64,000 bases of DNA from Posidoniimonas polymericola (lineage in GTDB: Bacteria; Planctomycetota; Planctomycetia; Pirellulales; Lacipirellulaceae), in NCBI RefSeq assembly GCF_007859935.1, contig NZ_SJPO01000003.1, positions 516,827 through 580,826 of the forward strand, given 5' to 3'. Shown here piece after piece: positions 1-64,000 of this stretch (its first letter is position 1; every line of letters starts with the position of its first letter). The position numbers and the translations under genes are program-made. The notes below the pieces were generated by a model that did not search any database, had not been told where the DNA came from, and saw nothing but the letters and a program-made list of their open reading frames with translations.

Positions 1-5
1 ACGCG

Positions 6-677
6 GTGCCCGAGAGACTGATTGCGATCGGCGACGTGCACGGCTGTCGCGCCGCGTTGGAGGGCCTGCTCGAGGCGGTTGGCCCCCGCGACGGCGATCG
101 CTTGGTGCTGCTCGGCGATTACGTCGACCGCGGCCCTGACAGCCGCGGCGTGATCGACCTGATCCTCGAGCTCCGCGAGTCGCACGACGTCGTGACCCTG
201 ATGGGAAACCACGAGGAGATGATGCTCGGCGTCGTCCAGGGCCGCTCGCCGGCCAGCTGGTGGATGCGTTACGGCGGGAAGGAGACCCTCGCCTCGTACG
301 ACGAGGGCGCCGACCCCTCGGACCTCCCCAAGTCGCACATCAAGTTCCTCAAGGGGCTGCTCGACTACCACGAGGAGGAAGCGTTCTTCTTCACCCACGG
401 CAACTACGTGCACAATGAAGAGCTCGACCGCCAGCCGGTCGAGGCCCTCCGCTGGACGAACCTCAACGAGCGGAAGCCTAAGCCGCACAAGAATGGCAAG
501 ACCGCCATCGTCGGACACTCGTCGCAGAAGTCGGGGGAGATCGTCGACCTCGGCCACCTGGTCTGCATCGACACCTTCTGCCACGGCGGCGGTCGGCTGA
601 CCGCCATCGACGCCTACACCCGCCGGCTCTGGCAGGTCGACCGCGACGGCCACCCCGTGGAGTCCGGCGGCAAGTAG
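6..677 (+). CDS. PPP-family metallophosphatase (Ser/Thr phosphatase / ApaH-like)
   Basis: Predicted cytoplasmic calcineurin-like phosphoesterase of 223 aa. The metal-site motifs occur in the family order: GDVHG near residue 9, GDYVDRGPDSRG near 37, GNHEE near 66, and a later histidine in GHSS. This matches single-domain bacterial PPP phosphatases (PrpA/PrpB or symmetrical Ap4A hydrolase type), which use two metal ions to hydrolyse phosphate esters. The substrate, phosphoprotein or dinucleotide, cannot be told from sequence. The start is GTG at base 6; the family usually begins just before the GDxHG motif, so the gene is probably complete although upstream sequence is missing. Confidence 0.9.
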   Translation: MPERLIAIGDVHGCRAALEGLLEAVGPRDGDRLVLLGDYVDRGPDSRGVIDLILELRESHDVVTLMGNHEEMMLGVVQGRSPASWWMRYGGKETLASYDEGADPSDLPKSHIKFLKGLLDYHEEEAFFFTHGNYVHNEELDRQPVEALRWTNLNERKPKPHKNGKTAIVGHSSQKSGEIVDLGHLVCIDTFCHGGGRLTAIDAYTRRLWQVDRDGHPVESGGK

Positions 678-699
678 CCCGGCGGGCGTCGATCAGCCG

Positions 700-1851
700 C
701 TACTCCTCGGCGGGCGCCTCGCTGCGGGCGTCATTGTCCTCGAAATCCATAGCCGCGGAGTTGAGACAGTACCGCAGGCCGCCCGCGGCGACCGGCCCGT
801 CGTCGAACACGTGGCCCAGGTGGGCGCCGCATTTGGTGCAGCGGATCTCGGTGCGGCGCATGCCGTGCGAGTTGTCGACGACCTCGGTTACGGCGTCCTG
901 GTCGGCGGTCTTTGTGAAGCTGGGCCAGCCGCAGCCGCTGTCGAATTTTTCGTCGGAGGTGAACAGCAGCTCGCCGCACACGACACACTTGTAGTCGCCG
1001 GCCTCGGTCTTGTTCCAGTACATGTTCTGGAACGGACGCTCGGTGCCGGACTCCTGCGTGACAAACCACTGCAGGTCTGACAGCCGCTGCTTGAGCTCCG
1101 CTTTGCTCTCTGCGGTGCCGGGCTTTCCGCTCTTCGGCTTGTTATCACCCTCACTCTTCTTGGGGGCGTTCTTGAGCTTGTCGCCGAAAACCTTGCGGAA
1201 CTTTTCCAACTTCGGGCCGATCACCGCGCGGCAGTAGCCCTGCTGCGGGTTCAGCGCAAAGTAGTTCTGGTGGTAGTCCTCGGCCGGGAAGAACGACTCG
1301 AACGGGACGATCTCGGTGACGATCGGCCCGTCGAACGCGCCGGTCTTGTCGAGCTTAGCCTTGTACTCCTGGGCGAGCCGCTGCTGCTGGTCGTCGTGGT
1401 AGAAGATGGCCGAGCGGTACTGCGGCCCGACATCCGCCCCCTGGCGGTTTGGCGTGGTGGGGTCGTGCGTCTTCCAGAAGACCTCGAGCAGCGTGGCGTA
1501 GTCGACCTCATTCGGGTCGTAGTGCACCTGCACCGCCTCGGCGTGCTTAGTCTGGCCGCTGCTGACGACCTTGTAAGAGGCGCTCGCGGCGTCGCCGCCG
1601 GTGTAGCCGGAGACCACCTTGGCGACTCCCCGCAGGTCTTGGAACACCGCCTCGGTGCACCAGAAGCAGCCCGAGGCAAAGGTGGCGACCTCGGCCCCTG
1701 CTGGTGGCGGCGCGTCCTGCTGGGCAGCCTGTCGACCAGAATCGGGGGCGTCATCGTTGGGAGGGGTTTGGGCGAACGTCATAATGGCGAGGGCTCCTAG
1801 AGCGACAGCGGCGGCTGCGACCAGCGGCTGACGGGAAACAAGGTGGTGCAT
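700..1851 (-). CDS. msrAB: Fused peptide methionine sulfoxide reductase MsrA-MsrB, exported
   Basis: Repairs oxidised methionine: the MsrA half reduces the S-sulfoxide and the MsrB half the R-sulfoxide. The 383-aa product opens with a hydrophobic signal peptide (residues 8-27) ending near TFAQ, so it probably acts outside the cytoplasm. MsrA is first, with catalytic GCFWC at residues 61-65. MsrB follows, with zinc-type pairs CVVC and CTKC, the CGWPSF motif and the catalytic cysteine in RYCLNS. The frame is open upstream to 1977, but the ATG at 1851 was chosen because it places the signal peptide at the N-terminus. Divergent from a TetR-type regulator. Confidence 0.93.
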   Translation of the reverse strand: MHHLVSRQPLVAAAAVALGALAIMTFAQTPPNDDAPDSGRQAAQQDAPPPAGAEVATFASGCFWCTEAVFQDLRGVAKVVSGYTGGDAASASYKVVSSGQTKHAEAVQVHYDPNEVDYATLLEVFWKTHDPTTPNRQGADVGPQYRSAIFYHDDQQQRLAQEYKAKLDKTGAFDGPIVTEIVPFESFFPAEDYHQNYFALNPQQGYCRAVIGPKLEKFRKVFGDKLKNAPKKSEGDNKPKSGKPGTAESKAELKQRLSDLQWFVTQESGTERPFQNMYWNKTEAGDYKCVVCGELLFTSDEKFDSGCGWPSFTKTADQDAVTEVVDNSHGMRRTEIRCTKCGAHLGHVFDDGPVAAGGLRYCLNSAAMDFEDNDARSEAPAEE

Positions 1852-2163
1852 GGCGGGGGCGCCTTGGGGCGGATGCGGCTGTGCGTGGGGGCTACTGGTC
1901 CTACGCGGGCCAGGCCGCGGCGGTTCTACGCAGTTTGCGTCAACATTGTAGTCCGCCCGGTCGTTGCTGACGCCCACACTTTATGACACGGCGGTGCGTT
2001 ATTGGCCGGTAAGCGCGGGCCCTCCGATTTTAGCGAATCGGCTTGGGTATTTATCCAGTTTACTAGTGGTCAATGAAACTCCCCCTGCGCGCCTCAATGG
2101 TTTACGCTGAATACTTGCTTGGGCGAGAGCATCTTTCTTTTGGCGCTGGCGTAACGGAAAGTC
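1852..2163. promoter_or_regulatory. Divergent intergenic region between msrAB and tetR-type gene
   Basis: This 312-bp gap should hold both divergent promoters. It contains an AT-richer patch around 2050-2080 with an ACTAGT palindrome inside TTTACTAGTGGTCA (2059-2072), the most operator-like sequence present. TetR repressors commonly bind palindromes beside their own gene, but no clear long dyad can be shown here. No other gene is visible. The operator is a weak inference. Confidence 0.3.
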
Positions 2164-2733
2164 ATGGGTATAGGAACGCGCGACAGGATCGTCGCCGCAG
2201 GACGCGAGCTCTTCGCCAAGCACGGTTTTGGCCAAGTCGGCCTCGACCAGATCGTCCAGCAGGCACGTCTTACCAAGACGACCTTCTACAATCACTTCGA
2301 GAGCAAAGAGCAGTTGATCCGCGAGGTGCTCGACCTGCAAGAGCACCAGATGCGCGAGGCCGTGTCGGCGGCGGTCGAGCAGCAGGCCGCGGGCGATCCC
2401 CGCCGCAAGCTGGTCGCGATGTTCCGGGTGCTGCCCGAGATCCTCGACGGCGGTTGCTTTGGCTGCAACCTGCTGATCAGCGCCGCGGCCGACTATCCCA
2501 ACGAGCTCGACCCGATCCACCAGGCAGTCTCCCGTAACAAGCAGGCGATGAGCAAGCTGGTGCAGGGCTGGGCCGAGGAGGCCGGCGCGGCCGACGCCGC
2601 GGCGTTGGCCGGCATGCTCGTGCAGATCTACTACGGTTCGGTGCTCGACCAGATGCTCAGCAACGACCGGGAGCAGAGCTTCGCCAACGCCTTCCGCGCC
2701 GCGGAGCTGTGCGTCGGGTCGGCGTTCGCGTGA
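2164..2733 (+). CDS. TetR/AcrR-family transcriptional regulator
   Basis: A 189-aa DNA-binding repressor. The N-terminal helix-turn-helix (residues 5-50) has the TetR signature: RDRIVAAGRELFAKHGF, then a recognition helix ending TKTTFYNHFESKEQL. The C-terminal ligand domain contains a Gly-Cys-Phe-Gly-Cys segment (about residue 98) followed by an Asn and an aromatic-Pro pair, typical of a TetR subgroup with GCxxxN motifs. The paired cysteines could be redox- or electrophile-sensitive, which would fit the divergent methionine sulfoxide reductase; that is inference. ATG start at 2164. Confidence 0.92.
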   Translation: MGIGTRDRIVAAGRELFAKHGFGQVGLDQIVQQARLTKTTFYNHFESKEQLIREVLDLQEHQMREAVSAAVEQQAAGDPRRKLVAMFRVLPEILDGGCFGCNLLISAAADYPNELDPIHQAVSRNKQAMSKLVQGWAEEAGAADAAALAGMLVQIYYGSVLDQMLSNDREQSFANAFRAAELCVGSAFA

Positions 2734-2749
2734 CCCGCTCGGCGGTCGG

Positions 2750-4276
2750 TTAGAACCCGCGTCCGTTGGTGAACCCGCCCCGCGCCCTCCGCCGCACCGA
2801 CGGGGGCTGCTGCGACCCGCTCCGCCGCCGCGGCGCCGGCGGCAGGTTGAATCCCCCGCCGCCCCGCCGCGCCGCCTGGTCGACCATCGCGCCGGCCGCC
2901 TCGGCAAGGATCCGCATCAGCACGTACGAGAAGTCGTTGTCGAGGCCCGTCGGCGGGCGTTCCCACCGCTGCTCCACCATCTGCGGCAGGAACCGCTGCG
3001 ACTGACGCAGCGCGTGCCACAGCTGCTGCTTGCCGATCTGGCCGCGGAGGAACGCCTCGAGGTGGTGACGCGCATCGAACCCGCTGGCGAACACCGACCG
3101 GTAAGAGTCGAACTCGCTGGCCCGGAACTTCCGCGCCAGGTCCGCCAGGTCGGCCAGCTGCCGCTGCCGGGCCGTGAGCGCGTGCCGCAGCTCCGAGGCC
3201 TCGCGGTGCGTCTGGTCGAGCTCCCCGCCGAGCGCGGCGAGCTCGGCGGCCAGCTGGTCGTCCTCGGGGCTCGGGGTCGCGGCGGCGTGCGCGTCGAGCG
3301 TCGACTGCTGCACGGTCTCCAGGAACCGCCGCATCCGCGTGACCGCCCGGTTGTAGAACTCGCTGCGTTCGCTGTTCAGCTCGGCCAGCAGCCGCTCGGC
3401 CTCGTCGCGGGTCTGCTGCTCGTGCTCGAGGTTACCGAGCAGGGCGTCCCGCCGGGCGCCCGCCTGCACGCCCTGCTCGAGCGCAGTGGTCAGGCCGATC
3501 TCGTCAGAGTGATGCCGCTCGATCTCCTCGACCGCCTGCATGAGGGCGTCGAACTCCGTCCGGCGGCGGTCGACCTCAGCGGCCATCAGCTCGGGTGTGG
3601 CGCGGAGGAAGTTGTAGCTGCGTTTGCTGTTCTCGAAGTCGACCAGCCGCGCGACCCACTTGTCGAGCCGACGGGTCAGGCCCCGCGGCTTGTAGCCGCT
3701 GGTCCCGAAGCCGCGTTCGAGCAGGTACTGGAACAGCCGACTCCGCTGGTAGGCGGGCAGCTTGTCGGAGGCCTCCTGGCGGCTCTCGGCGACGCGCTGC
3801 TCGTTGCGGGCGAGCTCGGCCTCGGCGGCCATCGCCTTGTCCGACGCCGCGGCGAACGCCTGGTCGGTCGCCAGGATGTCGGCCAGCTGCTGCTCGAGTT
3901 CTTCACGCCGCTCGACGCAGCCGTTGAGCTCGACCGTCGCCTCGTCGAGCTGGACCTCGAGCTGCGCCCGGCGGTCGATCGCCTGGTCCCACTGCGTCCG
4001 CAGCAGCTGCTCGCGGCGGTTCTTGTCGTCCAGGACCTGACGCAGGTCGTCGCGGACGCCGGCGAAAGACTGGCCGATCGAGTCGTTGCTGATGTCGGGC
4101 AGGTAGTGCCTGGCCAGGCGGACGATCGTCTCGCCGCGCCGCTTCACGCCGTCGCGCGTGGCGCGTTCCAGCTCGTCCAGGTGGTTGCGGGCAGACTGCA
4201 CCTCCGCCCCGGCGGCCGAGTGGGTCTGGCGGATCAGGTTGAGCACGTCCGAGCCGCGGATGCCGTCGACTACCAT
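2750..4276 (-). CDS. Coiled-coil protein of unknown function (first of a three-gene module)
   Basis: No recognised enzyme domain. The 508-aa product is largely alpha-helical, rich in Glu/Arg/Gln/Leu heptads through about residues 30-160 and 230-400. It lacks a signal peptide or membrane helix and ends in a low-complexity basic tail rich in Arg, Gly and Pro. Its ATG overlaps the end of the upstream gene (4270-5259) by 7 bp, so the two are almost certainly co-translated. Divergent from the 5410-6618 gene. It probably forms a cytoplasmic scaffold with its partner gene products; this is inferred only from arrangement and composition. Confidence 0.85.
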   Translation of the reverse strand: MVVDGIRGSDVLNLIRQTHSAAGAEVQSARNHLDELERATRDGVKRRGETIVRLARHYLPDISNDSIGQSFAGVRDDLRQVLDDKNRREQLLRTQWDQAIDRRAQLEVQLDEATVELNGCVERREELEQQLADILATDQAFAAASDKAMAAEAELARNEQRVAESRQEASDKLPAYQRSRLFQYLLERGFGTSGYKPRGLTRRLDKWVARLVDFENSKRSYNFLRATPELMAAEVDRRRTEFDALMQAVEEIERHHSDEIGLTTALEQGVQAGARRDALLGNLEHEQQTRDEAERLLAELNSERSEFYNRAVTRMRRFLETVQQSTLDAHAAATPSPEDDQLAAELAALGGELDQTHREASELRHALTARQRQLADLADLARKFRASEFDSYRSVFASGFDARHHLEAFLRGQIGKQQLWHALRQSQRFLPQMVEQRWERPPTGLDNDFSYVLMRILAEAAGAMVDQAARRGGGGFNLPPAPRRRSGSQQPPSVRRRARGGFTNGRGF

Positions 4277-5259
4277 GTGGTGATCTGCCTTCCCCGCGTC
4301 AGCGGCGCGCCGTCCGGCCCGGTCAGCCGGACGGTCGGCTCCAGGCGGCCGACCTCCTTCTCGGCAAAGTCGCGGTTGTCGACCACGCCGTCGGTCTGCT
4401 TGTCGGCGGCGATCTGTTCGAACACCGACTCGGGCACCTGCTCGCCCCAGCGGCTGACCAGCCTGATCTCGCCCGACTCGGCGTCGCGGATCGGCAGCTT
4501 CAGCGCCTCGCCGGCGGGCGTCTCGGCCTGGACAATCAGGTAGAAGCCGGAGGTCCGCGTGCCGTCGGCGTCGGTGAACAGCCGCTCCGTGCCCGAACGC
4601 TCGTTCTCGCCCGCGACCACCCGGATCACGTATTGCTGCTTGAGCGTGGCGGCCTGCTCCATCAGCTCGGCCTGCACGTTCTGGAGGGCGTCGGCGTCGC
4701 CGGCGGCGCGGGCCGCGTCGGCCTGGGCGACCAGCTGCTCAACACGCTGCCGCAGGTCGGGCGTCTGGGCCAGCTCGTCGACCACCGCGGCGTTGGTTTG
4801 GACGCCGGTGTAGAGCTCGGCCAGGCGGCGTTCCTGCCGCTTCGGCCCGACCAGCCCGAACGCGAACACCGACCACCACAGCGCCGTGATCGTCGCGACG
4901 GTGATCGCCAGCTTGGTGATCGTGCCCCGCCGCACGTAGAGCGAGGCGAGCAGGGTCTCCATGCCGGGCTCGGGCGGGGTGAACTCGTGCCGCCGCTCGT
5001 AGTAGGCGTCGATGGCGGCGTCGATCTCTTGCTCGGTGACCGGGTCGCCGGTAATCCGTGCGGTCTCGAGCAGCCGCTCACGGAGCAGCTGCTTGGTCTC
5101 GTCGATGTTGAGCTGCTGCTCGGCGGTGAGCCTCTCCTTGCGGATCGCGGCCGCGACGTCCATCAGCCGGGTCATCTCGGCGATGGTCATCTGCTCTTCC
5201 CGCGCAACGCTCGACAGGTCGGGCGGGGCGGCGGCGGATTGCTGGGCTTCGGAGGGCAT
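4270..5259 (-). CDS. Single-pass membrane protein of unknown function, DUF6384-like
   Basis: A 329-aa protein whose N-terminal 125 residues are soluble, acidic and helical (including a TIAEMTRLMDVAAAIRKE segment). One hydrophobic helix near residues 134-156 follows, then a coiled coil and a beta-rich C-terminal domain of about 110 residues. From memory this layout resembles proteins annotated DUF6384, but I could not verify that. It overlaps the next gene by 7 bp and is divergent from the 5410-6618 gene across a 150-bp gap. The topology suggests it anchors the coiled-coil partners at the membrane. Confidence 0.85.
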   Translation of the reverse strand: MPSEAQQSAAAPPDLSSVAREEQMTIAEMTRLMDVAAAIRKERLTAEQQLNIDETKQLLRERLLETARITGDPVTEQEIDAAIDAYYERRHEFTPPEPGMETLLASLYVRRGTITKLAITVATITALWWSVFAFGLVGPKRQERRLAELYTGVQTNAAVVDELAQTPDLRQRVEQLVAQADAARAAGDADALQNVQAELMEQAATLKQQYVIRVVAGENERSGTERLFTDADGTRTSGFYLIVQAETPAGEALKLPIRDAESGEIRLVSRWGEQVPESVFEQIAADKQTDGVVDNRDFAEKEVGRLEPTVRLTGPDGAPLTRGRQITTW

Positions 5260-5409
5260 GCGGGCTGTGTCTTGGGCTGGGGGCCGCCGCTTGCAGCGTG
5301 GCTTGTTCGGGGATTCGCCCCGCGGCGTTGTTTCTTGTCGGCAGCTTCAAATTATTGTCTACTTCAGGCGTCCAGCCAATTGCCCACCCACATGCTCAAG
5401 GCGTAACCG

Positions 5410-6618
5410 ATGTCCTCCGAAGCTGCCCAGCAGGCCCCCGCCCCCGCCAGCAAGTCGATGCAGAAGTACCTGGACCGTGCGAAGGAGGTGCTCGAGAAGT
5501 TCGGCATCTCGGCCGACTCGGAGGCTCAGAGCGAGCTGATCCGCCTGCTCGAGGAGGTCCGCCACGTCGACGAGGCCAAGGTTCTGGCCGTGGCGGGCGT
5601 CGTGAAGCACATGAGCACGTTTAACAAGCTGGTGCGGGACAACGTCGAGGACATCAATATCGGCAATCGGTATCTGGAGATCAGCCAGATGTTCGATTCG
5701 ATTCGCGAGGACTCCAAGCGGCTCATCGGCCAGCTCGACGACGGGAAGATCGGCGTCACCGAGAAGATGAGCAACGTCTGGATGAAGATCCGCCGCGGCA
5801 CGCCCCACGCCCGCTTCGAGAAGATCGTCGACGTCTACCAGGACGTCTGCAAGGACACCAAGGACCAGCTCGAGCGCGAGCAGGTCATCATGGACGGCTA
5901 CATCGACTTCCGCTTTGCGCTGAAGGAGGCCGAGGTGCTCGCCCGCGAGGTGCTCGAGGAGCAGATCCCGCACCTGGAGGAGGCGAAGGCCACACTTGCC
6001 GAAGCCCAGCAGGCGGTCAGCGACTACGCCGGCGACGACGAGAGCCAACGCTCGCGGCTGGAGCTCCGCCGCGACGAGGCCAACGACGCCTACACCCGCG
6101 AGGACCGCATCTACCAGCTGCTGAAGGACGTCTCCGAGAACCTGGCCATCGGTTACGACGTCGGCGAGACCCTGGTCACCAAGCTCCGCCAGACGCACGA
6201 CGTCAAGGACCAGGTGTACCGCCGCGCGGTCACCTTCTTCACCACCAACGAGCACGTGTTCACGATCCTCGGCACGGTGTACACCTCGCAGCAGGGCCTG
6301 CATGAGGCGACCGAGTCGACCGAGGCCCTCAAGGAGGGCGTCAATAAGAGCCTCGAGGACATCGCCGACCTCGGTCGCGAGCTCGAGCGCGCCGCGTTGA
6401 AGGCCGGCTACGGGTCGACCATCGCGCCCGAGTCACTCGAGAAGCTCGTCAAAGCGATCAGCGACTACCAGATCGAGTCGCTGCAGACGATCGCCGAGCT
6501 CCGCAAGGAGAGCGAGGAGAACGCCCGCGAGATCCGCCGCGTCGTAGAGGAGGGCAAGCAGCGGTACCAGGACACCCTCGGCCGCTTCGCGCTCGGCAAA
6601 CTCGACGAGGCCAGCTAG
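5410..6618 (+). CDS. Coiled-coil protein of unknown function (third member of the module)
   Basis: A 402-aa, almost wholly helical, acidic soluble protein without signal peptide or membrane segment. It has a well-ordered core (residues 10-170) with conserved-looking stretches such as DSIREDSKRLIGQLDDGK, and it ends in a long amphipathic helix. I recall similar proteins annotated only as cell surface or hypothetical proteins next to DUF6384-like genes; nothing visible supports a surface location. It is transcribed away from its two partners and probably shares their regulatory region at 5260-5409. The ATG at 5410 follows AAGGCGTAACCG. Confidence 0.85.
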   Translation: MSSEAAQQAPAPASKSMQKYLDRAKEVLEKFGISADSEAQSELIRLLEEVRHVDEAKVLAVAGVVKHMSTFNKLVRDNVEDINIGNRYLEISQMFDSIREDSKRLIGQLDDGKIGVTEKMSNVWMKIRRGTPHARFEKIVDVYQDVCKDTKDQLEREQVIMDGYIDFRFALKEAEVLAREVLEEQIPHLEEAKATLAEAQQAVSDYAGDDESQRSRLELRRDEANDAYTREDRIYQLLKDVSENLAIGYDVGETLVTKLRQTHDVKDQVYRRAVTFFTTNEHVFTILGTVYTSQQGLHEATESTEALKEGVNKSLEDIADLGRELERAALKAGYGSTIAPESLEKLVKAISDYQIESLQTIAELRKESEENAREIRRVVEEGKQRYQDTLGRFALGKLDEAS

Positions 6619-6671
6619 GCAGCTGGGAAAAAACGCCGCGGCGCGTCATCACGGCCCACGTCGCGGGGGAG

Positions 6672-6695
6672 ATGAAGCGTCGCGGCTCTGCCGCG
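6672..6695 (+). repeat. Dispersed 24-nt hairpin repeat, copy 1
   Basis: The gap between convergent genes contains a 24-nt sequence beginning ATGAAGCGT and carrying a small hairpin, CGCGGC and GCCGCG around a 3-nt loop. A second copy with one mismatch, in the loop, lies at 17367-17390. It probably acts as a terminator-like or REP-like element. Confidence 0.55.
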
Positions 6696-6711
6696 ATTCC
6701 GAATCACGCCG

Positions 6712-8007
6712 CTACTGCCCCGCCATGTAACGCTCCACAAACGCCACCGCGTTCTCGACGCCGCGTTCGGAGCGTAGCGTCTCACCTAGGGCGGAGGCCT
6801 TGGCCCGCATCGCTTCGTCGGCCAGCGTCGAGCGGATCGCGGCGGCCAGCTTGTCGGCGGTCAGGCGGCGCTGCAGGATCGGCTTCGGGCCGACGCCCAG
6901 CTCGTGCACGATGCGGCCCCAGAACGGCTGGTCGGCGAAGAACGGCTGGTCGGCGAAGAACGGGCAGACGATCGTCGGCTTTCCGGCGCGGAGTCCGGCG
7001 CCCGTAGTGCCGCAGCCGCCGTGGTGCACCACGGCCGCGACCCGCGGGAACAGCCAGTCGTGCGGGGCGGACTCGATCGCCAGCATTGTCTCCGGCAGTT
7101 TGAGGTCGGTAAGGTCGATGCCGCCCCAGCCCGACGCCAAGATTGCCCGCGCGCCGGACCGCCGGACGCCCTCGATCACGGCCTTGGCCTTGCCGCGTGG
7201 GTCGCGTCCGAAGATGCTGCCGAACCCGACGTAGACCGGCGGCGGCCCGGCAGCAAGGAACGCCCGCAGCTCTGCTGGCGGTGAGTAGTCCTCAGGGCCG
7301 TCGAGGAACCAGTAGCCGGAGACTATCGCCCACTCGGGCCAGTCGCTTGGCTCTGGCAGCACCGACGGGCTGTAGGCGTGGATCGCGCCGATCGGCGAAC
7401 CATCCGCATGCCGACGGTAGCGGCCCCGCGGCGACATCCCCTGGCGTTTCCTCCAAGGCCGCGCAAACGACGCCGAGCTGGCCTTGGTCACGGCGTTGAT
7501 GAAGCGGTAGGTCAGGCGGTTGTAGGCACTGCCGAGCGGAAGACGCGGGAGCCCAAACGCCGGAGCGTGGCTCGAGGGGACGTACATCGGCAGGTAGAAC
7601 GCCAGTGCGCAGCGGCAGCCGAGCTTCTCGGCGAAGTCCTCGGCGCCGATCGCCTTCTTGTGAAACAAGATTAGGTCGGGCCGGTAGGCCATGGCAACCG
7701 CGGCCATCTCATCGATGTGCCGCCGTATCATTGGCCCCACTGTGGGCCACACCCGGCGCACGGTGCGGACCATTTCGAAGAGGTTAGTGGTAGTTTCCAT
7801 GACGCTCCGCCCGAGGTCGGAGTCCATGAAATCGAGCAGGTCGTTGTTGATCGCCGCGAAGTCGACGCCGTGGGCGGCGGCAAACGACTCGAACCGCCCG
7901 CACGTGCAGAGCCGCACGTTGTGACCTGCGGCGAGCAGGCCCTTGGCGAGCGCCAAGTACGGCTGGACGTCGCCGCGGGTGCCGACGGTCAGGATCAGGA
8001 TCCGCAC
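6712..8007 (-). CDS. GT1-family glycosyltransferase (UDP-sugar dependent)
   Basis: A 431-aa glycosyltransferase with two Rossmann lobes. The N-terminus (LTVGTRGDVQPYLALAKGL) is typical of the sterol/macrolide-type GT1 family. The C-terminal donor-binding region contains HHGGCGTTGAGLRAGKP followed by the usual PFFADQ motif. These enzymes transfer a sugar from a nucleotide donor to a lipid or small-molecule acceptor; donor and acceptor are unknown. Oddity: PFFADQ occurs twice in tandem because of an exact 18-bp duplication (6925-6960), inside the normally rigid donor loop. Alone on its strand and convergent with the gene at 5410-6618. Confidence 0.92.
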   Translation of the reverse strand: MRILILTVGTRGDVQPYLALAKGLLAAGHNVRLCTCGRFESFAAAHGVDFAAINNDLLDFMDSDLGRSVMETTTNLFEMVRTVRRVWPTVGPMIRRHIDEMAAVAMAYRPDLILFHKKAIGAEDFAEKLGCRCALAFYLPMYVPSSHAPAFGLPRLPLGSAYNRLTYRFINAVTKASSASFARPWRKRQGMSPRGRYRRHADGSPIGAIHAYSPSVLPEPSDWPEWAIVSGYWFLDGPEDYSPPAELRAFLAAGPPPVYVGFGSIFGRDPRGKAKAVIEGVRRSGARAILASGWGGIDLTDLKLPETMLAIESAPHDWLFPRVAAVVHHGGCGTTGAGLRAGKPTIVCPFFADQPFFADQPFWGRIVHELGVGPKPILQRRLTADKLAAAIRSTLADEAMRAKASALGETLRSERGVENAVAFVERYMAGQ

Positions 8008-8251
8008 AGGGGCCGCCGGGGAAGGGGGATCGGTCGGGGCGCCAGCGACGCGCGAGCCGACATCGTAGCGCCGCAGGAGGCGGGCAGCAACCGCCGCGCC
8101 CGTGCTGGGCAGCCTTCTGCAAGCAAATCGTCAAGAATTCAAGACTTTTCGAATCCGCCCCGCCGCCAGGGCCGTAACCCCGTCGACAGGGCGCCCGACG
8201 CCCCGTTGCCGAGACCTCCCGCTTCCCCACTGATTCCTAGGAGTTCGATCC

Positions 8252-8788
8252 ATGATCTCACGCAGCCTGCCCATGTTGGCGATTGTGGCCGCGCTCGCGA
8301 CGCCGCTCGCGTCGTCGGCCGACCACCTGACCGAGTGGACCTTCCCGCTATCCACCGCCCAAGCCAACCCGCCCGCAGTTATTCCCAGCGGCGATCCGCT
8401 GCCTACCGGCATGGCCTCGGTCATCATCGACAGCGACGCCATGTCCATCACCTGGGACGTCGACTACCAGGATCTCACGGGCCCCATCGTCTCGCCCGGC
8501 GCTCACTTCCACGGTCCGGCGATGCTCGGCTCGAACGCCGGCGTGCAGATCTTTCTTACCGATGGCGACCCGCCCGAGCCCGCCAGCGGCAACCTCAGCG
8601 GCATGGCGTCGCTCACCAGCCAGCAGCTCGACGACGTGCTGAGCGGCCTCTGGTACTTGAACGTTCACACCGAGGCCAACCCGGCGGGTGAACTCCGCGC
8701 CCAGGTCATGAACGTGCCCGAACCCGCTTCGGCCGCGCTGATCGCTGCGATGGGCGCCATGGCATTCGGTATCCGCCGTCGCGCGTAG
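8252..8788 (+). CDS. CHRD-domain protein with PEP-CTERM sorting tail
   Basis: A 178-aa exported protein. Residues 1-23 are a signal peptide ending in SSA. The CHRD-type domain fills residues 25-150; GAHFHGPA and LNVHTEANPAGELRAQV are its characteristic stretches. CHRD domains occur in chordin and in many bacterial extracellular proteins and have no known catalysis. The C-terminus is a PEP-CTERM signal: VPEPAS, a hydrophobic helix, then IRRRA, which would direct exosortase-dependent anchoring. Upstream TAGGAGTTCGATCC provides an SD-like AGGAG. A strong hairpin follows at 8815-8847. Confidence 0.9.
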   Translation: MISRSLPMLAIVAALATPLASSADHLTEWTFPLSTAQANPPAVIPSGDPLPTGMASVIIDSDAMSITWDVDYQDLTGPIVSPGAHFHGPAMLGSNAGVQIFLTDGDPPEPASGNLSGMASLTSQQLDDVLSGLWYLNVHTEANPAGELRAQVMNVPEPASAALIAAMGAMAFGIRRRA

Positions 8789-8814
8789 CGTATTCAAGAG
8801 TAGAACCACAACCA

Positions 8815-8847
8815 AGCAGCCGCCGGCGCGTCGCGCCGGCGGCTGCT
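8815..8847. terminator. Bidirectional terminator-like hairpin
   Basis: A perfect 16-nt inverted repeat (8815-8830 and 8832-8847), very GC-rich, lies between two convergent genes (8252-8788 and 8872-9108). There is no long T-run, so intrinsic termination may be weak; position and perfection of the stem are the evidence. Confidence 0.65.
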
Positions 8848-8871
8848 CGCGTTGACTCTGCGGCCATTGGG

Positions 8872-9108
8872 CTAGCGGGCCCAACGCAGGTTCGACTGCG
8901 GAGCCGAGAGCCAGACAATCGCGCTCTTGCGGACCGGCAGCCCCCGGCGGGCGTTCTTCGTGGCCTGCTTCATCACGTGCCGCCGGTGCAGGTTGGCGCC
9001 GAGTCCGGCCGGGCCGTACTTGCCGGCCGAGGCCTGCTTGGAGGTGAGCATGCCGAGGGCAAATGCCGAGGCAAGCACGGCGGCGACTACAAGATTCTTA
9101 CGGTTCAT
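8872..9108 (-). CDS. Small exported basic protein, unknown function
   Basis: A 78-aa product starting MNRKNLVVAAVLASAFAL, with a clear signal peptide to about residue 28 (KQASA). The mature part is short and strongly basic (HRRH, KNARR, RKS). The ATG at 9108 is preceded by AGGAG at good spacing, whereas the longer frame to 9318 has arginine-rich, coding-unlike sequence. No known domain. It is convergent with the CHRD gene. A structural or nucleic-acid/envelope-binding role is possible but unsupported. Confidence 0.7.
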   Translation of the reverse strand: MNRKNLVVAAVLASAFALGMLTSKQASAGKYGPAGLGANLHRRHVMKQATKNARRGLPVRKSAIVWLSAPQSNLRWAR

Positions 9109-9411
9109 CGATTGGCTCCTGGTCTGGTTGAGGATCGGTGCGTAGGCAGGCGCCCCGCTGTTCTGCCCTCTTCTACGGCAGCGGCGCCGGGTTGTTACCG
9201 AGTTATTCTGGGCGGCGTTGCCAGTCTTCGCCCGGCTGGCAATCCGCTGGTCCGGCCGGCCCCTGCTGGCCGGTAAACCGCATCGGTGGCCAAGATTCGC
9301 AACGGAGGCGGTCCCCAATTACGATGGCGGGTAGCCGTGGCCCTGATTACCCACGGGTTCGCCGCCGTTCTTGGTGGCTGTTTGATGCAGATCAAGGTGA
9401 GGGGGGTCTCG

Positions 9412-10053
9412 ATGCACAGGGCATTTGTTGCGCTTGGATTGGTGTGTGTGATCGGCTGCGACCAGATGGGCTCGCGGGGCAAGTCGCCCGCGGGCGGGGT
9501 CTCGGAGGCCGAGCACCAACAGCTCCAGCAACGCTACGACAAGCTGGTCGAAGAATTTAACAGCAGCGCGCTGGTCCGTGAGATCGAGCGACTCCGCAAG
9601 AAGCTTGAGGACGCCGAGGATCGCGACGCCGAGTCCGCCTCGCTCTCGGAAGACGGACTCGGCTACCGGCTAGCAGCGGTGGTCGAGGAGCTGGCGGCGC
9701 AAGGGTTCAAGCCGGAGGCCATCTCCGACTGGGACGCCGATCAACGCGGCCTGCGGGTCGACCTGCGGCGCAGCGATCTGCCGGCGCTGCGGGTTCAGTT
9801 GGCCGGGCCGCCCGCCAACGTGAGCGAACTCACCGTAACCGTCGACGCCAGCGGGGCCATGCCGAAGAAGGCGTTCGGCGAGGCCGCCGAGCTCTGCGTC
9901 GGCTACGGCGGTTACGACGCCGAGGAGCTCCGCCGGTGGATGGCCGCCGCCGTCACCTCGGGCGAAGCGGCCGATCCGCTCAAGCAGTCCGAGCGGTCGC
10001 TCGTCTACGAGCAGCAGGAGTCGCGGCACGTCTTCACGCTTTCGCGTTTGTAG
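9412..10053 (+). CDS. Putative lipoprotein with coiled coil, unknown function
   Basis: A 213-aa product. The start at 9412 gives MHRAFVALGLVCVIGCDQ, a lipoprotein signal with the lipobox cysteine at residue 16; the frame also opens further upstream at 9286 and 9385. A short coiled coil follows (residues 35-75), then an alpha/beta C-terminal domain of about 140 residues that I do not recognise. Probably membrane-anchored in the periplasmic space. It ends 13 bp from the stop of the convergent GH43 gene. Confidence 0.75.
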   Translation: MHRAFVALGLVCVIGCDQMGSRGKSPAGGVSEAEHQQLQQRYDKLVEEFNSSALVREIERLRKKLEDAEDRDAESASLSEDGLGYRLAAVVEELAAQGFKPEAISDWDADQRGLRVDLRRSDLPALRVQLAGPPANVSELTVTVDASGAMPKKAFGEAAELCVGYGGYDAEELRRWMAAAVTSGEAADPLKQSERSLVYEQQESRHVFTLSRL

Positions 10054-10066
10054 CGGCGCCCGCGGC

Positions 10067-11659
10067 TCACTCGACGCGGAACGAGTCGAAGTCGACGTAG
10101 CCGTTTCCGCCCTCGCAGGTCAGGCCAACCTTGGCGCCGACCCAGCGGCCCGGCGCGGCGATGAAATCGTCGCCGATCGCCTCGAACCGCTGCCCGTCGG
10201 TGCTGTACGAGAACCGGCAGACCGCCTCCACGCGGACCTCGACCCGCAGCCACAGCCGCTCCGGCAGTGGGGCAACCTCGGCGGTGGTCTGCTCTTCGCG
10301 GCCCTGCCTGCCCTCGATCCGCGCGAGTCGGATGCCGCCGGCGTCGTGGCGCGCCATCACGCCGGCGTACTCCAGTCCCATCACCACGAGCCCCGCCCGG
10401 GCGTCGTCGCCGAGGTGGGCCGCGTCGAGTTTGGTCGTCGCCGTGAACGCGGGCGCTGGCAGCTTCTGCAGCAGCTGGTGCGGCGCGTCGACCAGGTTTC
10501 GCTTGGCTGGTGGTTGGGCGACCGGTGGCTGGGCAAACAGACGCAGCCAGCCGGGGCGGTCGTCGACGCTGCTCCAGTTCGGCTGCGGGTTGGCCTGCCA
10601 CTGCCAGGCGAGGTTGTACGAGCCCTCGAACACGTCGGACGTCTGCGGAGTTTGCTTGAGCGTCAGAGCGTTCACGCTCGGCTTGACGTGCGTTGCAACC
10701 GGCTCGCCGACGCCGTTGCCGTCGAGGTCGGCGCCCATCTCCGGCCAGCCGTCGACCCAGCGGACCGGGTTGAGGTGGACAATCCGCCCGTAGGCGCCGC
10801 GGTCCTGGAAGTGCAGGAACCAGCTCTCGCCGCTCGGCAGCTCCACCAGCCCGCCCTGGTGCGGGCCGTTGATGTCGGTCGAGCCCTGCTCCAGCACCCG
10901 CTTGCCCTCGTAGGGCCCGAACGGCTTGTCCGCGCGGAACGCCATCTGCCAGCCCGGCTTCACACCACCCGCCGGCGCGAGGATGTAGTACCGCCCGTCG
11001 TGCTTGGAGAACTTCGGCCCCTCGATCGTCGGGTGCACGCCGCCCTGGCCGTCGACCACCAGGTGCTCTTCGCCCAGCAACCGCGTGCCGTCGGGCGCCA
11101 TCTCGTAGGCGACGAGGATCGAGTTCTTGCCGGCGCGGCTCTTGGCGTAGGCGTGCACCAGGTAGGCGCGGTTGTCGTCGTCCCACAGCGGCGAGGGGTC
11201 GATCAACCCCTTACCCGCCTTCACGACGTGCAGCGGCGTCCACGGCCCCCGCGGGTCGCGGGCCTTGGTCATCAGGATCCCCCGATCGGGGTCACCGACA
11301 AAGATCCAGAACCAGCCGTCGTGATGCCGCAGGCAGGGCGCCCAGATGCCGTCGCCGTGCTGCACCCGGTCGAACCGCTCGGAGAGCCGCGGCGCCGCGT
11401 GCCCGACGAGGGTCCAGTTCACCAGGTCCCGCGAGTGCAGGATCGGCAACGCCGGCACGTGCGAGAAGCTCGACGAGGTCAGGTAGAAGTCGTCGCCAAC
11501 GCGGACCACGTCGGGGTCGGAGTAGTCGGCAAACAGCACCGGGTTCTTGTACCGGCCGTCGCCCAGGTCGGGGACCCACGGCGCCGCTGGGCAAGAGGTC
11601 GCTAGCAGCAGTGCGAGCAGAGTAGGAAAAGGAGGCCGGTCAGAAGTCAGCTTGCGCAT
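10067..11659 (-). CDS. Glycoside hydrolase family 43 (beta-xylosidase / arabinofuranosidase type), secreted
   Basis: A 530-aa secreted glycosidase. The signal peptide is at residues 1-25 (LLALLLATSCPAAP). The five-bladed propeller spans about residues 35-320, with the GH43 catalytic-base region YSDPDVVRVGDDFYLTSS, the pKa-modulating aspartate region IDPSPLWDDDNRAYLV and the acid in TIEGPKF. A beta-sandwich C-terminal domain (about 340-530) is typical of larger GH43 xylosidases. Likely substrates are arabinoxylan or pectin side chains. It is divergent from a GH105-type gene, so the pair looks like a small polysaccharide-use locus. Confidence 0.92.
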   Translation of the reverse strand: MRKLTSDRPPFPTLLALLLATSCPAAPWVPDLGDGRYKNPVLFADYSDPDVVRVGDDFYLTSSSFSHVPALPILHSRDLVNWTLVGHAAPRLSERFDRVQHGDGIWAPCLRHHDGWFWIFVGDPDRGILMTKARDPRGPWTPLHVVKAGKGLIDPSPLWDDDNRAYLVHAYAKSRAGKNSILVAYEMAPDGTRLLGEEHLVVDGQGGVHPTIEGPKFSKHDGRYYILAPAGGVKPGWQMAFRADKPFGPYEGKRVLEQGSTDINGPHQGGLVELPSGESWFLHFQDRGAYGRIVHLNPVRWVDGWPEMGADLDGNGVGEPVATHVKPSVNALTLKQTPQTSDVFEGSYNLAWQWQANPQPNWSSVDDRPGWLRLFAQPPVAQPPAKRNLVDAPHQLLQKLPAPAFTATTKLDAAHLGDDARAGLVVMGLEYAGVMARHDAGGIRLARIEGRQGREEQTTAEVAPLPERLWLRVEVRVEAVCRFSYSTDGQRFEAIGDDFIAAPGRWVGAKVGLTCEGGNGYVDFDSFRVE

Positions 11660-11806
11660 ATCGAGCAGTCGAGCGAGAAGTGGTGCATGAAGAGAGACGG
11701 TCGGATGAAGACGCCATTCTAGGGCGCGTTACCCCGCTTAGAACGCCTGCGTGCAGCGTTGGTCACACGTCTTGCAATCAACGGCTGCGCGAGATTGGTC
11801 GCAAAG

Positions 11807-11835
11807 TTGTGTGCGGGGTAGAGCGCGGATATAGT
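11807..11835 (+). promoter_or_regulatory. Candidate sigma-70-type promoter for the GH105 gene
   Basis: TTGTGT (11807-11812) and TATAGT (11830-11835) are separated by exactly 17 bp, close to the -35/-10 consensus. They lie about 100 bp upstream of the GH105 start codon in the divergent gap with the GH43 gene. Sequence match only. Confidence 0.4.
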
Positions 11836-11938
11836 CGGGATTGCTCATCTCCCTTGCTCGTCGTTCCCATCGGATCCCCTACGTGCCGGGTGTCGTCGCA
11901 TGTCGCTACTGTCGCCTGTCCGCACGCAAATGTCGCCG

Positions 11939-13360
11939 ATGAGGCCGCGCACCATTCCTGCGTGGGTCTGCGCACTGCTGCTGACGAGCGTGTGCGTGGG
12001 CGTCGAAGTCCCGGACCCCGCGGGCGTGCTGGCCGACATGACGCTGGCCAACGACTACTTCATGGCGAAGTGGCCCGACCCGACGGTCGACATCGTCACC
12101 AACCGCGCCCGGCCGAGCAACATCTGGACCCGCGCCACCTACTATGAGGGGCTGATGGCGCTGCACCAGATCGACGCCAGCCCCACCTACTACAACTACG
12201 CGGTCGACTGGGCCGCGGGCCACAACTGGCAGCCGGCCTACGGCGGCACGACCACCACCAACGCCGACAACCAGGCCGCCGGGCAGACCTACCTCGAACT
12301 CTACCAGATCGACCCGCAGCCCGAGCGGCTGGCGCCAATCAAGACCAACATCGACCGCATGCTGGCCTCGAGCCGCGACGACTACTGGTCGTGGGTCGAC
12401 GCGGTGCAGATGGCGATGCCGGTGTTCGCCAAACTCGGCGCCATCCTCGACGACGACGCCTACTACGAAAAGCTGTACGACATCTTCGACTACACCAAGA
12501 CCCAGCACGGCGCCAACGGGCTGTACAGCACGACCGACCACCTGTGGTGGCGCGACGGCGACTTCGACCCTCCGTACACAACGCCCAGCGGCGAGGACGA
12601 GTACTGGTCGCGCGGCAACGGCTGGGTGTTCGCCGGGCTCGCGCGGTCGCTCGACGTGATGCCGACCGACGCGCCGCACCGCGACGAGCTCGCCCTCACG
12701 TTCCAGGAGATGGCCGCCGCGCTCGTGCCGATCCAACGCCCCGACGGCTTCTGGAACGTCAGCCTGCACGACCCCAACAACTTCGGCGGACCGGAGACCT
12801 CCGGCACGGCGTTCTTTACCTACGGCCTCGCTTGGGGCCTTAACAACGGACTGCTGGAAGGGGAGGAGTACCTGCAGGCCGCGGTCGCCGGCTGGAACGG
12901 CATGGCGGCCGACGCCCTGCACCCCGACGGCTTCCTCGGCTACGTGCAGGCGACCGGCAAGCAACCCTCCGACGGCCAGCCGGTCAGCTACACGAGCGTC
13001 CCCGACTTCGAGGACTACGGCCTGGGCGCGTTCCTGTTGGCCGGCAGCGAGGTCTTCCTGCTGGAGGACACGTCGGTCCCCCGCGTCCCCGGCGACGTCG
13101 ACGGCGATGGCTTCGTTGACGCGATCGACCTCGACATCATCGCCGCCAACTTCCGCCAGCCAGGCGGCCTCGCGAGCGGCGACCTGAGCGGCGACTTCGT
13201 CGTTGACCTCGCCGACTTCCGGATTTGGAAGCAGCACTACGCAGGGCCGGTTGGGTACGCCTGGCCGGCGGCGAACGTGCCTGAGCCATCTGCCGCGACA
13301 ATCGCCTGCCTGCTGGTGGCGGCCGCTCTGCGTCGGCGTTGCAGGTCCGGGCGTGCTTAG
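11939..13360 (+). CDS. GH105-type unsaturated rhamnogalacturonyl hydrolase with dockerin-like repeat and PEP-CTERM tail
   Basis: A 473-aa exported (alpha/alpha)6-barrel hydrolase of the YteR/GH88-GH105 type, which removes unsaturated uronic acid from pectin fragments. Supporting motifs are WTRATYYEGLMALHQ, SWVDAVQMAMPVFAKLG and SRGNGWVFAGLARSLDVMP. A calcium-binding dockerin-type module follows (DVDGDGFVDAIDLDIIAANF, then DLSGDFVVDLADF), and a VPEPS...RRR PEP-CTERM anchor ends the protein. The start was set at 11939 to place the signal peptide first; ATGs at 11930 and 11900 are alternatives. The stop codon lies in the left terminal repeat of a 158-bp element. Confidence 0.88.
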   Translation: MRPRTIPAWVCALLLTSVCVGVEVPDPAGVLADMTLANDYFMAKWPDPTVDIVTNRARPSNIWTRATYYEGLMALHQIDASPTYYNYAVDWAAGHNWQPAYGGTTTTNADNQAAGQTYLELYQIDPQPERLAPIKTNIDRMLASSRDDYWSWVDAVQMAMPVFAKLGAILDDDAYYEKLYDIFDYTKTQHGANGLYSTTDHLWWRDGDFDPPYTTPSGEDEYWSRGNGWVFAGLARSLDVMPTDAPHRDELALTFQEMAAALVPIQRPDGFWNVSLHDPNNFGGPETSGTAFFTYGLAWGLNNGLLEGEEYLQAAVAGWNGMAADALHPDGFLGYVQATGKQPSDGQPVSYTSVPDFEDYGLGAFLLAGSEVFLLEDTSVPRVPGDVDGDGFVDAIDLDIIAANFRQPGGLASGDLSGDFVVDLADFRIWKQHYAGPVGYAWPAANVPEPSAATIACLLVAAALRRRCRSGRA

Positions 13361-13515
13361 AGCACGTTCCGAGTTGGCATTCCGCTCGGGCTTGGCCTCT
13401 CGCACCGCTGCTTTGTCGGCCTGCATCGACGGGTAGCAACCTGCCTGCTTCGCCCTGGGCGCATCGGGGCGAGGAGCCTGCGCCGGATCGGAACGCCAAC
13501 ACGGAAAATGCTCTA
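13358..13515. repeat. 158-bp terminal-inverted-repeat (MITE-like) element
   Basis: The two ends form an imperfect inverted repeat of about 31 bp: the left end begins TAGAGCACGTTCCGAGTTGG, and the reverse complement of the right end begins TAGAGCATTTTCCGTGTTGG. The interior has no coding signal. The left end supplies the stop codon of the GH105 gene. The size and ends resemble a miniature inverted-repeat element; no clear target-site duplication is visible (CT on one side, GT on the other). Confidence 0.6.
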
Positions 13516-14009
13516 GTGGGTAGCTGGCCCAACGCGGCTCGGCCGGCAAGGACCGCACGGTGTCTTCACGTCGCACGTCCTCGGCGAGCGTTGGCTGCCT
13601 TACCCGCGTGCTAATCCCCGGGGGGAGAAACCTCTGCACGACGTGAACCTCTCCCGCCGCTCGGTTGTCCTGCGACAATCCTGCCCGGTCACGCCAGGAC
13701 GCACGACTGCTGCTGAGGGGGAAGGTAATGAGTCCGCTACACGCCTGCTCGCCCCTGCATGGGGCTATAAGCGCGGATGATGAACCGGCTCAACGTTGGG
13801 CGCGGATGGAGTCGAAGAGTCTCACCACCGAGGCCGACCTGCGCCGCATGGCGGCGGCGCCCCGAGGCAGGGCCGGCTCGTACGCACCGCTGGTACTAGA
13901 GCTGCTGCTACTAGCTTGGCGGGGCTTCCTTTCGGGTGGCTAGGCGCACGGCCGAGCCGCGACGCTTCAAGAACGTGACGATTTGTACTCGGTTGATGCG
14001 TTGGGATCA
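13516..14009. other. Gap with no convincing gene
   Basis: About 490 bp between the repeat element and the convergent ppk2 gene. A 71-codon frame begins at 13729 behind GGGGGAAGG and ends at 13943, but its composition is Arg/Ala-rich and unlike neighbouring genes, so it is not called. No terminator, repeat or RNA structure stands out. Confidence 0.4.
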
Positions 14010-14813
14010 CTACTCCACCACAATCCCGTCCAACCCCTCTTCGCTGGGCGGGAACTGCGGGTCGAGCCGCTCGAGGGCGTCTTTTAGTAGCTCGCTGACG
14101 ATCAGGTTGCGGAACCACTTGCGGTCGCTGGGGATGATGTGCCAGGGGGCGTGCTCGGTGTTGCACTTGTTGAGAGCGTCCTCGTAGGCGGCCTGGTAGT
14201 CGCCCCACAACTTGCGCTCAGCGAGGTCGCCCTTGCTGAACTTCCACCGCTTGTCGGGGTTGTCGAGCCGGGCCTGCAGCCGCTCCCGCTGCTCCTCCTT
14301 GCTGACGTGCAAGAAGCACTTGACGATCTTGACGTGGCCCTCGGTCAGCAGCTTCTCGAACTCGTTGATGCGGTCGTAGCGGCGGCGCCACTCCGACTCG
14401 GGGACCAGGTTGTGCACACGGACGACCAGCACGTCCTCGTAGTGCGAGCGGTTGAAGATGCCGATGTTGCCCCGCCGCGGCACCGCCTTGTGCACCCGCC
14501 ACAGGAAGTCGTGGTCGAGCTCCTCCGCGCTCGGCTGCTTGAACGGCGCGATCTGGAAGCTCTGCGGGTTGATGCCGGTGGTCACGGTGCGGATGGTGCC
14601 GTCCTTGCCGGCGGTGTCCATCCCCTGCAGCACCAGGAGCAGCGTCTGCTTGTTCTCGGCGTACAGGCGGTAGGCCAGCTCGCGGCTCTGTTCGGTGTTG
14701 TGCTCGATCCGCTCGGCGGCCGACTTCTTGTCCCACCCGCCAACGTCCGGCCTAGCGGGCACGTCCTCGAGCTTGATCTTGTCGCCGGGGTCAAAGGTGA
14801 TGGGCTTGGGCAT
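14010..14813 (-). CDS. ppk2: Polyphosphate kinase 2 family (polyphosphate:nucleotide phosphotransferase)
   Basis: A 267-aa cytoplasmic P-loop kinase that moves phosphate between polyphosphate and nucleotides. The PPK2 Walker A region GMDTAGKDGTIR lies near residue 65, Walker B is in NRSHYEDVLVVR, and the lid region carries DNPDKRWKFSKGDLAERKLW. Conserved GINPQSFQIAPFKQPS matches the single-domain group that phosphorylates AMP and/or ADP; which nucleotide is preferred cannot be decided. The start at 14813 gives MPKPITFDPGD, as usual in the family; an upstream ATG at 14897 is possible. Monocistronic, convergent with the gene on its left. Confidence 0.93.
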   Translation of the reverse strand: MPKPITFDPGDKIKLEDVPARPDVGGWDKKSAAERIEHNTEQSRELAYRLYAENKQTLLLVLQGMDTAGKDGTIRTVTTGINPQSFQIAPFKQPSAEELDHDFLWRVHKAVPRRGNIGIFNRSHYEDVLVVRVHNLVPESEWRRRYDRINEFEKLLTEGHVKIVKCFLHVSKEEQRERLQARLDNPDKRWKFSKGDLAERKLWGDYQAAYEDALNKCNTEHAPWHIIPSDRKWFRNLIVSELLKDALERLDPQFPPSEEGLDGIVVE

Positions 14814-15047
14814 GTTGTGCGGATTGGTCGGGCAGAATTCGGATCGTGAAGACAAGATTTCGGATACTACGTTCAGTGTAATCAGACCACGCGGCATACG
14901 GCGCCCCGGAAAGCAGAGGCAGCTGATTGCAAATAGTGGTTTACCGCTCGTCGGGCGGTCTAGGTTTCTGGACTGCGTGGCGGGGTCCCTTCGTGGGGGC
15001 TAGGCGGCCGCCGGACTGAGCACGAAGCGTCATCCGGAACACCCATC

Positions 15048-16100
15048 ATGTCGCAGCAAGAGAATGTCGGCAGCGTGAAGTCGATCGCCACCTACGTGGA
15101 CGACCTGTCGGTCACCATGACCCAGGCGATCGACGAAATCACCAACATCAACGACGACACCCAGCTTCTGGCGCTCAACGCCCGGATCGAGGCCGCCCGC
15201 GCCGGTCAGGCCGGCGCGGCGTTCAGCGTCGTCGCAACCGAGATGCAGGCGCTCGGCGCCAAGACCTCGCAGATCGCGGGGCAGCTCGCTAGCCAGACCA
15301 GCGGCAAGATCGAGGGGCTGCTGGACGTGATCGGCTCGAGCATCCGCGGCACACGGCTGTCGGACCTGGCCCTTACCAACATCGACCTGATCGACCGCAA
15401 CCTGTACGAGCGGACGTGCGACGTCCGCTGGTGGGCGACTGACAGCAGCCTGGTCGACGCGCTGACCGCCAAGTCGGACGCGGCGTACGGCTACGCCAGC
15501 AAGCGGCTCGGCGTGATCCTCAACGCCTACACCGTCTACCACGACCTCGTGCTCTGCGACCCGCAGGGCAGAGTGGTGGCCAACGGCCGGCCCGACGAAT
15601 TCCAATCCATCGGCGCGAGCGTCGCCTCGAGCGAGTGGTTCCGCGCCGCCCGCGACTCGCGCAGCGGCGACGAGTTTGGCTTCCAGAGCGCCCACGAGTC
15701 GTCGCTGGTCGACGGGCGGGGCGTGCTGGCGTACTCGTGCGGCGTGCGTGTCGGCGGCGAGGCCGACGGCCAGCTGCTCGGCGTGCTCGGCATCCTGTTC
15801 AACTGGACCGACTTCGCCCAAGAGATCGTCAACACCACGCCGATCGCCGACGACGAACGCGAGGCGACCCGCTGCTGCATCTGCGACAGCACCGGCCGGA
15901 TCCTGGCCGACTCGTGGGGCGAGCAGCTCCACGGGAAGCTCACGCTCGCGGGCCCAGACCGGCTGTTCGACCAGCCCAAGGGCTTCGAGATGCAGAAGGA
16001 AGGCGGCCGGCGGTGCTGCGTCGCCCACGCCCAGGCCCCCGGCTTCGAGACCTACACCACCGGCTGGCACTCGGTGATCGTGCAGCCGGTGGACCAATAG
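15048..16100 (+). CDS. Soluble MCP-tip protein with C-terminal Cache-like sensor region
   Basis: A 350-aa protein without signal peptide or membrane helix. The first 95 residues match the hairpin tip of methyl-accepting chemotaxis proteins (QLLALNARIEAARAGQAG, then FSVVATEMQALG), the part that contacts CheA/CheW. Residues 110-350 resemble a Cache/PAS-like sensor (NIDLIDRNLYERTCDVRWWA and LVLCDPQGRVVANGRPDEF). The order is reversed from classical receptors, and the usual adaptation helices and transmembrane helices are absent. It may be a cytoplasmic chemoreceptor or a degenerate signalling adaptor. No che genes are nearby. ATG at 15048 has a poor SD. Confidence 0.85.
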   Translation: MSQQENVGSVKSIATYVDDLSVTMTQAIDEITNINDDTQLLALNARIEAARAGQAGAAFSVVATEMQALGAKTSQIAGQLASQTSGKIEGLLDVIGSSIRGTRLSDLALTNIDLIDRNLYERTCDVRWWATDSSLVDALTAKSDAAYGYASKRLGVILNAYTVYHDLVLCDPQGRVVANGRPDEFQSIGASVASSEWFRAARDSRSGDEFGFQSAHESSLVDGRGVLAYSCGVRVGGEADGQLLGVLGILFNWTDFAQEIVNTTPIADDEREATRCCICDSTGRILADSWGEQLHGKLTLAGPDRLFDQPKGFEMQKEGGRRCCVAHAQAPGFETYTTGWHSVIVQPVDQ

Positions 16101-16162
16101 GGCGGGGGGCGGTAGCGGCGAAGGCCTTCACCTCTCGCTGAGCCGCCCGCACGCACCAAACC

Positions 16163-16203
16163 AAAAAATACGGGCCCGTGTTCGACGGGCCCGTATTCTT
16201 ATC
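16163..16203. terminator. Bidirectional intrinsic terminator
   Basis: A 13-bp perfect stem (16167-16179 and 16185-16197) with loop GTTCG is preceded by an A-run and followed by TTCTT. It lies between the convergent receptor gene and the 16262-16876 PEP-CTERM gene, so it can serve both strands. Confidence 0.8.
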
Positions 16204-16261
16204 TGTTGAGGCGGATCGCGGTATTGCAGCCGTTTGCCGAGCTTTTTCGCGCTGTAGGCGG

Positions 16262-16876
16262 TTACGCCTCACGCTTGCGGCGCCTGGCCACAACCGTGCC
16301 GACGCAGCCGGCGACCAGGCTTCCGAACAGGAAGGCGGTCGGCTCAGGGACCGACGCGATCTGGATTACGAAGTTCCGCAGCGCAACTGTGCCGACTTCC
16401 GAGCGGAACTCAAAGTCATCGCTGAGGTCGAAGGACACGTTCACCGGAACCGTGTCGGATCCGATGGCTGACTTCGTAAACAAATACTCGTCGCCATCGA
16501 CTGTCAGTCTAGCAGTGTCGGTGCCTTGTGTTCCACCGAACGACCCCAAAGTCATAACGGAGAAGTTGAACGTCTCGGTGGTTGGCGGAGGCGTCAAGCT
16601 AAACGAGAACTGCATCGCTTCAGTGCCGCCACTATCGAAGACTGTGTTGCCGATTCCAAGTCCTGCTGAGCCGACAAAAAAGCTTCCGCCGACCGCGTTT
16701 GCAGTGAGTGTCAGATCACCGAGAGGGCCGCTTACCGTCGTACTACCGACCGAGATCAAGTCCGCACCTGCCGTCCCTTCAAAGTCGAACGTGTAGGTGG
16801 CGACCAAATCCGCGGACGCGGTTGCAGCGAGGGCTCCAACCAGGAGTAGGGATAGGATGTTCTTGATCATGCTCAT
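16262..16876 (-). CDS. PEP-CTERM sorting domain protein, unknown function
   Basis: A 204-aa exported, beta-rich protein. The signal peptide MSMIKNILSLLLVGALAATA ends near SADL. The mature region (25-175) is rich in Gly, Thr, Ser, Phe and Asp and has no known domain, as is typical of PEP-CTERM surface proteins. The C-terminus has VPEPTA, a hydrophobic helix and the basic stretch RRRKREA, the exosortase recognition layout. Start at 16876; an in-frame ATG at 16870 is also possible. An upstream AAGAAG may serve as SD. Its stop is followed by the shared terminator at 16163-16203. Confidence 0.88.
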   Translation of the reverse strand: MSMIKNILSLLLVGALAATASADLVATYTFDFEGTAGADLISVGSTTVSGPLGDLTLTANAVGGSFFVGSAGLGIGNTVFDSGGTEAMQFSFSLTPPPTTETFNFSVMTLGSFGGTQGTDTARLTVDGDEYLFTKSAIGSDTVPVNVSFDLSDDFEFRSEVGTVALRNFVIQIASVPEPTAFLFGSLVAGCVGTVVARRRKREA

Positions 16877-17150
16877 TGCTAGCTTCTTGGCCTCGTCAGT
16901 TGTCGCGCCTGTGTTGCAAACGGCGGCGTACTAGCCCTGGAAATCAGTGGACTCGCCGCGTGGGCTACGAATGAAAGAATTGATTGCGAAGCCCGCCTTA
17001 CGCTACTAACGCCGCACAGCTTACCGTACCGTGTTGCGGCGATCAACATCCGAGCATGCGGCGTCGTGGGGATTCTCAGAATGGGACAGGGCCACAAGTG
17101 CTGGCTATTAAATTGTTTACCGCGACGTTAGCGGGATCGGCTCGTGTAAC

Positions 17151-17333
17151 TCACTCCAGCTCCCCCCACGCCCGCGGCTCGCCGTCGTCGTCGATCTCGA
17201 CCGTGATGACGTTCGCGCGGCAGCAGACGGGGCAGTCCTCGACGTACTGCTGCTCGTGCCCGGCGGAGAGGTCGATCGGGATTACGATCTCCTCGCCGCA
17301 CTCGCCGCAGATATAGGAGGCTTCGGGGGTCAT
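17151..17333 (-). CDS. CPxCG-type cysteine-rich small protein
   Basis: A 60-aa zinc-ribbon-like protein. The cysteine pairs are CGEC (residues 9-12) and CPVC (33-36), followed by an acidic C-terminus (EIDDDGEPRAWGELE). This matches the CPXCG-motif cysteine-rich family, which is widespread and of unknown function. ATG at 17333 was chosen because the longer frame to 17459 runs into repeat sequence. It lies about 100 bp downstream of rtcB on the same strand, but a hairpin repeat between them makes co-transcription uncertain. Confidence 0.8.
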   Translation of the reverse strand: MTPEASYICGECGEEIVIPIDLSAGHEQQYVEDCPVCCRANVITVEIDDDGEPRAWGELE

Positions 17334-17366
17334 GGGCGGCAGGGGCAGGATGGTGGTTGGGAAGCA

Positions 17367-17390
17367 ATGAAGCGTCGCGGCTCCGCCGCG
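17367..17390 (+). repeat. Dispersed 24-nt hairpin repeat, copy 2
   Basis: Differs from the 6672-6695 copy at one base, in the hairpin loop. Located in the gap after rtcB. Confidence 0.55.
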
Positions 17391-17433
17391 CGTCCCCATT
17401 ATTGCCAGTGGCCGCCAACTGCCAACCGCTGCG

Positions 17434-18831
17434 TCAGTCTTCTGCCTTCGACCCATCACCGCACATGCGGACGATCCGCGGGTCGAAGCGGGCGACGACC
17501 TCCACCAGGTCCTGCTGCGCGTCCATCACGCGGCGGATGTCTTTGTACACGCCGGGGACCTCGTCCGCGCCGGCCGCCAGGACTTCCACACCACGCTTGG
17601 CAAGGTCGTTCCGCACGGCGTTGAACCGGAAGGTGTCCTTGGCCTGGCGGCGGCTCATGCAGCGGCCCGCGCCGTGCGACGCCGAGCACAGGCTCGACGG
17701 CTCGCCGCGGCCCCGGACCACGAACGCCGGGTCGGCCATCGAGCCGGGGATCACGCCCAGCTCGCCGGCGGCGGCCGGGGTCGCGCCCTTGCGGTGCACG
17801 ACCACCTCCTTGCCGTGGTGGAATTCCTTCCAGGCAAAGTTGTGGTGGTTCTCGACGCCGGCCACCACATGCGCGCCCAGCAGGCTGGTCACGAGCCGGT
17901 GGATCACCGCGTGGTTGGCGGCGGCGTACTCGCCCATCAGATTCATCGCGGCCCAGTACTCCTGGCCCTCCTCGCTGTCGAGCGACAGCCACGCCAGGCG
18001 GCCGAGGTTCGCGTACCGCCGCGGCAGGTTTCGTTGGGCAATGGCCGAGTACGTGCTGCAGACCGCCGCGCCTGGCCCGCGGCTGCCGCTGTGCGACAAC
18101 AGCGCCGCGTAGCGGCCCGCGTCGAGGCCCAACTCGTCGTCACGCGCCTCGAGCGTCAGCTCGCCGAACTCGACGAAGTGGTTGCCCGAGCCGCTGGTCC
18201 CCAGCTGGCGCCAGGCGGTGTCCTTCTTCTCGCGGGTGATGCGGGTGACGTCCCAGTCGCGGTCCAGGACGTCGTGCTGCTGCTTGGGGTGGTGCTCGAC
18301 GCCGACGCCGAAGCGCGTGCCGCCCATAATCGCCTCTTTGTAGGCGTTGCGGCGGGAGTCGAGGGTCTCGACCGGCAGGTCCAGCACCGACAGCTTCATG
18401 CGGCACGCGATGTCGACGCCCACGGCGTAGGGGATCACGGCGTTCTCGCACGCCAGCACGCCGCCGATCGGCAGGCCGTAGCCGAGGTGCGCGTCGGGCA
18501 TCAGAGCCGCGCCGACGGCGGTCGGCACCAGGCAGGCCTGACGCATCTGCGCGTGGGCGGCGTCGTCGATCTCGTCGCCCCACGTGCGGTAATCAATGTT
18601 GGAAAGGGCGGGCTGCTCGGCGTCGGCGACCAGTTCCTTGGCGAACTCACCCCACACCGAATCCTCAAAATAGGCGCGGGGCTCGCCCAGCACGGCGCCG
18701 ACGAGTTCCTTCGCCCGCTTGCCCTTGAGCCCGAAGCCCTGGTCCTGCTGCGCGGCGCGCGTTAGGGCCTGGACGGCGAGTTTCACGCAGTCGGGCGGGA
18801 CGCCTAGTTTTTGGAGTTGCTTGCGGTTCAT
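17434..18831 (-). CDS. rtcB: RNA-splicing ligase RtcB family
   Basis: A 465-aa RNA ligase joining 2',3'-cyclic phosphate and 5'-hydroxyl ends through a guanylylated histidine, with Mn2+ and GTP. The metal-site motif is present as GVDIACRMK; the second Gly of the common GVDIGCGM form is Ala and the third Arg, while the metal-binding Asp and Cys remain. Other conserved stretches are MPDAHLGYGLPIGGV, GTSGSGNHFVEFGEL, LSHSGSRGPG and NHHNFAWKE. The guanylylated His is in SASHGAGRCMSRRQA. Bacterial RtcB usually repairs tRNA or rRNA after stress; no archease or RtcR-type regulator is adjacent. Divergent from an unknown gene at 18913. Confidence 0.95.
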   Translation of the reverse strand: MNRKQLQKLGVPPDCVKLAVQALTRAAQQDQGFGLKGKRAKELVGAVLGEPRAYFEDSVWGEFAKELVADAEQPALSNIDYRTWGDEIDDAAHAQMRQACLVPTAVGAALMPDAHLGYGLPIGGVLACENAVIPYAVGVDIACRMKLSVLDLPVETLDSRRNAYKEAIMGGTRFGVGVEHHPKQQHDVLDRDWDVTRITREKKDTAWRQLGTSGSGNHFVEFGELTLEARDDELGLDAGRYAALLSHSGSRGPGAAVCSTYSAIAQRNLPRRYANLGRLAWLSLDSEEGQEYWAAMNLMGEYAAANHAVIHRLVTSLLGAHVVAGVENHHNFAWKEFHHGKEVVVHRKGATPAAAGELGVIPGSMADPAFVVRGRGEPSSLCSASHGAGRCMSRRQAKDTFRFNAVRNDLAKRGVEVLAAGADEVPGVYKDIRRVMDAQQDLVEVVARFDPRIVRMCGDGSKAED

Positions 18832-18912
18832 GGTAGGTTGCAGACCCGGTTAGGGCGTTCTAGGTTCGCGGCCACGCCACGTCGAAGAGAACCCGCGTCA
18901 GAAGGATTGTCA

Positions 18913-19449
18913 GTGAAGTTCCTAGCCCCTAGCGAATGGCAGGCGTGGTGCGTCGGGAGCGGCGTCCCACTGCGACAGGCGGGCTGGCTGCGGCCCGACC
19001 TCACCGTCGACCCGTACCATGTTGTCGACATCCCCATCGACCTTGATGCGGGAAGGAAAGTCTACCTTGCTGGCGAGTTGTGCTCACTCGTGAAGCCGTC
19101 GCCGCAAACGTTGCTGCTGCTTGACGACTGGGCGGTCTGGTCGGAGATGCACCGCATGCCGCTGTTCACACGGTTCCGGGCAGCGCTCGGTGAGGAGAGG
19201 CCGCTCATCGAGGCCCCCGGGCACTTGGTCTCCGAAGTCGACCGCGACGACGCGCTGTCGATCGTCACGGCCGCGTTGCTCTTCTCGTGGGACTGCTACG
19301 GCATCGCGGATGGCGGCGGTCACGGCTTCTACTTCTCGCACGACGACTACTGTCAGTTCGCCAGTCGCGACCCCGACCTGGCGGCAGAAGTCGAACGCCG
19401 GTTTGCGGGAGATGGCAGGCGGCGAGGGACGGTGTTTCCGCAGGCATAA
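18913..19449 (+). CDS. Hypothetical protein
   Basis: A 178-aa soluble protein of unknown function. The GTG start at 18913 has GAAGGA in front at proper spacing. The sequence is well mixed and acidic with an aromatic-rich core (LLLLDDWAVWSEMHRMPLF and LFSWDCYGIADGGGHGFYF). Internal Cys, His and Asp residues could form an active site, but no family is recognised. Divergent from rtcB with an 80-bp gap, so it may share that regulatory region. A weak CCCC...GGGG hairpin followed by ATTTT at 19450-19475 may terminate it. Confidence 0.75.
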   Translation: MKFLAPSEWQAWCVGSGVPLRQAGWLRPDLTVDPYHVVDIPIDLDAGRKVYLAGELCSLVKPSPQTLLLLDDWAVWSEMHRMPLFTRFRAALGEERPLIEAPGHLVSEVDRDDALSIVTAALLFSWDCYGIADGGGHGFYFSHDDYCQFASRDPDLAAEVERRFAGDGRRRGTVFPQA

Positions 19450-19661
19450 TCCCCCAAAGTGGGGAGATTTTGTTCGCCGCGGGCGAACCCTACCGGCGCC
19501 GCTTGCGTCTAGGAAAGAGTCGAAATTCCTGTAGGAAATCTCTGCTGCGTTTTGCCAGGCGGCCGATTATACTGCAGGAGTTACTTACCGGGCTCGTGCT
19601 TACGCGGCACGGCTAACTAGAGGGCCAGGTGGGCGTGTCTCTGGCATTCACGTCTGCCCCG

Positions 19662-19902
19662 CCATGTTTCTAGGTAGGAAGGAGGTGGTTAATTGTCTGA
19701 TATTAACTGTAGCCAGCGAGGTGGTTTAACCTAGATGGCCGGCGGGTCGCCTAGGCGACCACCACCTGCTTCTGAGTTCCCGCTGCGGAGCCGTTCTGGT
19801 CAACAGGACGACGTTCGTCCTAAGGGCGGATCTCCAAGGCCTGTTCTCAAAGCAACCCAAACAGGCCCGGCCCCCGGTGTGGGGGTCGGGCCTTCTTTTT
19901 TG
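19662..19902 (+). ncRNA. Candidate structured RNA locus with leader-type small ORF
   Basis: This gap shows strong pairing potential: a GGTCGCC/GGCGACC hairpin nested inside AGGTGGT (19719 area) and ACCACCT (19761-19767), a further AGGACGA/TCGTCCT hairpin at about 19806-19822, then the terminator. A second AGGTGGTT copy near 19684, within AAGGAGGTGG, could compete for the same ACCACCT arm. A 21-codon frame starts at the ATG at 19662, and a 13-codon frame with a TTG start sits behind the AAGGAGGTG. This looks like an attenuator-like or small-RNA locus. No known RNA family (tmRNA, SRP, RNase P, 6S) is recognised. Confidence 0.4.
19863..19902 (+). terminator. Strong Rho-independent terminator
   Basis: A 12-bp GC-rich stem (GGCCCGGCCCCC with GGGGGTCGGGCC, one G-U pair), 5-nt loop, then TTCTTTTTT. 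No annotated gene ends just before it, which is the main reason to suspect a non-coding transcript upstream. Confidence 0.85.
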
Positions 19903-19942
19903 CGCCGCGCGTAAAGGTTCTACTAGGGCTGTAGCTTCTGCT

Positions 19943-19968
19943 GCAGCCCACCCCGCCAGGGGTGGGAC
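19943..19968 (-). repeat. 26-nt palindromic repeat, copy 1
   Basis: The minus strand reads a 26-nt sequence whose core CCCACCCCTGGCGGGGTGGG is a perfect 8-bp stem with a 4-nt loop. The identical 26 nt occur on the plus strand at 58966-58991. Confidence 0.7.
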
Positions 19969-20041
19969 CCGAACCCACGGCAATCAAACCCACCCCAATT
20001 GGGGTAGGCTAGGGCGAGCCTCAACCGCGCCGTTGAAACCT

Positions 20042-20470
20042 ATGCAAGATTCCGAGCTACCCAACCCCGACCTCGAAGCCGCGCTGGAAGAACAGCAGAA
20101 CCTTGTCGAGTCGAGCCTGCCCGCTGTCTTCGAGGCCTACGACGCGGCGCTCGAAGAGAAGATCGCCAGCCCGGTCGTGATGGTGATCGACTGCCTCGAC
20201 GAGTTCGGCAGACAGATCGCCGCCGCCTGGGTAGGCGAGGAGGTAGTCGAGGACGCCATCGCCGAACGCGACCCAGACGACGACACCGTGGTCTTCGCGG
20301 CCGCTTTCAGCTGGGAGGACTGCCGACGAGAGGTCCCCGAGTACTTCCCTTATCTCGCGCCGGTGTTCGAGGGGGGTGTCCCCACCGATGGCATTCTCGT
20401 GGTGGGGATCACTAGCGGAGGTGCGTCGGCGCTCACCGCCCCGTTCGAAGCCAGGCCCGAGGCCGAGTAG
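20042..20470 (+). CDS. Hypothetical acidic protein
   Basis: A 142-aa soluble, strongly acidic protein. Residues 1-40 are helical (NPDLEAALEEQQNLVE) and the rest looks alpha/beta with hydrophobic strands (VVMVIDCLDEFG, GILVVGITSGGASAL). No known domain is recognised. The frame stays open upstream to 19877 through the terminator, so the ATG at 20042 is the sensible start; its SD is not clear. It stands alone between the RNA-like locus and the secretin-domain gene. Confidence 0.65.
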   Translation: MQDSELPNPDLEAALEEQQNLVESSLPAVFEAYDAALEEKIASPVVMVIDCLDEFGRQIAAAWVGEEVVEDAIAERDPDDDTVVFAAAFSWEDCRREVPEYFPYLAPVFEGGVPTDGILVVGITSGGASALTAPFEARPEAE

Positions 20471-20598
20471 CCCGGCCCTGCCGACGACGTTTGACGGTCC
20501 GCGCAGCAATCTCTAGATTTTGCGGCGCAAGGCGAATGATCCGCGATTACACCGCGATTAATTGGCCGTGGCGTTTCCCCCCGGGATCGGCCCCTGAT

Positions 20599-20627
20599 TT
20601 GAGTGCGGCTGGCCGGGGCCGTATACT
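20599..20627 (+). promoter_or_regulatory. Candidate sigma-70-type promoter for the secretin-domain gene
   Basis: TTGAGT (20599-20604) and TATACT (20622-20627) with a 17-bp spacer, about 100 bp upstream of the chosen start codon at 20733. One of the best consensus matches in the window. Confidence 0.55.
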
Positions 20628-20732
20628 AGTGGCATGACAGGTCGGCTGCTGGCCGGACGCCGTCGGTTGAGCGTCGCTGTGGTCACGCCAACTTGTTTCC
20701 CTCCTTCCCACCTACTCCGCAAGGCGGTCTTC

Positions 20733-23700
20733 ATGGCGGAACGCCCCTCCCTACCAATCTTTGCCATGTTGCACGCGGTTTGCGGATCGCTTGTTTCGGC
20801 GAGGCTGCTGGCCGGCCTTTCGCTGCTGGCCGGCCTTTCGCTGCTGGCGGCGCCGGCCTGGGCGCAGCCGTCCGGGGCGATCGAGATCCGCAACGGCCAG
20901 CCCTTCCGGAACGGCCAACCGCTGCAGCCCGGCGGCCGGCCCAGCCCGCAGGCCCAGCCCGCAGAGAAGCCGGACGACAAGCCCGACGAAGACAAGAAGA
21001 AGGACGAAGAGAAGAAGGAAGACGGCGAAAAGAAGGACGACGAGAACAAGCCCGACAAGGTCACCCGCCCCGACGCACCGCCACAGCCGCCCGACCCGCG
21101 CGAGCTCGAGACCAAGCTCGGCGACGACGACCGCGTGCCGTTCAGTTTCCACGGCCAGCCCTGGCCCGACGTGCTGCAGTGGCTGGCGAACGTCAGCAAC
21201 CTGAGTCTCGACTGGCAGGAGCTCCCCTCCGGCTACCTCAACCTCACGACCAGCCGACGCTACACGCTGCCGGAGGCCCGTGACCTGTTGAACCGCCACC
21301 TGCAGGCGCGCGGCTACACGCTGGTGCTCTCGGGCGAGGTGCTCAGTGTGTTCAAGCTCGACAACCTCGAGCCGAGCCTGATCCCCAAGGTCGAAGAGGC
21401 CGGCCTGTACGACCGCCAGCCGCACGATATCGTCAAGACCGTCTTCGAACTGGCCCCCGGCATGGAGGCCGCGAAAGCGGTCGAGGACTTCCAGAAGCTG
21501 GTCGGCAAGAACGCCAAGCTGATGCCGCTGCCGGCAACCAGCCGGGTGCTGGTGATCGACACCGCCGCCAACCTGCGGCTGGTGAGCGAGCTGCTCAACC
21601 AGGAGCGGCTCGCCAGCGAGGGCCAGGAGATCCCCCGCCGGTTTGTGCTGAAGCACGCCCGGGCGGAGAAGGTGATCAACACGCTGTACGTAGTGCTCGG
21701 CATGGACCCGATGTCGCAGCCTTCGCAGATGGAGCTGCAGATCCAGATGCAGAAGATGCAGCTGCTGCAGCAGATGAACCAAAAGGGCAAGGACGTCACC
21801 AAGATGCTTAACCGGGAAGGGCCGAAGGTCTACCTGGCGTTCAACCAGAAGGAGAACAGCGTCCTGGCGAACGCCGAGCCGGCCGAGATGCGAATCATCG
21901 AACGCACCATCGAGATCCTCGACATCCCGGCCGCCGGGTCCGACGTGGGTCTGGCGGGCGGGGCCGAGCGCGGATCGGGCGTCCGGACCGCCCGCACCTA
22001 CACGCTCGAGAACGTCAACCCCGAGTCGCTGATGATGACCCTCGAGGAGATCGGCGACCTCGACCCGCTCACCGAGCTGCGGGCCGACAACCAGGCCGAC
22101 CTGCTGTTCGTCCGTGGCGCCGAACGCGACCACGAGAAGGTGCAGCGGATCATCGACCAGCTCGACGTCGGCGGGCAGGAGTTCGAGGTCTTCCAGCTCC
22201 GCTACCACCCGGCCGACGCGGTCGCCGGCACGGTGATGGAGCTGCTCAGCCCGGAGGAAGAGGAGGACGACAACAACCGCCGGCCGTACTACTACTACTC
22301 GTACGGCCGTGGCAACCAGGACGACAACAAGCAGGAGTCGAGCCTCCGCGTCACGGCCGACGTCGAGAACAACCGGCTGCTGGTCCGGGGGACCACCGAA
22401 GAGCTGCAGCAGGTCCGCGGACTGCTGACGAAGCTCGGCGAGCTGAACGGCAAGCGGCAGGACGGCGGGCCGACGACGCGTGTCGTCGAGGCGCTCGACC
22501 CGGCCGCGACCCAACGGCTGCTCGAGCAGCTCCGCGCCGCCTGGCCGGCGGTCAGCGGCGGCGCCGAGTTGATCCTCGAGCCAAAGCAGGAGCAGCCCGC
22601 GCCCGAGCAGCCCGGCACAGAGGACCAGAGTGCGGGCGTGGGCAGTGCCGGTGGGGACATCGCGGGCGCGGGTGCGGCCCCGGCGGGACGCTTCCGCTTT
22701 GCCGCCGATCAGCTGCCCGCCCAGGGCGAGGAGCAACCGGCCAACCAGCCCGCCCCCGCCCCCGCCCCCGCCCCCGCCCCCGCCCCCGCCCCCGCCCCCG
22801 TCCCCGCCCCCGCCGCGACTGACCCGGCCCCGCTCGCGGTGACCGTCGCGCCCGATGGCCGCATCGTGCTGATGTCCGACGACCCGTCCGCGGTCGCCCG
22901 GGCGGAAGACCTGCTCAACACCCTGGCTCCGCGTGAGGAGCAGTTCAGCGAATTCAAGATCGAACACACCGACGCCTGGTACATCTACCTCGACCTGAAG
23001 GACTACTTTGAGGACGAGCTTGATGAGGAGGAAACCTCCAACAGCAACGGCCGGAACTACTACTTCTACGAATACGCGCCCAGCAGCAAGGACGACAAGA
23101 AGAGCATGATGCTGTCGATGCGCCGCCAGCTGCGGTTCCTGTACATCCTGCAGACCAACAGCGTGATCGTGGCGAATGCGAACAAGCAGCAGCTCGACAC
23201 CATCGGCAAGCTGATCGAGATCTGGGACCAGCCCCCCCGGGCCGACGACATCATGAACCGCCGCACCGGCATCGTTGAGGTGAAGTACTCGAGCCCGACC
23301 AAGATCGCCAACGCGCTCAAGGAGGTCTACCGCGACCTGTTGAGCTCGCGGGACAAGGAGTTCCAGACCGAGGAGCAGAAGTCGGGCAGCTACACCACCG
23401 CCAAGACCACGCGGCTAGAGTTCGCCGGCATCGAGTCGTCCGGCGGCCCGACGTCCGAGTCGAAGCCGATCCGCGTGCGGTTCGACGGGGCGTTGTCGAT
23501 TGGCGTCGACGAGGTGGCCGGCATGCTGCTGATCTCCGCCCGCACCGAGATTTACGACGACGTCGTGCGGATGATCACGCTGCTGGACGAGGCCGCGCAG
23601 CCGCACAACACGGTGCAGGTCCGCCGGGTCAGCGCGGCGCAGGTCGACTCGATCCAGAAGGCGCTCTCTAGCACGCTCGGCAAGACCTGGGTCGGCGGCA

Positions 23701-23795
23701 AGCCCGAGGAGTCTGCCCAGCAGCAGCCCCAGCAGCCGCCGCAAAACGAAGACCGCGGACGTGATCGCCGCCGGCGTGGCCGCGACCGCCGCTAA
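20733..23795 (+). CDS. Large exported protein of repeated secretin N-domains, lacking the secretin channel
   Basis: A 1020-aa exported protein. The signal sequence (about residues 12-45) contains an exact 18-bp tandem duplication encoding LLAGLS twice. Then come a charged Lys/Glu/Asp linker, an N0-like domain (VPFSFHGQPWPDVLQWLANV), and several Secretin_N/NolW-like KH-fold units whose ends read like VNPESLMMTLEEIG, NNRLLVRG, TNSVIVANANKQQL and VAGMLLISA. A Pro-Ala tract (22750-22815) splits the chain. The C-terminal beta-barrel of GspD/PilQ is absent and it ends in an Arg-rich tail. It probably acts as a periplasmic ring or scaffold. The start at 20733 follows AAGGCGG; 20766 is an alternative. 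Confidence 0.82.
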   Translation: MAERPSLPIFAMLHAVCGSLVSARLLAGLSLLAGLSLLAAPAWAQPSGAIEIRNGQPFRNGQPLQPGGRPSPQAQPAEKPDDKPDEDKKKDEEKKEDGEKKDDENKPDKVTRPDAPPQPPDPRELETKLGDDDRVPFSFHGQPWPDVLQWLANVSNLSLDWQELPSGYLNLTTSRRYTLPEARDLLNRHLQARGYTLVLSGEVLSVFKLDNLEPSLIPKVEEAGLYDRQPHDIVKTVFELAPGMEAAKAVEDFQKLVGKNAKLMPLPATSRVLVIDTAANLRLVSELLNQERLASEGQEIPRRFVLKHARAEKVINTLYVVLGMDPMSQPSQMELQIQMQKMQLLQQMNQKGKDVTKMLNREGPKVYLAFNQKENSVLANAEPAEMRIIERTIEILDIPAAGSDVGLAGGAERGSGVRTARTYTLENVNPESLMMTLEEIGDLDPLTELRADNQADLLFVRGAERDHEKVQRIIDQLDVGGQEFEVFQLRYHPADAVAGTVMELLSPEEEEDDNNRRPYYYYSYGRGNQDDNKQESSLRVTADVENNRLLVRGTTEELQQVRGLLTKLGELNGKRQDGGPTTRVVEALDPAATQRLLEQLRAAWPAVSGGAELILEPKQEQPAPEQPGTEDQSAGVGSAGGDIAGAGAAPAGRFRFAADQLPAQGEEQPANQPAPAPAPAPAPAPAPAPVPAPAATDPAPLAVTVAPDGRIVLMSDDPSAVARAEDLLNTLAPREEQFSEFKIEHTDAWYIYLDLKDYFEDELDEEETSNSNGRNYYFYEYAPSSKDDKKSMMLSMRRQLRFLYILQTNSVIVANANKQQLDTIGKLIEIWDQPPRADDIMNRRTGIVEVKYSSPTKIANALKEVYRDLLSSRDKEFQTEEQKSGSYTTAKTTRLEFAGIESSGGPTSESKPIRVRFDGALSIGVDEVAGMLLISARTEIYDDVVRMITLLDEAAQPHNTVQVRRVSAAQVDSIQKALSSTLGKTWVGGKPEESAQQQPQQPPQNEDRGRDRRRRGRDRR
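22750..22815 (+). repeat. (CCCCCG)n hexanucleotide repeat encoding Pro-Ala linker
   Basis: About ten near-perfect 6-nt units encode alternating Pro-Ala, interrupted by one Val codon. Such tracts are prone to slippage in steps of two residues, so linker length may vary between strains. Confidence 0.85.
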
Positions 23796-23812
23796 GTTGG
23801 GGTTGGCCCGGG

Positions 23813-25231
23813 TTACGGCTTCGGCTTGAGCGTCACCGACTGCTTGCCGCCCTCAGCGGCAGCGTCGGCCTGGCCCTGGAGGTCCTGGTACTGGTGGGCC
23901 ACGCCGCGGGCCTCGGCGATGCGGAAGCGGAACGCCCCCACGGGAATGTTTGCCAGCACCGCGCGGCCCTGGGCGTCGGTCTCGTCGCGGTAGCGGTTCT
24001 CATACTGCTCGACGCCATTGGGCAGCTCGGTGTAGTCGGCGGCGGGCGCCGCGACCCAGTCCACGCTGCGGATGAGCGAGTCGCAATACATCTGGCTGCC
24101 GCTATCCCACCACTTGACGTTGGGCCAGCAGACCACCCCTATGCCGACGACCGGCTGGCCCTTGGCGTCCTGCACCGTGAACTCGCAGGTCCCGCTCGGC
24201 TCCATCTCGAGGGTGATCTCCCCCTGGCCTTCGGGCGGCAGGTCGAATACCTGCGGCATTTGAACGCTGGTCGGTTGGCGCTGCTGCTCGTCGACGAACG
24301 CCGGCGGTTCGCCCGAGGCGGCGATGTACCCATCGCACAGGGCGATGATCTGCAGCGGCTCGCCGGCCGGCAGGCCGCTGAGCTCGAAGGTCCCGTCCTC
24401 GGCAACCGCGGCCCAGTCGGTCCAGTGGAGGTTCTCCCAGTTGTCGCCGGGCGCCTTGGCGATGACGGTGGCGCTGACCCGCCCGTTCTTCACGGGGCGG
24501 GGCACGTTGTCGCTCAGCACGCCCCGCACCGAGACCGCCGGCCGCAGCGCCCACACCAAGTCGACCACCTGCCCCTCGGTCAGCACAAACGGCAGCGGCG
24601 GGCTGAAGTGCGTCGCGGCGTGCTGGTCGATTCGCACCAGCCGGATCAACTCCTCGCCGCTCTGGATCCGCGGCAGCGACAGCGTGTCGCCTTCCCAAAC
24701 CACCTGCTCGCGGCCTCGCCCGTAGGAGTCATCACTCCACATCGCGTAGACGCCGTCGGCAAAGGGCGCCATGTCCTCCCCGAGTGGCTTGACCCCAACT
24801 TTGGCGCCCTCGAGCATTTCGATGGTGGTCGGCTCGCCTACCTGCGGCACCGGCACATCGTTGTAGACCGTGTCGGCGTAGCCCGGGTGCTCAACCCGGC
24901 AGGTGATCGCCTGGCACGCCACCTGCCGCGACGGCGAGGCGTACATCGGGTACTGGAACTCGGCACGTCCGTCGGCGTCGGTCGTAACGGTCGGCGGCTC
25001 CGACTGCCCCAGGCCGTCTTTCCGCCAACTCCCGTGCCCGTCCTCCGAGCGGATCGCCCACGGCGCCACCGTCACGTTGGCGATCGGCTCGCCCAGGGAA
25101 TCCACCACCCGGACCCGGGCGGTCTGCAGCGGGTTCTCGACTTTCTCGGCCTCGTGGGCGGAAAGCGGCGCGGCGATCTCGAAGGTCAAAAAAGCAGCGA
25201 GCAGGGCGGTTTTCGGAAGGTGGTGGACCAT
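23813..25231 (-). CDS. Exported carboxypeptidase-regulatory-like (Ig-fold) protein
   Basis: A 472-aa exported protein. The signal peptide (residues 1-26) ends LSAHEAE. It contains repeated beta-sandwich modules of the CarboxypepD_reg type: ARVRVVDSLGEPIANVTVAPWA with TTDADGRAEFQYP, SVRGVLSDNVPRPVKNGRVSATV with EDGTFELSGLPAGEPLQI, and a last one with TDAQGRAVLANIPVGAFRFRI. These modules are structural and no catalytic domain is seen. The ATG at 25231 follows GGAGA and fits the signal peptide; the open frame upstream to 25543 overlaps the divergent kinase and is rejected. Confidence 0.85.
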   Translation of the reverse strand: MVHHLPKTALLAAFLTFEIAAPLSAHEAEKVENPLQTARVRVVDSLGEPIANVTVAPWAIRSEDGHGSWRKDGLGQSEPPTVTTDADGRAEFQYPMYASPSRQVACQAITCRVEHPGYADTVYNDVPVPQVGEPTTIEMLEGAKVGVKPLGEDMAPFADGVYAMWSDDSYGRGREQVVWEGDTLSLPRIQSGEELIRLVRIDQHAATHFSPPLPFVLTEGQVVDLVWALRPAVSVRGVLSDNVPRPVKNGRVSATVIAKAPGDNWENLHWTDWAAVAEDGTFELSGLPAGEPLQIIALCDGYIAASGEPPAFVDEQQRQPTSVQMPQVFDLPPEGQGEITLEMEPSGTCEFTVQDAKGQPVVGIGVVCWPNVKWWDSGSQMYCDSLIRSVDWVAAPAADYTELPNGVEQYENRYRDETDAQGRAVLANIPVGAFRFRIAEARGVAHQYQDLQGQADAAAEGGKQSVTLKPKP

Positions 25232-25412
25232 GATTCTCCGTAGGCTTGGGCCGGGGTTCCTGGGGTAGTCGGTGCGACAAGCCGGATCACGCAGATTATA
25301 CGCGCTTGATTCCTGGTCTCCCATCTCCCGCGGGCGGTTCAAACCCTGGCGTTCGGCCGGCCGGTAGGCGTTAATAGAATGACCCGCCACCCCTCGCACA
25401 CGCCCCGCTGGT

Positions 25413-27578
25413 ATGGCCGAAGACCCCTCTTCACAAGACATCGAGTCCAGCTCAGACGGCTCGGAGCTCGACGTCGAGCAGCTCGTCGACGCGTTGTGCG
25501 ACCGGTTCGAGCTCGCGTGGACCGACGGCCCGCCGCCCGACATCGGCGCCTACCTCGACCAGGCGCCGCCCCACCTGCGGCTGCGGGTGCTGGCGGAGCT
25601 GTGGGCGATCGAGCTGCACCACCGCCGCGACTCCGACGGCCGCCGCGTCGACGACGCCTGGCTGGCCGAGTTCCACCCGCAGCTGGCGCCGCTGCTGGCC
25701 GAGCTCCCCACGCTCGACGGCGTCGGCCCGGCGGCCGTCACCCACGGCTTCCAGCTCGGCTCGACGAACGCCCACTCTTTCATGCAGACCCGCCACGCCC
25801 CGGACGCGGGCGGTCGCGGGCCGACCGACTCCCGCGGGCTGCACATCCGCTGCCCGCACTGCAGCAACGCGGTCGAGCTGCTGGCCGACGCCGCCGTGGA
25901 CGACGTCGAGTGCGACTCGTGCGGCAGCCAGTTCAGCCTGGTCGGCTCGCCCGACGACGAGGACGCCCAGCACACGCTCGAGACCCTCGGCCGCTTCGAG
26001 CTGCTCAGCCGGCTGGGCGTCGGCGGCTTCGGCACGGTCTGGAAGGCCCGCGACACCGACCTGCACCGCATCGTGGCGGTGAAGATCCCCCGCAAGGGCC
26101 GGCTGAGCACGCGCGAGGTCGAGCAGTTCCTGCGCGAGGCCCGCTCCGCGGCGCAGCTCCGCCACCCGAACATCGTGCCGGTGTTCGAGGTCGGCCGCGA
26201 GGGCGACACGCTGTTCATCGTCAGCGAGTTCGTCCGCGGCGCGACCCTGTCCGACTGGGCCGCCCGCACGCCGCAGCCGCCGCGCGAGGTGGCCGAGCTG
26301 TGCGCCACGCTGGCCGACGCGCTGCACTGTGCGCACGCCGAGGGCGTCGTGCATCGCGACCTGAAGCCGTCCAACGTGATGCTCGACTACTCCCGCCGGC
26401 CGCGGCTGATGGACTTCGGCCTCGCCAAACGCGACGCGGTCGAGGTCACCATGACAATGGACGGGCAGGTGCTCGGCACGCCGGCCTACATGTCGCCCGA
26501 GCAGGCCCGCGGCCACGGCCACTGGACCGACCGCCGCACAGACGTCTACTCGCTCGGCGTGATGCTGTTCGAGCTCTTGACCGGCGAGCTGCCGTTCCGC
26601 GGCAACGCCGCCGCGCAGATCCAGCGCCGCCTGACCGACGACCCGCCGAACCCGCGGACGCTCAACCGGGGCGTGCCGGCCGACCTGGCGACCATCGCGC
26701 TGAAGTGCATGGAGCTCGACCCCAACCGCCGCTACCAGGCCGCCGCCGAGGTCGCCGACGAGCTCCGCCGCTGGCTCGACGGTCGGCCGATCCAGGCGCG
26801 GCCCCTCTCGCCGGCCGGCCGCGCCGCCCGCTGGGCCCGGCGGAACCCGGCGCTGGCGGCGGCGCTCGCGCTGGCGGTCGCGCTCGCCATCGGCGGCCCG
26901 GCCGCGGCGGTCGTCATCGGGTTGAAGAACCAACGGATCGAGGAGCAGCTAGCCGAGCGAAACGGCCTGATTATCCAGGCAGAGCAGGACCGCAATCGCT
27001 TCGAGAAGAAGGCGGCCGCCGCCGAGCAGCGGCTCGCGGCCATCACCAGCATCGACCCCCGGCGCACCAGCGACTGGCGCCGCGAGCTGATCGGGCGGCT
27101 GCTCGCCGAGCGGCAGGAGCAGCTCGCCGATCAGATCGAGGCCCTGCCGACCGCGAGCGATCGGGCGCACTCCAAGGTCGCGCTAGCGCGGCTGCTCGCG
27201 GCCGTCGGGCGGCACGACGAGGCCGCCACGCTGCTTTCTTCGGCGTTGACGCAGAGCGGCTTGACCGCGGAAGAACAACGCCGCGTGCGGGTGGAGATCG
27301 CCGAGCAGTCCCTCGGGTTCGGCAATCCCGAGTCGGGCAAGCTCGAGGCCGCCGCCGACGCGCTCAACGACCTCGAGCAGCAGGGCCCAGGCGAGTCGCC
27401 CGCGGCGCTGGTCACGAGCATCGACGCGCAGATGCTCAAGGTGCTCGCCGCCGAAGAACTGACCGACAAGACCAGCGCCCTCCGCACCGCCCGCGAGCAC
27501 GCCGACCGGCTGCTCGACGAGCTGCCGACCGACGCGGCCGACCTCGCCGACGTTGCCCGGCTGCTGCTAGGCGAGTAG
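25413..27578 (+). CDS. Ser/Thr protein kinase with zinc ribbon and single membrane helix
   Basis: A 721-aa receptor-like Hanks-type kinase. N-terminal helical region (residues 20-110); zinc ribbon CPHC (147-150) and CDSC (167-170); kinase domain from about 195 with glycine loop GVGGFG (202-207), Lys224, HRDLKPSN (314-321), DFG (334-336) and APE-like SPEQ. A transmembrane helix spans about 479-503, followed by a 215-residue helical, TPR-like extracytoplasmic part. All catalytic residues are present, so it should be active. This layout is common in planctomycetes. Substrates are unknown; no phosphatase or FHA gene is adjacent. The divergent gene starts 182 bp upstream. Confidence 0.95.
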   Translation: MAEDPSSQDIESSSDGSELDVEQLVDALCDRFELAWTDGPPPDIGAYLDQAPPHLRLRVLAELWAIELHHRRDSDGRRVDDAWLAEFHPQLAPLLAELPTLDGVGPAAVTHGFQLGSTNAHSFMQTRHAPDAGGRGPTDSRGLHIRCPHCSNAVELLADAAVDDVECDSCGSQFSLVGSPDDEDAQHTLETLGRFELLSRLGVGGFGTVWKARDTDLHRIVAVKIPRKGRLSTREVEQFLREARSAAQLRHPNIVPVFEVGREGDTLFIVSEFVRGATLSDWAARTPQPPREVAELCATLADALHCAHAEGVVHRDLKPSNVMLDYSRRPRLMDFGLAKRDAVEVTMTMDGQVLGTPAYMSPEQARGHGHWTDRRTDVYSLGVMLFELLTGELPFRGNAAAQIQRRLTDDPPNPRTLNRGVPADLATIALKCMELDPNRRYQAAAEVADELRRWLDGRPIQARPLSPAGRAARWARRNPALAAALALAVALAIGGPAAAVVIGLKNQRIEEQLAERNGLIIQAEQDRNRFEKKAAAAEQRLAAITSIDPRRTSDWRRELIGRLLAERQEQLADQIEALPTASDRAHSKVALARLLAAVGRHDEAATLLSSALTQSGLTAEEQRRVRVEIAEQSLGFGNPESGKLEAAADALNDLEQQGPGESPAALVTSIDAQMLKVLAAEELTDKTSALRTAREHADRLLDELPTDAADLADVARLLLGE

Positions 27579-27587
27579 ACATCAAAT

Positions 27588-27609
27588 CCCCTCCCCCCAT
27601 GGGGGAGGG
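27588..27609. terminator. C/G-rich hairpin after the kinase gene
   Basis: CCCTCCCCCC and GGGGGAGGG pair around CATG with one bulge, 10 bp after the kinase stop codon. There is no T-run. Such stems are frequent in planctomycete gaps and may act as terminators or repeats. Confidence 0.4.
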
Positions 27610-27724
27610 CTAGGGTGGGGGCGCCCCGGCGCCGATTCTGCCTTGTCGACCACTCGCGGCCAACGATTCCCCGCGTAGCCCCCGGCCCTGCCGGGGGATC
27701 GCCCGCGCAAAGGCAAAGAGAATA

Positions 27725-27818
27725 GCCACGAAAAGGCACAAAGAACACAAGAACTCATTGGCAAGCCGTTTCCCGATTCTGCCCACTGTTTTTGTGCCTT
27801 CTCGTGCGTTTTCGTGGC
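27725..27818. repeat. 94-bp element with AT-richer terminal inverted repeats
   Basis: Left end GCCACGAAAAGGCACAAAG and right end TTTTTGTGCCTT...TTTTCGTGGC are inverted copies, the right arm carrying an extra CGCACGAG-type insertion. Much lower GC than its surroundings. Lies in the 367-bp gap between the kinase and the NPYxSP array, which holds no gene. Confidence 0.6.
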
Positions 27819-27945
27819 CAATCAATCCATGCGAGAATGCAGAGGCTCGATTGTCGGTGACGCCGTCCCCCGGCAGCGCCGCGGGCTACGAGCAACCCGT
27901 CAGTCGTCGCGTTTCCGTTCGGCACACTTGTCGTGGTAACCAATC

Positions 27946-28602
27946 GTGCCCATCGCCGACAACAACCCGTTTGCCGCCCCCCAGTCGGAAGACGCTCCGC
28001 GGCCCGACCCGCTCGTGGAGTTGCACGGGCGGATGCCGGGCAGCGTGAAGCTGGCGATCGGCTCGCTCATCGCGTTCTTAGGGCTGACACTGGCTGCGTT
28101 GTCGTTGCTGCTGGCGTTGGGCGGGGTGTCGTTCTATGAGCTGCTGCTGATGGCCGTGCTCGGCGGCGGGGTGGCGGTGCTGGTTGGTGTCTTCCGCCGC
28201 AACCGCTTCAGCAGGGTCTGCGCCCGGGCGATGGGGGTCGGGCTTGGCTCTCTGATAATGCTCTTAGTGGCGGTGAGCACGATCAGCCTTATCGGCTTCT
28301 ACTCCGACTCCGATTTCCAGTCGAGCATGCAGCAGGCGGGCGCGCCGTTCGGCGGTTGGGAGATGACGCTGTCGCTAGTACTTGGGATGTCGATCTACGT
28401 GATCCCCGCTGTATTGCTGCTAACGGTGTTCTTCACCCTCGGGACCACCACCGCCCGGCAGTACTTCTACCTGCTCTGCCCCGAGTGCCACGGCAAGCGG
28501 GTGACGGCCGTCAACCGGTCGGCGGATCATCTGCACTGCAGCGGCTGCGGCCACGAGTGGCGTCCGCCCCAGTCCACGCAGCCGAACGTCACTGCAAGGT
28601 GA
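27946..28602 (+). CDS. NPYxSP-motif membrane protein 1, with C-terminal zinc ribbon
   Basis: A 218-aa integral membrane protein, first of five tandem paralogues. It has an N-terminal NPFAAP motif (residues 6-11) and a cytoplasmic linker to MPGSVKLAIG, then four hydrophobic helices (about 33-60, 63-82, 95-115, 138-165). The final TTTARQYFYL is followed by a zinc ribbon (CPECHGKR ... CSGCGHEW) found only in this copy. No known enzyme domain. The start is GTG at 27946. The zinc ribbon suggests it is the ancestral or regulatory member; that is inference. Confidence 0.82.
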   Translation: MPIADNNPFAAPQSEDAPRPDPLVELHGRMPGSVKLAIGSLIAFLGLTLAALSLLLALGGVSFYELLLMAVLGGGVAVLVGVFRRNRFSRVCARAMGVGLGSLIMLLVAVSTISLIGFYSDSDFQSSMQQAGAPFGGWEMTLSLVLGMSIYVIPAVLLLTVFFTLGTTTARQYFYLLCPECHGKRVTAVNRSADHLHCSGCGHEWRPPQSTQPNVTAR

Positions 28603-28622
28603 GTCTTGGTAGGATGGGGCTT

Positions 28623-29177
28623 ATGAGCGATCCGCATGCAGAAGGTGGCAACCCCTACGCGTCACCAGGAGACTCAGAGCCCGTTGCCATGCCGCGCGGT
28701 GACATGCCCGGCAGTGTACAACTGTCGAGAGGATGCTTTACCGCCGTGGGCCTCTATTTCGGTCTCAACCTAATGGGCTGCCTGTTTTCTGGCGCCGACG
28801 CCGAGGAGTTGCTGCTATCCGCGGTCATTCCTCTTTCTGCGATCGCGATCATGCTTGTATGTGTGCGAGTGCGTACTCAACTAGCGCGGCGTGGTTGTCG
28901 ATTCATGGCGTTGACCTCTGCGGTGATGATGACGTTGGCTTTGATCGCAGTCATTGAGTTGATGTTCAGGCCACCAGCCGGCACGGTCGTGAGCAGCAGC
29001 ACCTCGTACTATGGGATTCCAATCTCCGAAAGCGTTCGTCCAGCATTCGAGCTGTTCATGGTCGGCTCGATTGCTGCGGTGGCGTTAGGTCTGTGGATCC
29101 CCGTCTTCGCGTTGGGCCGAAGGTCGGCACGGACTTATTTCTCTGGGCCGATCGCAAGCTTGGGCAATGACAACTGA
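28623..29177 (+). CDS. NPYxSP-motif membrane protein 2
   Basis: A 184-aa paralogue of the preceding gene. NPYASP at residues 10-15, then MPGSVQLSRG, four hydrophobic helices and a closing GRRSARTYF that aligns with the same place in the neighbours; there is no zinc ribbon. The ATG at 28623 has AGGATGGGG in front; an in-frame ATG at 28614 is possible. It begins 20 bp after gene 1 and overlaps gene 3 by 11 bp, so all are likely one transcript. Third-position GC is a little lower than in genes around it. Confidence 0.8.
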   Translation: MSDPHAEGGNPYASPGDSEPVAMPRGDMPGSVQLSRGCFTAVGLYFGLNLMGCLFSGADAEELLLSAVIPLSAIAIMLVCVRVRTQLARRGCRFMALTSAVMMTLALIAVIELMFRPPAGTVVSSSTSYYGIPISESVRPAFELFMVGSIAAVALGLWIPVFALGRRSARTYFSGPIASLGNDN

Positions 29178-29715
29178 AGCCGAGAATCCCTACGCGTCGC
29201 CCAAGGCGGGCGACGCCGCTCCGCCGTGTTGCCCGATGCCCAGCAGCGTCAAGCTCGCTATCGGTTGCCTGCTCCTGTTTGGGGCAGTCGTCGCCGCGAA
29301 CCTTTTGCGATGGCTCACCGAGTACGGCGATTCGGCCGCTTTTCTAGGGTTCCACCTCGTTCCGCTGCTGCTGATTGCCGGGGTAGTCGAGGGGATGCGT
29401 CGGCGGAATCCGGTCGCCGGCGCCGCGGCGTTTGGGTTCTCCGCGATAGTCGCGGCGATGTTCTCGGTGCTGGTAGCGGGCGCCGTGGCGATCTTCGTGG
29501 CCGAGCGGTGGTGGGGAATCGGGGTCCACGATACGGAGTTCAACGGTGTGCCCGTGCCGACGAACACGGCCCTGCCGTCCTACTGGGTCGCCACCGTGGT
29601 GCTGGCGGCGCTCGCCACGCTGCTGGGGACGGCTTGCGTTGGGCTGATGACCCGGTCGGCGCGGCGGTTCTTCCAGCACCAATTGCCAACCGACCAACCT
29701 GCCGACCCGGTTTGA
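29167..29715 (+). CDS. NPYxSP-motif membrane protein 3
   Basis: A 182-aa paralogue. NPYASP at residues 7-12, followed by MPSSVKLAIGCLLLFG, four hydrophobic helices (about 28-46, 60-73, 84-110, 139-162) and the closing TRSARRFFQHQ. Between helices 3 and 4 is a polar loop of about 30 residues that should face out. It overlaps gene 2 by 11 bp and is followed 12 bp later by gene 4. No catalytic motif. Confidence 0.82.
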   Translation: MTTEAENPYASPKAGDAAPPCCPMPSSVKLAIGCLLLFGAVVAANLLRWLTEYGDSAAFLGFHLVPLLLIAGVVEGMRRRNPVAGAAAFGFSAIVAAMFSVLVAGAVAIFVAERWWGIGVHDTEFNGVPVPTNTALPSYWVATVVLAALATLLGTACVGLMTRSARRFFQHQLPTDQPADPV

Positions 29716-29727
29716 TAGACTTGTGTA

Positions 29728-30303
29728 GTGATTACGCCAACGCCCAACCCGTACGTGTCGCCCGAGTCGACTGCCGAGCCCCAGGCTCCGGCGGAGCTGC
29801 TCGGCGCCCGCCCCGCGAGCGTCAAGCTAGCGATCAGCGGCGTGGCGTTGTTCACGCTGTTGGCCTTCTGTATCTGCGTGCAGTTCTGGCGGGAGGGCGC
29901 TCAGCTGTGGGAGATCGCGGTGTTGTCGGGCGTGCCGGCGTTGGCCGGTGCGCGCATTGCAAACGGGCTTTTCAAGAGGAACCGCTACGCGCGGCTGTGG
30001 GGACGCGTGCTCTCGTTCGCGGGCGCCGTGCTCATGACGTTGTGGGTGGTGGCGTTTGGCTACGCGATGTGGCGCCGCGGGGCATTCCTCAACACGACGC
30101 CACAGCCGTTCATGTTTGGGGCGTCGATCCCGGAGAACTTGCGGCTCGTGCTCATGGCGCTCCCCCTCGGGATTCAGGCGGCGTCCCTCTGGATTGCCTA
30201 CTTCGCCCTCGGCCGACGCGCGGCGGTGCGACATTTCGAGCCCGCTGCCCGGTGGGGCGAAGAAGAGCCGGCTAGTCGAATCGAGAGGAGCCCGATCTCG
30301 TGA
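29728..30303 (+). CDS. NPYxSP-motif membrane protein 4
   Basis: A 191-aa paralogue. NPYVSP at residues 7-12, then RPASVKLAISG, four helices and the closing GRRAAVRHF. The start is GTG at 29728, directly after a TAG-like leader; the SD is weak, consistent with translational coupling. Its TGA overlaps the start of gene 5 by 4 bp. Function unknown, as for the other members. Confidence 0.82.
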   Translation: MITPTPNPYVSPESTAEPQAPAELLGARPASVKLAISGVALFTLLAFCICVQFWREGAQLWEIAVLSGVPALAGARIANGLFKRNRYARLWGRVLSFAGAVLMTLWVVAFGYAMWRRGAFLNTTPQPFMFGASIPENLRLVLMALPLGIQAASLWIAYFALGRRAAVRHFEPAARWGEEEPASRIERSPIS

Positions 30304-30893
30304 TGCCGTCTGCACCAGACAACCCGTACGCTTCGCCTGGAGTGGCGGCCGAGCGCGTCAGGCCACCGCTTGGTGAGTACGGCGGCATGCCGGCAAGCGT
30401 GAAGGTGTCGGTCGCCTGCCTGGCGCTCTACTCACTGTTGTTCCTAGCGGTTCTGGTGTCGGATACGAGGCAGTTTGGAGTCACGAGCGTCGCCGCTCTC
30501 ATAACGGCATCGGTATTCGCCGGGGGTCCGCTGCCGCTGCTGGGGATCTGGCTACGCACCCCACGATCCCGTCTGCTGTCGCGGCTGGTGCTGCTGCTCT
30601 ACGCATCGCTGATGACCTTTGTTCTGGTGGTCGTTGGTCTCGGGGCCGCCTCGCCGGGTGGCGGCGTGGTCGCGTCTCCGGGTTTCGCATTCCTCGGTTA
30701 CAGTGTGCCGCCGTCGCAGGTTTGGCTGTGGACGATCGTGCACCTCACGACCCTTGCGGTCGCCGCCCTCTGTTTATGGGCGCCGCTGGTCGCCCTGGGC
30801 CGCCCCACGGCGGTTCGCTACTGCGGGCGAACACGCAGGCCGAGTGATGCACCGCTGCTCCCCGACCAATTGCCAGAACGCCGGGAAGACTGA
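30300..30893 (+). CDS. NPYxSP-motif membrane protein 5
   Basis: A 197-aa paralogue and last of the array. NPYASP at residues 8-13, MPASVKVSVACL, four hydrophobic helices, and GRPTAVRYC where the others have GRRxAxxxF. A longer polar C-terminus (about 25 residues) replaces the ribbon of gene 1. It starts with GTG at 30300 or ATG at 30303, overlapping gene 4. A repeated hairpin element follows at 30931-31030. Confidence 0.8.
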   Translation: MMPSAPDNPYASPGVAAERVRPPLGEYGGMPASVKVSVACLALYSLLFLAVLVSDTRQFGVTSVAALITASVFAGGPLPLLGIWLRTPRSRLLSRLVLLLYASLMTFVLVVVGLGAASPGGGVVASPGFAFLGYSVPPSQVWLWTIVHLTTLAVAALCLWAPLVALGRPTAVRYCGRTRRPSDAPLLPDQLPERRED

Positions 30894-30930
30894 CCACTTA
30901 CCGCATGAACGGTTCTTGATGCGATCCCCC

Positions 30931-31030
30931 CTAGCCGGCGAGCTACGCCTCGCCGGGGACCCCGGTGTTGATTCTCACTCGACAGGAAGGACTTCCCCTG
31001 GACTCCCGCCGAGGCGTAGCTCGCCGGCTA
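30931..31030. repeat. Paired inverted copies of a REP-like hairpin
   Basis: CCGGCGAG and CTCGCCGG around loop CTACGC (30935-30956) form a perfect 8-bp hairpin. About 60 bp on, a 22-nt reverse-complement copy lies at 31008-31029. The two copies frame a 100-bp element between the array and the HD gene. A third copy lies at 58914-58939. Confidence 0.7.
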
Positions 31031-31102
31031 CTTTCTGAGACTGGCTCCGTGCGAAAACGGCTCCCCCTTCCGCCGTTTGCCTTCCCCCTTCAGAATACCC
31101 GG

Positions 31103-32512
31103 ATGAAGGACTTTAACCGCGAGAGCCTGCTGCACTGCCCCGTGCACGGCTACATCCCGTTTACGTCGAAGGTGCCCGAGGGCGAGGTCTCGGAGCGGCA
31201 GCTGCTGGACAGCCCGTGGCTGCAGCGGCTGCGGCAGATCCACCAGCTCCAGACCGCCTGGTGGGTCTACCCGTCGGCTGAGCACACGCGGTTCCAGCAT
31301 GTGGTAGGCGCCATGCACATGGCGAGCCGCGCGGTCGACGGCCTCTACCCCAGCCTGCGCGAGGTCTGCAAGGGCGACGTGCCCAGCCGCGGCTACGTCG
31401 AGTGCCTGGCCCGGATGGCCGCGCTGCTGCACGACGTGGGGCACGGGCCGTTCGGGCACTTCTTCGACGCGCACTTCCTGAAGCCGCACTTCGGCCTCAA
31501 CCACGAGACCCTCGGCGCCCACATCATCGAGCACGAACTGGGTGACCTGCTCCGCGGCGTCCGCCAGTGCCCCAACACGCGGATCGTGGAGAGCGCGACG
31601 CTCGACCCGCGGCAGGTCTGCACGCTGATCACGCGGCCCAAGTCGCACGACGCCGACCAGCACCCGCGTTGGCTGATCCTGCTGAGGAGCCTGTTCTGCG
31701 GCCTTTACACCGTGGACAACATGGACTTTGTGCTCCGCGACGCGTACATGTCGGGCTACAGCCCGCGGGCGTACGACCTCGACCGGCTGCTGCGGTACAG
31801 CTTCTTCAGCGAACGCGGTCTGACGATCCACCAGAAGGGGATCAACGCGCTGTTGAAGTTCATGCAGACCAAGAGCGAGCTGTTCCGCGCGGTCTACTTC
31901 CACCGCACCGTGCGGGCGATCGACAAGACGCTCGAGGGCCTGTTCCGCGACAGCCGCGAGCTGTTGTTCCCGGGCAACCCGCTTGAGCACCTCAACGACT
32001 ACCGTGGCTTCACCGAGTGGTCGCTGCTGATTGACGTGTCGCGGTGGAGCAGGTCCGATGACGATCGCACCCGCGAACTGGGCGAGCGGTGGGACCGCCT
32101 GCTGGAGCGGCAGGTCGACTGGATCTGCGTCGAGGACCGCAACCAGACCATCCGTGAGGGCGAGAGCGAGCAGACGAGCATCTTCGCCGACGAGACCGTG
32201 CTCGAGCAAGTGCTCCGCAGCACGCTGCCGCTCGGGGTTCAGGACGTGCCGATGCAGATCGACCTGCCGCGGCACATCTACCGGCCCGACGCGCTGGCCG
32301 CGACCGCGGGCCAGAACTTCCAGTTCAACCCCGCGACCGGCAAGGTGTACCCGCTGACCGACGACCAGCTGTTCCGACAGTTGCCGCTGGCGCACCGCGC
32401 GTGTCGGATCTACCTCAAGAAGGACCACACGCCCGAACAGGCGAGCGCCGTCGGCGCGGCGCTCGACGCGATTGTCGGCAGCCGCGGCGAGGACGATCTG
32501 ACGAATATGTGA
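31103..32512 (+). CDS. HD-domain phosphohydrolase, SAMHD1/dGTPase-like
   Basis: A 469-aa cytoplasmic metal-dependent phosphohydrolase. The HD metal ligands are visible: His in HTRFQHVVGAMHMA, His-Asp in ALLHDVGHGPFGH, and the distal Asp in NMDFVLRDAYMSG. The overall layout (LLDSPWLQRLRQIHQL near residue 35, then an extended C-terminal domain) matches the SAMHD1-like branch, which hydrolyses dNTPs or related nucleotides; substrate is unproven. ATG at 31103; the frame also opens at 30965 inside repeat DNA and is rejected. Not coupled to the preceding array. Confidence 0.9.
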   Translation: MKDFNRESLLHCPVHGYIPFTSKVPEGEVSERQLLDSPWLQRLRQIHQLQTAWWVYPSAEHTRFQHVVGAMHMASRAVDGLYPSLREVCKGDVPSRGYVECLARMAALLHDVGHGPFGHFFDAHFLKPHFGLNHETLGAHIIEHELGDLLRGVRQCPNTRIVESATLDPRQVCTLITRPKSHDADQHPRWLILLRSLFCGLYTVDNMDFVLRDAYMSGYSPRAYDLDRLLRYSFFSERGLTIHQKGINALLKFMQTKSELFRAVYFHRTVRAIDKTLEGLFRDSRELLFPGNPLEHLNDYRGFTEWSLLIDVSRWSRSDDDRTRELGERWDRLLERQVDWICVEDRNQTIREGESEQTSIFADETVLEQVLRSTLPLGVQDVPMQIDLPRHIYRPDALAATAGQNFQFNPATGKVYPLTDDQLFRQLPLAHRACRIYLKKDHTPEQASAVGAALDAIVGSRGEDDLTNM

Positions 32513-32530
32513 GCCGAGCCAACAGAGCAG

Positions 32531-32706
32531 AAATGGGGACTGGCTCGCGGCCGCTAGGAGCTGGTCTCTTTGCAGAGCGAGGAAGCAGCGCATGTCCCCT
32601 TTTCTGCGTGCCTCACCCGGTGGCCGAAAAAGGGGACAGGCACGAAACCGCGGCGAGACAACGCTAGGGCAAGACTTGCTCAAGGTATCGAGCCAGTCCC
32701 CTTTTT
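32531..32706. repeat. Compound inverted-repeat element
   Basis: Outer arms AAATGGGGACTGGCTCG (32531-32547) and CGAGCCAGTCCCCTTTTT (32689-32706) are inverted. Inside, TGTCCCCTTTTCTGCGTGCC and GAAAAAGGGGACAGGCACG form a second, nested pair. Four GGGGAC-type units in about 175 bp resemble the REP/BIME type associated with RAYT transposases; none is present here. Confidence 0.6.
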
Positions 32707-32778
32707 CAACCGAATGTATCCCCGGCTCTCCGAGCCGGGAAATCTAGCCGGCCATGAAACGCTACACAAACTTAAGAT

Positions 32779-32818
32779 CACGGTTCCGAGTCGCTAGTTC
32801 TCGGTTCGGAGAACCGTG
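32779..32818. terminator. Hairpin upstream of purB
   Basis: CACGGTTC (32779-32786) pairs with GAACCGTG (32811-32818), with a possible inner CCGAG/CTCGG stem. No T-run. The rest of the 348-bp gap before purB is the compound repeat above; no purine riboswitch is seen. Confidence 0.35.
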
Positions 32819-32860
32819 GATACCATCAGCAGCCAATAGCTAACCGACAGCAGCCAAAAA

Positions 32861-34285
32861 ATGTCCGAGTACTACGAGAACCCCCTGATCACCCGTTACG
32901 CCTCGCGGCAGATGGCCGCCCTGTGGGGGGCGCAGAAGAAGTTCAGCACCTGGCGGCGGCTGTGGGTCGCGCTCGCGGAGGCCGAGGCCGAGCTCGGCCT
33001 GCCGATCAGCGAGGCTCAGCTCAACGAGCTGCGCGAGAACGTCGACAAGATCGACTTCGACAACGCCGCGGCTTACGAGAAGAAGCTGCGGCACGACGTC
33101 ATGGCCCACGTGCACGCCTACGGCGACCAGTGCCCCGGCGCCAAGGCGATCATCCACCTCGGCGCGACCAGCAACTTTGTGGTCGACAACACCGACCTGA
33201 TCCTGCTGCGGGAGTCGCTCGAGCTGGTCCGCGACCGTATTGTCGCCGTGATCCAGGCGCTGGACAACTTCGCCCGCGAGCACCGCGCGCTGCCGACCCT
33301 CGGCTTCACCCACATGCAGCCGGCCCAGCCGACCACGGTCGGCAAGCGGGCCACCCTGTGGTGCTACGACCTCGTGCTCGACCTGCAGGAGGTCGAGCAC
33401 CGCATCGCGGTGCTGTGCGCCCGCAGCACCAAGGGCACGACCGGCACCCAGGCGAGCTTCCTCGAGTTGTTCGACGGCGACCACACCAAGGTCCGTGAGC
33501 TGGAAACCCTGGTCGCGCAGAAGATGGGCTTCCAACGCACCTACGCGGTAACCGGCCAGACCTACCCGCGGGGCGTCGACACGCACGTGCTGAGCACCCT
33601 CGGCGGCGTGGCGGCGAGCTGCCACAAGGCGGCGACCGACATCCGGCTGCTCGCCAACCGCAAGGAGCTCGAGGAGCCGTTCGAGAAGAACCAGATCGGC
33701 AGCTCGGCCATGGCGTACAAGCGGAACCCGATGCGGAGCGAGCGGATCTGCGGCCTGGCCCGGTTCGTGATGAGCCTCACCGCCAACGGCGCCGACACGC
33801 ACGCCACCCAGTGGATGGAGCGGACGCTCGACGACTCGGCCAACCGGCGGCTGTCGCTGCCGCAGGCGCTGCTGGGCGTCGACGCGGTGCTGTCGATCTA
33901 CCACAACGTGGCGAGCGGGCTGGTGGTGTACCCGAAGGTGATCGAGCGGAACCTGGCGGCCGAGCTGCCGTTCATGGCGACCGAGAACCTGCTGATGGAG
34001 GCGGTCCGCGCCGGCGGCGATCGGCAGGACCTGCACGAGGTGATCCGCACGCACAGCCAGGAGGCGGCCGCGGTGGTCAAGCAGCAAGGTGGCGACAACG
34101 ACCTGCTCGACCGGCTGCGCAACGACCCGGCCTTCGCCGGCGTCGACATCGACGCCGCCGTAGACGCCGCCGGCCTGGTCGGCCGGGCGCCGGAGCAGGT
34201 CGACGAGTTCCTCAACGAGGTGGTCGAGCCGATCCTGGTCCGGCTTGGTGAGCAGTCCGCCGGCGGCGACGAGCTGCGGGTGTAG
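32861..34285 (+). CDS. purB: Adenylosuccinate lyase
   Basis: A 474-aa fumarase/aspartase-superfamily enzyme acting twice in purine synthesis: SAICAR to AICAR plus fumarate, and adenylosuccinate to AMP plus fumarate. The superfamily signature [16 protein letters not shown], carrying the mobile catalytic Ser loop, is near residue 285. [13 protein letters not shown] and the catalytic-His region [18 protein letters not shown] are intact. Length is as expected for this PurB subgroup. ATG at 32861 lacks a clear SD. Isolated from other pur genes, with no riboswitch upstream. Confidence 0.95.
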
Positions 34286-34488
34286 GCCGTCCGGCCTGGG
34301 GGCAGCGGCATCGAGAACGGCGGCTTGCGAGGCGATTGCGGGATTCTGGACCCTTGGGCGGCAATTTCGTTGCCGTTTCGGTTTGCCGAAGTTAGGGTGG
34401 CAGTAGTGCGCAAGGGGACACCTGGCAGGGAACTGGCCGACGCGTAGCGCGACCGCTCTTCTCACCGAGTTCTTCAGGAGTCCGCCTA

Positions 34489-35307
34489 ATGACCCGCAAC
34501 TACTCTGCACCGGCGTGCGCCCGCGCCGTCGCGTTGCCCGCCTCGCTGATTGTCGGCCTGCTCGTCGCACCGCCCGACTGCGGCATTGCCTCGGCCGCGT
34601 TTGTCGACCTCACCACCGCCGGCAGCAGCGGCTCGATCGTCGCCGCGGAGTTCGACACCAACATCGTCCAAGCCACCGGCACCGGCGGCTTCGACACGTT
34701 TGTGCAGCAGAGCCCGCAGGGCAACGGGACCATCTCTCGGGCGTACAACACGACCGTCAACAACGTGCTGGACAACAAGAGCGCGGACAACTTCAATTAC
34801 TCGATCGAGCTGGGCGACGCCCCAGTGGTGAATCGAGCGGGCGTGCCGTCGCTCAAGTTCAGCCTCGACCTCAACGAGTCCATCGGCGGCGGGGCCGAGT
34901 TTATCTCGCTTGACGAGGTGCAGATTTTTGTCGGGGGCACGCCCAACTCGAACGTCGACACGTTCACGCTCGGCATCCTCGATCACGACGGTACACTCGT
35001 CTACCAGCTCGACGCCGGCGGTGACGACTGGGTTGCGATGAACGCCAACCTCAACTCCGGCAGCGGCGCGGGCGACGTCGACATGTACCTGCCGCTCTCG
35101 CTGTTTAGCGGCTTCGCCGCCTCGGACGTTGTGACGCTGTACTCGCAGTTCGGTTTGCAGGGCGTCGACCCAGCCGGTTTCACCGGAGATTTTGGCGCGT
35201 CGGGCGGTTTTGAAGAGTGGGGCCTGGCCGGCGTGCCGGAGCCGAGCACCGCAAGGCTAGTGCTCAGCGTGCTAGCCCTTGCCGTGTTCCGCCGTCGGGC
35301 GGGCTAA
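34489..35307 (+). CDS. PEP-CTERM protein of choice-of-anchor type
   Basis: A 272-aa exported, beta-rich protein. The signal peptide is long (about residues 1-36). The mature part (IVQATGTGGFDTFVQQSP, SLDEVQIFVGG, GDVDMYLPLSLF) resembles the anchor-type repeats seen in many PEP-CTERM proteins. The C-terminus is VPEPS, a hydrophobic helix and FRRRAG. The start at 34489 has AGGAG at 8-9 nt. It converges on the SDR gene with only 9 bp between stops and no hairpin, so terminators may overlap coding sequence. Confidence 0.88.
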   Translation: MTRNYSAPACARAVALPASLIVGLLVAPPDCGIASAAFVDLTTAGSSGSIVAAEFDTNIVQATGTGGFDTFVQQSPQGNGTISRAYNTTVNNVLDNKSADNFNYSIELGDAPVVNRAGVPSLKFSLDLNESIGGGAEFISLDEVQIFVGGTPNSNVDTFTLGILDHDGTLVYQLDAGGDDWVAMNANLNSGSGAGDVDMYLPLSLFSGFAASDVVTLYSQFGLQGVDPAGFTGDFGASGGFEEWGLAGVPEPSTARLVLSVLALAVFRRRAG

Positions 35308-35316
35308 CAGGCGAGG

Positions 35317-36087
35317 CTACTTCGGCCGCTGCAGCCTGCCGACCACTAGCCGCACCAGCGCGGGGGGCGACGCCCAAGAAACGAACCGCAGCACCTTGTT
35401 GAGCACGCCCGGCACCACGATCAGCTTGCCACGGCGGAAGCCGTTGTAGCCGGCCCGCGCGACCTGCTCGACCGGCATCGCGTAGCGGAAGAGCAGGGTA
35501 GACTCCATGCCGGAGTCCTCGCCGAACTCGGTCTTGGTAGGGCCCGGGCAGAGGCACGTCACCGTGATGCCGGCGCGGCGGAACTCGTAGGCGATGCCTT
35601 CGCTGAACGACCGCACGTAGGCCTTGCTGGCGTAGTAGACGCTCATGAACGGCCCGGGCTGGAACGACGCCGTCGAGCCGACGTTCAGCACGCCGCCCCG
35701 TTTGCGGTTGGCCATGCCCTGGGTGAACAGCCGGGTCAGCTCGGTCAGGGCCACGACGTTCATCTGGGCCATCGCGGTTTGGCGTTCGACCGGCAGCCAG
35801 ACAAACCGGCCGATGGCGCCGAAGCCGGCGTTGTTGACCAGCACGTCGACCTCGACCTCGGCCGCCTTGAGCTGGTCGAGCAGCTCACGCGGCGCCGCCG
35901 GGTCGGCCAGGTCCTTGGGGATCACGATCGACTCGGCGCCGTGATCGCGCTTGAGCTCGTTGGCCAGCTCGTGCAGCTTCTGCTCGCGGCGGGCGGTCAG
36001 CACCAGCCGGGCGCCGTCGGCGGCGAACAGCCGGGCCAGCTCGCGTCCGATGCCGGAGCTGGCGCCCGTGATGAGGACCGTTTCCAT
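35317..36087 (-). CDS. Short-chain dehydrogenase/reductase
   Basis: A 256-aa NAD(P)-dependent oxidoreductase of the classical SDR type. The cofactor motif TGASSGIG is at residues 7-14 and NNAG near residue 86; the catalytic Ser is in NVGSTASF and Tyr-Lys in YYASK. The first strand ends ITGASSGIGRELARLF, and the Arg and His residues after it hint at NADP preference. Substrate unknown. ATG at 36085-36087, 13 bp after fur on the same strand, so probably the second gene of a fur operon. Confidence 0.92.
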   Translation of the reverse strand: METVLITGASSGIGRELARLFAADGARLVLTARREQKLHELANELKRDHGAESIVIPKDLADPAAPRELLDQLKAAEVEVDVLVNNAGFGAIGRFVWLPVERQTAMAQMNVVALTELTRLFTQGMANRKRGGVLNVGSTASFQPGPFMSVYYASKAYVRSFSEGIAYEFRRAGITVTCLCPGPTKTEFGEDSGMESTLLFRYAMPVEQVARAGYNGFRRGKLIVVPGVLNKVLRFVSWASPPALVRLVVGRLQRPK

Positions 36088-36100
36088 CCGCTCGCGCCCG

Positions 36101-36616
36101 CTAAATGAGGTCGAGGGGCGAGTGCCGGCGGTGCCGCTTGTGGCTGCACTCCTCGCACACGCCCGACACAATCAGCCGGTGCCCGGTGACGCGGAAGCTG
36201 TGCTTGGCGGCGACGGCGTCGCGGATCGCCATCAGCTCCTCGCTGCGGAACTCGATCAGCTTGCGGCACAGCTGGCAGTAGAGGTGGTCGTGCTGGGGGT
36301 AGCCGTAGTCGTGCTCGTAGACGGCGCGTCCGCCGAGGTCCATCTTGCGCAGCAGGCCGGCCTCGACCAGCTCGTCCAGCGTGCGGTACACGGTGGCGCG
36401 GCTCACCCCGGCGCCCTCGGCGTGGCGGGAGATCATCTCCAGCAGCTCGTCGGCGTCGAAGTGGTCGTGCTCCTCGAACACGCACTCGACCAACGCCCGA
36501 CGCTGCTGCGTGGTGCGCTTGCCCTTGCTCTGCAGGTACTCGTCGAACCGCTCCTGCGGAGACGACGCGACCTGCACCTTGCCGAGCGAGAAATCTTGGG
36601 ACGCTTCCTGTGACAT
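36101..36616 (-). CDS. fur: Ferric-uptake-regulator family transcription factor
   Basis: A 171-aa Fur-family metal-dependent repressor. The winged helix-turn-helix is at residues 20-95 (GVSRATVYRTLDELVEAGLL). The dimerisation domain holds the metal ligands: HDHLYCQLC, a later His, and the second structural zinc pair CEEC near the C-terminus with a His-rich tail (HKRHRRH). Fe, Zn or peroxide-sensing (PerR-like) specificity cannot be separated from sequence alone. ATG at 36616 is preceded by GAAGG. Likely co-transcribed with the SDR gene. Confidence 0.93.
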   Translation of the reverse strand: MSQEASQDFSLGKVQVASSPQERFDEYLQSKGKRTTQQRRALVECVFEEHDHFDADELLEMISRHAEGAGVSRATVYRTLDELVEAGLLRKMDLGGRAVYEHDYGYPQHDHLYCQLCRKLIEFRSEELMAIRDAVAAKHSFRVTGHRLIVSGVCEECSHKRHRRHSPLDLI

Positions 36617-36715
36617 GCTGCCTTCGACCGTTTGCGCGGCGACGGGAAACCGGCCACGCGTCTGCGCATAGAATCCTCGGGAGGGCCCCGGCGGGCCTTG
36701 GCGAGGGACGCTCAT

Positions 36716-36744
36716 ATTCTAGATCGGTCGGGCGGTTTCAACAA
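36716..36744 (-). promoter_or_regulatory. Candidate promoter for fur
   Basis: On the minus strand TTGTTG (36744-36739) and TAGAAT (36721-36716) are 17 bp apart, 100 bp upstream of the fur start codon. Partial consensus match. Confidence 0.4.
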
Positions 36745-36780
36745 CCGAAGCCGTGCGGCGGCAGCGCCGCTTTTCGGCCG

Positions 36781-37047
36781 CTAGCCGATCTGGTCCAGCA
36801 GGCGGTTGAGGGCCGCGTCGAGCTTCTCGGGCGTCTCGTACGCTCCAGAGGCGATCTGGCTCTTGAGGTTAGCCACCAGATCGGTGCGGACTTCGGCGGC
36901 CTGGGAGGCGGCGGACGCCTCGGCAGAGATGTCCAACTGGTCGACCGTCTGCGGACGCGGCGCCGACGCGCCCTGCGCCGAGCGGGTCGAGTGGGGGCCC
37001 GACAGGCCCTGGGGTCCGTGAACGTGAGTGGCGCCGTGAATCTGCAT
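36781..37047 (-). CDS. flgM: Anti-sigma factor FlgM
   Basis: An 88-aa FlgM-type anti-sigma-28 factor. The N-terminus MQIHGATHVHGPQ is a planctomycete feature. The conserved sigma-binding C-terminal half is QLDISAEASAAS, then VRTDLVANLKSQIASGAYETPEKLDAALNRLLDQI. The ATG at 37047 has GGGGAG upstream, and the longer frame to 37311 reads through repeat-rich DNA. It would hold FliA inactive until the flagellar hook is complete, but no other flagellar gene is in the window. Confidence 0.9.
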   Translation of the reverse strand: MQIHGATHVHGPQGLSGPHSTRSAQGASAPRPQTVDQLDISAEASAASQAAEVRTDLVANLKSQIASGAYETPEKLDAALNRLLDQIG

Positions 37048-37788
37048 CTTATAGCTCCCCGTTGTGCCGCTGCCCCGCCGTGGCCGGTCGCCTGGCGGAA
37101 CGAAACTTACGAAGGTTGTGAGTGGTAAGACAGTCTGGTCATCGCTCCCCGTCCCCAGGCCGGTCGTTAGACCAATGCCCGGAGCGGGTCGTGTGGCGGA
37201 TCCATCTACCACGATCACCGCTGGTGTCGACCCCTCAGAACCAAAGGTTCTGTGGTGGCCAGGTCGTCCTGGCCAGGTCGGCATCGCGGCGCCCCTCCAT
37301 GCGGCGGTCACGCGGACTGCGTGACCCTTCGACGAGCGTACTGAGAGGATCGACGCCCCAGGGGCAATCCATCCACCGTTTCGTCAAAAGGCCAGTCAGC
37401 GCGGGCACGCTCACTTTTCAGGGTATTCCGATCTTGCGTGGGCCCGAGGGTCCCACGCCGCTGATTTTACGTTGTCATGTCGCGGCGGGGCAACACGGAT
37501 CGCCCGGCCCAGTGGCGCCGCCGCAACCGGCGTGGCGCCGCCGCAACAGGCACTGTGGCGCCGCCGCAACCGGCGGCGGCCCAGCCCCTTGTACGGCGGC
37601 GGCCGGGTAGGGGTTCTGTCGGTATTTTCGCCGGAGGGTAACTTCTGCGGGAAAGTCGCACAACGCCGGTTGTTGCTGGCGGCGCCAGCGGGCGGTTGAT
37701 AGCCGGTTGATATTCGTGGTCGGGCGCCCCCTGGGTATACTTCTCCGCCTGTCACGCGGCCCTTCCTCCCACCGTCCGAACCGCTCTG
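37048..37788. other. Gene-free gap with short triple repeat
   Basis: A 741-bp gap. GTGGCGCCGCCGCAAC occurs three times at 37513, 37533 and 37556, and several short palindromes occur (CTGGC/GCCAG near 37680, CGTGGG/CCCACG near 37440). Upstream of cvpA, TATACT at 37736 is a possible -10. Frames in the gap are biased and overlapping; no gene is called. Confidence 0.5.
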
Positions 37789-38640
37789 ATGTTTCAGCCC
37801 TACGACTTCCTGATGATCGCCGTGCTGGCGGGCCTCACCCTGCACGGCTACTCCAAGGGCATGGCCTGGCAGATCGCGTACCTCGGCTCGCTGATCGCCA
37901 GCTATTTCGTCGCGCTGAAGTTCGCCGATCAGTTCGCGCCGATGTTCGGCGACTCGGCGCCGTTCAACAAGTTCGTGGCGATGCTGGTCATCTACATCGT
38001 GACCTCGTTCTTCATCTGGATGGGCTTCCGCGTCGTCCGCGGCGCCATCGACAAGGTGAAGATGGAGGGCTTCGACCACCAGATGGGCGCCCTGATCGGC
38101 GCCGCCCGCGGCTTCCTGTGGTGCGTCGGCATCACGTTCTTCGCGGTCACGCTGCTGCCGCAGGGTCAGAAGGAGTGGATCCTGCAGACCAAGTCGGGCC
38201 GCACGATCGCGGTCGCCCTCAACAAGACGCAGACGTTCGTTCCCCCCGAGGTGCACCAGGTCATCGGCCCCGTGATCCAGCGGATCGAGCAGGGCCTGCA
38301 GCAGGGCGGCCAACCAGGCCAGCCGATGCCCGGCCAACCCCAACCCAGTACGCCGTCGAACCAACCCCTCTGGCCCACCCAGCAGCCCTACGGCCAGCAG
38401 CCCGCCGGCCAAGGCTGGCCCGCCACCGGGCAGTCGGCCAGCCAACCGACGAGTCAACAAGCGGGCCAACTGACGAGTCAACCAACCGGTTGGCCCAATC
38501 CCAACCCCGGCGGCTCCCCCGCCGGCGCGTGGCCCCAAGCCAACCCCGGCTACGCCGCCCAGCCGCCGCAGCCGACCTACCAGCCCCAGCCATCGGGCGT
38601 CCCGGCCCAGCCGGCGGCTTGGCCGAACCCGAGCCCGTGA
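37789..38640 (+). CDS. CvpA-family membrane protein with Pro/Gln-rich tail
   Basis: A 283-aa protein. Residues 1-125 hold four transmembrane helices of the CvpA (colicin V production) type: FLMIAVLAGLTLHGYSKG, IASYFVALKFA, FVAMLVIYIVTSFFIWM and GFLWCVGITFFAVTLLP. About residues 165-283 form a disordered Pro/Gln/Gly/Asn-rich tail (QPMPGQPQPS, GWPNPNPGG), unusual for CvpA. Family members affect biofilm and envelope stress. The 3' half is duplicated at 43102-43610. Confidence 0.88.
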   Translation: MFQPYDFLMIAVLAGLTLHGYSKGMAWQIAYLGSLIASYFVALKFADQFAPMFGDSAPFNKFVAMLVIYIVTSFFIWMGFRVVRGAIDKVKMEGFDHQMGALIGAARGFLWCVGITFFAVTLLPQGQKEWILQTKSGRTIAVALNKTQTFVPPEVHQVIGPVIQRIEQGLQQGGQPGQPMPGQPQPSTPSNQPLWPTQQPYGQQPAGQGWPATGQSASQPTSQQAGQLTSQPTGWPNPNPGGSPAGAWPQANPGYAAQPPQPTYQPQPSGVPAQPAAWPNPSP

Positions 38641-38716
38641 GGCTACTGAGGGCCGAAGCACCCGATCATGTCGGGCCCTGCTGGGCGGCGCAATTCTGTA
38701 TCGGGCTCCGTCCGCC

Positions 38717-41700
38717 TCAGCGACCAGATCGCGTGCGACGCTTGAGCCCCATGCACGCGAGCACTCCCAGCAGCAGCGTTGCTGCGGGTTCAGGCACGGC
38801 CGCCGTACTGGCGGACGCAAGCGTCGAGGTCTCCTGCCCGTAGTGCGTCTTCCAGGTGTTGTACTGGGCGACGCCGATCGCTCCTCCATCGATGTCGTTT
38901 GGCAGAACGCCAGCGGCGGCGCCGAGGTTGTCGCGCCAGGTCGTGTAGTCGGCCGCGTTGACAACGCCGTCGTCGTTGAAGTCGCCCGCCAGGACGACGC
39001 TCGCTTGGACCGTGATCGACACCGGAGTGAGCTGCCCACTGTAGCCGCTAGCGTTCTCGCTCAGAGGAAGCAGGGTGATCGTGCCCGACAGGTCTTGGGC
39101 AATCGAGGCGCCGACGCTGACGGTAGGTCCTGTAATCGATTCCCCCGCCATCAGCCCGGCAAAGCTGGTGAACTGGCCCAGCACGAACCCCGACGCGGCC
39201 AGCGACCAGTCGCCGGCCAGCTCGTCGGCGGGCGCGAGGGCGTCGTTCAGAACTCCAAGCTCCACGACGGCGCCGACGCCGGCAAGCGGGATCAAGCCGA
39301 GGTCGAGCAGGTACGAGTTGGGGCCGATCGGTGAGAGCGTTCCGGCGCCGGCCACCTTGGTGATGGCTGGAGCCGCGTAGTGATTCACTTGTCCCTGAAT
39401 GTTTACGGTCTGTGTGCCTAGGGCAGTCGCGCCCAGGCCACTGCTTCCGGCGCCGTTGGAGGTCAGGCTGATCGTCGCCGTCCCCGATTTAACCCCGGCG
39501 GTTGACGTGTCGAGACCAACGACCAGACTCGACGACTCGGCGGCCCCGGGCGCGAGCAGACTGATGGAACCGGCCGCCGTGGCGGCGCCGGTAACCCCGG
39601 CGAACGCCGCGTCGAGCGACTCGGAGAAGCCGTCGGCCGCCGCGGTATTAGTGAGCGAGAGCGTTTGCTGGGCGGTATCGCCGATGTGGACGATTGGCAA
39701 CGCCACTGGCTCCGGCGCGTGGGCCGAGGGGCTGGCGAGGCGGTAGGCGGCGCCGGAGAACTCTACCAATTGGTTGGAAACATTGTCGTAATTATTGGCG
39801 ACGTGGACCTTCTGGCCAGCCAGTGCCCCCGCCGACGATGCCGTAAACGTCACCGCGTAGTTCGGCGAATTCCCCCCGGCGACGATCGGTGCAAAGTTGC
39901 CCGGCGTGACGCCGGAACCGGTCAGCCGTGGGTCAGTAACGCTCGCCCCGTTCACGCTGGTCTGGACGGCGCCTCGCAGCAATGGACCGCTGCCATTGTT
40001 CTGGACGCGATAGGTTGCGGTCGCCGTGCCGCCAACGTGGATATTGCCGAAGGCGAGCGTCGCGCTCGCACCGGCTCCGCCCCCGGTAACGTCGCCAACG
40101 ATTGACTGCGTAACCCCCACCGGCGCCAGGATCTTTCCCGTCCCAGTGACTCCGGTCCTGGGAGCAAAGCCGTTGCCAACGCCTGCGTCCTCGTTGAGGA
40201 AGTCGCCCGCAACGGAGAAGTCGTGGACCCCCAGGGCGAGCATGCCTCCGCTGCGGATAGTGAGCTGGTTGGCCGTGCTGTTCTGCGCGCCCGCCGAGAC
40301 GCTTACAGTACCGCCGGTCGCGGCCTCCACCTTGCCGCTGGTTCCGACGACGCCGTTCTCAAGAGCGAGCACGCCGCCGACCGCCTTCAGCAGGCCGGAG
40401 TTGTTCGGCCGCTGGGCGACACTGCCGAAGCCGGTAATCGAGCCCGCCGACGCGTTGATCAGCGAAGCCGCTGTAAGCGTGCCGCCGGTCAGTTCGATTG
40501 CGCCGCGGTTGGTCAGTGCCGCTGAGGTCGAGAAGCCGCGGCCGCCGAGCAGCCGCAGCGAGGCGCCCGTATCGTTCAATGACAACGCCGACAATGCGTT
40601 CTGGTCTGCCTGGTCCACGATCGCCGAGCCGGGCCCCACAAGCTCGATCGCGGCCCGGTTCGTCGCGATCGCCGCATTCTGGAATTGCAAGGTCGAAGCG
40701 ATACGGTAGGTCCCGTCGGTCAACACGCCCCCGACCGGCTCGTAGTTGGCAAGCTCGCCGTACAGCGAGAGCACACCCTGTTCTACATGGAGCGTCCCAT
40801 TGTTGAGGAGCGTGCCGTAGGAGTAGGTGGTCTCGTCACTGTCGTGGAGGAATTGGGCTCCTTCCTCAACGGCGAGGTTGGCGTCGAGGTGGTAGTTCCA
40901 GCCCTCGAGCAGGGTGGTCTTGGCGAGGGTGGCGCCGCTGGCGACCTCGATCGAGCCGCGGGCAGTCTGGTAGGTGATGAAGCCACGGCTCCACTGGAGG
41001 TCGTCGGTCAGTCGCAGCGTGGTTGCGTCGAGGTAGACGGCTCCGCCGTAGCCCGTGTCGATCAGGCCGCCCGCGGCGGTAACCACGCCCGTGCCGTTAA
41101 ACAGGCCGCCCGACCAGGTGAGCGACGTCAGGTTGAGCGGGTCGGAACCGCCGATCGTGCCGGCGCCAAAGTCGAGACCGCCAATGCTGAGCGGCCCGCC
41201 GGTGTTGAAGGCGACGGCTCCGCCGTCAACCGCGGTCGTTCCGACGACGTAGCTGACGCCGTTGAGCTCGACGTCGCCACCGGAGAATTGGACTGTGCCG
41301 GCGCCACTAAAGTCGTTGCCGGGGGTGTGCGACCCTCCATAGAACTGGAGCGTGCCGCCGGCGTTAACGACGACCTGCCCCGATCCCGAGAGGGAGTCTT
41401 GCAGCGAGAGCACCCCCTGTTCTACATGGAGCGTCCCATTGTTGAGGAGCGTGCCGTAGACGTAGGTGGTCTCGTCGCTGTCATGAAGGAATTGGGCTCC
41501 TTCCTCGACGTCGAGGTTGGCGTCGAGGTGGTAGTTCCAGCCCTCGAGCAGGGTGGTCTTGGCGAGGGTGGCGCCGCTGGCGACCTCGATCGAGCCGCGG
41601 GCAGTCTGGTAGGTGATGAAGCCACGGCCCCACTGGAGGTCGTCGGTCAGTCGCAGCGTGGTTCCGTCGAGGTAGACGGCTCCGCCGTAGCCAGTATCGA

Positions 41701-42691
41701 TCAGGCCGCCCGCGGCGGTGACCACGCCCGTGCCGTTGAACACGCCTCCCGACCAGGCGAGCGAAGAGAGGTTGAGCGCGTCGGAGCCGCCGATGGCGCC
41801 GGCGCCAAGATCGATGCCGCCAATGCTGAGCGGCCCGCCGGTGTTGAAGGCGACAACGCCACCGTCGACCACGGTAGTCCCGACGGCGTAGCTGACGCCG
41901 TTGAGCTCGACGTCGCCACCGGAGAATTGGACCGTGCCGGCGCCGCTGAAGTCGTTGCCGGGGGTGTGCGACCCTCCATAGAGCTGAAGCGTGCCGCCGG
42001 CGTTAACGACGACCTGCCCCGATCCCGAGAGGGAGTCTTGCAGCGAGAGCACCCCCTGTTCTACATGGAGCGTCCCATTGTTGAGGAGGGCGCCGTAGAC
42101 GTAGGTGGTCTCGTCGCTGTCGTGGAGGAAGCTGCCGCCAGACTCGACGGCGAGGTTGGCGTCGAGGTGGTAGTTCCAGCCCTCAAGGAGGGTGGTCTTG
42201 GCGAGGGTGGCGCCGCTGGCGACCTCAATCGTGCCGCGGGCAGTCAGGTAGCTGATGAAGCCGCGGCTCCACTGGAGGTCGTCGGTCAGGTGGAGCGCGG
42301 CTCCGTCGAGGTAGACGGCTCCGCCGTAGCCGGCGTCGATCACGCCGCCCGCGGCGGTCACCACGCCCGTGCCGTTGAACACTCCTCCCGACCAGGCGAG
42401 CGAAGAGAGGTTGAGCGGGTCGGAACCGCCGATGGCGCCGGCGCTGAAGTGGAGGACCTCGATTGCGATCGGCTGGTCGACGGACACTTCGCCGCCGCCT
42501 ACCACCGCGTCGAAGGTGAGCCCGCCGTTGCCGTTGTTGGGGAAGTTGGCCGAGTCCCAGTGGGCTTTGTCCGACCAGTCGCCCGCGCCGTTATCCCAGA
42601 TGGAAGTGAGGTCGGCTCCTAGCCCGGTGGCGGCCAGTGAGAGCAACACCAGTATCGAAGAGCTCTGTACAGAACAAGATGCGCGAAGCAT
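38717..42691 (-). CDS. Giant repeat protein with PEP-CTERM tail and dockerin-like module
   Basis: A 1324-aa exported surface protein. Signal peptide at residues 1-26 (ILVLLSLAATGLG). Three tandem repeats of 213 residues (639 nt; the same sequence starts at nt 42059, 41420 and 40781) form beta-helix-like sheets rich in LNNGTLHVEQGVLSL and GAGTVQFSGGDVELNG. An anchor-D-like region follows (LAFGNIHVGGTATATYRVQN), then a dockerin-type module (AGDFNDDGVVNAADYTTWR ... YNTWKTHYG) and VPEPAATLLLGVLACMG, a PEP-CTERM anchor. The start at 42691 has GGAGGG upstream. Likely a large surface or adhesin-like filament; no adhesion is demonstrated. Confidence 0.9.
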   Translation of the reverse strand: MLRASCSVQSSSILVLLSLAATGLGADLTSIWDNGAGDWSDKAHWDSANFPNNGNGGLTFDAVVGGGEVSVDQPIAIEVLHFSAGAIGGSDPLNLSSLAWSGGVFNGTGVVTAAGGVIDAGYGGAVYLDGAALHLTDDLQWSRGFISYLTARGTIEVASGATLAKTTLLEGWNYHLDANLAVESGGSFLHDSDETTYVYGALLNNGTLHVEQGVLSLQDSLSGSGQVVVNAGGTLQLYGGSHTPGNDFSGAGTVQFSGGDVELNGVSYAVGTTVVDGGVVAFNTGGPLSIGGIDLGAGAIGGSDALNLSSLAWSGGVFNGTGVVTAAGGLIDTGYGGAVYLDGTTLRLTDDLQWGRGFITYQTARGSIEVASGATLAKTTLLEGWNYHLDANLDVEEGAQFLHDSDETTYVYGTLLNNGTLHVEQGVLSLQDSLSGSGQVVVNAGGTLQFYGGSHTPGNDFSGAGTVQFSGGDVELNGVSYVVGTTAVDGGAVAFNTGGPLSIGGLDFGAGTIGGSDPLNLTSLTWSGGLFNGTGVVTAAGGLIDTGYGGAVYLDATTLRLTDDLQWSRGFITYQTARGSIEVASGATLAKTTLLEGWNYHLDANLAVEEGAQFLHDSDETTYSYGTLLNNGTLHVEQGVLSLYGELANYEPVGGVLTDGTYRIASTLQFQNAAIATNRAAIELVGPGSAIVDQADQNALSALSLNDTGASLRLLGGRGFSTSAALTNRGAIELTGGTLTAASLINASAGSITGFGSVAQRPNNSGLLKAVGGVLALENGVVGTSGKVEAATGGTVSVSAGAQNSTANQLTIRSGGMLALGVHDFSVAGDFLNEDAGVGNGFAPRTGVTGTGKILAPVGVTQSIVGDVTGGGAGASATLAFGNIHVGGTATATYRVQNNGSGPLLRGAVQTSVNGASVTDPRLTGSGVTPGNFAPIVAGGNSPNYAVTFTASSAGALAGQKVHVANNYDNVSNQLVEFSGAAYRLASPSAHAPEPVALPIVHIGDTAQQTLSLTNTAAADGFSESLDAAFAGVTGAATAAGSISLLAPGAAESSSLVVGLDTSTAGVKSGTATISLTSNGAGSSGLGATALGTQTVNIQGQVNHYAAPAITKVAGAGTLSPIGPNSYLLDLGLIPLAGVGAVVELGVLNDALAPADELAGDWSLAASGFVLGQFTSFAGLMAGESITGPTVSVGASIAQDLSGTITLLPLSENASGYSGQLTPVSITVQASVVLAGDFNDDGVVNAADYTTWRDNLGAAAGVLPNDIDGGAIGVAQYNTWKTHYGQETSTLASASTAAVPEPAATLLLGVLACMGLKRRTRSGR

Positions 42692-42697
42692 GCCTAG
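40781..42697 (-). repeat. Three tandem 639-bp repeats inside the giant PEP-CTERM gene
   Basis: Identical anchor sequence (TTCTACATGG) recurs at 40781, 41420 and 42059, exactly 639 bp apart; large stretches are identical at nucleotide level, so the expansion is recent or homogenised. The third unit is partly diverged at its outer edge. Confidence 0.9.
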
Positions 42698-43101
42698 GAC
42701 CCTCCTGCAAGGTGGATCAGCGGCGGAGCCAGTCCCCAGCGTTGCCCTAACGGCGCAGCGGGAGACAGTCCTCTTTCCCTTCGTGGGGAGAGGCTCTCTG
42801 GCGAGAACGGCCAGAGGCGACGCGGCCGAAGAGCGGCGAACGCGGTGACGACGAGCAGAACCCAGAGGGACTAGCCTACGGTCGCTGCCAGCATCGCGAC
42901 GAAGACCCAGGAGACGCAGCAAGACTTGAGAAAAGCAAACATGCCAGAGCGTCCAAGGTGTGAAGGTGTAGGCAGGCTATCTGGCCTACTATGGTCTGTC
43001 AAGCAATGGCCGGGCGCCGTGCCGCCCCGTTTGCATCGCGTGGCAACGGTCGCGGCTCCATGGCGCCCGACGATAGCTCAGGGCATTCCAGAGGCGAGCA
43101 T
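42692..43101. other. Leader/upstream region of the giant PEP-CTERM gene
   Basis: About 410 bp between the gene start and the duplicated cvpA fragment. It should hold the minus-strand promoter. No terminator or repeat shared with other gaps was seen; frames through it are biased and not called. Confidence 0.4.
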
Positions 43102-43610
43102 CCCGCGGCTTCCTGTGGTGCGTCGGCATCACGTTCTTCGCGGTCACGCTGCTGCCGCAGGGTCAGAAGGAGTGGATCCTGCAGACCAAGTCGGGCCGCA
43201 CGATCGCGGTCGCGCTGAACAAGACGCACTCGGTCGTCCCGCCCGAGGTGCACGACGTCATCGGCCCGGTGATCCAGCGGATCGAGGCCGGCCTGCAGCA
43301 GGGCGCCCAGCCAGCGCCCGGCCAACCGATGCCGGGCCAGCCCCAACCCAATATGCCGTCGAACCAGCCCCTCTGGCCCAACCAACAGCCGCACGGCCAG
43401 CAGCCCGCCGGCCAGGGCTGGCCCGCTACCGGTCAGGCCATGCCCCAGCCGGCCGCACAACCGACCGGCTGGCCGAACGCCAACCCCGGCGGCGCGCCCA
43501 CCGGCGCCTGGCCCCAACCGCAGCCCGGCTACGCCGCGCAGCCGCCCTACCAGCCGCAACCGTCCGGCGTGCCGGCCCAACCCGCGTCGTGGCCGAATCC
43601 GAACCCGTGA
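43102..43610 (+). pseudogene. 5'-truncated second copy of the cvpA-type gene
   Basis: This stretch repeats the 3' half of the gene at 37789-38640, from codon 106 to the stop. The first 112 nt (43102-43213) are identical to 38105-38216; beyond that the copies differ at many positions, largely synonymous, and in the repeat-rich tail. The frame is intact to TGA at 43610, but a TAG lies upstream at 43074 and no ATG/GTG/TTG precedes the helix; the first in-frame start is GTG at 43248. It lacks three of four helices, so probably not functional. Confidence 0.8.
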
Positions 43611-43623
43611 GGGTTCGTGTGGT

Positions 43624-43658
43624 GTTTGCCGCCACGCGTTAGCTTGCGGGCGGCAAAC
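43624..43658. terminator. Hairpin after truncated cvpA copy
   Basis: GTTTGCCGCC and GGCGGCAAAC (10-bp perfect arms, 15-nt loop) lie 14 bp after the stop codon of the truncated copy. The following 320 bp to 43978 contain no gene. Confidence 0.55.
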
Positions 43659-43978
43659 GGGGTAGGGCAGCCTTTCTCGGGGGCCGAAGCCATCGCATCG
43701 AGACCGAACGAGCTTCTAGAAGTCGCCGGCTTTCAACTCTCTAATCTCTGAGGTAGCGCAGCCTGCCTGCTTCGACGGTGACGCTTCTTCTTGCCCTATT
43801 TGACTGGGCCAGCACGGCCAAGTAGCTTATAGCGGATGACCGCTGGCGAGATTGAAGCGGTCAGAGATCGTCTTCCCCCGCCTCCTCCAATCCATCGAGC
43901 AGCTGCGTGTGCTGAAGTTTCGGATGTGCTTCCGCACCGGCGGCGATTGGACGCGACTCTTCTTCCAAGCAGACTTTA

Positions 43979-46900
43979 ATGAATCAATCGCGTCTCGCGG
44001 TCACTCGTAGAATCAGCTTCGTGACCGGGTGTTCGTTTCTGGCGGGTCTACTAGCGTGCATCTTGCCGTCTGCCGCGTGGGCGGTCGAAACCGCTTGGCG
44101 GATCCCGTCGACCGGCTCCGACTGGCTGCTCGATCCGAACGACTGGCTCGGCGATGTGCCGAACGGCCCGGGCGACGTGGCTCGCTTGTTTGGCGCTAGT
44201 GGGCCGATGGTCGATGCGAGTGTGTCCCAGCCGGTCACCGTCGGCGAGCTGAAGTTCAGCGGCCACAGCAGCGTTGTCCTCGATGGCGAGGGGGGCATAA
44301 CTCTCGACAATCTGGCCGGAGCCTCTGCAATTATCTCGGCCATCGCCAACAGCAACGGCAGAACGTTCAACGTCGCCACGCCGATTATCGTCGCCGCGCA
44401 GAACCCCCTGGAGCTGGAAGCGAATTCGTTCGCGTCCGTAGTGCTTTCCGGGGGAGTGACCATGCAGGACGGCGCGCTGCGCAAGGTTGGTGACGGGACG
44501 GTCGTGCTGGCGAGCGAGTTCAGCGGCCTGACCGGCGGTGTTGACATCGAGGCGGGCGAGCTGCGGCTTGAGCGGACGCAGATCCTCGCGCACACCGCGG
44601 CGACCGTCGCGCCGGGCGGGACGCTGAAAATTGTATCGCCGTTCGACACGGGCGAACTCCCTGGCAGTCGATACTCGTTGCCAAGCCTGAATCTCAACGG
44701 CGGCACGCTTCAGGCGGCGGTCCCGCTGCACCCCATCGGCAGCGTGGAGGCCGATGTCAATCTCTCGCTGCTTAGCGACAACACCATCAAGTCGGCCGGT
44801 CGCACGAAACTTATCCTGAGGGGCTCGATTACAGGTGACGGCGGGCTTTCTTTTCTCCACTCAGGTGAGAACCGGGAGGCGACGTTTCCCACCGCTCTAA
44901 CGGCCTACATCGATTTCATTGGAGACGCTGACTACACGGGGCACACCGTCATCGGTGCCGGCGTGTCGCTGCACATGATCAATGGCGCGCAGCTCGGCGA
45001 TACCGTCGGCGTGACGCGGGTGATGGGTGGGCAGCTGGTGCTGACCGGCGGTGGTCGCGGCGAGCGGATCTCTGTTGATCGCGGCAGGCTTGTCCTCTCC
45101 GAAGCAGAGGTCCCCTATGGTCACGAGATCACGATCCGATCGGGGCGGCTTAGTGGCGAGGGGCAATCCAGCTTGGCGACGCCGGTGATTCTCTCGACGG
45201 ACGTGCAGTACAGCGAGGGGATCATTCTCGGCGAGTATTCGACCCCTGATGGTTTCTTGCTGCAGGGCAGTGTCAGCGGAACGGGGTCCGTTGGCATTAT
45301 GAACAAAGTCGGACTGCAGGCCGGGCTCTCCGCGCGGGGAAACCTCTACTCTTACTACCGCGGCGACGCGGAGCTCTCGGGGCCGGTGGAACTCGCGGGC
45401 GAGGCCTTCGTCGAACAGGGCGTGTTGCGACTGTCCGGCGACCATGACCTCTCTTCCACGCCGTTTCGGCTGGCGCCGACGCACGCGGTCCCCGGAGCCA
45501 ACCTGGTCGTGGCCGGTCAGGTCAGCATTGGCGAGCTGGTGCTCGACACTGGCGATATCGGTGGGGACGACGGCTCCGACTTCACGGCGGTATTGGTCGA
45601 AGAGGGGGCGACGCTGAACCTCACCAGTGGCGTGCAGTTCCGCGGCGGCAAGCTGAGCGGTAACTTCACCGGTCAGAAAACCCTCGTCAAGCAGGGAGCG
45701 GCCTCGGGTTACCTGGCTGACGGCGCGGCGTCCAGTTTTCAACGCATCGACCTTGAGGAAGGCCGTCTGGTCATCGAAGGCGGCGCGGGCCCTTCGCCCG
45801 CCGCGATCTACTTGAGTCCGCATGAGACCACCCGACTCGAGTTGAAGAATACCGGCGCCTACAGCGGGGCCGTCTATCTCAACAGCGTGCCGGGGCGTCA
45901 TGGCGCCGTTGTCTCGGTGGGCTCCGGCTCGGTATTCGACGGCGTGCTTGACTTGGGTACCGGCGTCGGAGAAGTCGGAGGCATTCTCGGCCCAAACGCT
46001 TCGATCCAGGGCGCGGGTATTAGGCTGGGGGGCGTCGTCCGGGGAGGCAATCACACCTACGGCGGCGCGACCGAACTGGTTGGCGGGGGGGTGTCACTGA
46101 TCGACTCGGGCAGACTCAGCTCGACCAGCGGCATCGTCGGCGGGCCGGGGGCGAGCCTAGAGCTCGACAACTCCGGCGAGGCCGCCCTCTCAGACCGCCT
46201 GCCGGACGGCGTGCCGATCTTGTCGAACGGGATGACCGTATCGCTCATCGGACGGAGCGGCGCGCCGGTTTCCGAGAACATCGGCCAAGTGACGGCCTCC
46301 TACGGCACGAGCGGCCTGGACGCTCAGGCGCCAACCGCCGCCGAAACCTCCGCGGTGCTACGCGTTGACTCTCTGGTTCGGCAACCGGGCGCGGCGGTCG
46401 CCTTCTCGACTGGCCCCACCGCTCGGATCATGCTCGACAACGCCCCGGCGCTCGACGATGGGCTCATCGGCGGCTGGGCGCTGGCCAACGGAGAGCTGGC
46501 CACCTACGGCCCCAATGGCGTGGTCCCCTACAGCGAGATCCACAGCTACGCGACCGAGTTGGCGTCCGCGACGAGCAGCGACAACGTCCGACTCCAGAAC
46601 AGCGGCACGCTGAACGGCGACTCACTCATCAACTCGCTCACCACTGCAGGCGGCGAGGTCGACCTCGCTGGCTATCGGCTGACGATCGGCAGCGGCGCCC
46701 TGTCGGGACGCTCTCTATCACGCGTGCTAGGAGAGGGGGAGTTGACCGTCGGCAGCGAAGCGGGCGGCGAGCTCCTCGCTTCCGGCGGCGGTAAGATTGA
46801 GGTTAGCATCGTTGACGGGGCTGCCGGCCCAGTTGGGCTGACGGTGGTTTCGGGCGACCTGCGCCTCTCCGGCGCCAATACCTACACCGGCCCTACGACA

Positions 46901-48736
46901 GTAAACAACGGCGCGCGGTTATTCGTGGACCACGATGAGGCTCTCCCCGACGGCGGCGACGTGGCGGTCAACGGCGGATACCTTTCGCTGCTGACTGGCG
47001 GAGACTCGGCCCGTTCAGTAGGACGGCTTGAAGTACGCGGCTCGGGCAATCTTCGAGGCGAGAGCTTAGCCAGGCCTCAGGTCACGCCCAGCAGCATTCT
47101 GCTCGAGTCGGGCTCGATCTCAGCGCTCGATCTCGTCGGCGACGGGCCACTCAGGAAGGTCGGTTCGGGGGTAGCCGATTACTCGACCACGCTGCGTTTG
47201 TACACCGGGCCGATCACGATCGAGGGCGGTGTGCTCGACTCGTACTATTCGCCGGATCCCACTGGGGCGGTGTCGCCCGCTGCCATCACGATCGAGACCG
47301 GGGGCACGCTGCAGGTCGGGTCGGATACTACCCTCGCGAAACGGCCGTTGCGATTCGACGGGGGCGTACTCTTCATGGAGGACGCCGGCGGGGTGTCGGC
47401 GTCCATCGAACTGCTTCCGGGGGGCGGGACCATCAGGGGCGGCGAGAGGACCACCGAGATCACGAGCCCGGTTTCCGGAGAAGGAGACCTTGTGATCCAA
47501 GCGGGCGTCGGGCGCGAGGCGTTGATGCTGCTCAATGCCGATTTTGCCGCCTTGGGTGGCGAGCTCCGGCTGACCGGCGGCCCTATTAGACTCGGTCAAC
47601 AGTTTCGGTACGAGAAGCCGCTGACGCTCGCCGCGTCCCGCGTGACAACATCGGGTGGCGCCCCGTTCGGCGAGGCCGTTGTGACGGTTCCGGCCGAGTC
47701 GCAGCTGATTGTCGACCGGCCGCTCCACGCCAACCTAAACCTTGCGGGAGGTGTGCTTCAGTTGAGTGCCGCCGCGGCCTCGCTTAGTGGAACGCAACGG
47801 GTGGCGGGCTACTCGCACCTGTTCATCTCCGGCAGCGCCAAATCACCCGAGACGCGCGCCTCGGTCGCCGGGGAGATCCATCTCGATGTTGGCTCCCACC
47901 TGGTCGTTGCGCAGGCGCCCGGCAGCGGCGTCAACGGGAACGTGGGGTTGTTCCAGGAGCGGGTGAAGATCGAGTCGGACCTGATCGTCCACGGGGTCGC
48001 GACGTTGACGTCGTTTGACTGCCTCGTGGAGCTGGCCGGCGCGTTGTCTCCCGCTTCGGCCTACGCCGAGCTGCGGCTCGAAGGAAACGACACCTTCGAG
48101 TTCAATGGCTCGATTGAGCTTGCGGAAGGGACGACGCTCGCGCTTGTTGGGGACGGAACGCCGGCGGGCGTCATGCTCAGTGGCGCGACCAGCAGTCTGG
48201 CGGGGAGTGGTCAGTTCATTGGCGATGTCGTGCTCGCTGGTGGCGCCTCTGTGTCGCCAGGGGACTCGCCCGGCGTGTTGTCGATCGATGGCTCGCTGAC
48301 GTTCGGGCCTGGAGCCGTGTACCAGTGGGAGATTGCCGACGCGCTCGGCGTCGCCGGTGTCCAGCACGGGTGGGACCTCCTGGCGGTGAGTGAGCAGCTT
48401 CTGGTCCAGAGCACTCCCGAGGAACCGGCAGTCATCCGCGTCGCCTCGGTTGTGGACGGCGGGCCGCTCGGCACGGTCGATCACTGGGACCCCAGCCAAT
48501 CGCAGAGCTGGCTCATCGCAACTGCGGCGAGCATCGAAGGTTTTGATCGGAGCTTGTTCGTGGTGGACGCCGGGCCATTTGAGAGCGCTTTGGGCATGCC
48601 GGCTGCTGCGCAGTTCACCGTGCAGCAGCAAGGAGAGACGCTCCTGCTGGTGTATACGGCCCCCGAGCCTGCTGCGACGCTGTTGGTTTGTCTGCTCCTG
48701 GGAGCGTCGGGTTGGCAGCGGCGGCGCCGCTGGTGA
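43979..48736 (+). CDS. Very large beta-helix (autotransporter-strand type) PEP-CTERM surface protein
   Basis: A 1585-aa exported protein. The signal peptide (residues 15-36) ends in AAWA. The body is a long series of beta-strand units of the autotransporter-associated type, clearest at LRLSGANTYTGPTTVNNGARLFV near residue 960 and TLQVGSDTTLAKRPLRF. There is no outer-membrane barrel; instead it ends YTAPEPAATLLVCLLLGASG...RRRRW, a PEP-CTERM anchor. Composition is Gly/Ser/Ala/Leu-rich and Lys-poor. The ATG at 43979 has no obvious SD. Second giant PEP-CTERM gene within 10 kb, but its body is not an obvious copy of the 38717-42691 product. Confidence 0.88.
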   Translation: MNQSRLAVTRRISFVTGCSFLAGLLACILPSAAWAVETAWRIPSTGSDWLLDPNDWLGDVPNGPGDVARLFGASGPMVDASVSQPVTVGELKFSGHSSVVLDGEGGITLDNLAGASAIISAIANSNGRTFNVATPIIVAAQNPLELEANSFASVVLSGGVTMQDGALRKVGDGTVVLASEFSGLTGGVDIEAGELRLERTQILAHTAATVAPGGTLKIVSPFDTGELPGSRYSLPSLNLNGGTLQAAVPLHPIGSVEADVNLSLLSDNTIKSAGRTKLILRGSITGDGGLSFLHSGENREATFPTALTAYIDFIGDADYTGHTVIGAGVSLHMINGAQLGDTVGVTRVMGGQLVLTGGGRGERISVDRGRLVLSEAEVPYGHEITIRSGRLSGEGQSSLATPVILSTDVQYSEGIILGEYSTPDGFLLQGSVSGTGSVGIMNKVGLQAGLSARGNLYSYYRGDAELSGPVELAGEAFVEQGVLRLSGDHDLSSTPFRLAPTHAVPGANLVVAGQVSIGELVLDTGDIGGDDGSDFTAVLVEEGATLNLTSGVQFRGGKLSGNFTGQKTLVKQGAASGYLADGAASSFQRIDLEEGRLVIEGGAGPSPAAIYLSPHETTRLELKNTGAYSGAVYLNSVPGRHGAVVSVGSGSVFDGVLDLGTGVGEVGGILGPNASIQGAGIRLGGVVRGGNHTYGGATELVGGGVSLIDSGRLSSTSGIVGGPGASLELDNSGEAALSDRLPDGVPILSNGMTVSLIGRSGAPVSENIGQVTASYGTSGLDAQAPTAAETSAVLRVDSLVRQPGAAVAFSTGPTARIMLDNAPALDDGLIGGWALANGELATYGPNGVVPYSEIHSYATELASATSSDNVRLQNSGTLNGDSLINSLTTAGGEVDLAGYRLTIGSGALSGRSLSRVLGEGELTVGSEAGGELLASGGGKIEVSIVDGAAGPVGLTVVSGDLRLSGANTYTGPTTVNNGARLFVDHDEALPDGGDVAVNGGYLSLLTGGDSARSVGRLEVRGSGNLRGESLARPQVTPSSILLESGSISALDLVGDGPLRKVGSGVADYSTTLRLYTGPITIEGGVLDSYYSPDPTGAVSPAAITIETGGTLQVGSDTTLAKRPLRFDGGVLFMEDAGGVSASIELLPGGGTIRGGERTTEITSPVSGEGDLVIQAGVGREALMLLNADFAALGGELRLTGGPIRLGQQFRYEKPLTLAASRVTTSGGAPFGEAVVTVPAESQLIVDRPLHANLNLAGGVLQLSAAAASLSGTQRVAGYSHLFISGSAKSPETRASVAGEIHLDVGSHLVVAQAPGSGVNGNVGLFQERVKIESDLIVHGVATLTSFDCLVELAGALSPASAYAELRLEGNDTFEFNGSIELAEGTTLALVGDGTPAGVMLSGATSSLAGSGQFIGDVVLAGGASVSPGDSPGVLSIDGSLTFGPGAVYQWEIADALGVAGVQHGWDLLAVSEQLLVQSTPEEPAVIRVASVVDGGPLGTVDHWDPSQSQSWLIATAASIEGFDRSLFVVDAGPFESALGMPAAAQFTVQQQGETLLLVYTAPEPAATLLVCLLLGASGWQRRRRW

Positions 48737-49296
48737 TGCGCCACGCCCTGCTGGGGCAAGCCACCCGTGAACACGCCCCTCTTTTCGGTTGGCGGCCTTA
48801 GTGACTTGGCGGTTCGTTCTCTTGGTCCTGCTCCCTAGGCGGGGCCGAACCGGGGGCTAACGCCCCGCTGCTGATGGGCCATCACGGTGGGAGGTCCATC
48901 GTGCGGCTATCAAGCACCTGCTCACATTTCGTGGTAGAGAATCGCCGCCTTGCGTGGTCCAATAGGGGGCTAAGCAGATCGCAGGTTAAAGCCTGGTTCT
49001 ACGCCCGAACTCACCAGCTGCCGGCGGAAGCCGGCAGTTTGGGTAGTGCTGCGCGCTCGCATGGATCCGCTGTGCGAGCGGGGCCGCCCTCCGGCTTCCG
49101 CGGGAGGTTACTTGGGGATGAGAACGCGCGGGGGTTTTGTCCCCTCGGCTCGAAGTTTCGGACAAAACCTGGAGGGCAGGGCAGCAGCAGGAGGAGCGAG
49201 AAACACTGCCATAGCAGCGTGAAACGGCCGCCCAATGGGGCTCGGAGCTGAGCCGCTGAAAATGGAGCCGGACTAAACCGTTTGGGTCAGCCCCGG
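48737..49296. other. Gene-free gap with nested inverted repeats
   Basis: A 560-bp gap. CTGCCGG/CCGGCAG (49018-49037) and CGCTCGCA/TGCGAGCG (49054-49080) are adjacent hairpins. CGGAAGCCGG (49025) is inverted at 49091 (CCGGCTTCCG), enclosing both. A GGGGC-TAAC-GCCCC hairpin sits near 48853. The sequence looks like a dispersed intergenic repeat, not a gene. Confidence 0.5.
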
Positions 49297-49653
49297 CTAG
49301 CCGAGCAGGTCGAGCTGGTTGCCGGCGTCGCCTTTGGGGTCGCGGACCCGGCGGGGTTCGCGTGGTTGTTCGGAAGCGTGTTGGTCGTCGGGCGAGGAGT
49401 GTTCGTCGGCGTCGTGCTCGCCGTCGGGCGGGGCCTCCCACATGCGGCGGCCGTCGGCGTCGCGGTCCTCGGTGGCCTGGTCCTCCTCGGTGGTGCCGAT
49501 GCCCGAGGCCGCGTCGGCGTGGTTGTCGGCGTCGACCCGTTTGTCCTGGGCGGCGCCTTCGCGGGCGGAGCGCTCGGTCTCCGAGCCCTTGGTCTGCGAG
49601 AGGGGCGCTCCGGCAGCGCTGCCGAGGACGCCCCCCATGGGTCCGATGCTCAT
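49297..49653 (-). CDS. Small planctomycete-type conserved hypothetical protein
   Basis: A 118-aa hydrophilic protein of biased composition: N-terminal MSIGPMGGVLGSAAGAPLSQTKGSE, then an acidic Asp/Glu/Arg-rich middle including DRDADGRRMWEAP. No signal peptide, membrane segment or cysteine. The DADGRR(M/L)WEAP stretch and the QTKGS N-terminus match a family I recall from planctomycete genomes, of unknown function. ATG at 49653 has GGGAG upstream. Probably disordered in isolation. Confidence 0.75.
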   Translation of the reverse strand: MSIGPMGGVLGSAAGAPLSQTKGSETERSAREGAAQDKRVDADNHADAASGIGTTEEDQATEDRDADGRRMWEAPPDGEHDADEHSSPDDQHASEQPREPRRVRDPKGDAGNQLDLLG

Positions 49654-49787
49654 ACCACTAGCTCCCGTAGGCTGTTGGCTGTCAGCTATCGGCTATCGGT
49701 CAGCCAGGCCGCCGGCCATGAGGGGGCGGAAGGTTGCCGAACGCCAGTCGCGGACGAGTTGGTTGTCTCACTACCTCCAATGAAAAC

Positions 49788-52700
49788 TTACCTTCTCTGG
49801 GCGGCCGCGTCGGGGAGTTGGGCGGGGCGGGTGAGCGGTTGCGGGCGGAAGTCTTTCTGGAGCTGCTGGAACACATTGCTCACCAGCGGCACGGGCTCAT
49901 TCGTTACAACCGCTTCGTCCATCTTGCCGGTAACGCGGATTTTGAACAGCTGCTCGCTCGCCTGGCCGGCGAGCGTGCGGAGAACGGGGGCGGCCAGGCC
50001 GTTGCGGCCCACCATCGTGTGGAAAACCAAGTTGAGCTGGCGGTCGAGGTTGGCCTCGCCGCGGCCGTACAGGCTGATGGCGTCGCCCTCGAGGTCGAGG
50101 TGCTCGAAGAGGATGTCGTCGCCCTGCATGGTGAAGTCGGCGGTGACCGTGTTGAAGGCGGTCGAGTCGACCGGGCGGTTGCGGAGCACCTTGAGCATGG
50201 ACACCAGCAGCGGCAGCTCGTACAGGTCGGCCTCGGTCGCCTGCAGGCGGCCGGCGCCGGTCATGCCGTAGATGGTGTTGCCCGAGCCCTGCACGGTGAC
50301 CTCGCCGCTGAGCTTGCCGGTGATGCCGCTGGCGTTGTGGAGGTAGTCGGTGTTGAGGCGGCCGAGGTCGACCGCGGTGAGCTGCACCTGCATGCCGTAC
50401 TGGGAGGGCAGGCCGAGCACGGCGTGGCCGTCCATCGTCACGACGCCGCCGTACCCCTGGGCGGTGATCGGGCGGGGCTGGCCGCGGTTGATCTCCGCGA
50501 CGCCGCGTCCCAGGCGGCAGATGTTCTGGTCGCAGAAGATCGGGCCGGTGACCTTGGTCAGCTGCATGCCGTTCCACATCAGGCTGTCGAGTTGGAGCTC
50601 GCCGAACGAGTGTCCGCTGGCGCCGGCGCCGTTGCCGGTCACGCGGACCGTGCCGTAGATGTCGTCGACCCGCACGCCGGCGTTGACGTCCAGCTGCACG
50701 CAGTCGACAAACACGTCCCAGGCCGACTGGATCGGCTGGCTGGGGTCGCCGTTGTGGCTGAACGAGAGCCGGCCGTCGTGCACGCCGATGCCGCCCTGCG
50801 GCTCGAGGCAGTCGATCACTTTCTTGAGGCCGAGCGGCGCGGCCGCTCGGAAGTCGGCGTTGATCGCCAGCCGCTCGACGTTCACCTGCAGCAGGTCGAA
50901 CTTCCAGCCGCCGCCGGTCAGCTTCTGGTACTCGCCGTCCGCCATCAGGTGGGTCGGCCCGTGCCGGGCGCGGGCGTCGTTGAAGCGGATGCTGTCGTCG
51001 TTGATCTCGAACTCGCCCTCGATCGCGTCGAGGCGGTACTGGAAGAACCGCGGCTGCATAGAGACCGTCTGGCCCTGGGGCTGCACGGTGAGCTTGACCT
51101 GCGGCTTGGGTTCGCCCGAAAGGTAGTGGATGTGGCTCTGGAAGTTGACGCGGCCGGCCGGCTGGAGCGACGCCCAGGCGGATTGCTCCTCGTCGGTGAG
51201 CGAGGAGCGGAGGGTCTCGTCGAGCGGCACGCCGGCGCCGTTGATGGCGAGCTCGAGGCGGGGCGGGTCCTCGCCTTCGTAAAAGGCTCCGGCGGCGGTG
51301 AGCATCGCGCCGCCGCTTTCGCCGCGGCTGCGCAGTTCGGTGAAGGTCCACTGCTTGCCGCGCTGCTCGACCCGGCCGGTCAGGCGGCGGATGGGGTAGG
51401 GGAACTTCTCGAAGCGGACCGAGGCGTCGTGGATCAAGAGGTCGGTGGTGAGTTCGGGCTCGGGCTGCGCGAGCGAGTCACGCCGCATCGTCCACACGAT
51501 GCCGAACTCCCCCTCGGGGTGCAGCGAGTCGAGCACGCGGCCCGCCTTGGGGGGCAGGGCGGCCAGCAGCCTCGGCGTCACGCGCATGGCGTTGCTGCTG
51601 ACGCGGAGGACGCCCGGGGGGCACTCGCCGCGGCGTTCGGGGGGAAGGGGGAGTCCTTGAAACTCGCCGGCGATCTGCACCGCCCGGCCCTCCCCCTGCG
51701 CGTTGAGCGACAGCACCAGCCGCGACTTGTCCTTGGTCTGTTTGTCGACAAAGCGGAGCGAGCCGGTCCCGCCGGTGAGCCGGTAGGGGAACTTCTTGTT
51801 GTCCTCGAACGAAAGGTTGTGCCCGTCGATCTTCACGTCGGACCAGACCCGGCCGGGGGCGGTCCAGAAGTAGGCCGTGGCGTCGACCTCGCCGGCGGGG
51901 TCGAACCGCTCCCAGCCCCGTTTGAGCGAGTCGGGCAGCACGCGGTAGACGTCGTTGTTGAGTTCGAGTTTGAGCGCCTTCAGCCAGCCCGCCGCGCGGG
52001 CCTCGGGGCCCCAGCCGAGCACGTTGATCGCGGCGCTGAGCTCGGCGGCGCCGTTGTTGGCGGTCGCCTGCTTGATCCGCACGCCGGCCTGGTCGCACTT
52101 GCCGCGGAGGTCGACCTCGGTCATCTGCTTGGGGAGCAGCGGGTGCGAGAGCGTCCCCTTGCTGACGTGGAAGTCGCACAGCCAGTCGATCGGCGCCGCT
52201 GGCGAGAGGCGTTTGAGCGTGGTCCGCGAGTCGAGCTTGGCGTCCAGGTCGAGGCCCGCCAGCAGCAGCGTGGGGACGCCCGGCGCGGCCATCAGCCGCT
52301 GCGTCGTGACGCCGAGCTGCGAGACGTCGATCGTCAGGTCGAGCCGCCCGCCGTCGGAGTCGACGGCGCCCTGCACGCGGACCAGCTTGGCGAGGGTGTC
52401 CTCGGCCTGGCCCTCGATGGTGATCTGCTGGACCCCGGCGGCCGCGCCCGGCTCGGCCGGGCCGCTGGTGATCTTGAGGTCGACGTTGCGGAGCGTAACC
52501 GGTTCGGCCTCCGGTTTGCGAGAATCCGACAACGCGATGGTCGCGTCGTGGATGTGGACGGGCAGGCCGCTGGGGCCGGAGTCGCTGGGGGCGGGGCGGA
52601 GCCGCTCGAAGTTCCACGCGCCGTCGGCTTGGCGCACGGCGCTCAGCCGCGGGCGGATCAACTCGATCCGCTCGAACTTCGGCTGACGGGTGGTGATCGC

Positions 52701-53006
52701 CTCGGCGTCGATCTCGCCGACCAGCCGCAGCTCGGGGATCTCGAGCATACGGACCGCCGGGCCGCCCGGCTGGGGCTCGTCGATCTCGATGCCGCTGACG
52801 ACGACCCCGCTGCCGCGGACGTAGCGGGCGCTGCCGACGTGGACGTCGAGCTCCGCGTACTGCCCGGCCAGGTACTGCTGGGCGTAGCGGGTGATCTCCT
52901 CGTCGAGCTTGAAGTAGAGGTAGCCGCCGACCGTCACCGCCAGCACGAGCGCAATCCCAGCGCCCCACTTAAAGCAGCTCCAGCAGAATTTGACGACTCG
53001 GCCCAA
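49788..53006 (-). CDS. AsmA/YhdP-like envelope protein
   Basis: A 1072-aa protein with one N-terminal membrane helix (about residues 13-32) and a very long beta-rich periplasmic part. It begins IDEPQPGGPAVRMLEIPELRLVGEIDA, the AsmA-type entry, and repeats similar strands (LELAINGAGVPLDETLR, FEINDDSIRFNDARARHG). The C-terminal ADLYELPLLVSMLKVLRNRPVDSTAFNTVTADFTMQGDDILFEHLDLEGDAI is the typical AsmA_2 closing region. AsmA-like proteins bridge the envelope to move phospholipids or assemble outer-membrane proteins; that role is by family. Monocistronic, divergent from the serine hydrolase. Confidence 0.88.
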   Translation of the reverse strand: MGRVVKFCWSCFKWGAGIALVLAVTVGGYLYFKLDEEITRYAQQYLAGQYAELDVHVGSARYVRGSGVVVSGIEIDEPQPGGPAVRMLEIPELRLVGEIDAEAITTRQPKFERIELIRPRLSAVRQADGAWNFERLRPAPSDSGPSGLPVHIHDATIALSDSRKPEAEPVTLRNVDLKITSGPAEPGAAAGVQQITIEGQAEDTLAKLVRVQGAVDSDGGRLDLTIDVSQLGVTTQRLMAAPGVPTLLLAGLDLDAKLDSRTTLKRLSPAAPIDWLCDFHVSKGTLSHPLLPKQMTEVDLRGKCDQAGVRIKQATANNGAAELSAAINVLGWGPEARAAGWLKALKLELNNDVYRVLPDSLKRGWERFDPAGEVDATAYFWTAPGRVWSDVKIDGHNLSFEDNKKFPYRLTGGTGSLRFVDKQTKDKSRLVLSLNAQGEGRAVQIAGEFQGLPLPPERRGECPPGVLRVSSNAMRVTPRLLAALPPKAGRVLDSLHPEGEFGIVWTMRRDSLAQPEPELTTDLLIHDASVRFEKFPYPIRRLTGRVEQRGKQWTFTELRSRGESGGAMLTAAGAFYEGEDPPRLELAINGAGVPLDETLRSSLTDEEQSAWASLQPAGRVNFQSHIHYLSGEPKPQVKLTVQPQGQTVSMQPRFFQYRLDAIEGEFEINDDSIRFNDARARHGPTHLMADGEYQKLTGGGWKFDLLQVNVERLAINADFRAAAPLGLKKVIDCLEPQGGIGVHDGRLSFSHNGDPSQPIQSAWDVFVDCVQLDVNAGVRVDDIYGTVRVTGNGAGASGHSFGELQLDSLMWNGMQLTKVTGPIFCDQNICRLGRGVAEINRGQPRPITAQGYGGVVTMDGHAVLGLPSQYGMQVQLTAVDLGRLNTDYLHNASGITGKLSGEVTVQGSGNTIYGMTGAGRLQATEADLYELPLLVSMLKVLRNRPVDSTAFNTVTADFTMQGDDILFEHLDLEGDAISLYGRGEANLDRQLNLVFHTMVGRNGLAAPVLRTLAGQASEQLFKIRVTGKMDEAVVTNEPVPLVSNVFQQLQKDFRPQPLTRPAQLPDAAAQRR

Positions 53007-53225
53007 CGGATGATCTCCAAGCGGTTCTTAAGACCGCGCAGCGGCGATGGTTTTTCTCCCGAGAGAGGCGCGGATAGTAGGGGCCTGCTGTGCGCCCGGT
53101 CAAGGCGCCTTCTGGCGGTGCTAGCACGGGAGGTAGCCGGGATTTCAGTCGAATCAGCCACGCCGAACGGTTCTAATGATAGCCCCCACCCATCCTGACA
53201 CCACACCGCCGCCCCGAGCAGCCCA

Positions 53226-54410
53226 ATGACGGTCGCCAACCAGCTTTCCAATCGAACCGGCGTGGTGATCGCCGTGCTAGCGGCCGCCACGCTGGCTTAC
53301 GGGGCGCAGCCCGACTCGGTTCGGCTTGGCGACGAAGCGCTGCAGAAGCACGCGCTGCAGAAGCTCGTCGCAGACCTCCGGGCCGAGCAGAAGCTGGTAG
53401 GACTGGCGGCCACGGTGATGGCCGACGGCGAGGTGGTCGCCGCGGCGGCGGACGGGGAGCGGAAGCTCGGCAGTGGCGTGCCGGTGGAGGTCGGCGACCG
53501 CTGGCACCTGGGTTCGATCACTAAATCGATCACCGCGACGATGATCGCCCGGCTGGTCGAGCGGGGCGACCTGGATTGGCAGTCGACTGTCGGCCAGACG
53601 TTGGGCGAGGAGGGCGTTCACGTCGACTGGCGGGGCGTCACGCTCAGCCAGCTCCTGACGCACACCGCCGGGGCGCCGGCTAACTTTTCGCTCGCCGTGC
53701 GGATCCAACGCCCCGCCGAGGGGCGGCCGACGGTCGACGCCCGCCGCCAAGCGGTGCTCGGCGTGCTGGTAAAGCCCCCGTTGACGCCGCCGGGAGAGGC
53801 GTTTCGGTACTCCAACGTCGGCTTCACGATCGCCGGGGCAATGGCCGAGGCCGCCACCGGCGAGTCGTGGGAGGACCTTGTACGAAGGGAGGTTTTTGAG
53901 CCGCTCGGCCTCGAGCACGCCGGGTTTGGGCCCCCCAAGAGTCGGGCGCCGGAGTTCCTGCAGCCCCGCGGCCACGTCACGCGGCTCGGCTTCAAGGTCG
54001 CGGTCGCCGACACGGCCGACAACACGCCGATCATGGGTCCCGCCGGCACGGCGTGCATGACGCTCGAAGAGCTGTGCCGGTACGGCAACGAACACCTCCG
54101 CGGGCAGCGGGGCGAGGGCAAGCTGTTCACCGCGGCAAGTTACCAGCGGCTCCACACGCCGGTGCTCGACAACTACGGGTGCGGCTGGGTCGTCACCCAG
54201 CGAGACGGCAAGGTCGTGTCGTGCTGGCACAACGGCTCGAACACCATGTGGTATGCGTACCTTACGTTTGACCTCGAGAGCAACCTGGTCGTCGCAGTGG
54301 CAGCCAACGACGGCGACATCCCCGCGGCTGAGAAGGCGGCGGTGCGGATAGCGGCCGCGGCGTCGGATATCGTTGACGTGAAGAAGGCTGGCGCCGGGCA
54401 AGCGGACTAG
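53226..54410 (+). CDS. Serine hydrolase, class C beta-lactamase/esterase fold, exported
   Basis: A 394-aa protein with a signal peptide (residues 11-27, ending YGA). The active-site motifs of the penicillin-binding/beta-lactamase fold are all present: SxxK as SITK near residue 99, YxN as YSN near residue 197, and HxG as HNG near residue 339. Typical of esterases, D-aminopeptidases or beta-lactamase-like enzymes; true drug resistance is not implied. It overlaps the stop of tilS (convergent) by 4 bp. ATG at 53226. Confidence 0.92.
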   Translation: MTVANQLSNRTGVVIAVLAAATLAYGAQPDSVRLGDEALQKHALQKLVADLRAEQKLVGLAATVMADGEVVAAAADGERKLGSGVPVEVGDRWHLGSITKSITATMIARLVERGDLDWQSTVGQTLGEEGVHVDWRGVTLSQLLTHTAGAPANFSLAVRIQRPAEGRPTVDARRQAVLGVLVKPPLTPPGEAFRYSNVGFTIAGAMAEAATGESWEDLVRREVFEPLGLEHAGFGPPKSRAPEFLQPRGHVTRLGFKVAVADTADNTPIMGPAGTACMTLEELCRYGNEHLRGQRGEGKLFTAASYQRLHTPVLDNYGCGWVVTQRDGKVVSCWHNGSNTMWYAYLTFDLESNLVVAVAANDGDIPAAEKAAVRIAAAASDIVDVKKAGAGQAD

Positions 54411-55459
54411 TCGGCGCTGGTGCGTCGCAGAACCACAATAGAATCCACCCAGCGAGCGTCAACGCCGCCTGGGAGTTGAAGGCCAGCCGTGCCGGCGTCA
54501 CAGAGCAGCGTGTAGAGCCGCTGCCATTGCTCGGCGCCCATCGACTGCTCCGGCCAGCCGGCAGAACGCCAGGCGAGCTTGCACGCCTCGCGGGCGACCA
54601 GCGGCGGGGCGGCAGCTAGTAGGGCAGGGGAGAGCCGCACCTCATCGGGGCTGCCGTCGATCCGAGCCTCGCCGGCGAGCCGGGCTGCTAGCTCACCGAC
54701 GACCTGCTGCGCCTCGCCTGCTTGTTGGCCAGCGCGGCGGATCGCGGCGTCGACTCCTTCACCAAATTCGAGGCGGAGGGCCGGCAGCAGCTCATTCCGC
54801 ATGCGGTTACGGGCGTAGGTCGGCTCGGCGTTGGTGGCGTCGGTGCGGTAGGGCTGGTCGAGGGCGCGAAGGTGCTGCTCGACCTCGGCGCGGGTCACTT
54901 CAAGCAGTGGGCGGACGACGTCGCAGGCCGCGGTGAGCGGCCGGTGGGGGGGGACCCCGGCCAGGCCGGCCAGGCCGGAGCCCCGCAGCAAGCGGTAGAG
55001 GATGGTCTCGGTCTGGTCGTCGGCGGTGTGGCCGGTGGCGATGTGCCGGGCTCCGACCTCGCCGGCGGTCTCTGCGAGCCAGCGGTAGCGGGCGTCGCGG
55101 GCGTGCTGCTCGCTGGCGGGCGGCGGCCCCGCGGCGACGCCGAGGCGGCACTCGAGCCCCAGGCCTTCGGCGAGTTCTGCGACCCAGCGGGCGTCATCGG
55201 CCGAGGCCACGCCGCGGATGCCGTGGTCAAAGTGGGCGACGAGCAACCGGCCGCGGCCGCCGGCCTCGCGTTTTAGCTTGTGCAACGCCCGCAGCAGGGC
55301 GACGCTGTCGGCCCCGCCTGAAACCGCGGCCAGCAAGTGCACGTCGCGCCACTCGGCGGGGGGCCAGGCCTGGGCAACGGCTTCCGTTAGCGAGGGTGTC
55401 ACGCGGGTCCCCGGGGTGCGGGCGATTGTGTCATGAGAACCGCCGATCGCGTCGCTCAA
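54407..55459 (-). CDS. tilS: tRNA(Ile)-lysidine synthetase
   Basis: A 350-aa ATP-dependent enzyme that converts the wobble cytidine of the AUA-reading tRNA-Ile to lysidine. The PP-loop SGGADS is at residue 48, followed by HFDHGIRG and GHTADDQTETILYRLLRGSGLAGLAGV, the conserved N-type ATPase features. The C-terminal part is shorter than in E. coli TilS but still has an ALRLEFG region. Essential in most bacteria. Its stop overlaps the convergent serine hydrolase by 4 bp. Confidence 0.93.
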   Translation of the reverse strand: MSDAIGGSHDTIARTPGTRVTPSLTEAVAQAWPPAEWRDVHLLAAVSGGADSVALLRALHKLKREAGGRGRLLVAHFDHGIRGVASADDARWVAELAEGLGLECRLGVAAGPPPASEQHARDARYRWLAETAGEVGARHIATGHTADDQTETILYRLLRGSGLAGLAGVPPHRPLTAACDVVRPLLEVTRAEVEQHLRALDQPYRTDATNAEPTYARNRMRNELLPALRLEFGEGVDAAIRRAGQQAGEAQQVVGELAARLAGEARIDGSPDEVRLSPALLAAAPPLVAREACKLAWRSAGWPEQSMGAEQWQRLYTLLCDAGTAGLQLPGGVDARWVDSIVVLRRTSAD

Positions 55460-55663
55460 TCAGCGGCCATCGCGGCGACGTATCTTGCGGCTGAGCTTTG
55501 ATTTGTGTACATTGCTGCGATCTTACCGGCCGGTCAAAATCGTCCCGCCGCCCGCGACGCGCTGCTGGATTCATTTCCAACTTATTCGCTGATTATATCT
55601 GTTGCGGGCCGGTGGTCGTACAGCCGCCGAGCAGAGAGTTTGCTTGCAGAATAGGCTCCTACG

Positions 55664-56137
55664 TTGACACATCTGGGTGTTTCGACGATCTCCAATCCCT
55701 TGGGCGGGCCGCCTCGCCGGGCACGGCTGTGTCTTGCGGCGTTGTTATGGCTATCGCCTTGGGCATTGGGAGTTTGTCGAAGACTCGGAACCACCAGATC
55801 GACGTCCTCTGACAATCCGCCACCGGTTGGACAACCCCCGATCGGCACGCACGATCGGGCCCTGCAAGGGGCGTCCGACGGATCTGCGGAGGCGTTGGTT
55901 TGGCTCTCCCGTTCGCTTCCTGATGGCCGCCCCTGGCCGATTGCACGCCGCGAGACGATTGGCTGGTTGCCGGTTGCCTTGTCGCTGCACGATCGGCTTG
56001 TGCTGGGGTGGCAAGAGTTCCTCGGATCTGCCTGGTTGTTGCAGCGGCCGGTTTCGCTCCTGCGGCAGCGTGTATCGCTCCCGCAGCCGCGCCGGGCGTG
56101 CAGCGATGCCGCCTGCGGCTTCCCAATTTTGGGATAG
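55664..56137 (+). CDS. Possible gene in the 880-bp gap upstream of rny
   Basis: A 157-aa frame beginning with TTG at 55664. It has one hydrophobic stretch (RLCLAALLWLSPWALGV), and its third-codon GC is moderate, lower than its neighbours. Several frames overlap here on both strands, so a gene is not certain. The surrounding gap 55460-56339 includes AT-richer sequence at 55500-55650 that may hold promoters for tilS-side and rny-side transcripts. No known domain. Confidence 0.25.
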   Translation: MTHLGVSTISNPLGGPPRRARLCLAALLWLSPWALGVCRRLGTTRSTSSDNPPPVGQPPIGTHDRALQGASDGSAEALVWLSRSLPDGRPWPIARRETIGWLPVALSLHDRLVLGWQEFLGSAWLLQRPVSLLRQRVSLPQPRRACSDAACGFPILG

Positions 56138-56339
56138 CGGCCGAGAGAGACATCAGGAATGCCTAAGGCGGGGGGCGTGATTAACGCAGCCCTGACGTCA
56201 TCGGCGTTGCGCTGAACGTTACTAGTCTTTCTGTGGCTGGTCGGTCTGACCGACTTCTCTGCCTGGTGCGCCGCACACGCCGGCGTCCTAACCAGCCTCA
56301 CGCGCGGCTCCTGGCCGCCGCTCTTACAGACAGTCGATC

Positions 56340-58001
56340 ATGCAACTCCTACTTCCCATCGCAGCGCTGGGCGCCCCGCTAGGCGGGCTGCTGCTCGCCC
56401 AAGCTACCCCGGTCGCCTCACCCGTCGCCGCCCCCGCTGGCATGTCCGGCGGACAGGTCGCTGCTTACATCATCACCGCGCTGGTTGGCGCCGGCATGGG
56501 CTTTGGCCTCGTGCAGCTGATCAACCACCTCCGCCGCCGCGACGCCGACAAAGAGGCCCGCGACATCCTTGACCGCGCCAACCTCGAGGCGGTCGCCCGC
56601 CGCAAGGAAGCCGAGATCGAGGCCAAGGAGGTCGCGCTCAAGGAAAAGTCCCGCGTCGAGGACGAGGCCAACAAGCTCCGCAACGAGCTGCACGACCGCG
56701 ACCGCCAGCTCGACAAGCGCGAGGATGCGTTGCAGCAGCGCGACGATCAGCTCGGCAAGCAGGAGAAGATGGTCGAGAGCAACCAGCGCCGGCTGGCCGA
56801 GAAGACCGAGGATGTGAACCGCCGCCAGAAGGAGCTCGACGACCTGCTCGATGTCGAGCGGCAGACGCTGCACCGGCTGAGCGGCCTCAGCCCCGAGGAC
56901 GCCCGCAACCAGCTGCTCGAACGGCTCGACAAGGAGCTGGCCCACGAGCAGGGCGCGCTGATTGTCAAGCAGCAGAAGGCGATCGAGAAGGCGTGCGACG
57001 TCAGGGCCAAGGAACTGCTGATCACCTGCATCCAGCGTTTCGCCGCCGCCCACACCGCCGAGGCGACCACCAACACGGTCGACATCCCCAACGACGACAT
57101 GAAGGGCCGGATCATCGGCCGCGAGGGCCGCAACATCCGCTCGTTCGAGAAGGCGACCGGCGTCGACGTCATCATCGATGATACGCCGGGCGTCGTGATC
57201 GTCAGCGCGTTCGACCCGGTGCGACGCGAGGTGGCGCGGATCGCGCTCGCCAAGCTGATCACCGACGGCCGCATCCACCCCAGCCGCATCGAGGAGGTGG
57301 TCGCCGAGACCGAGAAGGAGATCGACGGCAAGCTGCAGGAGTACGGCGAGGAGGCGATGCAGGAGGTCGACGTCCCCGGCCTGCACCCGAAGGTCATCAC
57401 GCTGCTCGGCCGGCTCCGCTACCGCACCAGCTACAGCCAGAACGTGCTGCGTCACTCGATCGAGGTGGCGTTTATCTCGGGGCTGATCGCCGAGGAGCTC
57501 GGCATGGACGGCGACCTGGCCCGCCGCGCCGGCCTGCTGCACGACATCGGCAAGGCCGCCGACCACGACACCGAGGGGGGCCACCCAAAGATTGGCGCCG
57601 ACCTGCTCAAGCGGTACGGCGAGAACGAGGTCGTGGTGCACGCCGCGCTCGGCCACCACGACGACATCCGCCCCGACATGCCGTACACGGTGATCTGCGC
57701 CGCGGCGGACGCGTGCAGCGCCTCGCGCCCCGGAGCCCGCCGCGAAACGCTCGACCGTTACATCAAGCGGATGCAGGAGCTGGAGAGCATCGCCACCGGC
57801 TTCGAGGGCGTGCACCAGGCGTTCGCGATTCAGGCCGGCCGCGAGGTCCGCGTGATCGCCAACACCAAGCACACCTCCGACGAGTCCGCCGCCAAGATCT
57901 GCCGCGACATCGCCACCGCGTTCGAGCAGCAGCTCACCTACCCCGGCGAGATCCGCGTCACGATGATCCGCGAGAGCCGCTTTACTGAAACCGCCAAGTA
58001 A
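56340..58001 (+). CDS. rny: Ribonuclease Y
   Basis: A 553-aa endoribonuclease that begins mRNA decay. N-terminal membrane helix (about residues 40-60), then a long coiled coil rich in Lys/Glu/Arg (65-205). The KH domain contains [21 protein letters not shown], and the HD metal-binding domain includes [18 protein letters not shown] and [11 protein letters not shown]. Anchored at the cytoplasmic face of the membrane. Followed 70 bp later by the ymdB-type gene on the same strand, an arrangement conserved across bacteria. Confidence 0.96.
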
Positions 58002-58070
58002 AAGTCGAAAGTGGAAAGGGGGATGCCAGGGGGCGTCCCCCTTTCGCCTTTCCCGATTTCCGCTTTTGAC

Positions 58071-58889
58071 ATGAACCTTCTCTTCATCGGCGACATCGTT
58101 GGCGAGCCCGGCCGGGCCATCGTGGCCCAGGCGGTGCGGGGCTTAATCGTCGAAGAGCGGCTCGACCTGGTCATCGCCAACGCCGAGAACGCCGCCGGCG
58201 GCTCGGGCCTGACGCCCGAGCTGTACCGGGACATCACCGCCGCGGGGGTCGACGCGATCACGCTGGGGGACCACCTGTACCGCCGCAAGCAGATCTACAA
58301 GATCTTGGAGGCGAAGGAGAACATCGTCCGCCCGGTGAACCTGCCGTGCGAGGCGATCGGCCGCCGCTGGGCGGTGGTCAAAGCCAGGAACGGCGTCGCG
58401 GTCGGCGTCTGCTGTGCGCTCGGCCAGTTGTTCATGAAGCCGGTCGACACGCCGTGGCGGGCCATGGACGACGCGCTCGCCCACATGCCCTCCGACGTGA
58501 AGGTCCGGCTGGTCGACTTCCACGCCGAGGCGACCAGCGAGATGCAGATCATGGGCCGCTACCTCGACGGTCGTGTGTCGGCAGTCGTGGGCACCCACAC
58601 TCACGTCGCGACGGCGGACGAGCAGGTGCTGCCCGGCGGCACGGCCTTCCAGTGCGACGTCGGGATGACCGGCCCGCACGAGAGCATCATCGGCCGCCGC
58701 ATCGACCGCGTGCTGCAGACCACGCTCACTGGGCTCCCCTCGCCGTTCGATGTCGCCACCGAGAACGTGCGGCTAAACGGCGCCATCATCGACGTCGACC
58801 CCGACTCGGGCCGGGCGGTCTCGATCCGCCGGCTGAGCGTCGACGAGGAGCGTGCCGCGCAGCTCGCGAAGGACTACCCGGCCCCATAG
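58071..58889 (+). CDS. ymdB: YmdB-family metallophosphoesterase
   Basis: A 272-aa TIGR00282-type enzyme. Metal motifs GDIVGEPGR near residue 8, NAENAAGG near 39, GDHLYRRKQI near 66 and GTHTHVATADE near 178. In Bacillus, YmdB is a cyclic-nucleotide phosphodiesterase linked to RNase Y. ATG at 58071 is chosen because MNLLFIGDIVGEPGR is the family start; the upstream frame to 58011 is probably not translated. Confidence 0.93.
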   Translation: MNLLFIGDIVGEPGRAIVAQAVRGLIVEERLDLVIANAENAAGGSGLTPELYRDITAAGVDAITLGDHLYRRKQIYKILEAKENIVRPVNLPCEAIGRRWAVVKARNGVAVGVCCALGQLFMKPVDTPWRAMDDALAHMPSDVKVRLVDFHAEATSEMQIMGRYLDGRVSAVVGTHTHVATADEQVLPGGTAFQCDVGMTGPHESIIGRRIDRVLQTTLTGLPSPFDVATENVRLNGAIIDVDPDSGRAVSIRRLSVDEERAAQLAKDYPAP

Positions 58890-58913
58890 CGGGAGTCCAA
58901 TCGCCGGAATCCA

Positions 58914-58939
58914 CTAGCCGGCGAGCTACGCCTCGCCGG
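58914..58939 (+). repeat. REP-like hairpin, third copy
   Basis: Same CCGGCGAG/CTCGCCGG hairpin with CTACGC loop as at 30935-30956 and 31008-31029. Lies just after the YmdB gene, 27 bp before the 26-nt palindrome at 58966. Confidence 0.7.
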
Positions 58940-58965
58940 TTGCCCTGGTGTGGAGTTCGCCGCCG

Positions 58966-58991
58966 GTCCCACCCCTGGCGGGGTGGGCTGC
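58966..58991 (+). repeat. 26-nt palindromic repeat, copy 2
   Basis: Identical over 26 nt to the reverse strand at 19943-19968, 39 kb away. Core stem CCCACCCC/GGGGTGGG with loop TGGC. Confidence 0.7.
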
Positions 58992-59106
58992 TTTAGAAAT
59001 CTCTCCTGGGGTGGCGGGCCGCTCCGCGTTCTGTTGATTCCCAAGTACCCGACCGCGGCGCACCGCCGCGGCGGCAGGAACCGGAAACACGAGAGCGAGG
59101 CCCCCG

Positions 59107-59811
59107 ATGAAACTTGCGAACCCCGTTGCCCACCGGCTGATGCTGGCCGGCTTGTCTGTTGTGCTGGCGAACGCGGCGATCGCCGACCGCGCTGCCGCGG
59201 CGGTGCTCAACGCCGGCGACCTGGCGCCGCTGTTCGGCACGACTTCGGCCGGCGATCCGCGACTTGCGGGCACGGTCCAGAGCGACGCGCTGCACCCGTT
59301 CGAGATCCTCGGCAACTTCGGCGAGGTGCTGCTGTCTGGCAACTTGCAGGACCGGGTAGTAGAGTCCAACACCGAGGGGACGCTGATCTTTGCCCCGCGA
59401 CTGCGGGACTTGGTTGGGGCGCCGTTCGCCCCGGACATGGAGGTCCGCGCGGTGTTCGTCGACGGCTACGCCGGCTTCCAGACCGAGGTCGAGTACCGGA
59501 CCGACGGCCTCGGCGATGTCGGGCCCTCCTTCGGGCTGCGGAGCTTCAGTGGCGACGGCCTGCAGTACCTGTTTGGCGTTGACGACTTGCTGGCTCCCGA
59601 AGAGAGCTACTTCGTGTCGACCCTCACCGACGCGACCGACTTCGCCCCGATCGGTACGGCGCGGATAGTCGCCCGCAACATCATCTCCGGCGAGTTCTTC
59701 GAGACCACGCTGACCGGGATCAACGTGCCGGTTCGTATGCCGGAGCCCTCGGCGGCGTTGATCGGGTCGCTGGTGGGCGGCGTCGCGGGGCTGCTGGTTC
59801 GGCGCCGCTAG
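59107..59811 (+). CDS. PEP-CTERM sorting domain protein, unknown function
   Basis: A 234-aa exported protein. The signal peptide (residues 9-33) ends AAAA. The mature part is beta-rich with two aromatic-acidic motifs (FVDGYAGFQTEVEYRTDG and DDLLAPEESYFVSTL) but no known domain. The C-terminus MPEPSAALIGSLVGGVAG and RRR is a PEP-CTERM tail. Start at 59107 is preceded by GAGAGCGAGG. A 12-bp hairpin terminates it at 59844-59877. Confidence 0.85.
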   Translation: MKLANPVAHRLMLAGLSVVLANAAIADRAAAAVLNAGDLAPLFGTTSAGDPRLAGTVQSDALHPFEILGNFGEVLLSGNLQDRVVESNTEGTLIFAPRLRDLVGAPFAPDMEVRAVFVDGYAGFQTEVEYRTDGLGDVGPSFGLRSFSGDGLQYLFGVDDLLAPEESYFVSTLTDATDFAPIGTARIVARNIISGEFFETTLTGINVPVRMPEPSAALIGSLVGGVAGLLVRRR

Positions 59812-59843
59812 CCGACCGGCCCGCGCGACAACTCTCGAACCGA

Positions 59844-59877
59844 GTGCGGCCGACGCGGCTTTGAGCGTCGGCCGCAC
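59844..59877 (+). terminator. Hairpin after PEP-CTERM gene
   Basis: GTGCGGCCGACG (59844-59855) and CGTCGGCCGCAC (59866-59877) form a perfect 12-bp stem. No T-run. A similar run (CTCTCGAAC followed by AGTGCGG/AGTGTGG) recurs at 60008-60030, so the 333-bp gap to 60144 contains an imperfect direct repeat of this end. Confidence 0.55.
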
Positions 59878-60144
59878 GCTTGCGCAGGCGTCGCTAGCAG
59901 CCCACGCCCGCCCGTTTTCGCTGGTCCGCACAGCTTAACAGCGGGCCGGGTTTCTTCGTCCGATTCTCTTCGGATGTCCTCGGTTTCCGGTGATCGGCGC
60001 GTCGATACCTCTCGAACAGAGTGTGGCCGCACTGGATCGTGGCCGCGCAACAGCTCACGGACGAGACTTCCCTTCAAGCGATCACCCGCGCGCTGAGCGT
60101 CTGCATCAGACGCCGCCGGAGTCGCCTAAGGACCGAGGTACACC

Positions 60145-61107
60145 GTGACGAGTATCACAAAGACGGCGTTTGCTCTTCTTCTGCTGGCCTGCGGCTTTAT
60201 CGCCGCCAAGACGTTTGGGCCGCCCGACCTCGCCAAGCGGCTGGTCGATTCTTGGACCCCCGCCACGCAGCCCGCGTACGGCGAGCTGCGCCCCGCGATG
60301 GTCGACAAGCACCAGGCGGACTTCCTGCCCCCGCTCGAGATGATGAACCCGCCAGCAGGGTTCGCCGCGACCGCGACGGCTCCAGCCGCCAGCGCCCCGC
60401 CCGCAGCGCAAGGAAATTCGGGTTGGCAGGCCAACAGCTGGGCCGCCCCGACACTGGCCGCCGCTCCTGCAAGCCCGCCGCCCGGCGCCGCCCCGGTGGC
60501 GAGCGGCGGCTGGGACGCCCGCTCGGCCGACCCGGCGCTGCTGCCGTCGTCGTTTGAGGAAGAGATGGCTCCCCTCCGCCCGGCGGGCCAACCGTCGCCC
60601 ACGCCGACTGCCTGGCAGACCCCAGCGACCCAGACGCTCGACCCGACGTGGGGCGCGGAAGCGGCCACGCCCGCTCGCGGATCCCTTGACCAGTGGCCGA
60701 TGCCGGCTTCGCCGCCGGGCCCGCAGCTGCCGACGCCGCCGGCGTTCGACGCGCCGACGCTCGAGCCGCCCGCACAGTGGGCCGCGCCGAGCACTATGCC
60801 GGTCCGCGAGGTGTCGCAGCCGCAGCCGTTGGCGGACCCGTGGGCCGGCCCGGCGGTCGCGTCGAGTTCCGCCTGGCGGGCCGAGCCGGTCGCCGAGTTG
60901 ACCCCGCTGGCGCCGCCGAGCCAGTGGGAAGACCCCCAGACGCACGCCCGGACGCACGTGGTGACCGACGGCGACAGCCTGCCGCGGCTGGCGGAACGCT
61001 ACCTCGGCGACACCGCACGCTCGACCGAGATCTACGAGCTCAACCGCGAGCAGCTGACGCACCCGGAGCTGCTGCCGCTCGGCCTCGAGCTGAGGCTGCC
61101 GCGGTAG
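60145..61107 (+). CDS. Envelope protein with C-terminal LysM-type domain
   Basis: A 320-aa protein. An N-terminal hydrophobic helix (residues 5-24) is probably a signal anchor. Residues 60-265 are Pro/Ala/Gln-rich linker. The final 50 residues resemble a LysM unit (THVVTDGDSLPRLAERYLGDTARSTEIYELNREQL ... LPLGLELRLPR), which binds peptidoglycan or related glycans. Start is GTG at 60145, with GAGGTA upstream. A strong bidirectional terminator follows at 61141-61177. Confidence 0.8.
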   Translation: MTSITKTAFALLLLACGFIAAKTFGPPDLAKRLVDSWTPATQPAYGELRPAMVDKHQADFLPPLEMMNPPAGFAATATAPAASAPPAAQGNSGWQANSWAAPTLAAAPASPPPGAAPVASGGWDARSADPALLPSSFEEEMAPLRPAGQPSPTPTAWQTPATQTLDPTWGAEAATPARGSLDQWPMPASPPGPQLPTPPAFDAPTLEPPAQWAAPSTMPVREVSQPQPLADPWAGPAVASSSAWRAEPVAELTPLAPPSQWEDPQTHARTHVVTDGDSLPRLAERYLGDTARSTEIYELNREQLTHPELLPLGLELRLPR

Positions 61108-61140
61108 CGTTCATTATTCGCTAGAAGACGCCAACAAAGA

Positions 61141-61177
61141 AACCGCCGTGCGGGGGAGCTGCCCCCGCACGGCGGTT
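61141..61177. terminator. Bidirectional intrinsic terminator
   Basis: A 16-bp perfect stem (61141-61156 and 61162-61177) with loop AGCTG, A-rich on one side and GTTGTTT on the other, between convergent genes. Confidence 0.85.
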
Positions 61178-61205
61178 GTTGTTTGCCGAGTTGGCCCGCC
61201 GTGTG

Positions 61206-62162
61206 CTAGTCGAACTGCCGCCGCTCGCTCCACGGGAAGTCGGGCTCGACCGAGTGCTTCTCGAGGTACCCGCTGATCAGGCCGACGCCCTTTTCGCCCG
61301 CCTGCTTCAGCCACTCGGCGCCCTGCAGGTCGGTGTCGACGCCCGCCTTCATGAGGTCGGGGAACCGTTCGCCGGGCGTGTCGGACTTGGTGCGGTCGCG
61401 GGCGAGCTGCTTGTCGATCCGCTCGACGTCGGCGTTGACGCGGCGGTCTTTGGATCCGTACATCATCAGCACGGCCACCTCGCGGCGGAGCCCGGGCTGC
61501 TGCACAGCCTTGACGACAGGCAGGTCTTCCTTCCAGCGTGGCGAGACCATCACCAGCGACTTGACGTCCTGACCCTGCTTGCCGGTTGCGAGCGGCGGCG
61601 CGGCCCAGTCGGCTGCGGTCCAGTTCATGCCGACCGCCGCGCCGAGGCCAACGCCCACCACGCTTAGCGCGTTGAGGTTGAGCTTGCCGGCGTCGTTCTG
61701 GGTGACTAGGAAACGGCGGACCGCCTCCATGTCTTGGGTCACCATCGCTACGTAGTCGCCGCCGCGGAGTTTGGCCGCCGAGAGTTCGCGGGTGCGGCCA
61801 CGGAGCGATTGGCTGACGCTCTCGCCGTGCCCGCGGAGGTCGACGGTGATCACGGCGAACTTGTCGCCTGGCGAGCCGGTCGGCTGACCGTCGGGTCCGG
61901 TCGGCTGCCACAGGCTCTTGGCGAGGTCGCTGTACGACTGCCGTGTCTCTTTGAGGTCGTGGATGATGACGACCGGCACGGCGCGCTTGCCCGCGCCGGA
62001 CGGGTAGTAGGTGATGTGCAGCTCGACGCCGTCCTTGGTGGTCAGCTTCTCGTTCTTGATCTCGAGTCGGCCGCCGCGTTGGGCCAGGGCGTTGGGGCAG
62101 ACAAACGCGCTAGCGAGCAGGGCAGAGATAAAGAGCGTCAGGGCTCGACGGTCAGCAAGCAT
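61206..62162 (-). CDS. Alpha/beta-hydrolase-fold protein lacking the nucleophilic serine
   Basis: A 318-aa exported protein with signal peptide (residues 9-28, ending ALAQ). The fold is clear: VPVVIIHDLKETRQSY and VITVDLRGHGES, then the nucleophile-elbow strand VVGVGLGAAVGMNW. In the G-x-S-x-G elbow (residues 170-174, GVGLG) the central residue is Gly172, not Ser, Cys or Asp. It is therefore probably non-catalytic and may bind a ligand. ATG at 62162 has AAGGA upstream; the longer frame to 62336 is unlikely. Divergent from the vWA gene. Confidence 0.85.
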   Translation of the reverse strand: MLADRRALTLFISALLASAFVCPNALAQRGGRLEIKNEKLTTKDGVELHITYYPSGAGKRAVPVVIIHDLKETRQSYSDLAKSLWQPTGPDGQPTGSPGDKFAVITVDLRGHGESVSQSLRGRTRELSAAKLRGGDYVAMVTQDMEAVRRFLVTQNDAGKLNLNALSVVGVGLGAAVGMNWTAADWAAPPLATGKQGQDVKSLVMVSPRWKEDLPVVKAVQQPGLRREVAVLMMYGSKDRRVNADVERIDKQLARDRTKSDTPGERFPDLMKAGVDTDLQGAEWLKQAGEKGVGLISGYLEKHSVEPDFPWSERRQFD

Positions 62163-62428
62163 GGCGTCCTTCTGGGGTCGGGGTGAGGTGCCCGGCGGCA
62201 GCGGGCCGTGTCTATCAATTATACGGGCAATTCTGGCGGGGGGCCGGCTGCGGGGCCGCGAACGCCCGCAAACCAAGCGGCAGCAATAAGTTGCATAATT
62301 CCAAGCGATTGCCGACAATGGAGTAAGGCGGCTCACTGGTCTCTATTCTAGCAGAGTCCGCGGAACAGGCCTCCCCGTCCCCCATTTTCACGCGACGCCC
62401 CCGGTCTCGCGAGCAAGAGGCGCCCTCC

Positions 62429-64000
62429 ATGGCAGAGAAGGCCCGTAGCTGGCTGCGCAGCGCGTTCGGCGCCGACGAATTGCCCATCGACGCCGAGACC
62501 GGCGCTTGGGCGATCAGCCTCGGCGTGCACCTGCTGCTGATGGTGGTGTTCGCGGTAGCGGTCTTCTCGCTGCCCGGCGACAACCGGGTCGTGCTCAGCT
62601 CAACGCCCGTCGACCTCGACGAAGAGACCCCCCCCGACGAGTTCCGCTTCTCCGACGAGCTGCAGGACCAGATCGGCGCGCTGGCGGACGCCGGCTCGAC
62701 CAACGCCGAGGCCGCCGCGCTGATCGAGGCCCTCGAGTCCGAGATCGTGATGCCGGTCGAGCCGCTCACCGCGTTCGGCGAGGTCCAGGCGTTCGAGGTC
62801 GAGCAGCCGATCACCCAGGGCCCCCGCGTCGACGACGCGCTCTTGGTGCAGGGCGTCGGCAGCGTTGGCGCAACCGGCGCCGAGGGAGCCGTCGACCGCA
62901 TCACCACCGAGATCCTGCTTTCGCTCGACAACGAGCCGACGCTGGTGGTCTGGCTGTTCGACCAGTCGGGCAGCCTGCGGGCCCAGCGCGAGCAGATCGC
63001 CCGCCGCTTTGACCGAGTCTACGAGGAGCTCGGCGTGGTCAAGGCCAACGGCGACTCGGCGTTCGAGAAGCACGAGGACAAGCCGCTGCTGACCTACGTC
63101 GCCCAGTTCGGCAGCCGCGTCGCCGGGCTGACGCCCGATCCGACCGACGACCTGACAGAGATCAAGTCGGCGGTCCGTTCGGTGGTCGAGGACGACGGCG
63201 GCGTCGAGAATGTTTTCACCGCCATCGGCACGCTCGCTCAAGAGCTGCGTCACTACCGGCTGAAGCGTCCCCGGCGGAACGTGATGATCGTCGTGTTCAC
63301 GGACGAGGCCGGCGACGACGTCAGCCGTCTGGACGACGCGGTCGCCGTCTGCACGAAGTACCAGATGCCGGTCTATGTGGTGGGCGTGCCCGCCCCGTTT
63401 GGCCGGGAGAAGTCGTTCGTCAAGTACGTGCACCCCGACGCCGACCGCTACGACCAGACGCCGATCGACGTGCCGGTCGACCAGGGCCCCGAGTCGCTGA
63501 TGCCCGAACGGATCAAGCTCGGATTCCTCGGCGGCGACAACGGCGACCCTAGGGCCAACCTCGACTCGGGCTTCGGCCCGTTCGGGCTGACGCGGCTCGC
63601 CTACCAGACCGGCGGGGCGTACTTCACTGTGCACCCCAACCGCACGGTCGGGCGGACGGTCCGCCGCCGCGACACCGCGGTGATGAGCCCGTACATCACC
63701 GAGTTCTTCGACCCCCGCGTTATGCGGCGTTACCGGCCCGACTACGTGACGGTGTCGGAGTACCGCCAGAACCTGGTGCGGATGCAGGACCGGGGCGCGC
63801 TGGTCCGCGCGGCCGCGCGGACCTGGACCGCGCCGATGGACCAGGTGCGGCAGGTGTTTGAGAAGGTCGACGAGGCCGAGTTCGCCCAGGCGCTGACCCT
63901 TGCGCAGCGGGACGCGGCCAAGCTCGAGCCGCGGCTCGAGGAGCTCGTGCAGACGCTCTCGGCCGGCGAACGCGACCGCCGCAAGGAAGAGTCGCTGCGG
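62429..64000 (+). CDS. Membrane-anchored von Willebrand factor A protein (partial)
   Basis: A frame from ATG at 62429 running open to the window end (524 codons seen). One transmembrane helix at about residues 28-47, then an acidic linker. The vWA domain starts near residue 170: the MIDAS-type DQSGS is at 178-182, followed by a VVFTDEAGDD stretch where the family has a second metal-site Asp. Such proteins sense or assemble protein complexes by metal-dependent binding. The C-terminal region turns helical. Weak AGAGG SD. The 3' end is missing. Confidence 0.85.
   Translation, partial: MAEKARSWLRSAFGADELPIDAETGAWAISLGVHLLLMVVFAVAVFSLPGDNRVVLSSTPVDLDEETPPDEFRFSDELQDQIGALADAGSTNAEAAALIEALESEIVMPVEPLTAFGEVQAFEVEQPITQGPRVDDALLVQGVGSVGATGAEGAVDRITTEILLSLDNEPTLVVWLFDQSGSLRAQREQIARRFDRVYEELGVVKANGDSAFEKHEDKPLLTYVAQFGSRVAGLTPDPTDDLTEIKSAVRSVVEDDGGVENVFTAIGTLAQELRHYRLKRPRRNVMIVVFTDEAGDDVSRLDDAVAVCTKYQMPVYVVGVPAPFGREKSFVKYVHPDADRYDQTPIDVPVDQGPESLMPERIKLGFLGGDNGDPRANLDSGFGPFGLTRLAYQTGGAYFTVHPNRTVGRTVRRRDTAVMSPYITEFFDPRVMRRYRPDYVTVSEYRQNLVRMQDRGALVRAAARTWTAPMDQVRQVFEKVDEAEFAQALTLAQRDAAKLEPRLEELVQTLSAGERDRRKEESLR

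Follow-up and report, generated by a model that had tools for sequence, protein, structure and literature searches.

A fast-evolving tandem array of small membrane proteins in Posidoniimonas polymericola shares an NPYxSP tag that looks like an undescribed docking signal

Five consecutive genes for small membrane proteins lie between a protein kinase gene and the gene for an HD-domain protein in the window, the whole 64,000-nucleotide stretch of contig NZ_SJPO01000003.1 that was analysed. The features, in window coordinates, are:

25413..27578, forward strand: serine/threonine protein kinase, upstream neighbour (context), 367 bp ahead of gene 1
27946..28602, forward strand: array gene 1, GTG start, 218 aa, NPFAAP tail, four predicted transmembrane helices and a C-terminal zinc ribbon
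27964..27981, forward strand: NPFAAP motif of gene 1
28477..28563, forward strand: putative zinc ribbon of gene 1 (CPECHG...CSGCGHEW), from weak zinc-ribbon matches at residues about 178-206 and four Cys read directly
28623..29177, forward strand: array gene 2, ATG start, 184 aa, NPYASP tail, multi-pass membrane protein
28650..28667, forward strand: NPYASP motif of gene 2
29167..29715, forward strand: array gene 3, ATG start, 182 aa, NPYASP tail, with an AlphaFold2 model
29185..29202, forward strand: NPYASP motif of gene 3, disordered in the model (pLDDT about 55)
29728..30303, forward strand: array gene 4, GTG start, 191 aa, NPYVSP tail
29746..29763, forward strand: NPYVSP motif of gene 4
30300..30893, forward strand: array gene 5, GTG start, 197 aa, NPYASP tail
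30321..30338, forward strand: NPYASP motif of gene 5
30965..32512, forward strand: HD-domain protein, downstream neighbour (context)

The start of gene 2 was set at the ATG at 28623, the mechanically called ORF extending further upstream, and the real start of the HD-domain protein is probably a later ATG (MKDFNRES). The tight coupling of the five ORFs described in the first-pass annotation is exact: two of the junctions are gaps (20 and 12 bp) and two are overlaps (11 and 4 bp). The proteins begin, as read earlier, with NPFAAP, NPYASP, NPYASP, NPYVSP and NPYASP in gene order. The PxSV sequence reported at the first helix is invariant in all five. The GRRxAxxxF-like closing motif is also present, but looser than claimed (GTTTARQYF, GRRSARTYF, TRSARRFF, GRRAAVRHF and GRPTAVRYC), and the zinc ribbon is indeed confined to gene 1 (Pfam zinc-ribbon matches, all under cut-off). 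None of the five proteins has a match to a curated Pfam or NCBIfam family that reaches its cut-off, and none matches RDD (PF06271) in Pfam, a family found in 4 of the 90 other tag carriers scanned.

The four hydrophobic helices proposed for these proteins are backed by AlphaFold2 models of genes 3 and 1. The gene 3 model (pLDDT 82.8, pTM 0.72) places helices at residues 26-53, 57-78, 82-116 and 132-160 and a hairpin at 123-130; the gene 1 model is less confident (pLDDT 75.9, pTM 0.65), and the N-terminal tail is unstructured in both. Intramolecular docking of the gene 1 tail on its own zinc ribbon was considered and rejected, the tail remaining at low confidence (pLDDT 48-57). The array proteins resemble tetraspan proteins in their predicted four-helix membrane bundle, but no usable match to a known fold was obtained: Foldseek returned nothing at E 0.001 or better, and the best VIA-align 2 rows, the high-affinity IgE receptor beta chain and the sigma-2 receptor, reached at best Z 9.0, within the chance range for helical bundles.

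When the motif and the residues following it are removed, array pairs still align with BLASTP E-values down to 6e-11, and eight of the ten pairs score above all 200 window-wise shuffles, the exceptions being genes 3 and 4 (reached by 2 of 200 shuffles) and genes 3 and 5 (7 of 200). Homology no better than shared hydrophobicity, the outcome set beforehand to overturn the claim of paralogy, was thus not what these comparisons gave: the five are true paralogues that arose by serial duplication, the motif being kept while the remainder diverges. In a sister genome (G001) the same locus holds two array genes, 28-47% identical to the array, whereas the flanking genes are 84-92% identical (84% for the kinase and 89% for the HD-domain protein, both syntenic). 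The gene 1 counterpart there (L065/L271) has the same architecture, zinc ribbon included, and the gene 3 counterpart is 47% identical. A clear array member was found in just one further genome (G011) of the 43 in the family. Conservation of the motif in relatives holds up, since all nine members detected, of which six are from this genome, two from G001 and one from G011, carry NP[YF]x[SA]P. The array has arisen by tandem expansion, specific to this lineage, of a small four-helix inner-membrane protein that evolves fast: paralogy and rapid divergence at a conserved gene position go together with retention of the motif in all nine members.

Besides the array, a great many unrelated membrane proteins carry the tag, so its presence gives no evidence for the five as one multi-subunit machine. 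As a DNA pattern, NP[YF]x(S/T)P has 53 sites in this genome versus 7 for the mirrored control, and its NPY form 44 versus 2. With position taken as the distance to the first possible start, 29 of 38 NPYxSP sites fall at most 25 residues away, compared with 38 of 428 NP dipeptides (660 called genes), and a hydrophobic segment follows within 80 residues at 27 of the 38 NPYxSP sites but at only 8 of those 38 near-start dipeptides. The criterion of any start codon within 25 codons was discarded as uninformative, because it is satisfied by 316 of the 428 NP dipeptides as well as by 36 of the 38 NPYxSP sites. Those called genes come from 800 kb sampled without selection, where NPYxSP occurs just twice, both times at the very beginning of a membrane protein.

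Across 117 genomes of the order, the pattern occurs 969 times against 543 for the control; most of the excess falls in about ten genomes and many have none. Counts in single genomes, tag versus control, are 41 versus 0 in G048, 31 versus 2 in G001, 24 versus 3 in G227 and 16 versus 2 in G021. Outside the order, counts in 147 genomes of the planctomycete phylum do not exceed 13, with controls equal or higher in places. The tag is also seen on five named small membrane proteins of Gammaproteobacteria, but we rejected the notion that it is general there: even the broader NPYx(S/A/T/P)P gave no strong excess across 143 genomes of that class (top count 11). Among the sets searched, strong genome-wide enrichment is limited to some lineages of this order. 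The first-pass annotation had mentioned NPYxSP starts on other planctomycete membrane proteins, and the carriers found bear this out.

From 223 N-terminal candidates, 164 rows were kept (those of 55 residues or more with a named motif class and one or more hydrophobic segments), corresponding to 163 proteins because L249, which has two tag copies, occurs twice. With the motif removed they form about 103 BLAST groups, a count that overstates independence for such short hydrophobic proteins. A hydrophobic segment is found in 159 of 189 NPYxSP candidates versus 1 of 9 for NP[YF]xTP, which makes the Thr form mostly chance. A Pfam scan of 90 carriers returned RDD, DUF4328, YcxB, DUF975, DUF4234 and others, with one to four members each. 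The same short motif is thus found on many proteins without other detectable similarity. Its consensus is [DE]NP[YF]x[S/A/T/P]P, and it usually sits in a disordered tail, at a median of 20 residues ahead of the first helix; basic residues favour a cytosolic over an external tail in 113 carriers versus 25, with 21 ties, from which we infer that the tail is cytosolic.

Motif-free queries with two families (A4 and A5) in the 117 genomes recovered 21 and 17 homologues, of which 12 in each family are tagged. These counts take in two A4 seeds, L352 and L353, as well as L337 and L355, two loci that the motif had already brought up, with L346 and L351 sharing one best frame. The 9 of 21 and 5 of 17 counted as untagged, some of them distant, broken or frame-shifted, include L344, L346, L351 (SPFRSP in tag position) and L361 (NPYEPS); the tag can therefore be dispensed with in some lineages. 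At position 5, Ser may be replaced by Ala, Pro or Thr (NPYEAP, NPYAAP, NPYRAP, NPYAPP, NPYQPP), although residue frequencies there are biased because the tagged sets were gathered using the motif.

What might such a tag do? On the sequences, docking or sorting would be the best idea, and we lean towards the view that NP[YF]xSP is probably, if only just, a cytosolic short linear docking motif for a shared partner, borne by fast-evolving small membrane proteins. A cytosolic or membrane-peripheral partner would bind the motif and gather many such proteins to one machine or place, for scaffolding, for sorting within the invaginated membrane or for controlled turnover. The array would then be five variants of one client, its membrane part diversified by duplication and its address fixed. 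Neither the GYF_2 copy-number comparison in the 117 genomes nor the operon neighbours yielded a partner: 67 same-strand neighbours of tagged genes, read by eye without a Pfam scan, had no common theme.

The motif could instead act within its own molecule or in biogenesis, governing the topology or stability of the first helix or its insertion in the membrane, and need no separate partner. Its usual place near the N-terminus and close to that helix fits this idea, which we nevertheless consider unlikely: (i), the tag also occurs in the C-terminal tail after the last helix (L024, L066) and, in the zinc-ribbon RDD protein L053, more than 100 residues from the N-terminus; (ii), it is not packed on the membrane domain in either AlphaFold2 model and, (iii), orthologous proteins lacking it exist. 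Alternatively, the tag may be inherited baggage with no present function, left by a common small-membrane-protein ancestor diverged past recognition or by a shuffled N-terminal stretch. Duplication within families has clearly spread it, and carriers often cluster in tandem (12 pairs of neighbours no more than 1 kb apart in a set of 45 sites, random mean 0.32). However, carriers span distinct Pfam families, the tag persists across genomes from separate families of the order as both the length and the sequence of the linker change, and codon choices are diverse (10 codings among 13 NPYASP sites and 9 among 10 NPYQSP), indicating that it is not a copied DNA repeat; we regard this explanation as quite improbable.

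Hardly better placed is the proposal that the tag is bound by GYF_2 domains, or by zinc ribbons like that of gene 1, on other small membrane proteins, which would act as readers and pair in the membrane with the tagged ones. Eukaryotic GYF domains bind proline-rich aromatic motifs, GYF_2 is found in 111 of the 117 genomes, 28 regex-picked GYF_2-locus proteins all lack the tag (L096 and L105 at least look like false picks), and in the homologues L347 and L349 a zinc ribbon stands in the tag's place. Against this, GYF_2 is equally common in genomes without tag excess, its copy number does not follow the excess (rho 0.12, p 0.21, 117 genomes; a weak test, because a single receptor could be enough however many tags there are), and gene 1 shows its own tail undocked in the model. 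As an obvious reader, GYF_2 was set aside. Phosphorylation by Hanks-type kinases, a role raised by the first-pass annotation, has in its favour the SP and Tyr of the motif and the adjoining kinase, conserved in the sister genome, but is highly improbable, because Ser gives way to Ala, Pro or Thr in many homologues and to Ala in gene 1, Tyr is often Phe, and the kinase is just one among many neighbours of tagged genes.

The docking reading invites comparison with eukaryotic NPxY and NPF, cytosolic sorting motifs of membrane proteins. Both are short Asn-Pro-aromatic motifs in the cytosolic tail of a membrane protein, but the residue order differs from NPxY, the consensus being NPYxSP, and NPF forms account for 7 of the 45 NP[YF]xSP sites in this genome. 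More speculatively, and on balance doubtfully, NPYxSP could be a bacterial cytosolic address label, acquired independently or kept by unrelated small membrane proteins, which one dedicated receptor gathers in the planctomycete inner membrane; the resemblance to the eukaryotic tails would then be one of logic, not descent.

Among bacterial tags, PEP-CTERM-type signals (Haft et al. 2006, PMC1569441) are likewise short motifs on many otherwise unrelated proteins of one genome, their number varying widely between genomes. They are, however, C-terminal, with their own helix and a matched processing enzyme, whereas NPYxSP is mostly N-terminal and cytosolic, with no matched enzyme found; the C-terminal PEP motif, helix and basic end are absent, the tag being N-terminal in nearly all census sites. 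The planctomycete cell-surface signal PF07595 (consensus RRLxxExLExRxLLA) and the YTV motif (Studholme et al. 2004, as cited in PMC8567305) are also short recurrent motifs of planctomycete proteins, the former N-terminal, but PF07595 serves in the export of large surface proteins, whereas NPYxSP is unrelated in sequence and borne by small inner-membrane proteins. We found no mention of the tag in the open-licence papers searched, and an earlier one in Studholme et al. 2004 is possible.

NPYxSP has the look of a docking signal not described before. Behind genome-wide tags of bacteria a complete machine has usually come to light, as with sortases and exosortases, and the membrane organisation of planctomycetes is unusual. 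A fixed address on a diversifying membrane part would account for the array. Should a single reader exist, its identification would assign a role, in one step, to dozens of small membrane proteins in each genome that are still uncharacterised.

The short N-terminal segment NPYxSP and its variants NP[YF]xxP (the tag) are not restricted to the family of the five-gene array (genes 1 to 5, g1-g5, same strand, window 27946-30893). The DNA pattern NP[YF]x(S/T)P occurs at 53 sites of the Posidoniimonas polymericola genome, against 7 for a mirrored control, and all 53 were read: 38 encode NPYxSP and 7 NPFxSP. Among the 38, the first possible start lies at most 25 residues away in 29, compared with 38 of 428 NP dipeptides near a first possible start in an 800 kb sample (660 called genes), and a hydrophobic segment is present within the following 80 residues in 27. 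That motif-independent sample (217,902 residues) contains NPYxSP twice, each time opening a membrane protein, and nowhere else. The clustering of tagged genes is real, with 12 adjacent pairs less than 1 kb apart against a random mean of 0.32.

Two loci, L043 (G000:C4:461198-465136) and L270 (sister genome of the same genus, G001:C2:226013-228500), hold clusters of small NPYESP-tagged membrane proteins, which make up three or more groups that do not match one another by BLAST at 1e-4. Both clusters run into a gene bearing a CPYDCGLC motif, presumably, from this motif and its N-terminus, a radical SAM enzyme of the tetraether lipid synthase type. By eye, a second recurrent start, roughly RF(S/T)(I/L)xxLLxxxAxxA, is seen in small membrane proteins adjoining tagged genes (neighbours of L043, L137, L244 and L291).

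Across 117 genomes of the order, the pattern NPYx(S/T..)P was found at 969 sites against 543 for the control, an excess that comes mostly from about 10 genomes (e.g. 44/2, 35/5, 50/2, 47/4) and is absent from many others. A stricter pattern gave 41 against 0 in genome G048 and 30 against 5 in that of the Blastopirellula sp. NORP48 record. No comparable excess was found outside the order among 147 genomes of the phylum, nor among 143 genomes of the class of a tagged gammaproteobacterium. Named genomes scanned for MxxNPYxSP yielded 46 stretches, of which 24 open a protein that has a hydrophobic segment (19 from planctomycetes, 5 from gammaproteobacteria). When tag-free alignments of two tagged families, A5 and A4, were searched against the 117 genomes, NP[YF]xxP stood shortly after the start at 12 of 21 and 12 of 17 loci, respectively; in A5 it was frequent in the stronger matches and rare in the weak ones. 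The homologues have Y or F at position 3 and S, A, P or T at position 5. In two A5 relatives, L347 and L349, an N-terminal zinc ribbon occupies the place of the tag.

The carriers are diverse. The own genome, relatives and named records supplied 163 tagged proteins that have a hydrophobic segment. Once the motif was removed, BLAST sorted them into about 103 groups, a number to be read as an upper limit since the proteins are short and hydrophobic. Ninety were scanned: single members or small sets matched RDD, DUF4328, YcxB, DUF975, DUF4234, CPBP/Rce1-like and other families, and the majority matched none. The consensus reads: an acidic residue, NPY, A/Q/E/R, S, P, Q/L/A/R, S/A/T and E/D, where the Ser and Pro in part reflect the search pattern itself. 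Of the two flanks of the first helix, the N-terminal one has more basic residues in 113 proteins and the C-terminal one in 25, with 21 ties; this predicts a cytosolic location for the tag-bearing tail. The tag is C-terminal in two membrane proteins, L024 (NPYRSPQY) and L066, and in L053 it lies within a linker joining an N-terminal zinc ribbon to an RDD domain; these positions are what a short linear motif would show, and not what is expected of a signal for the start site or for insertion. One protein of the BPSS1780/DUF975-like group (L249, G048:C181) carries two consecutive tags, NPYAAP and NPYSSP.

The first-pass annotation described the five ORFs of the array correctly, spacing and N-terminal motifs included, and the paralogy that it proposed is borne out: with the motif region cut off, the proteins still match one another (BLASTP, best E 6e-11). 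Eight of the ten pairs score above every one of 200 shuffles preserving local hydrophobicity; for the weaker pairs the observed score was reached by 2 of 200 shuffles (g3-g4) and 7 of 200 (g3-g5). Despite low identity (22-28% to gene 1), N-P-x-x-x-P and P-x-S-V are invariant across the five. No Pfam or NCBIfam match to them reached cut-off. AlphaFold2, given an eight-sequence alignment, predicted a bundle of four helices in which a small hairpin separates helices 3 and 4, the GRRxARxxF segment forms a short closing helix and the tag-bearing tail is disordered; structure searches with the model matched only generic tetraspan bundles.

The array is lineage-specific, its family being matched in just 3 of 43 genomes of the taxonomic family; a weak match in genome G024, from a separate search, was absent from this one. 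The motif is present in 9 of the 9 members found.

Array-family matches by genome
Own genome: six members, the sixth outside the array (C9:127213-127731, NPYVSP)
Sister genome (the second of the genus): two clear matches and one weak
G011: a single match, whose stretch contains an in-frame TGA; the readable frame has NPYESP

At the array position, the sister genome has a kinase (84% identical to its window counterpart), two array genes, an HD protein (89%) and, in equivalent position, the counterpart of the window ORF at 32861 (92%), which we take to be adenylosuccinate lyase; the gene past the kinase is just 52% identical. One of its array genes corresponds to gene 1 (28% identical, likewise with NPFAAP and a zinc ribbon) and the other to gene 3 (47%, NPYASP). 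Thus, on a conserved backbone, one species has two genes where the other has five. The protein kinase immediately upstream of the array (window 25413-27578), syntenic in the sister genome, has an N-terminal zinc-ribbon-like segment with a weak LysW-type match.

What does the tag do? The first-pass annotation had listed phosphorylation among its possible roles, which is unlikely for the Ser because Ala, Pro and Thr forms occur at its position. The strictness at N, P, the aromatic residue and the final P, together with the tolerance at the variable positions, leads us to infer that binding to a common partner is the best explanation: many unrelated membrane proteins carry the tag in a disordered, putatively cytosolic tail, and it would be what this partner recognizes. 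A search for the partner was unsuccessful: across genomes of the order, GYF_2 did not track tag number, and 67 same-strand neighbours of tagged genes, read by eye, showed no theme; searches of the open-licence literature on the motif spellings and broader subjects returned no paper on the tag. The five-gene array would then count as one tandem set of clients among several. The number of its genes and their divergence suggest that the membrane part has been diversified, not that the five proteins build one fixed complex.
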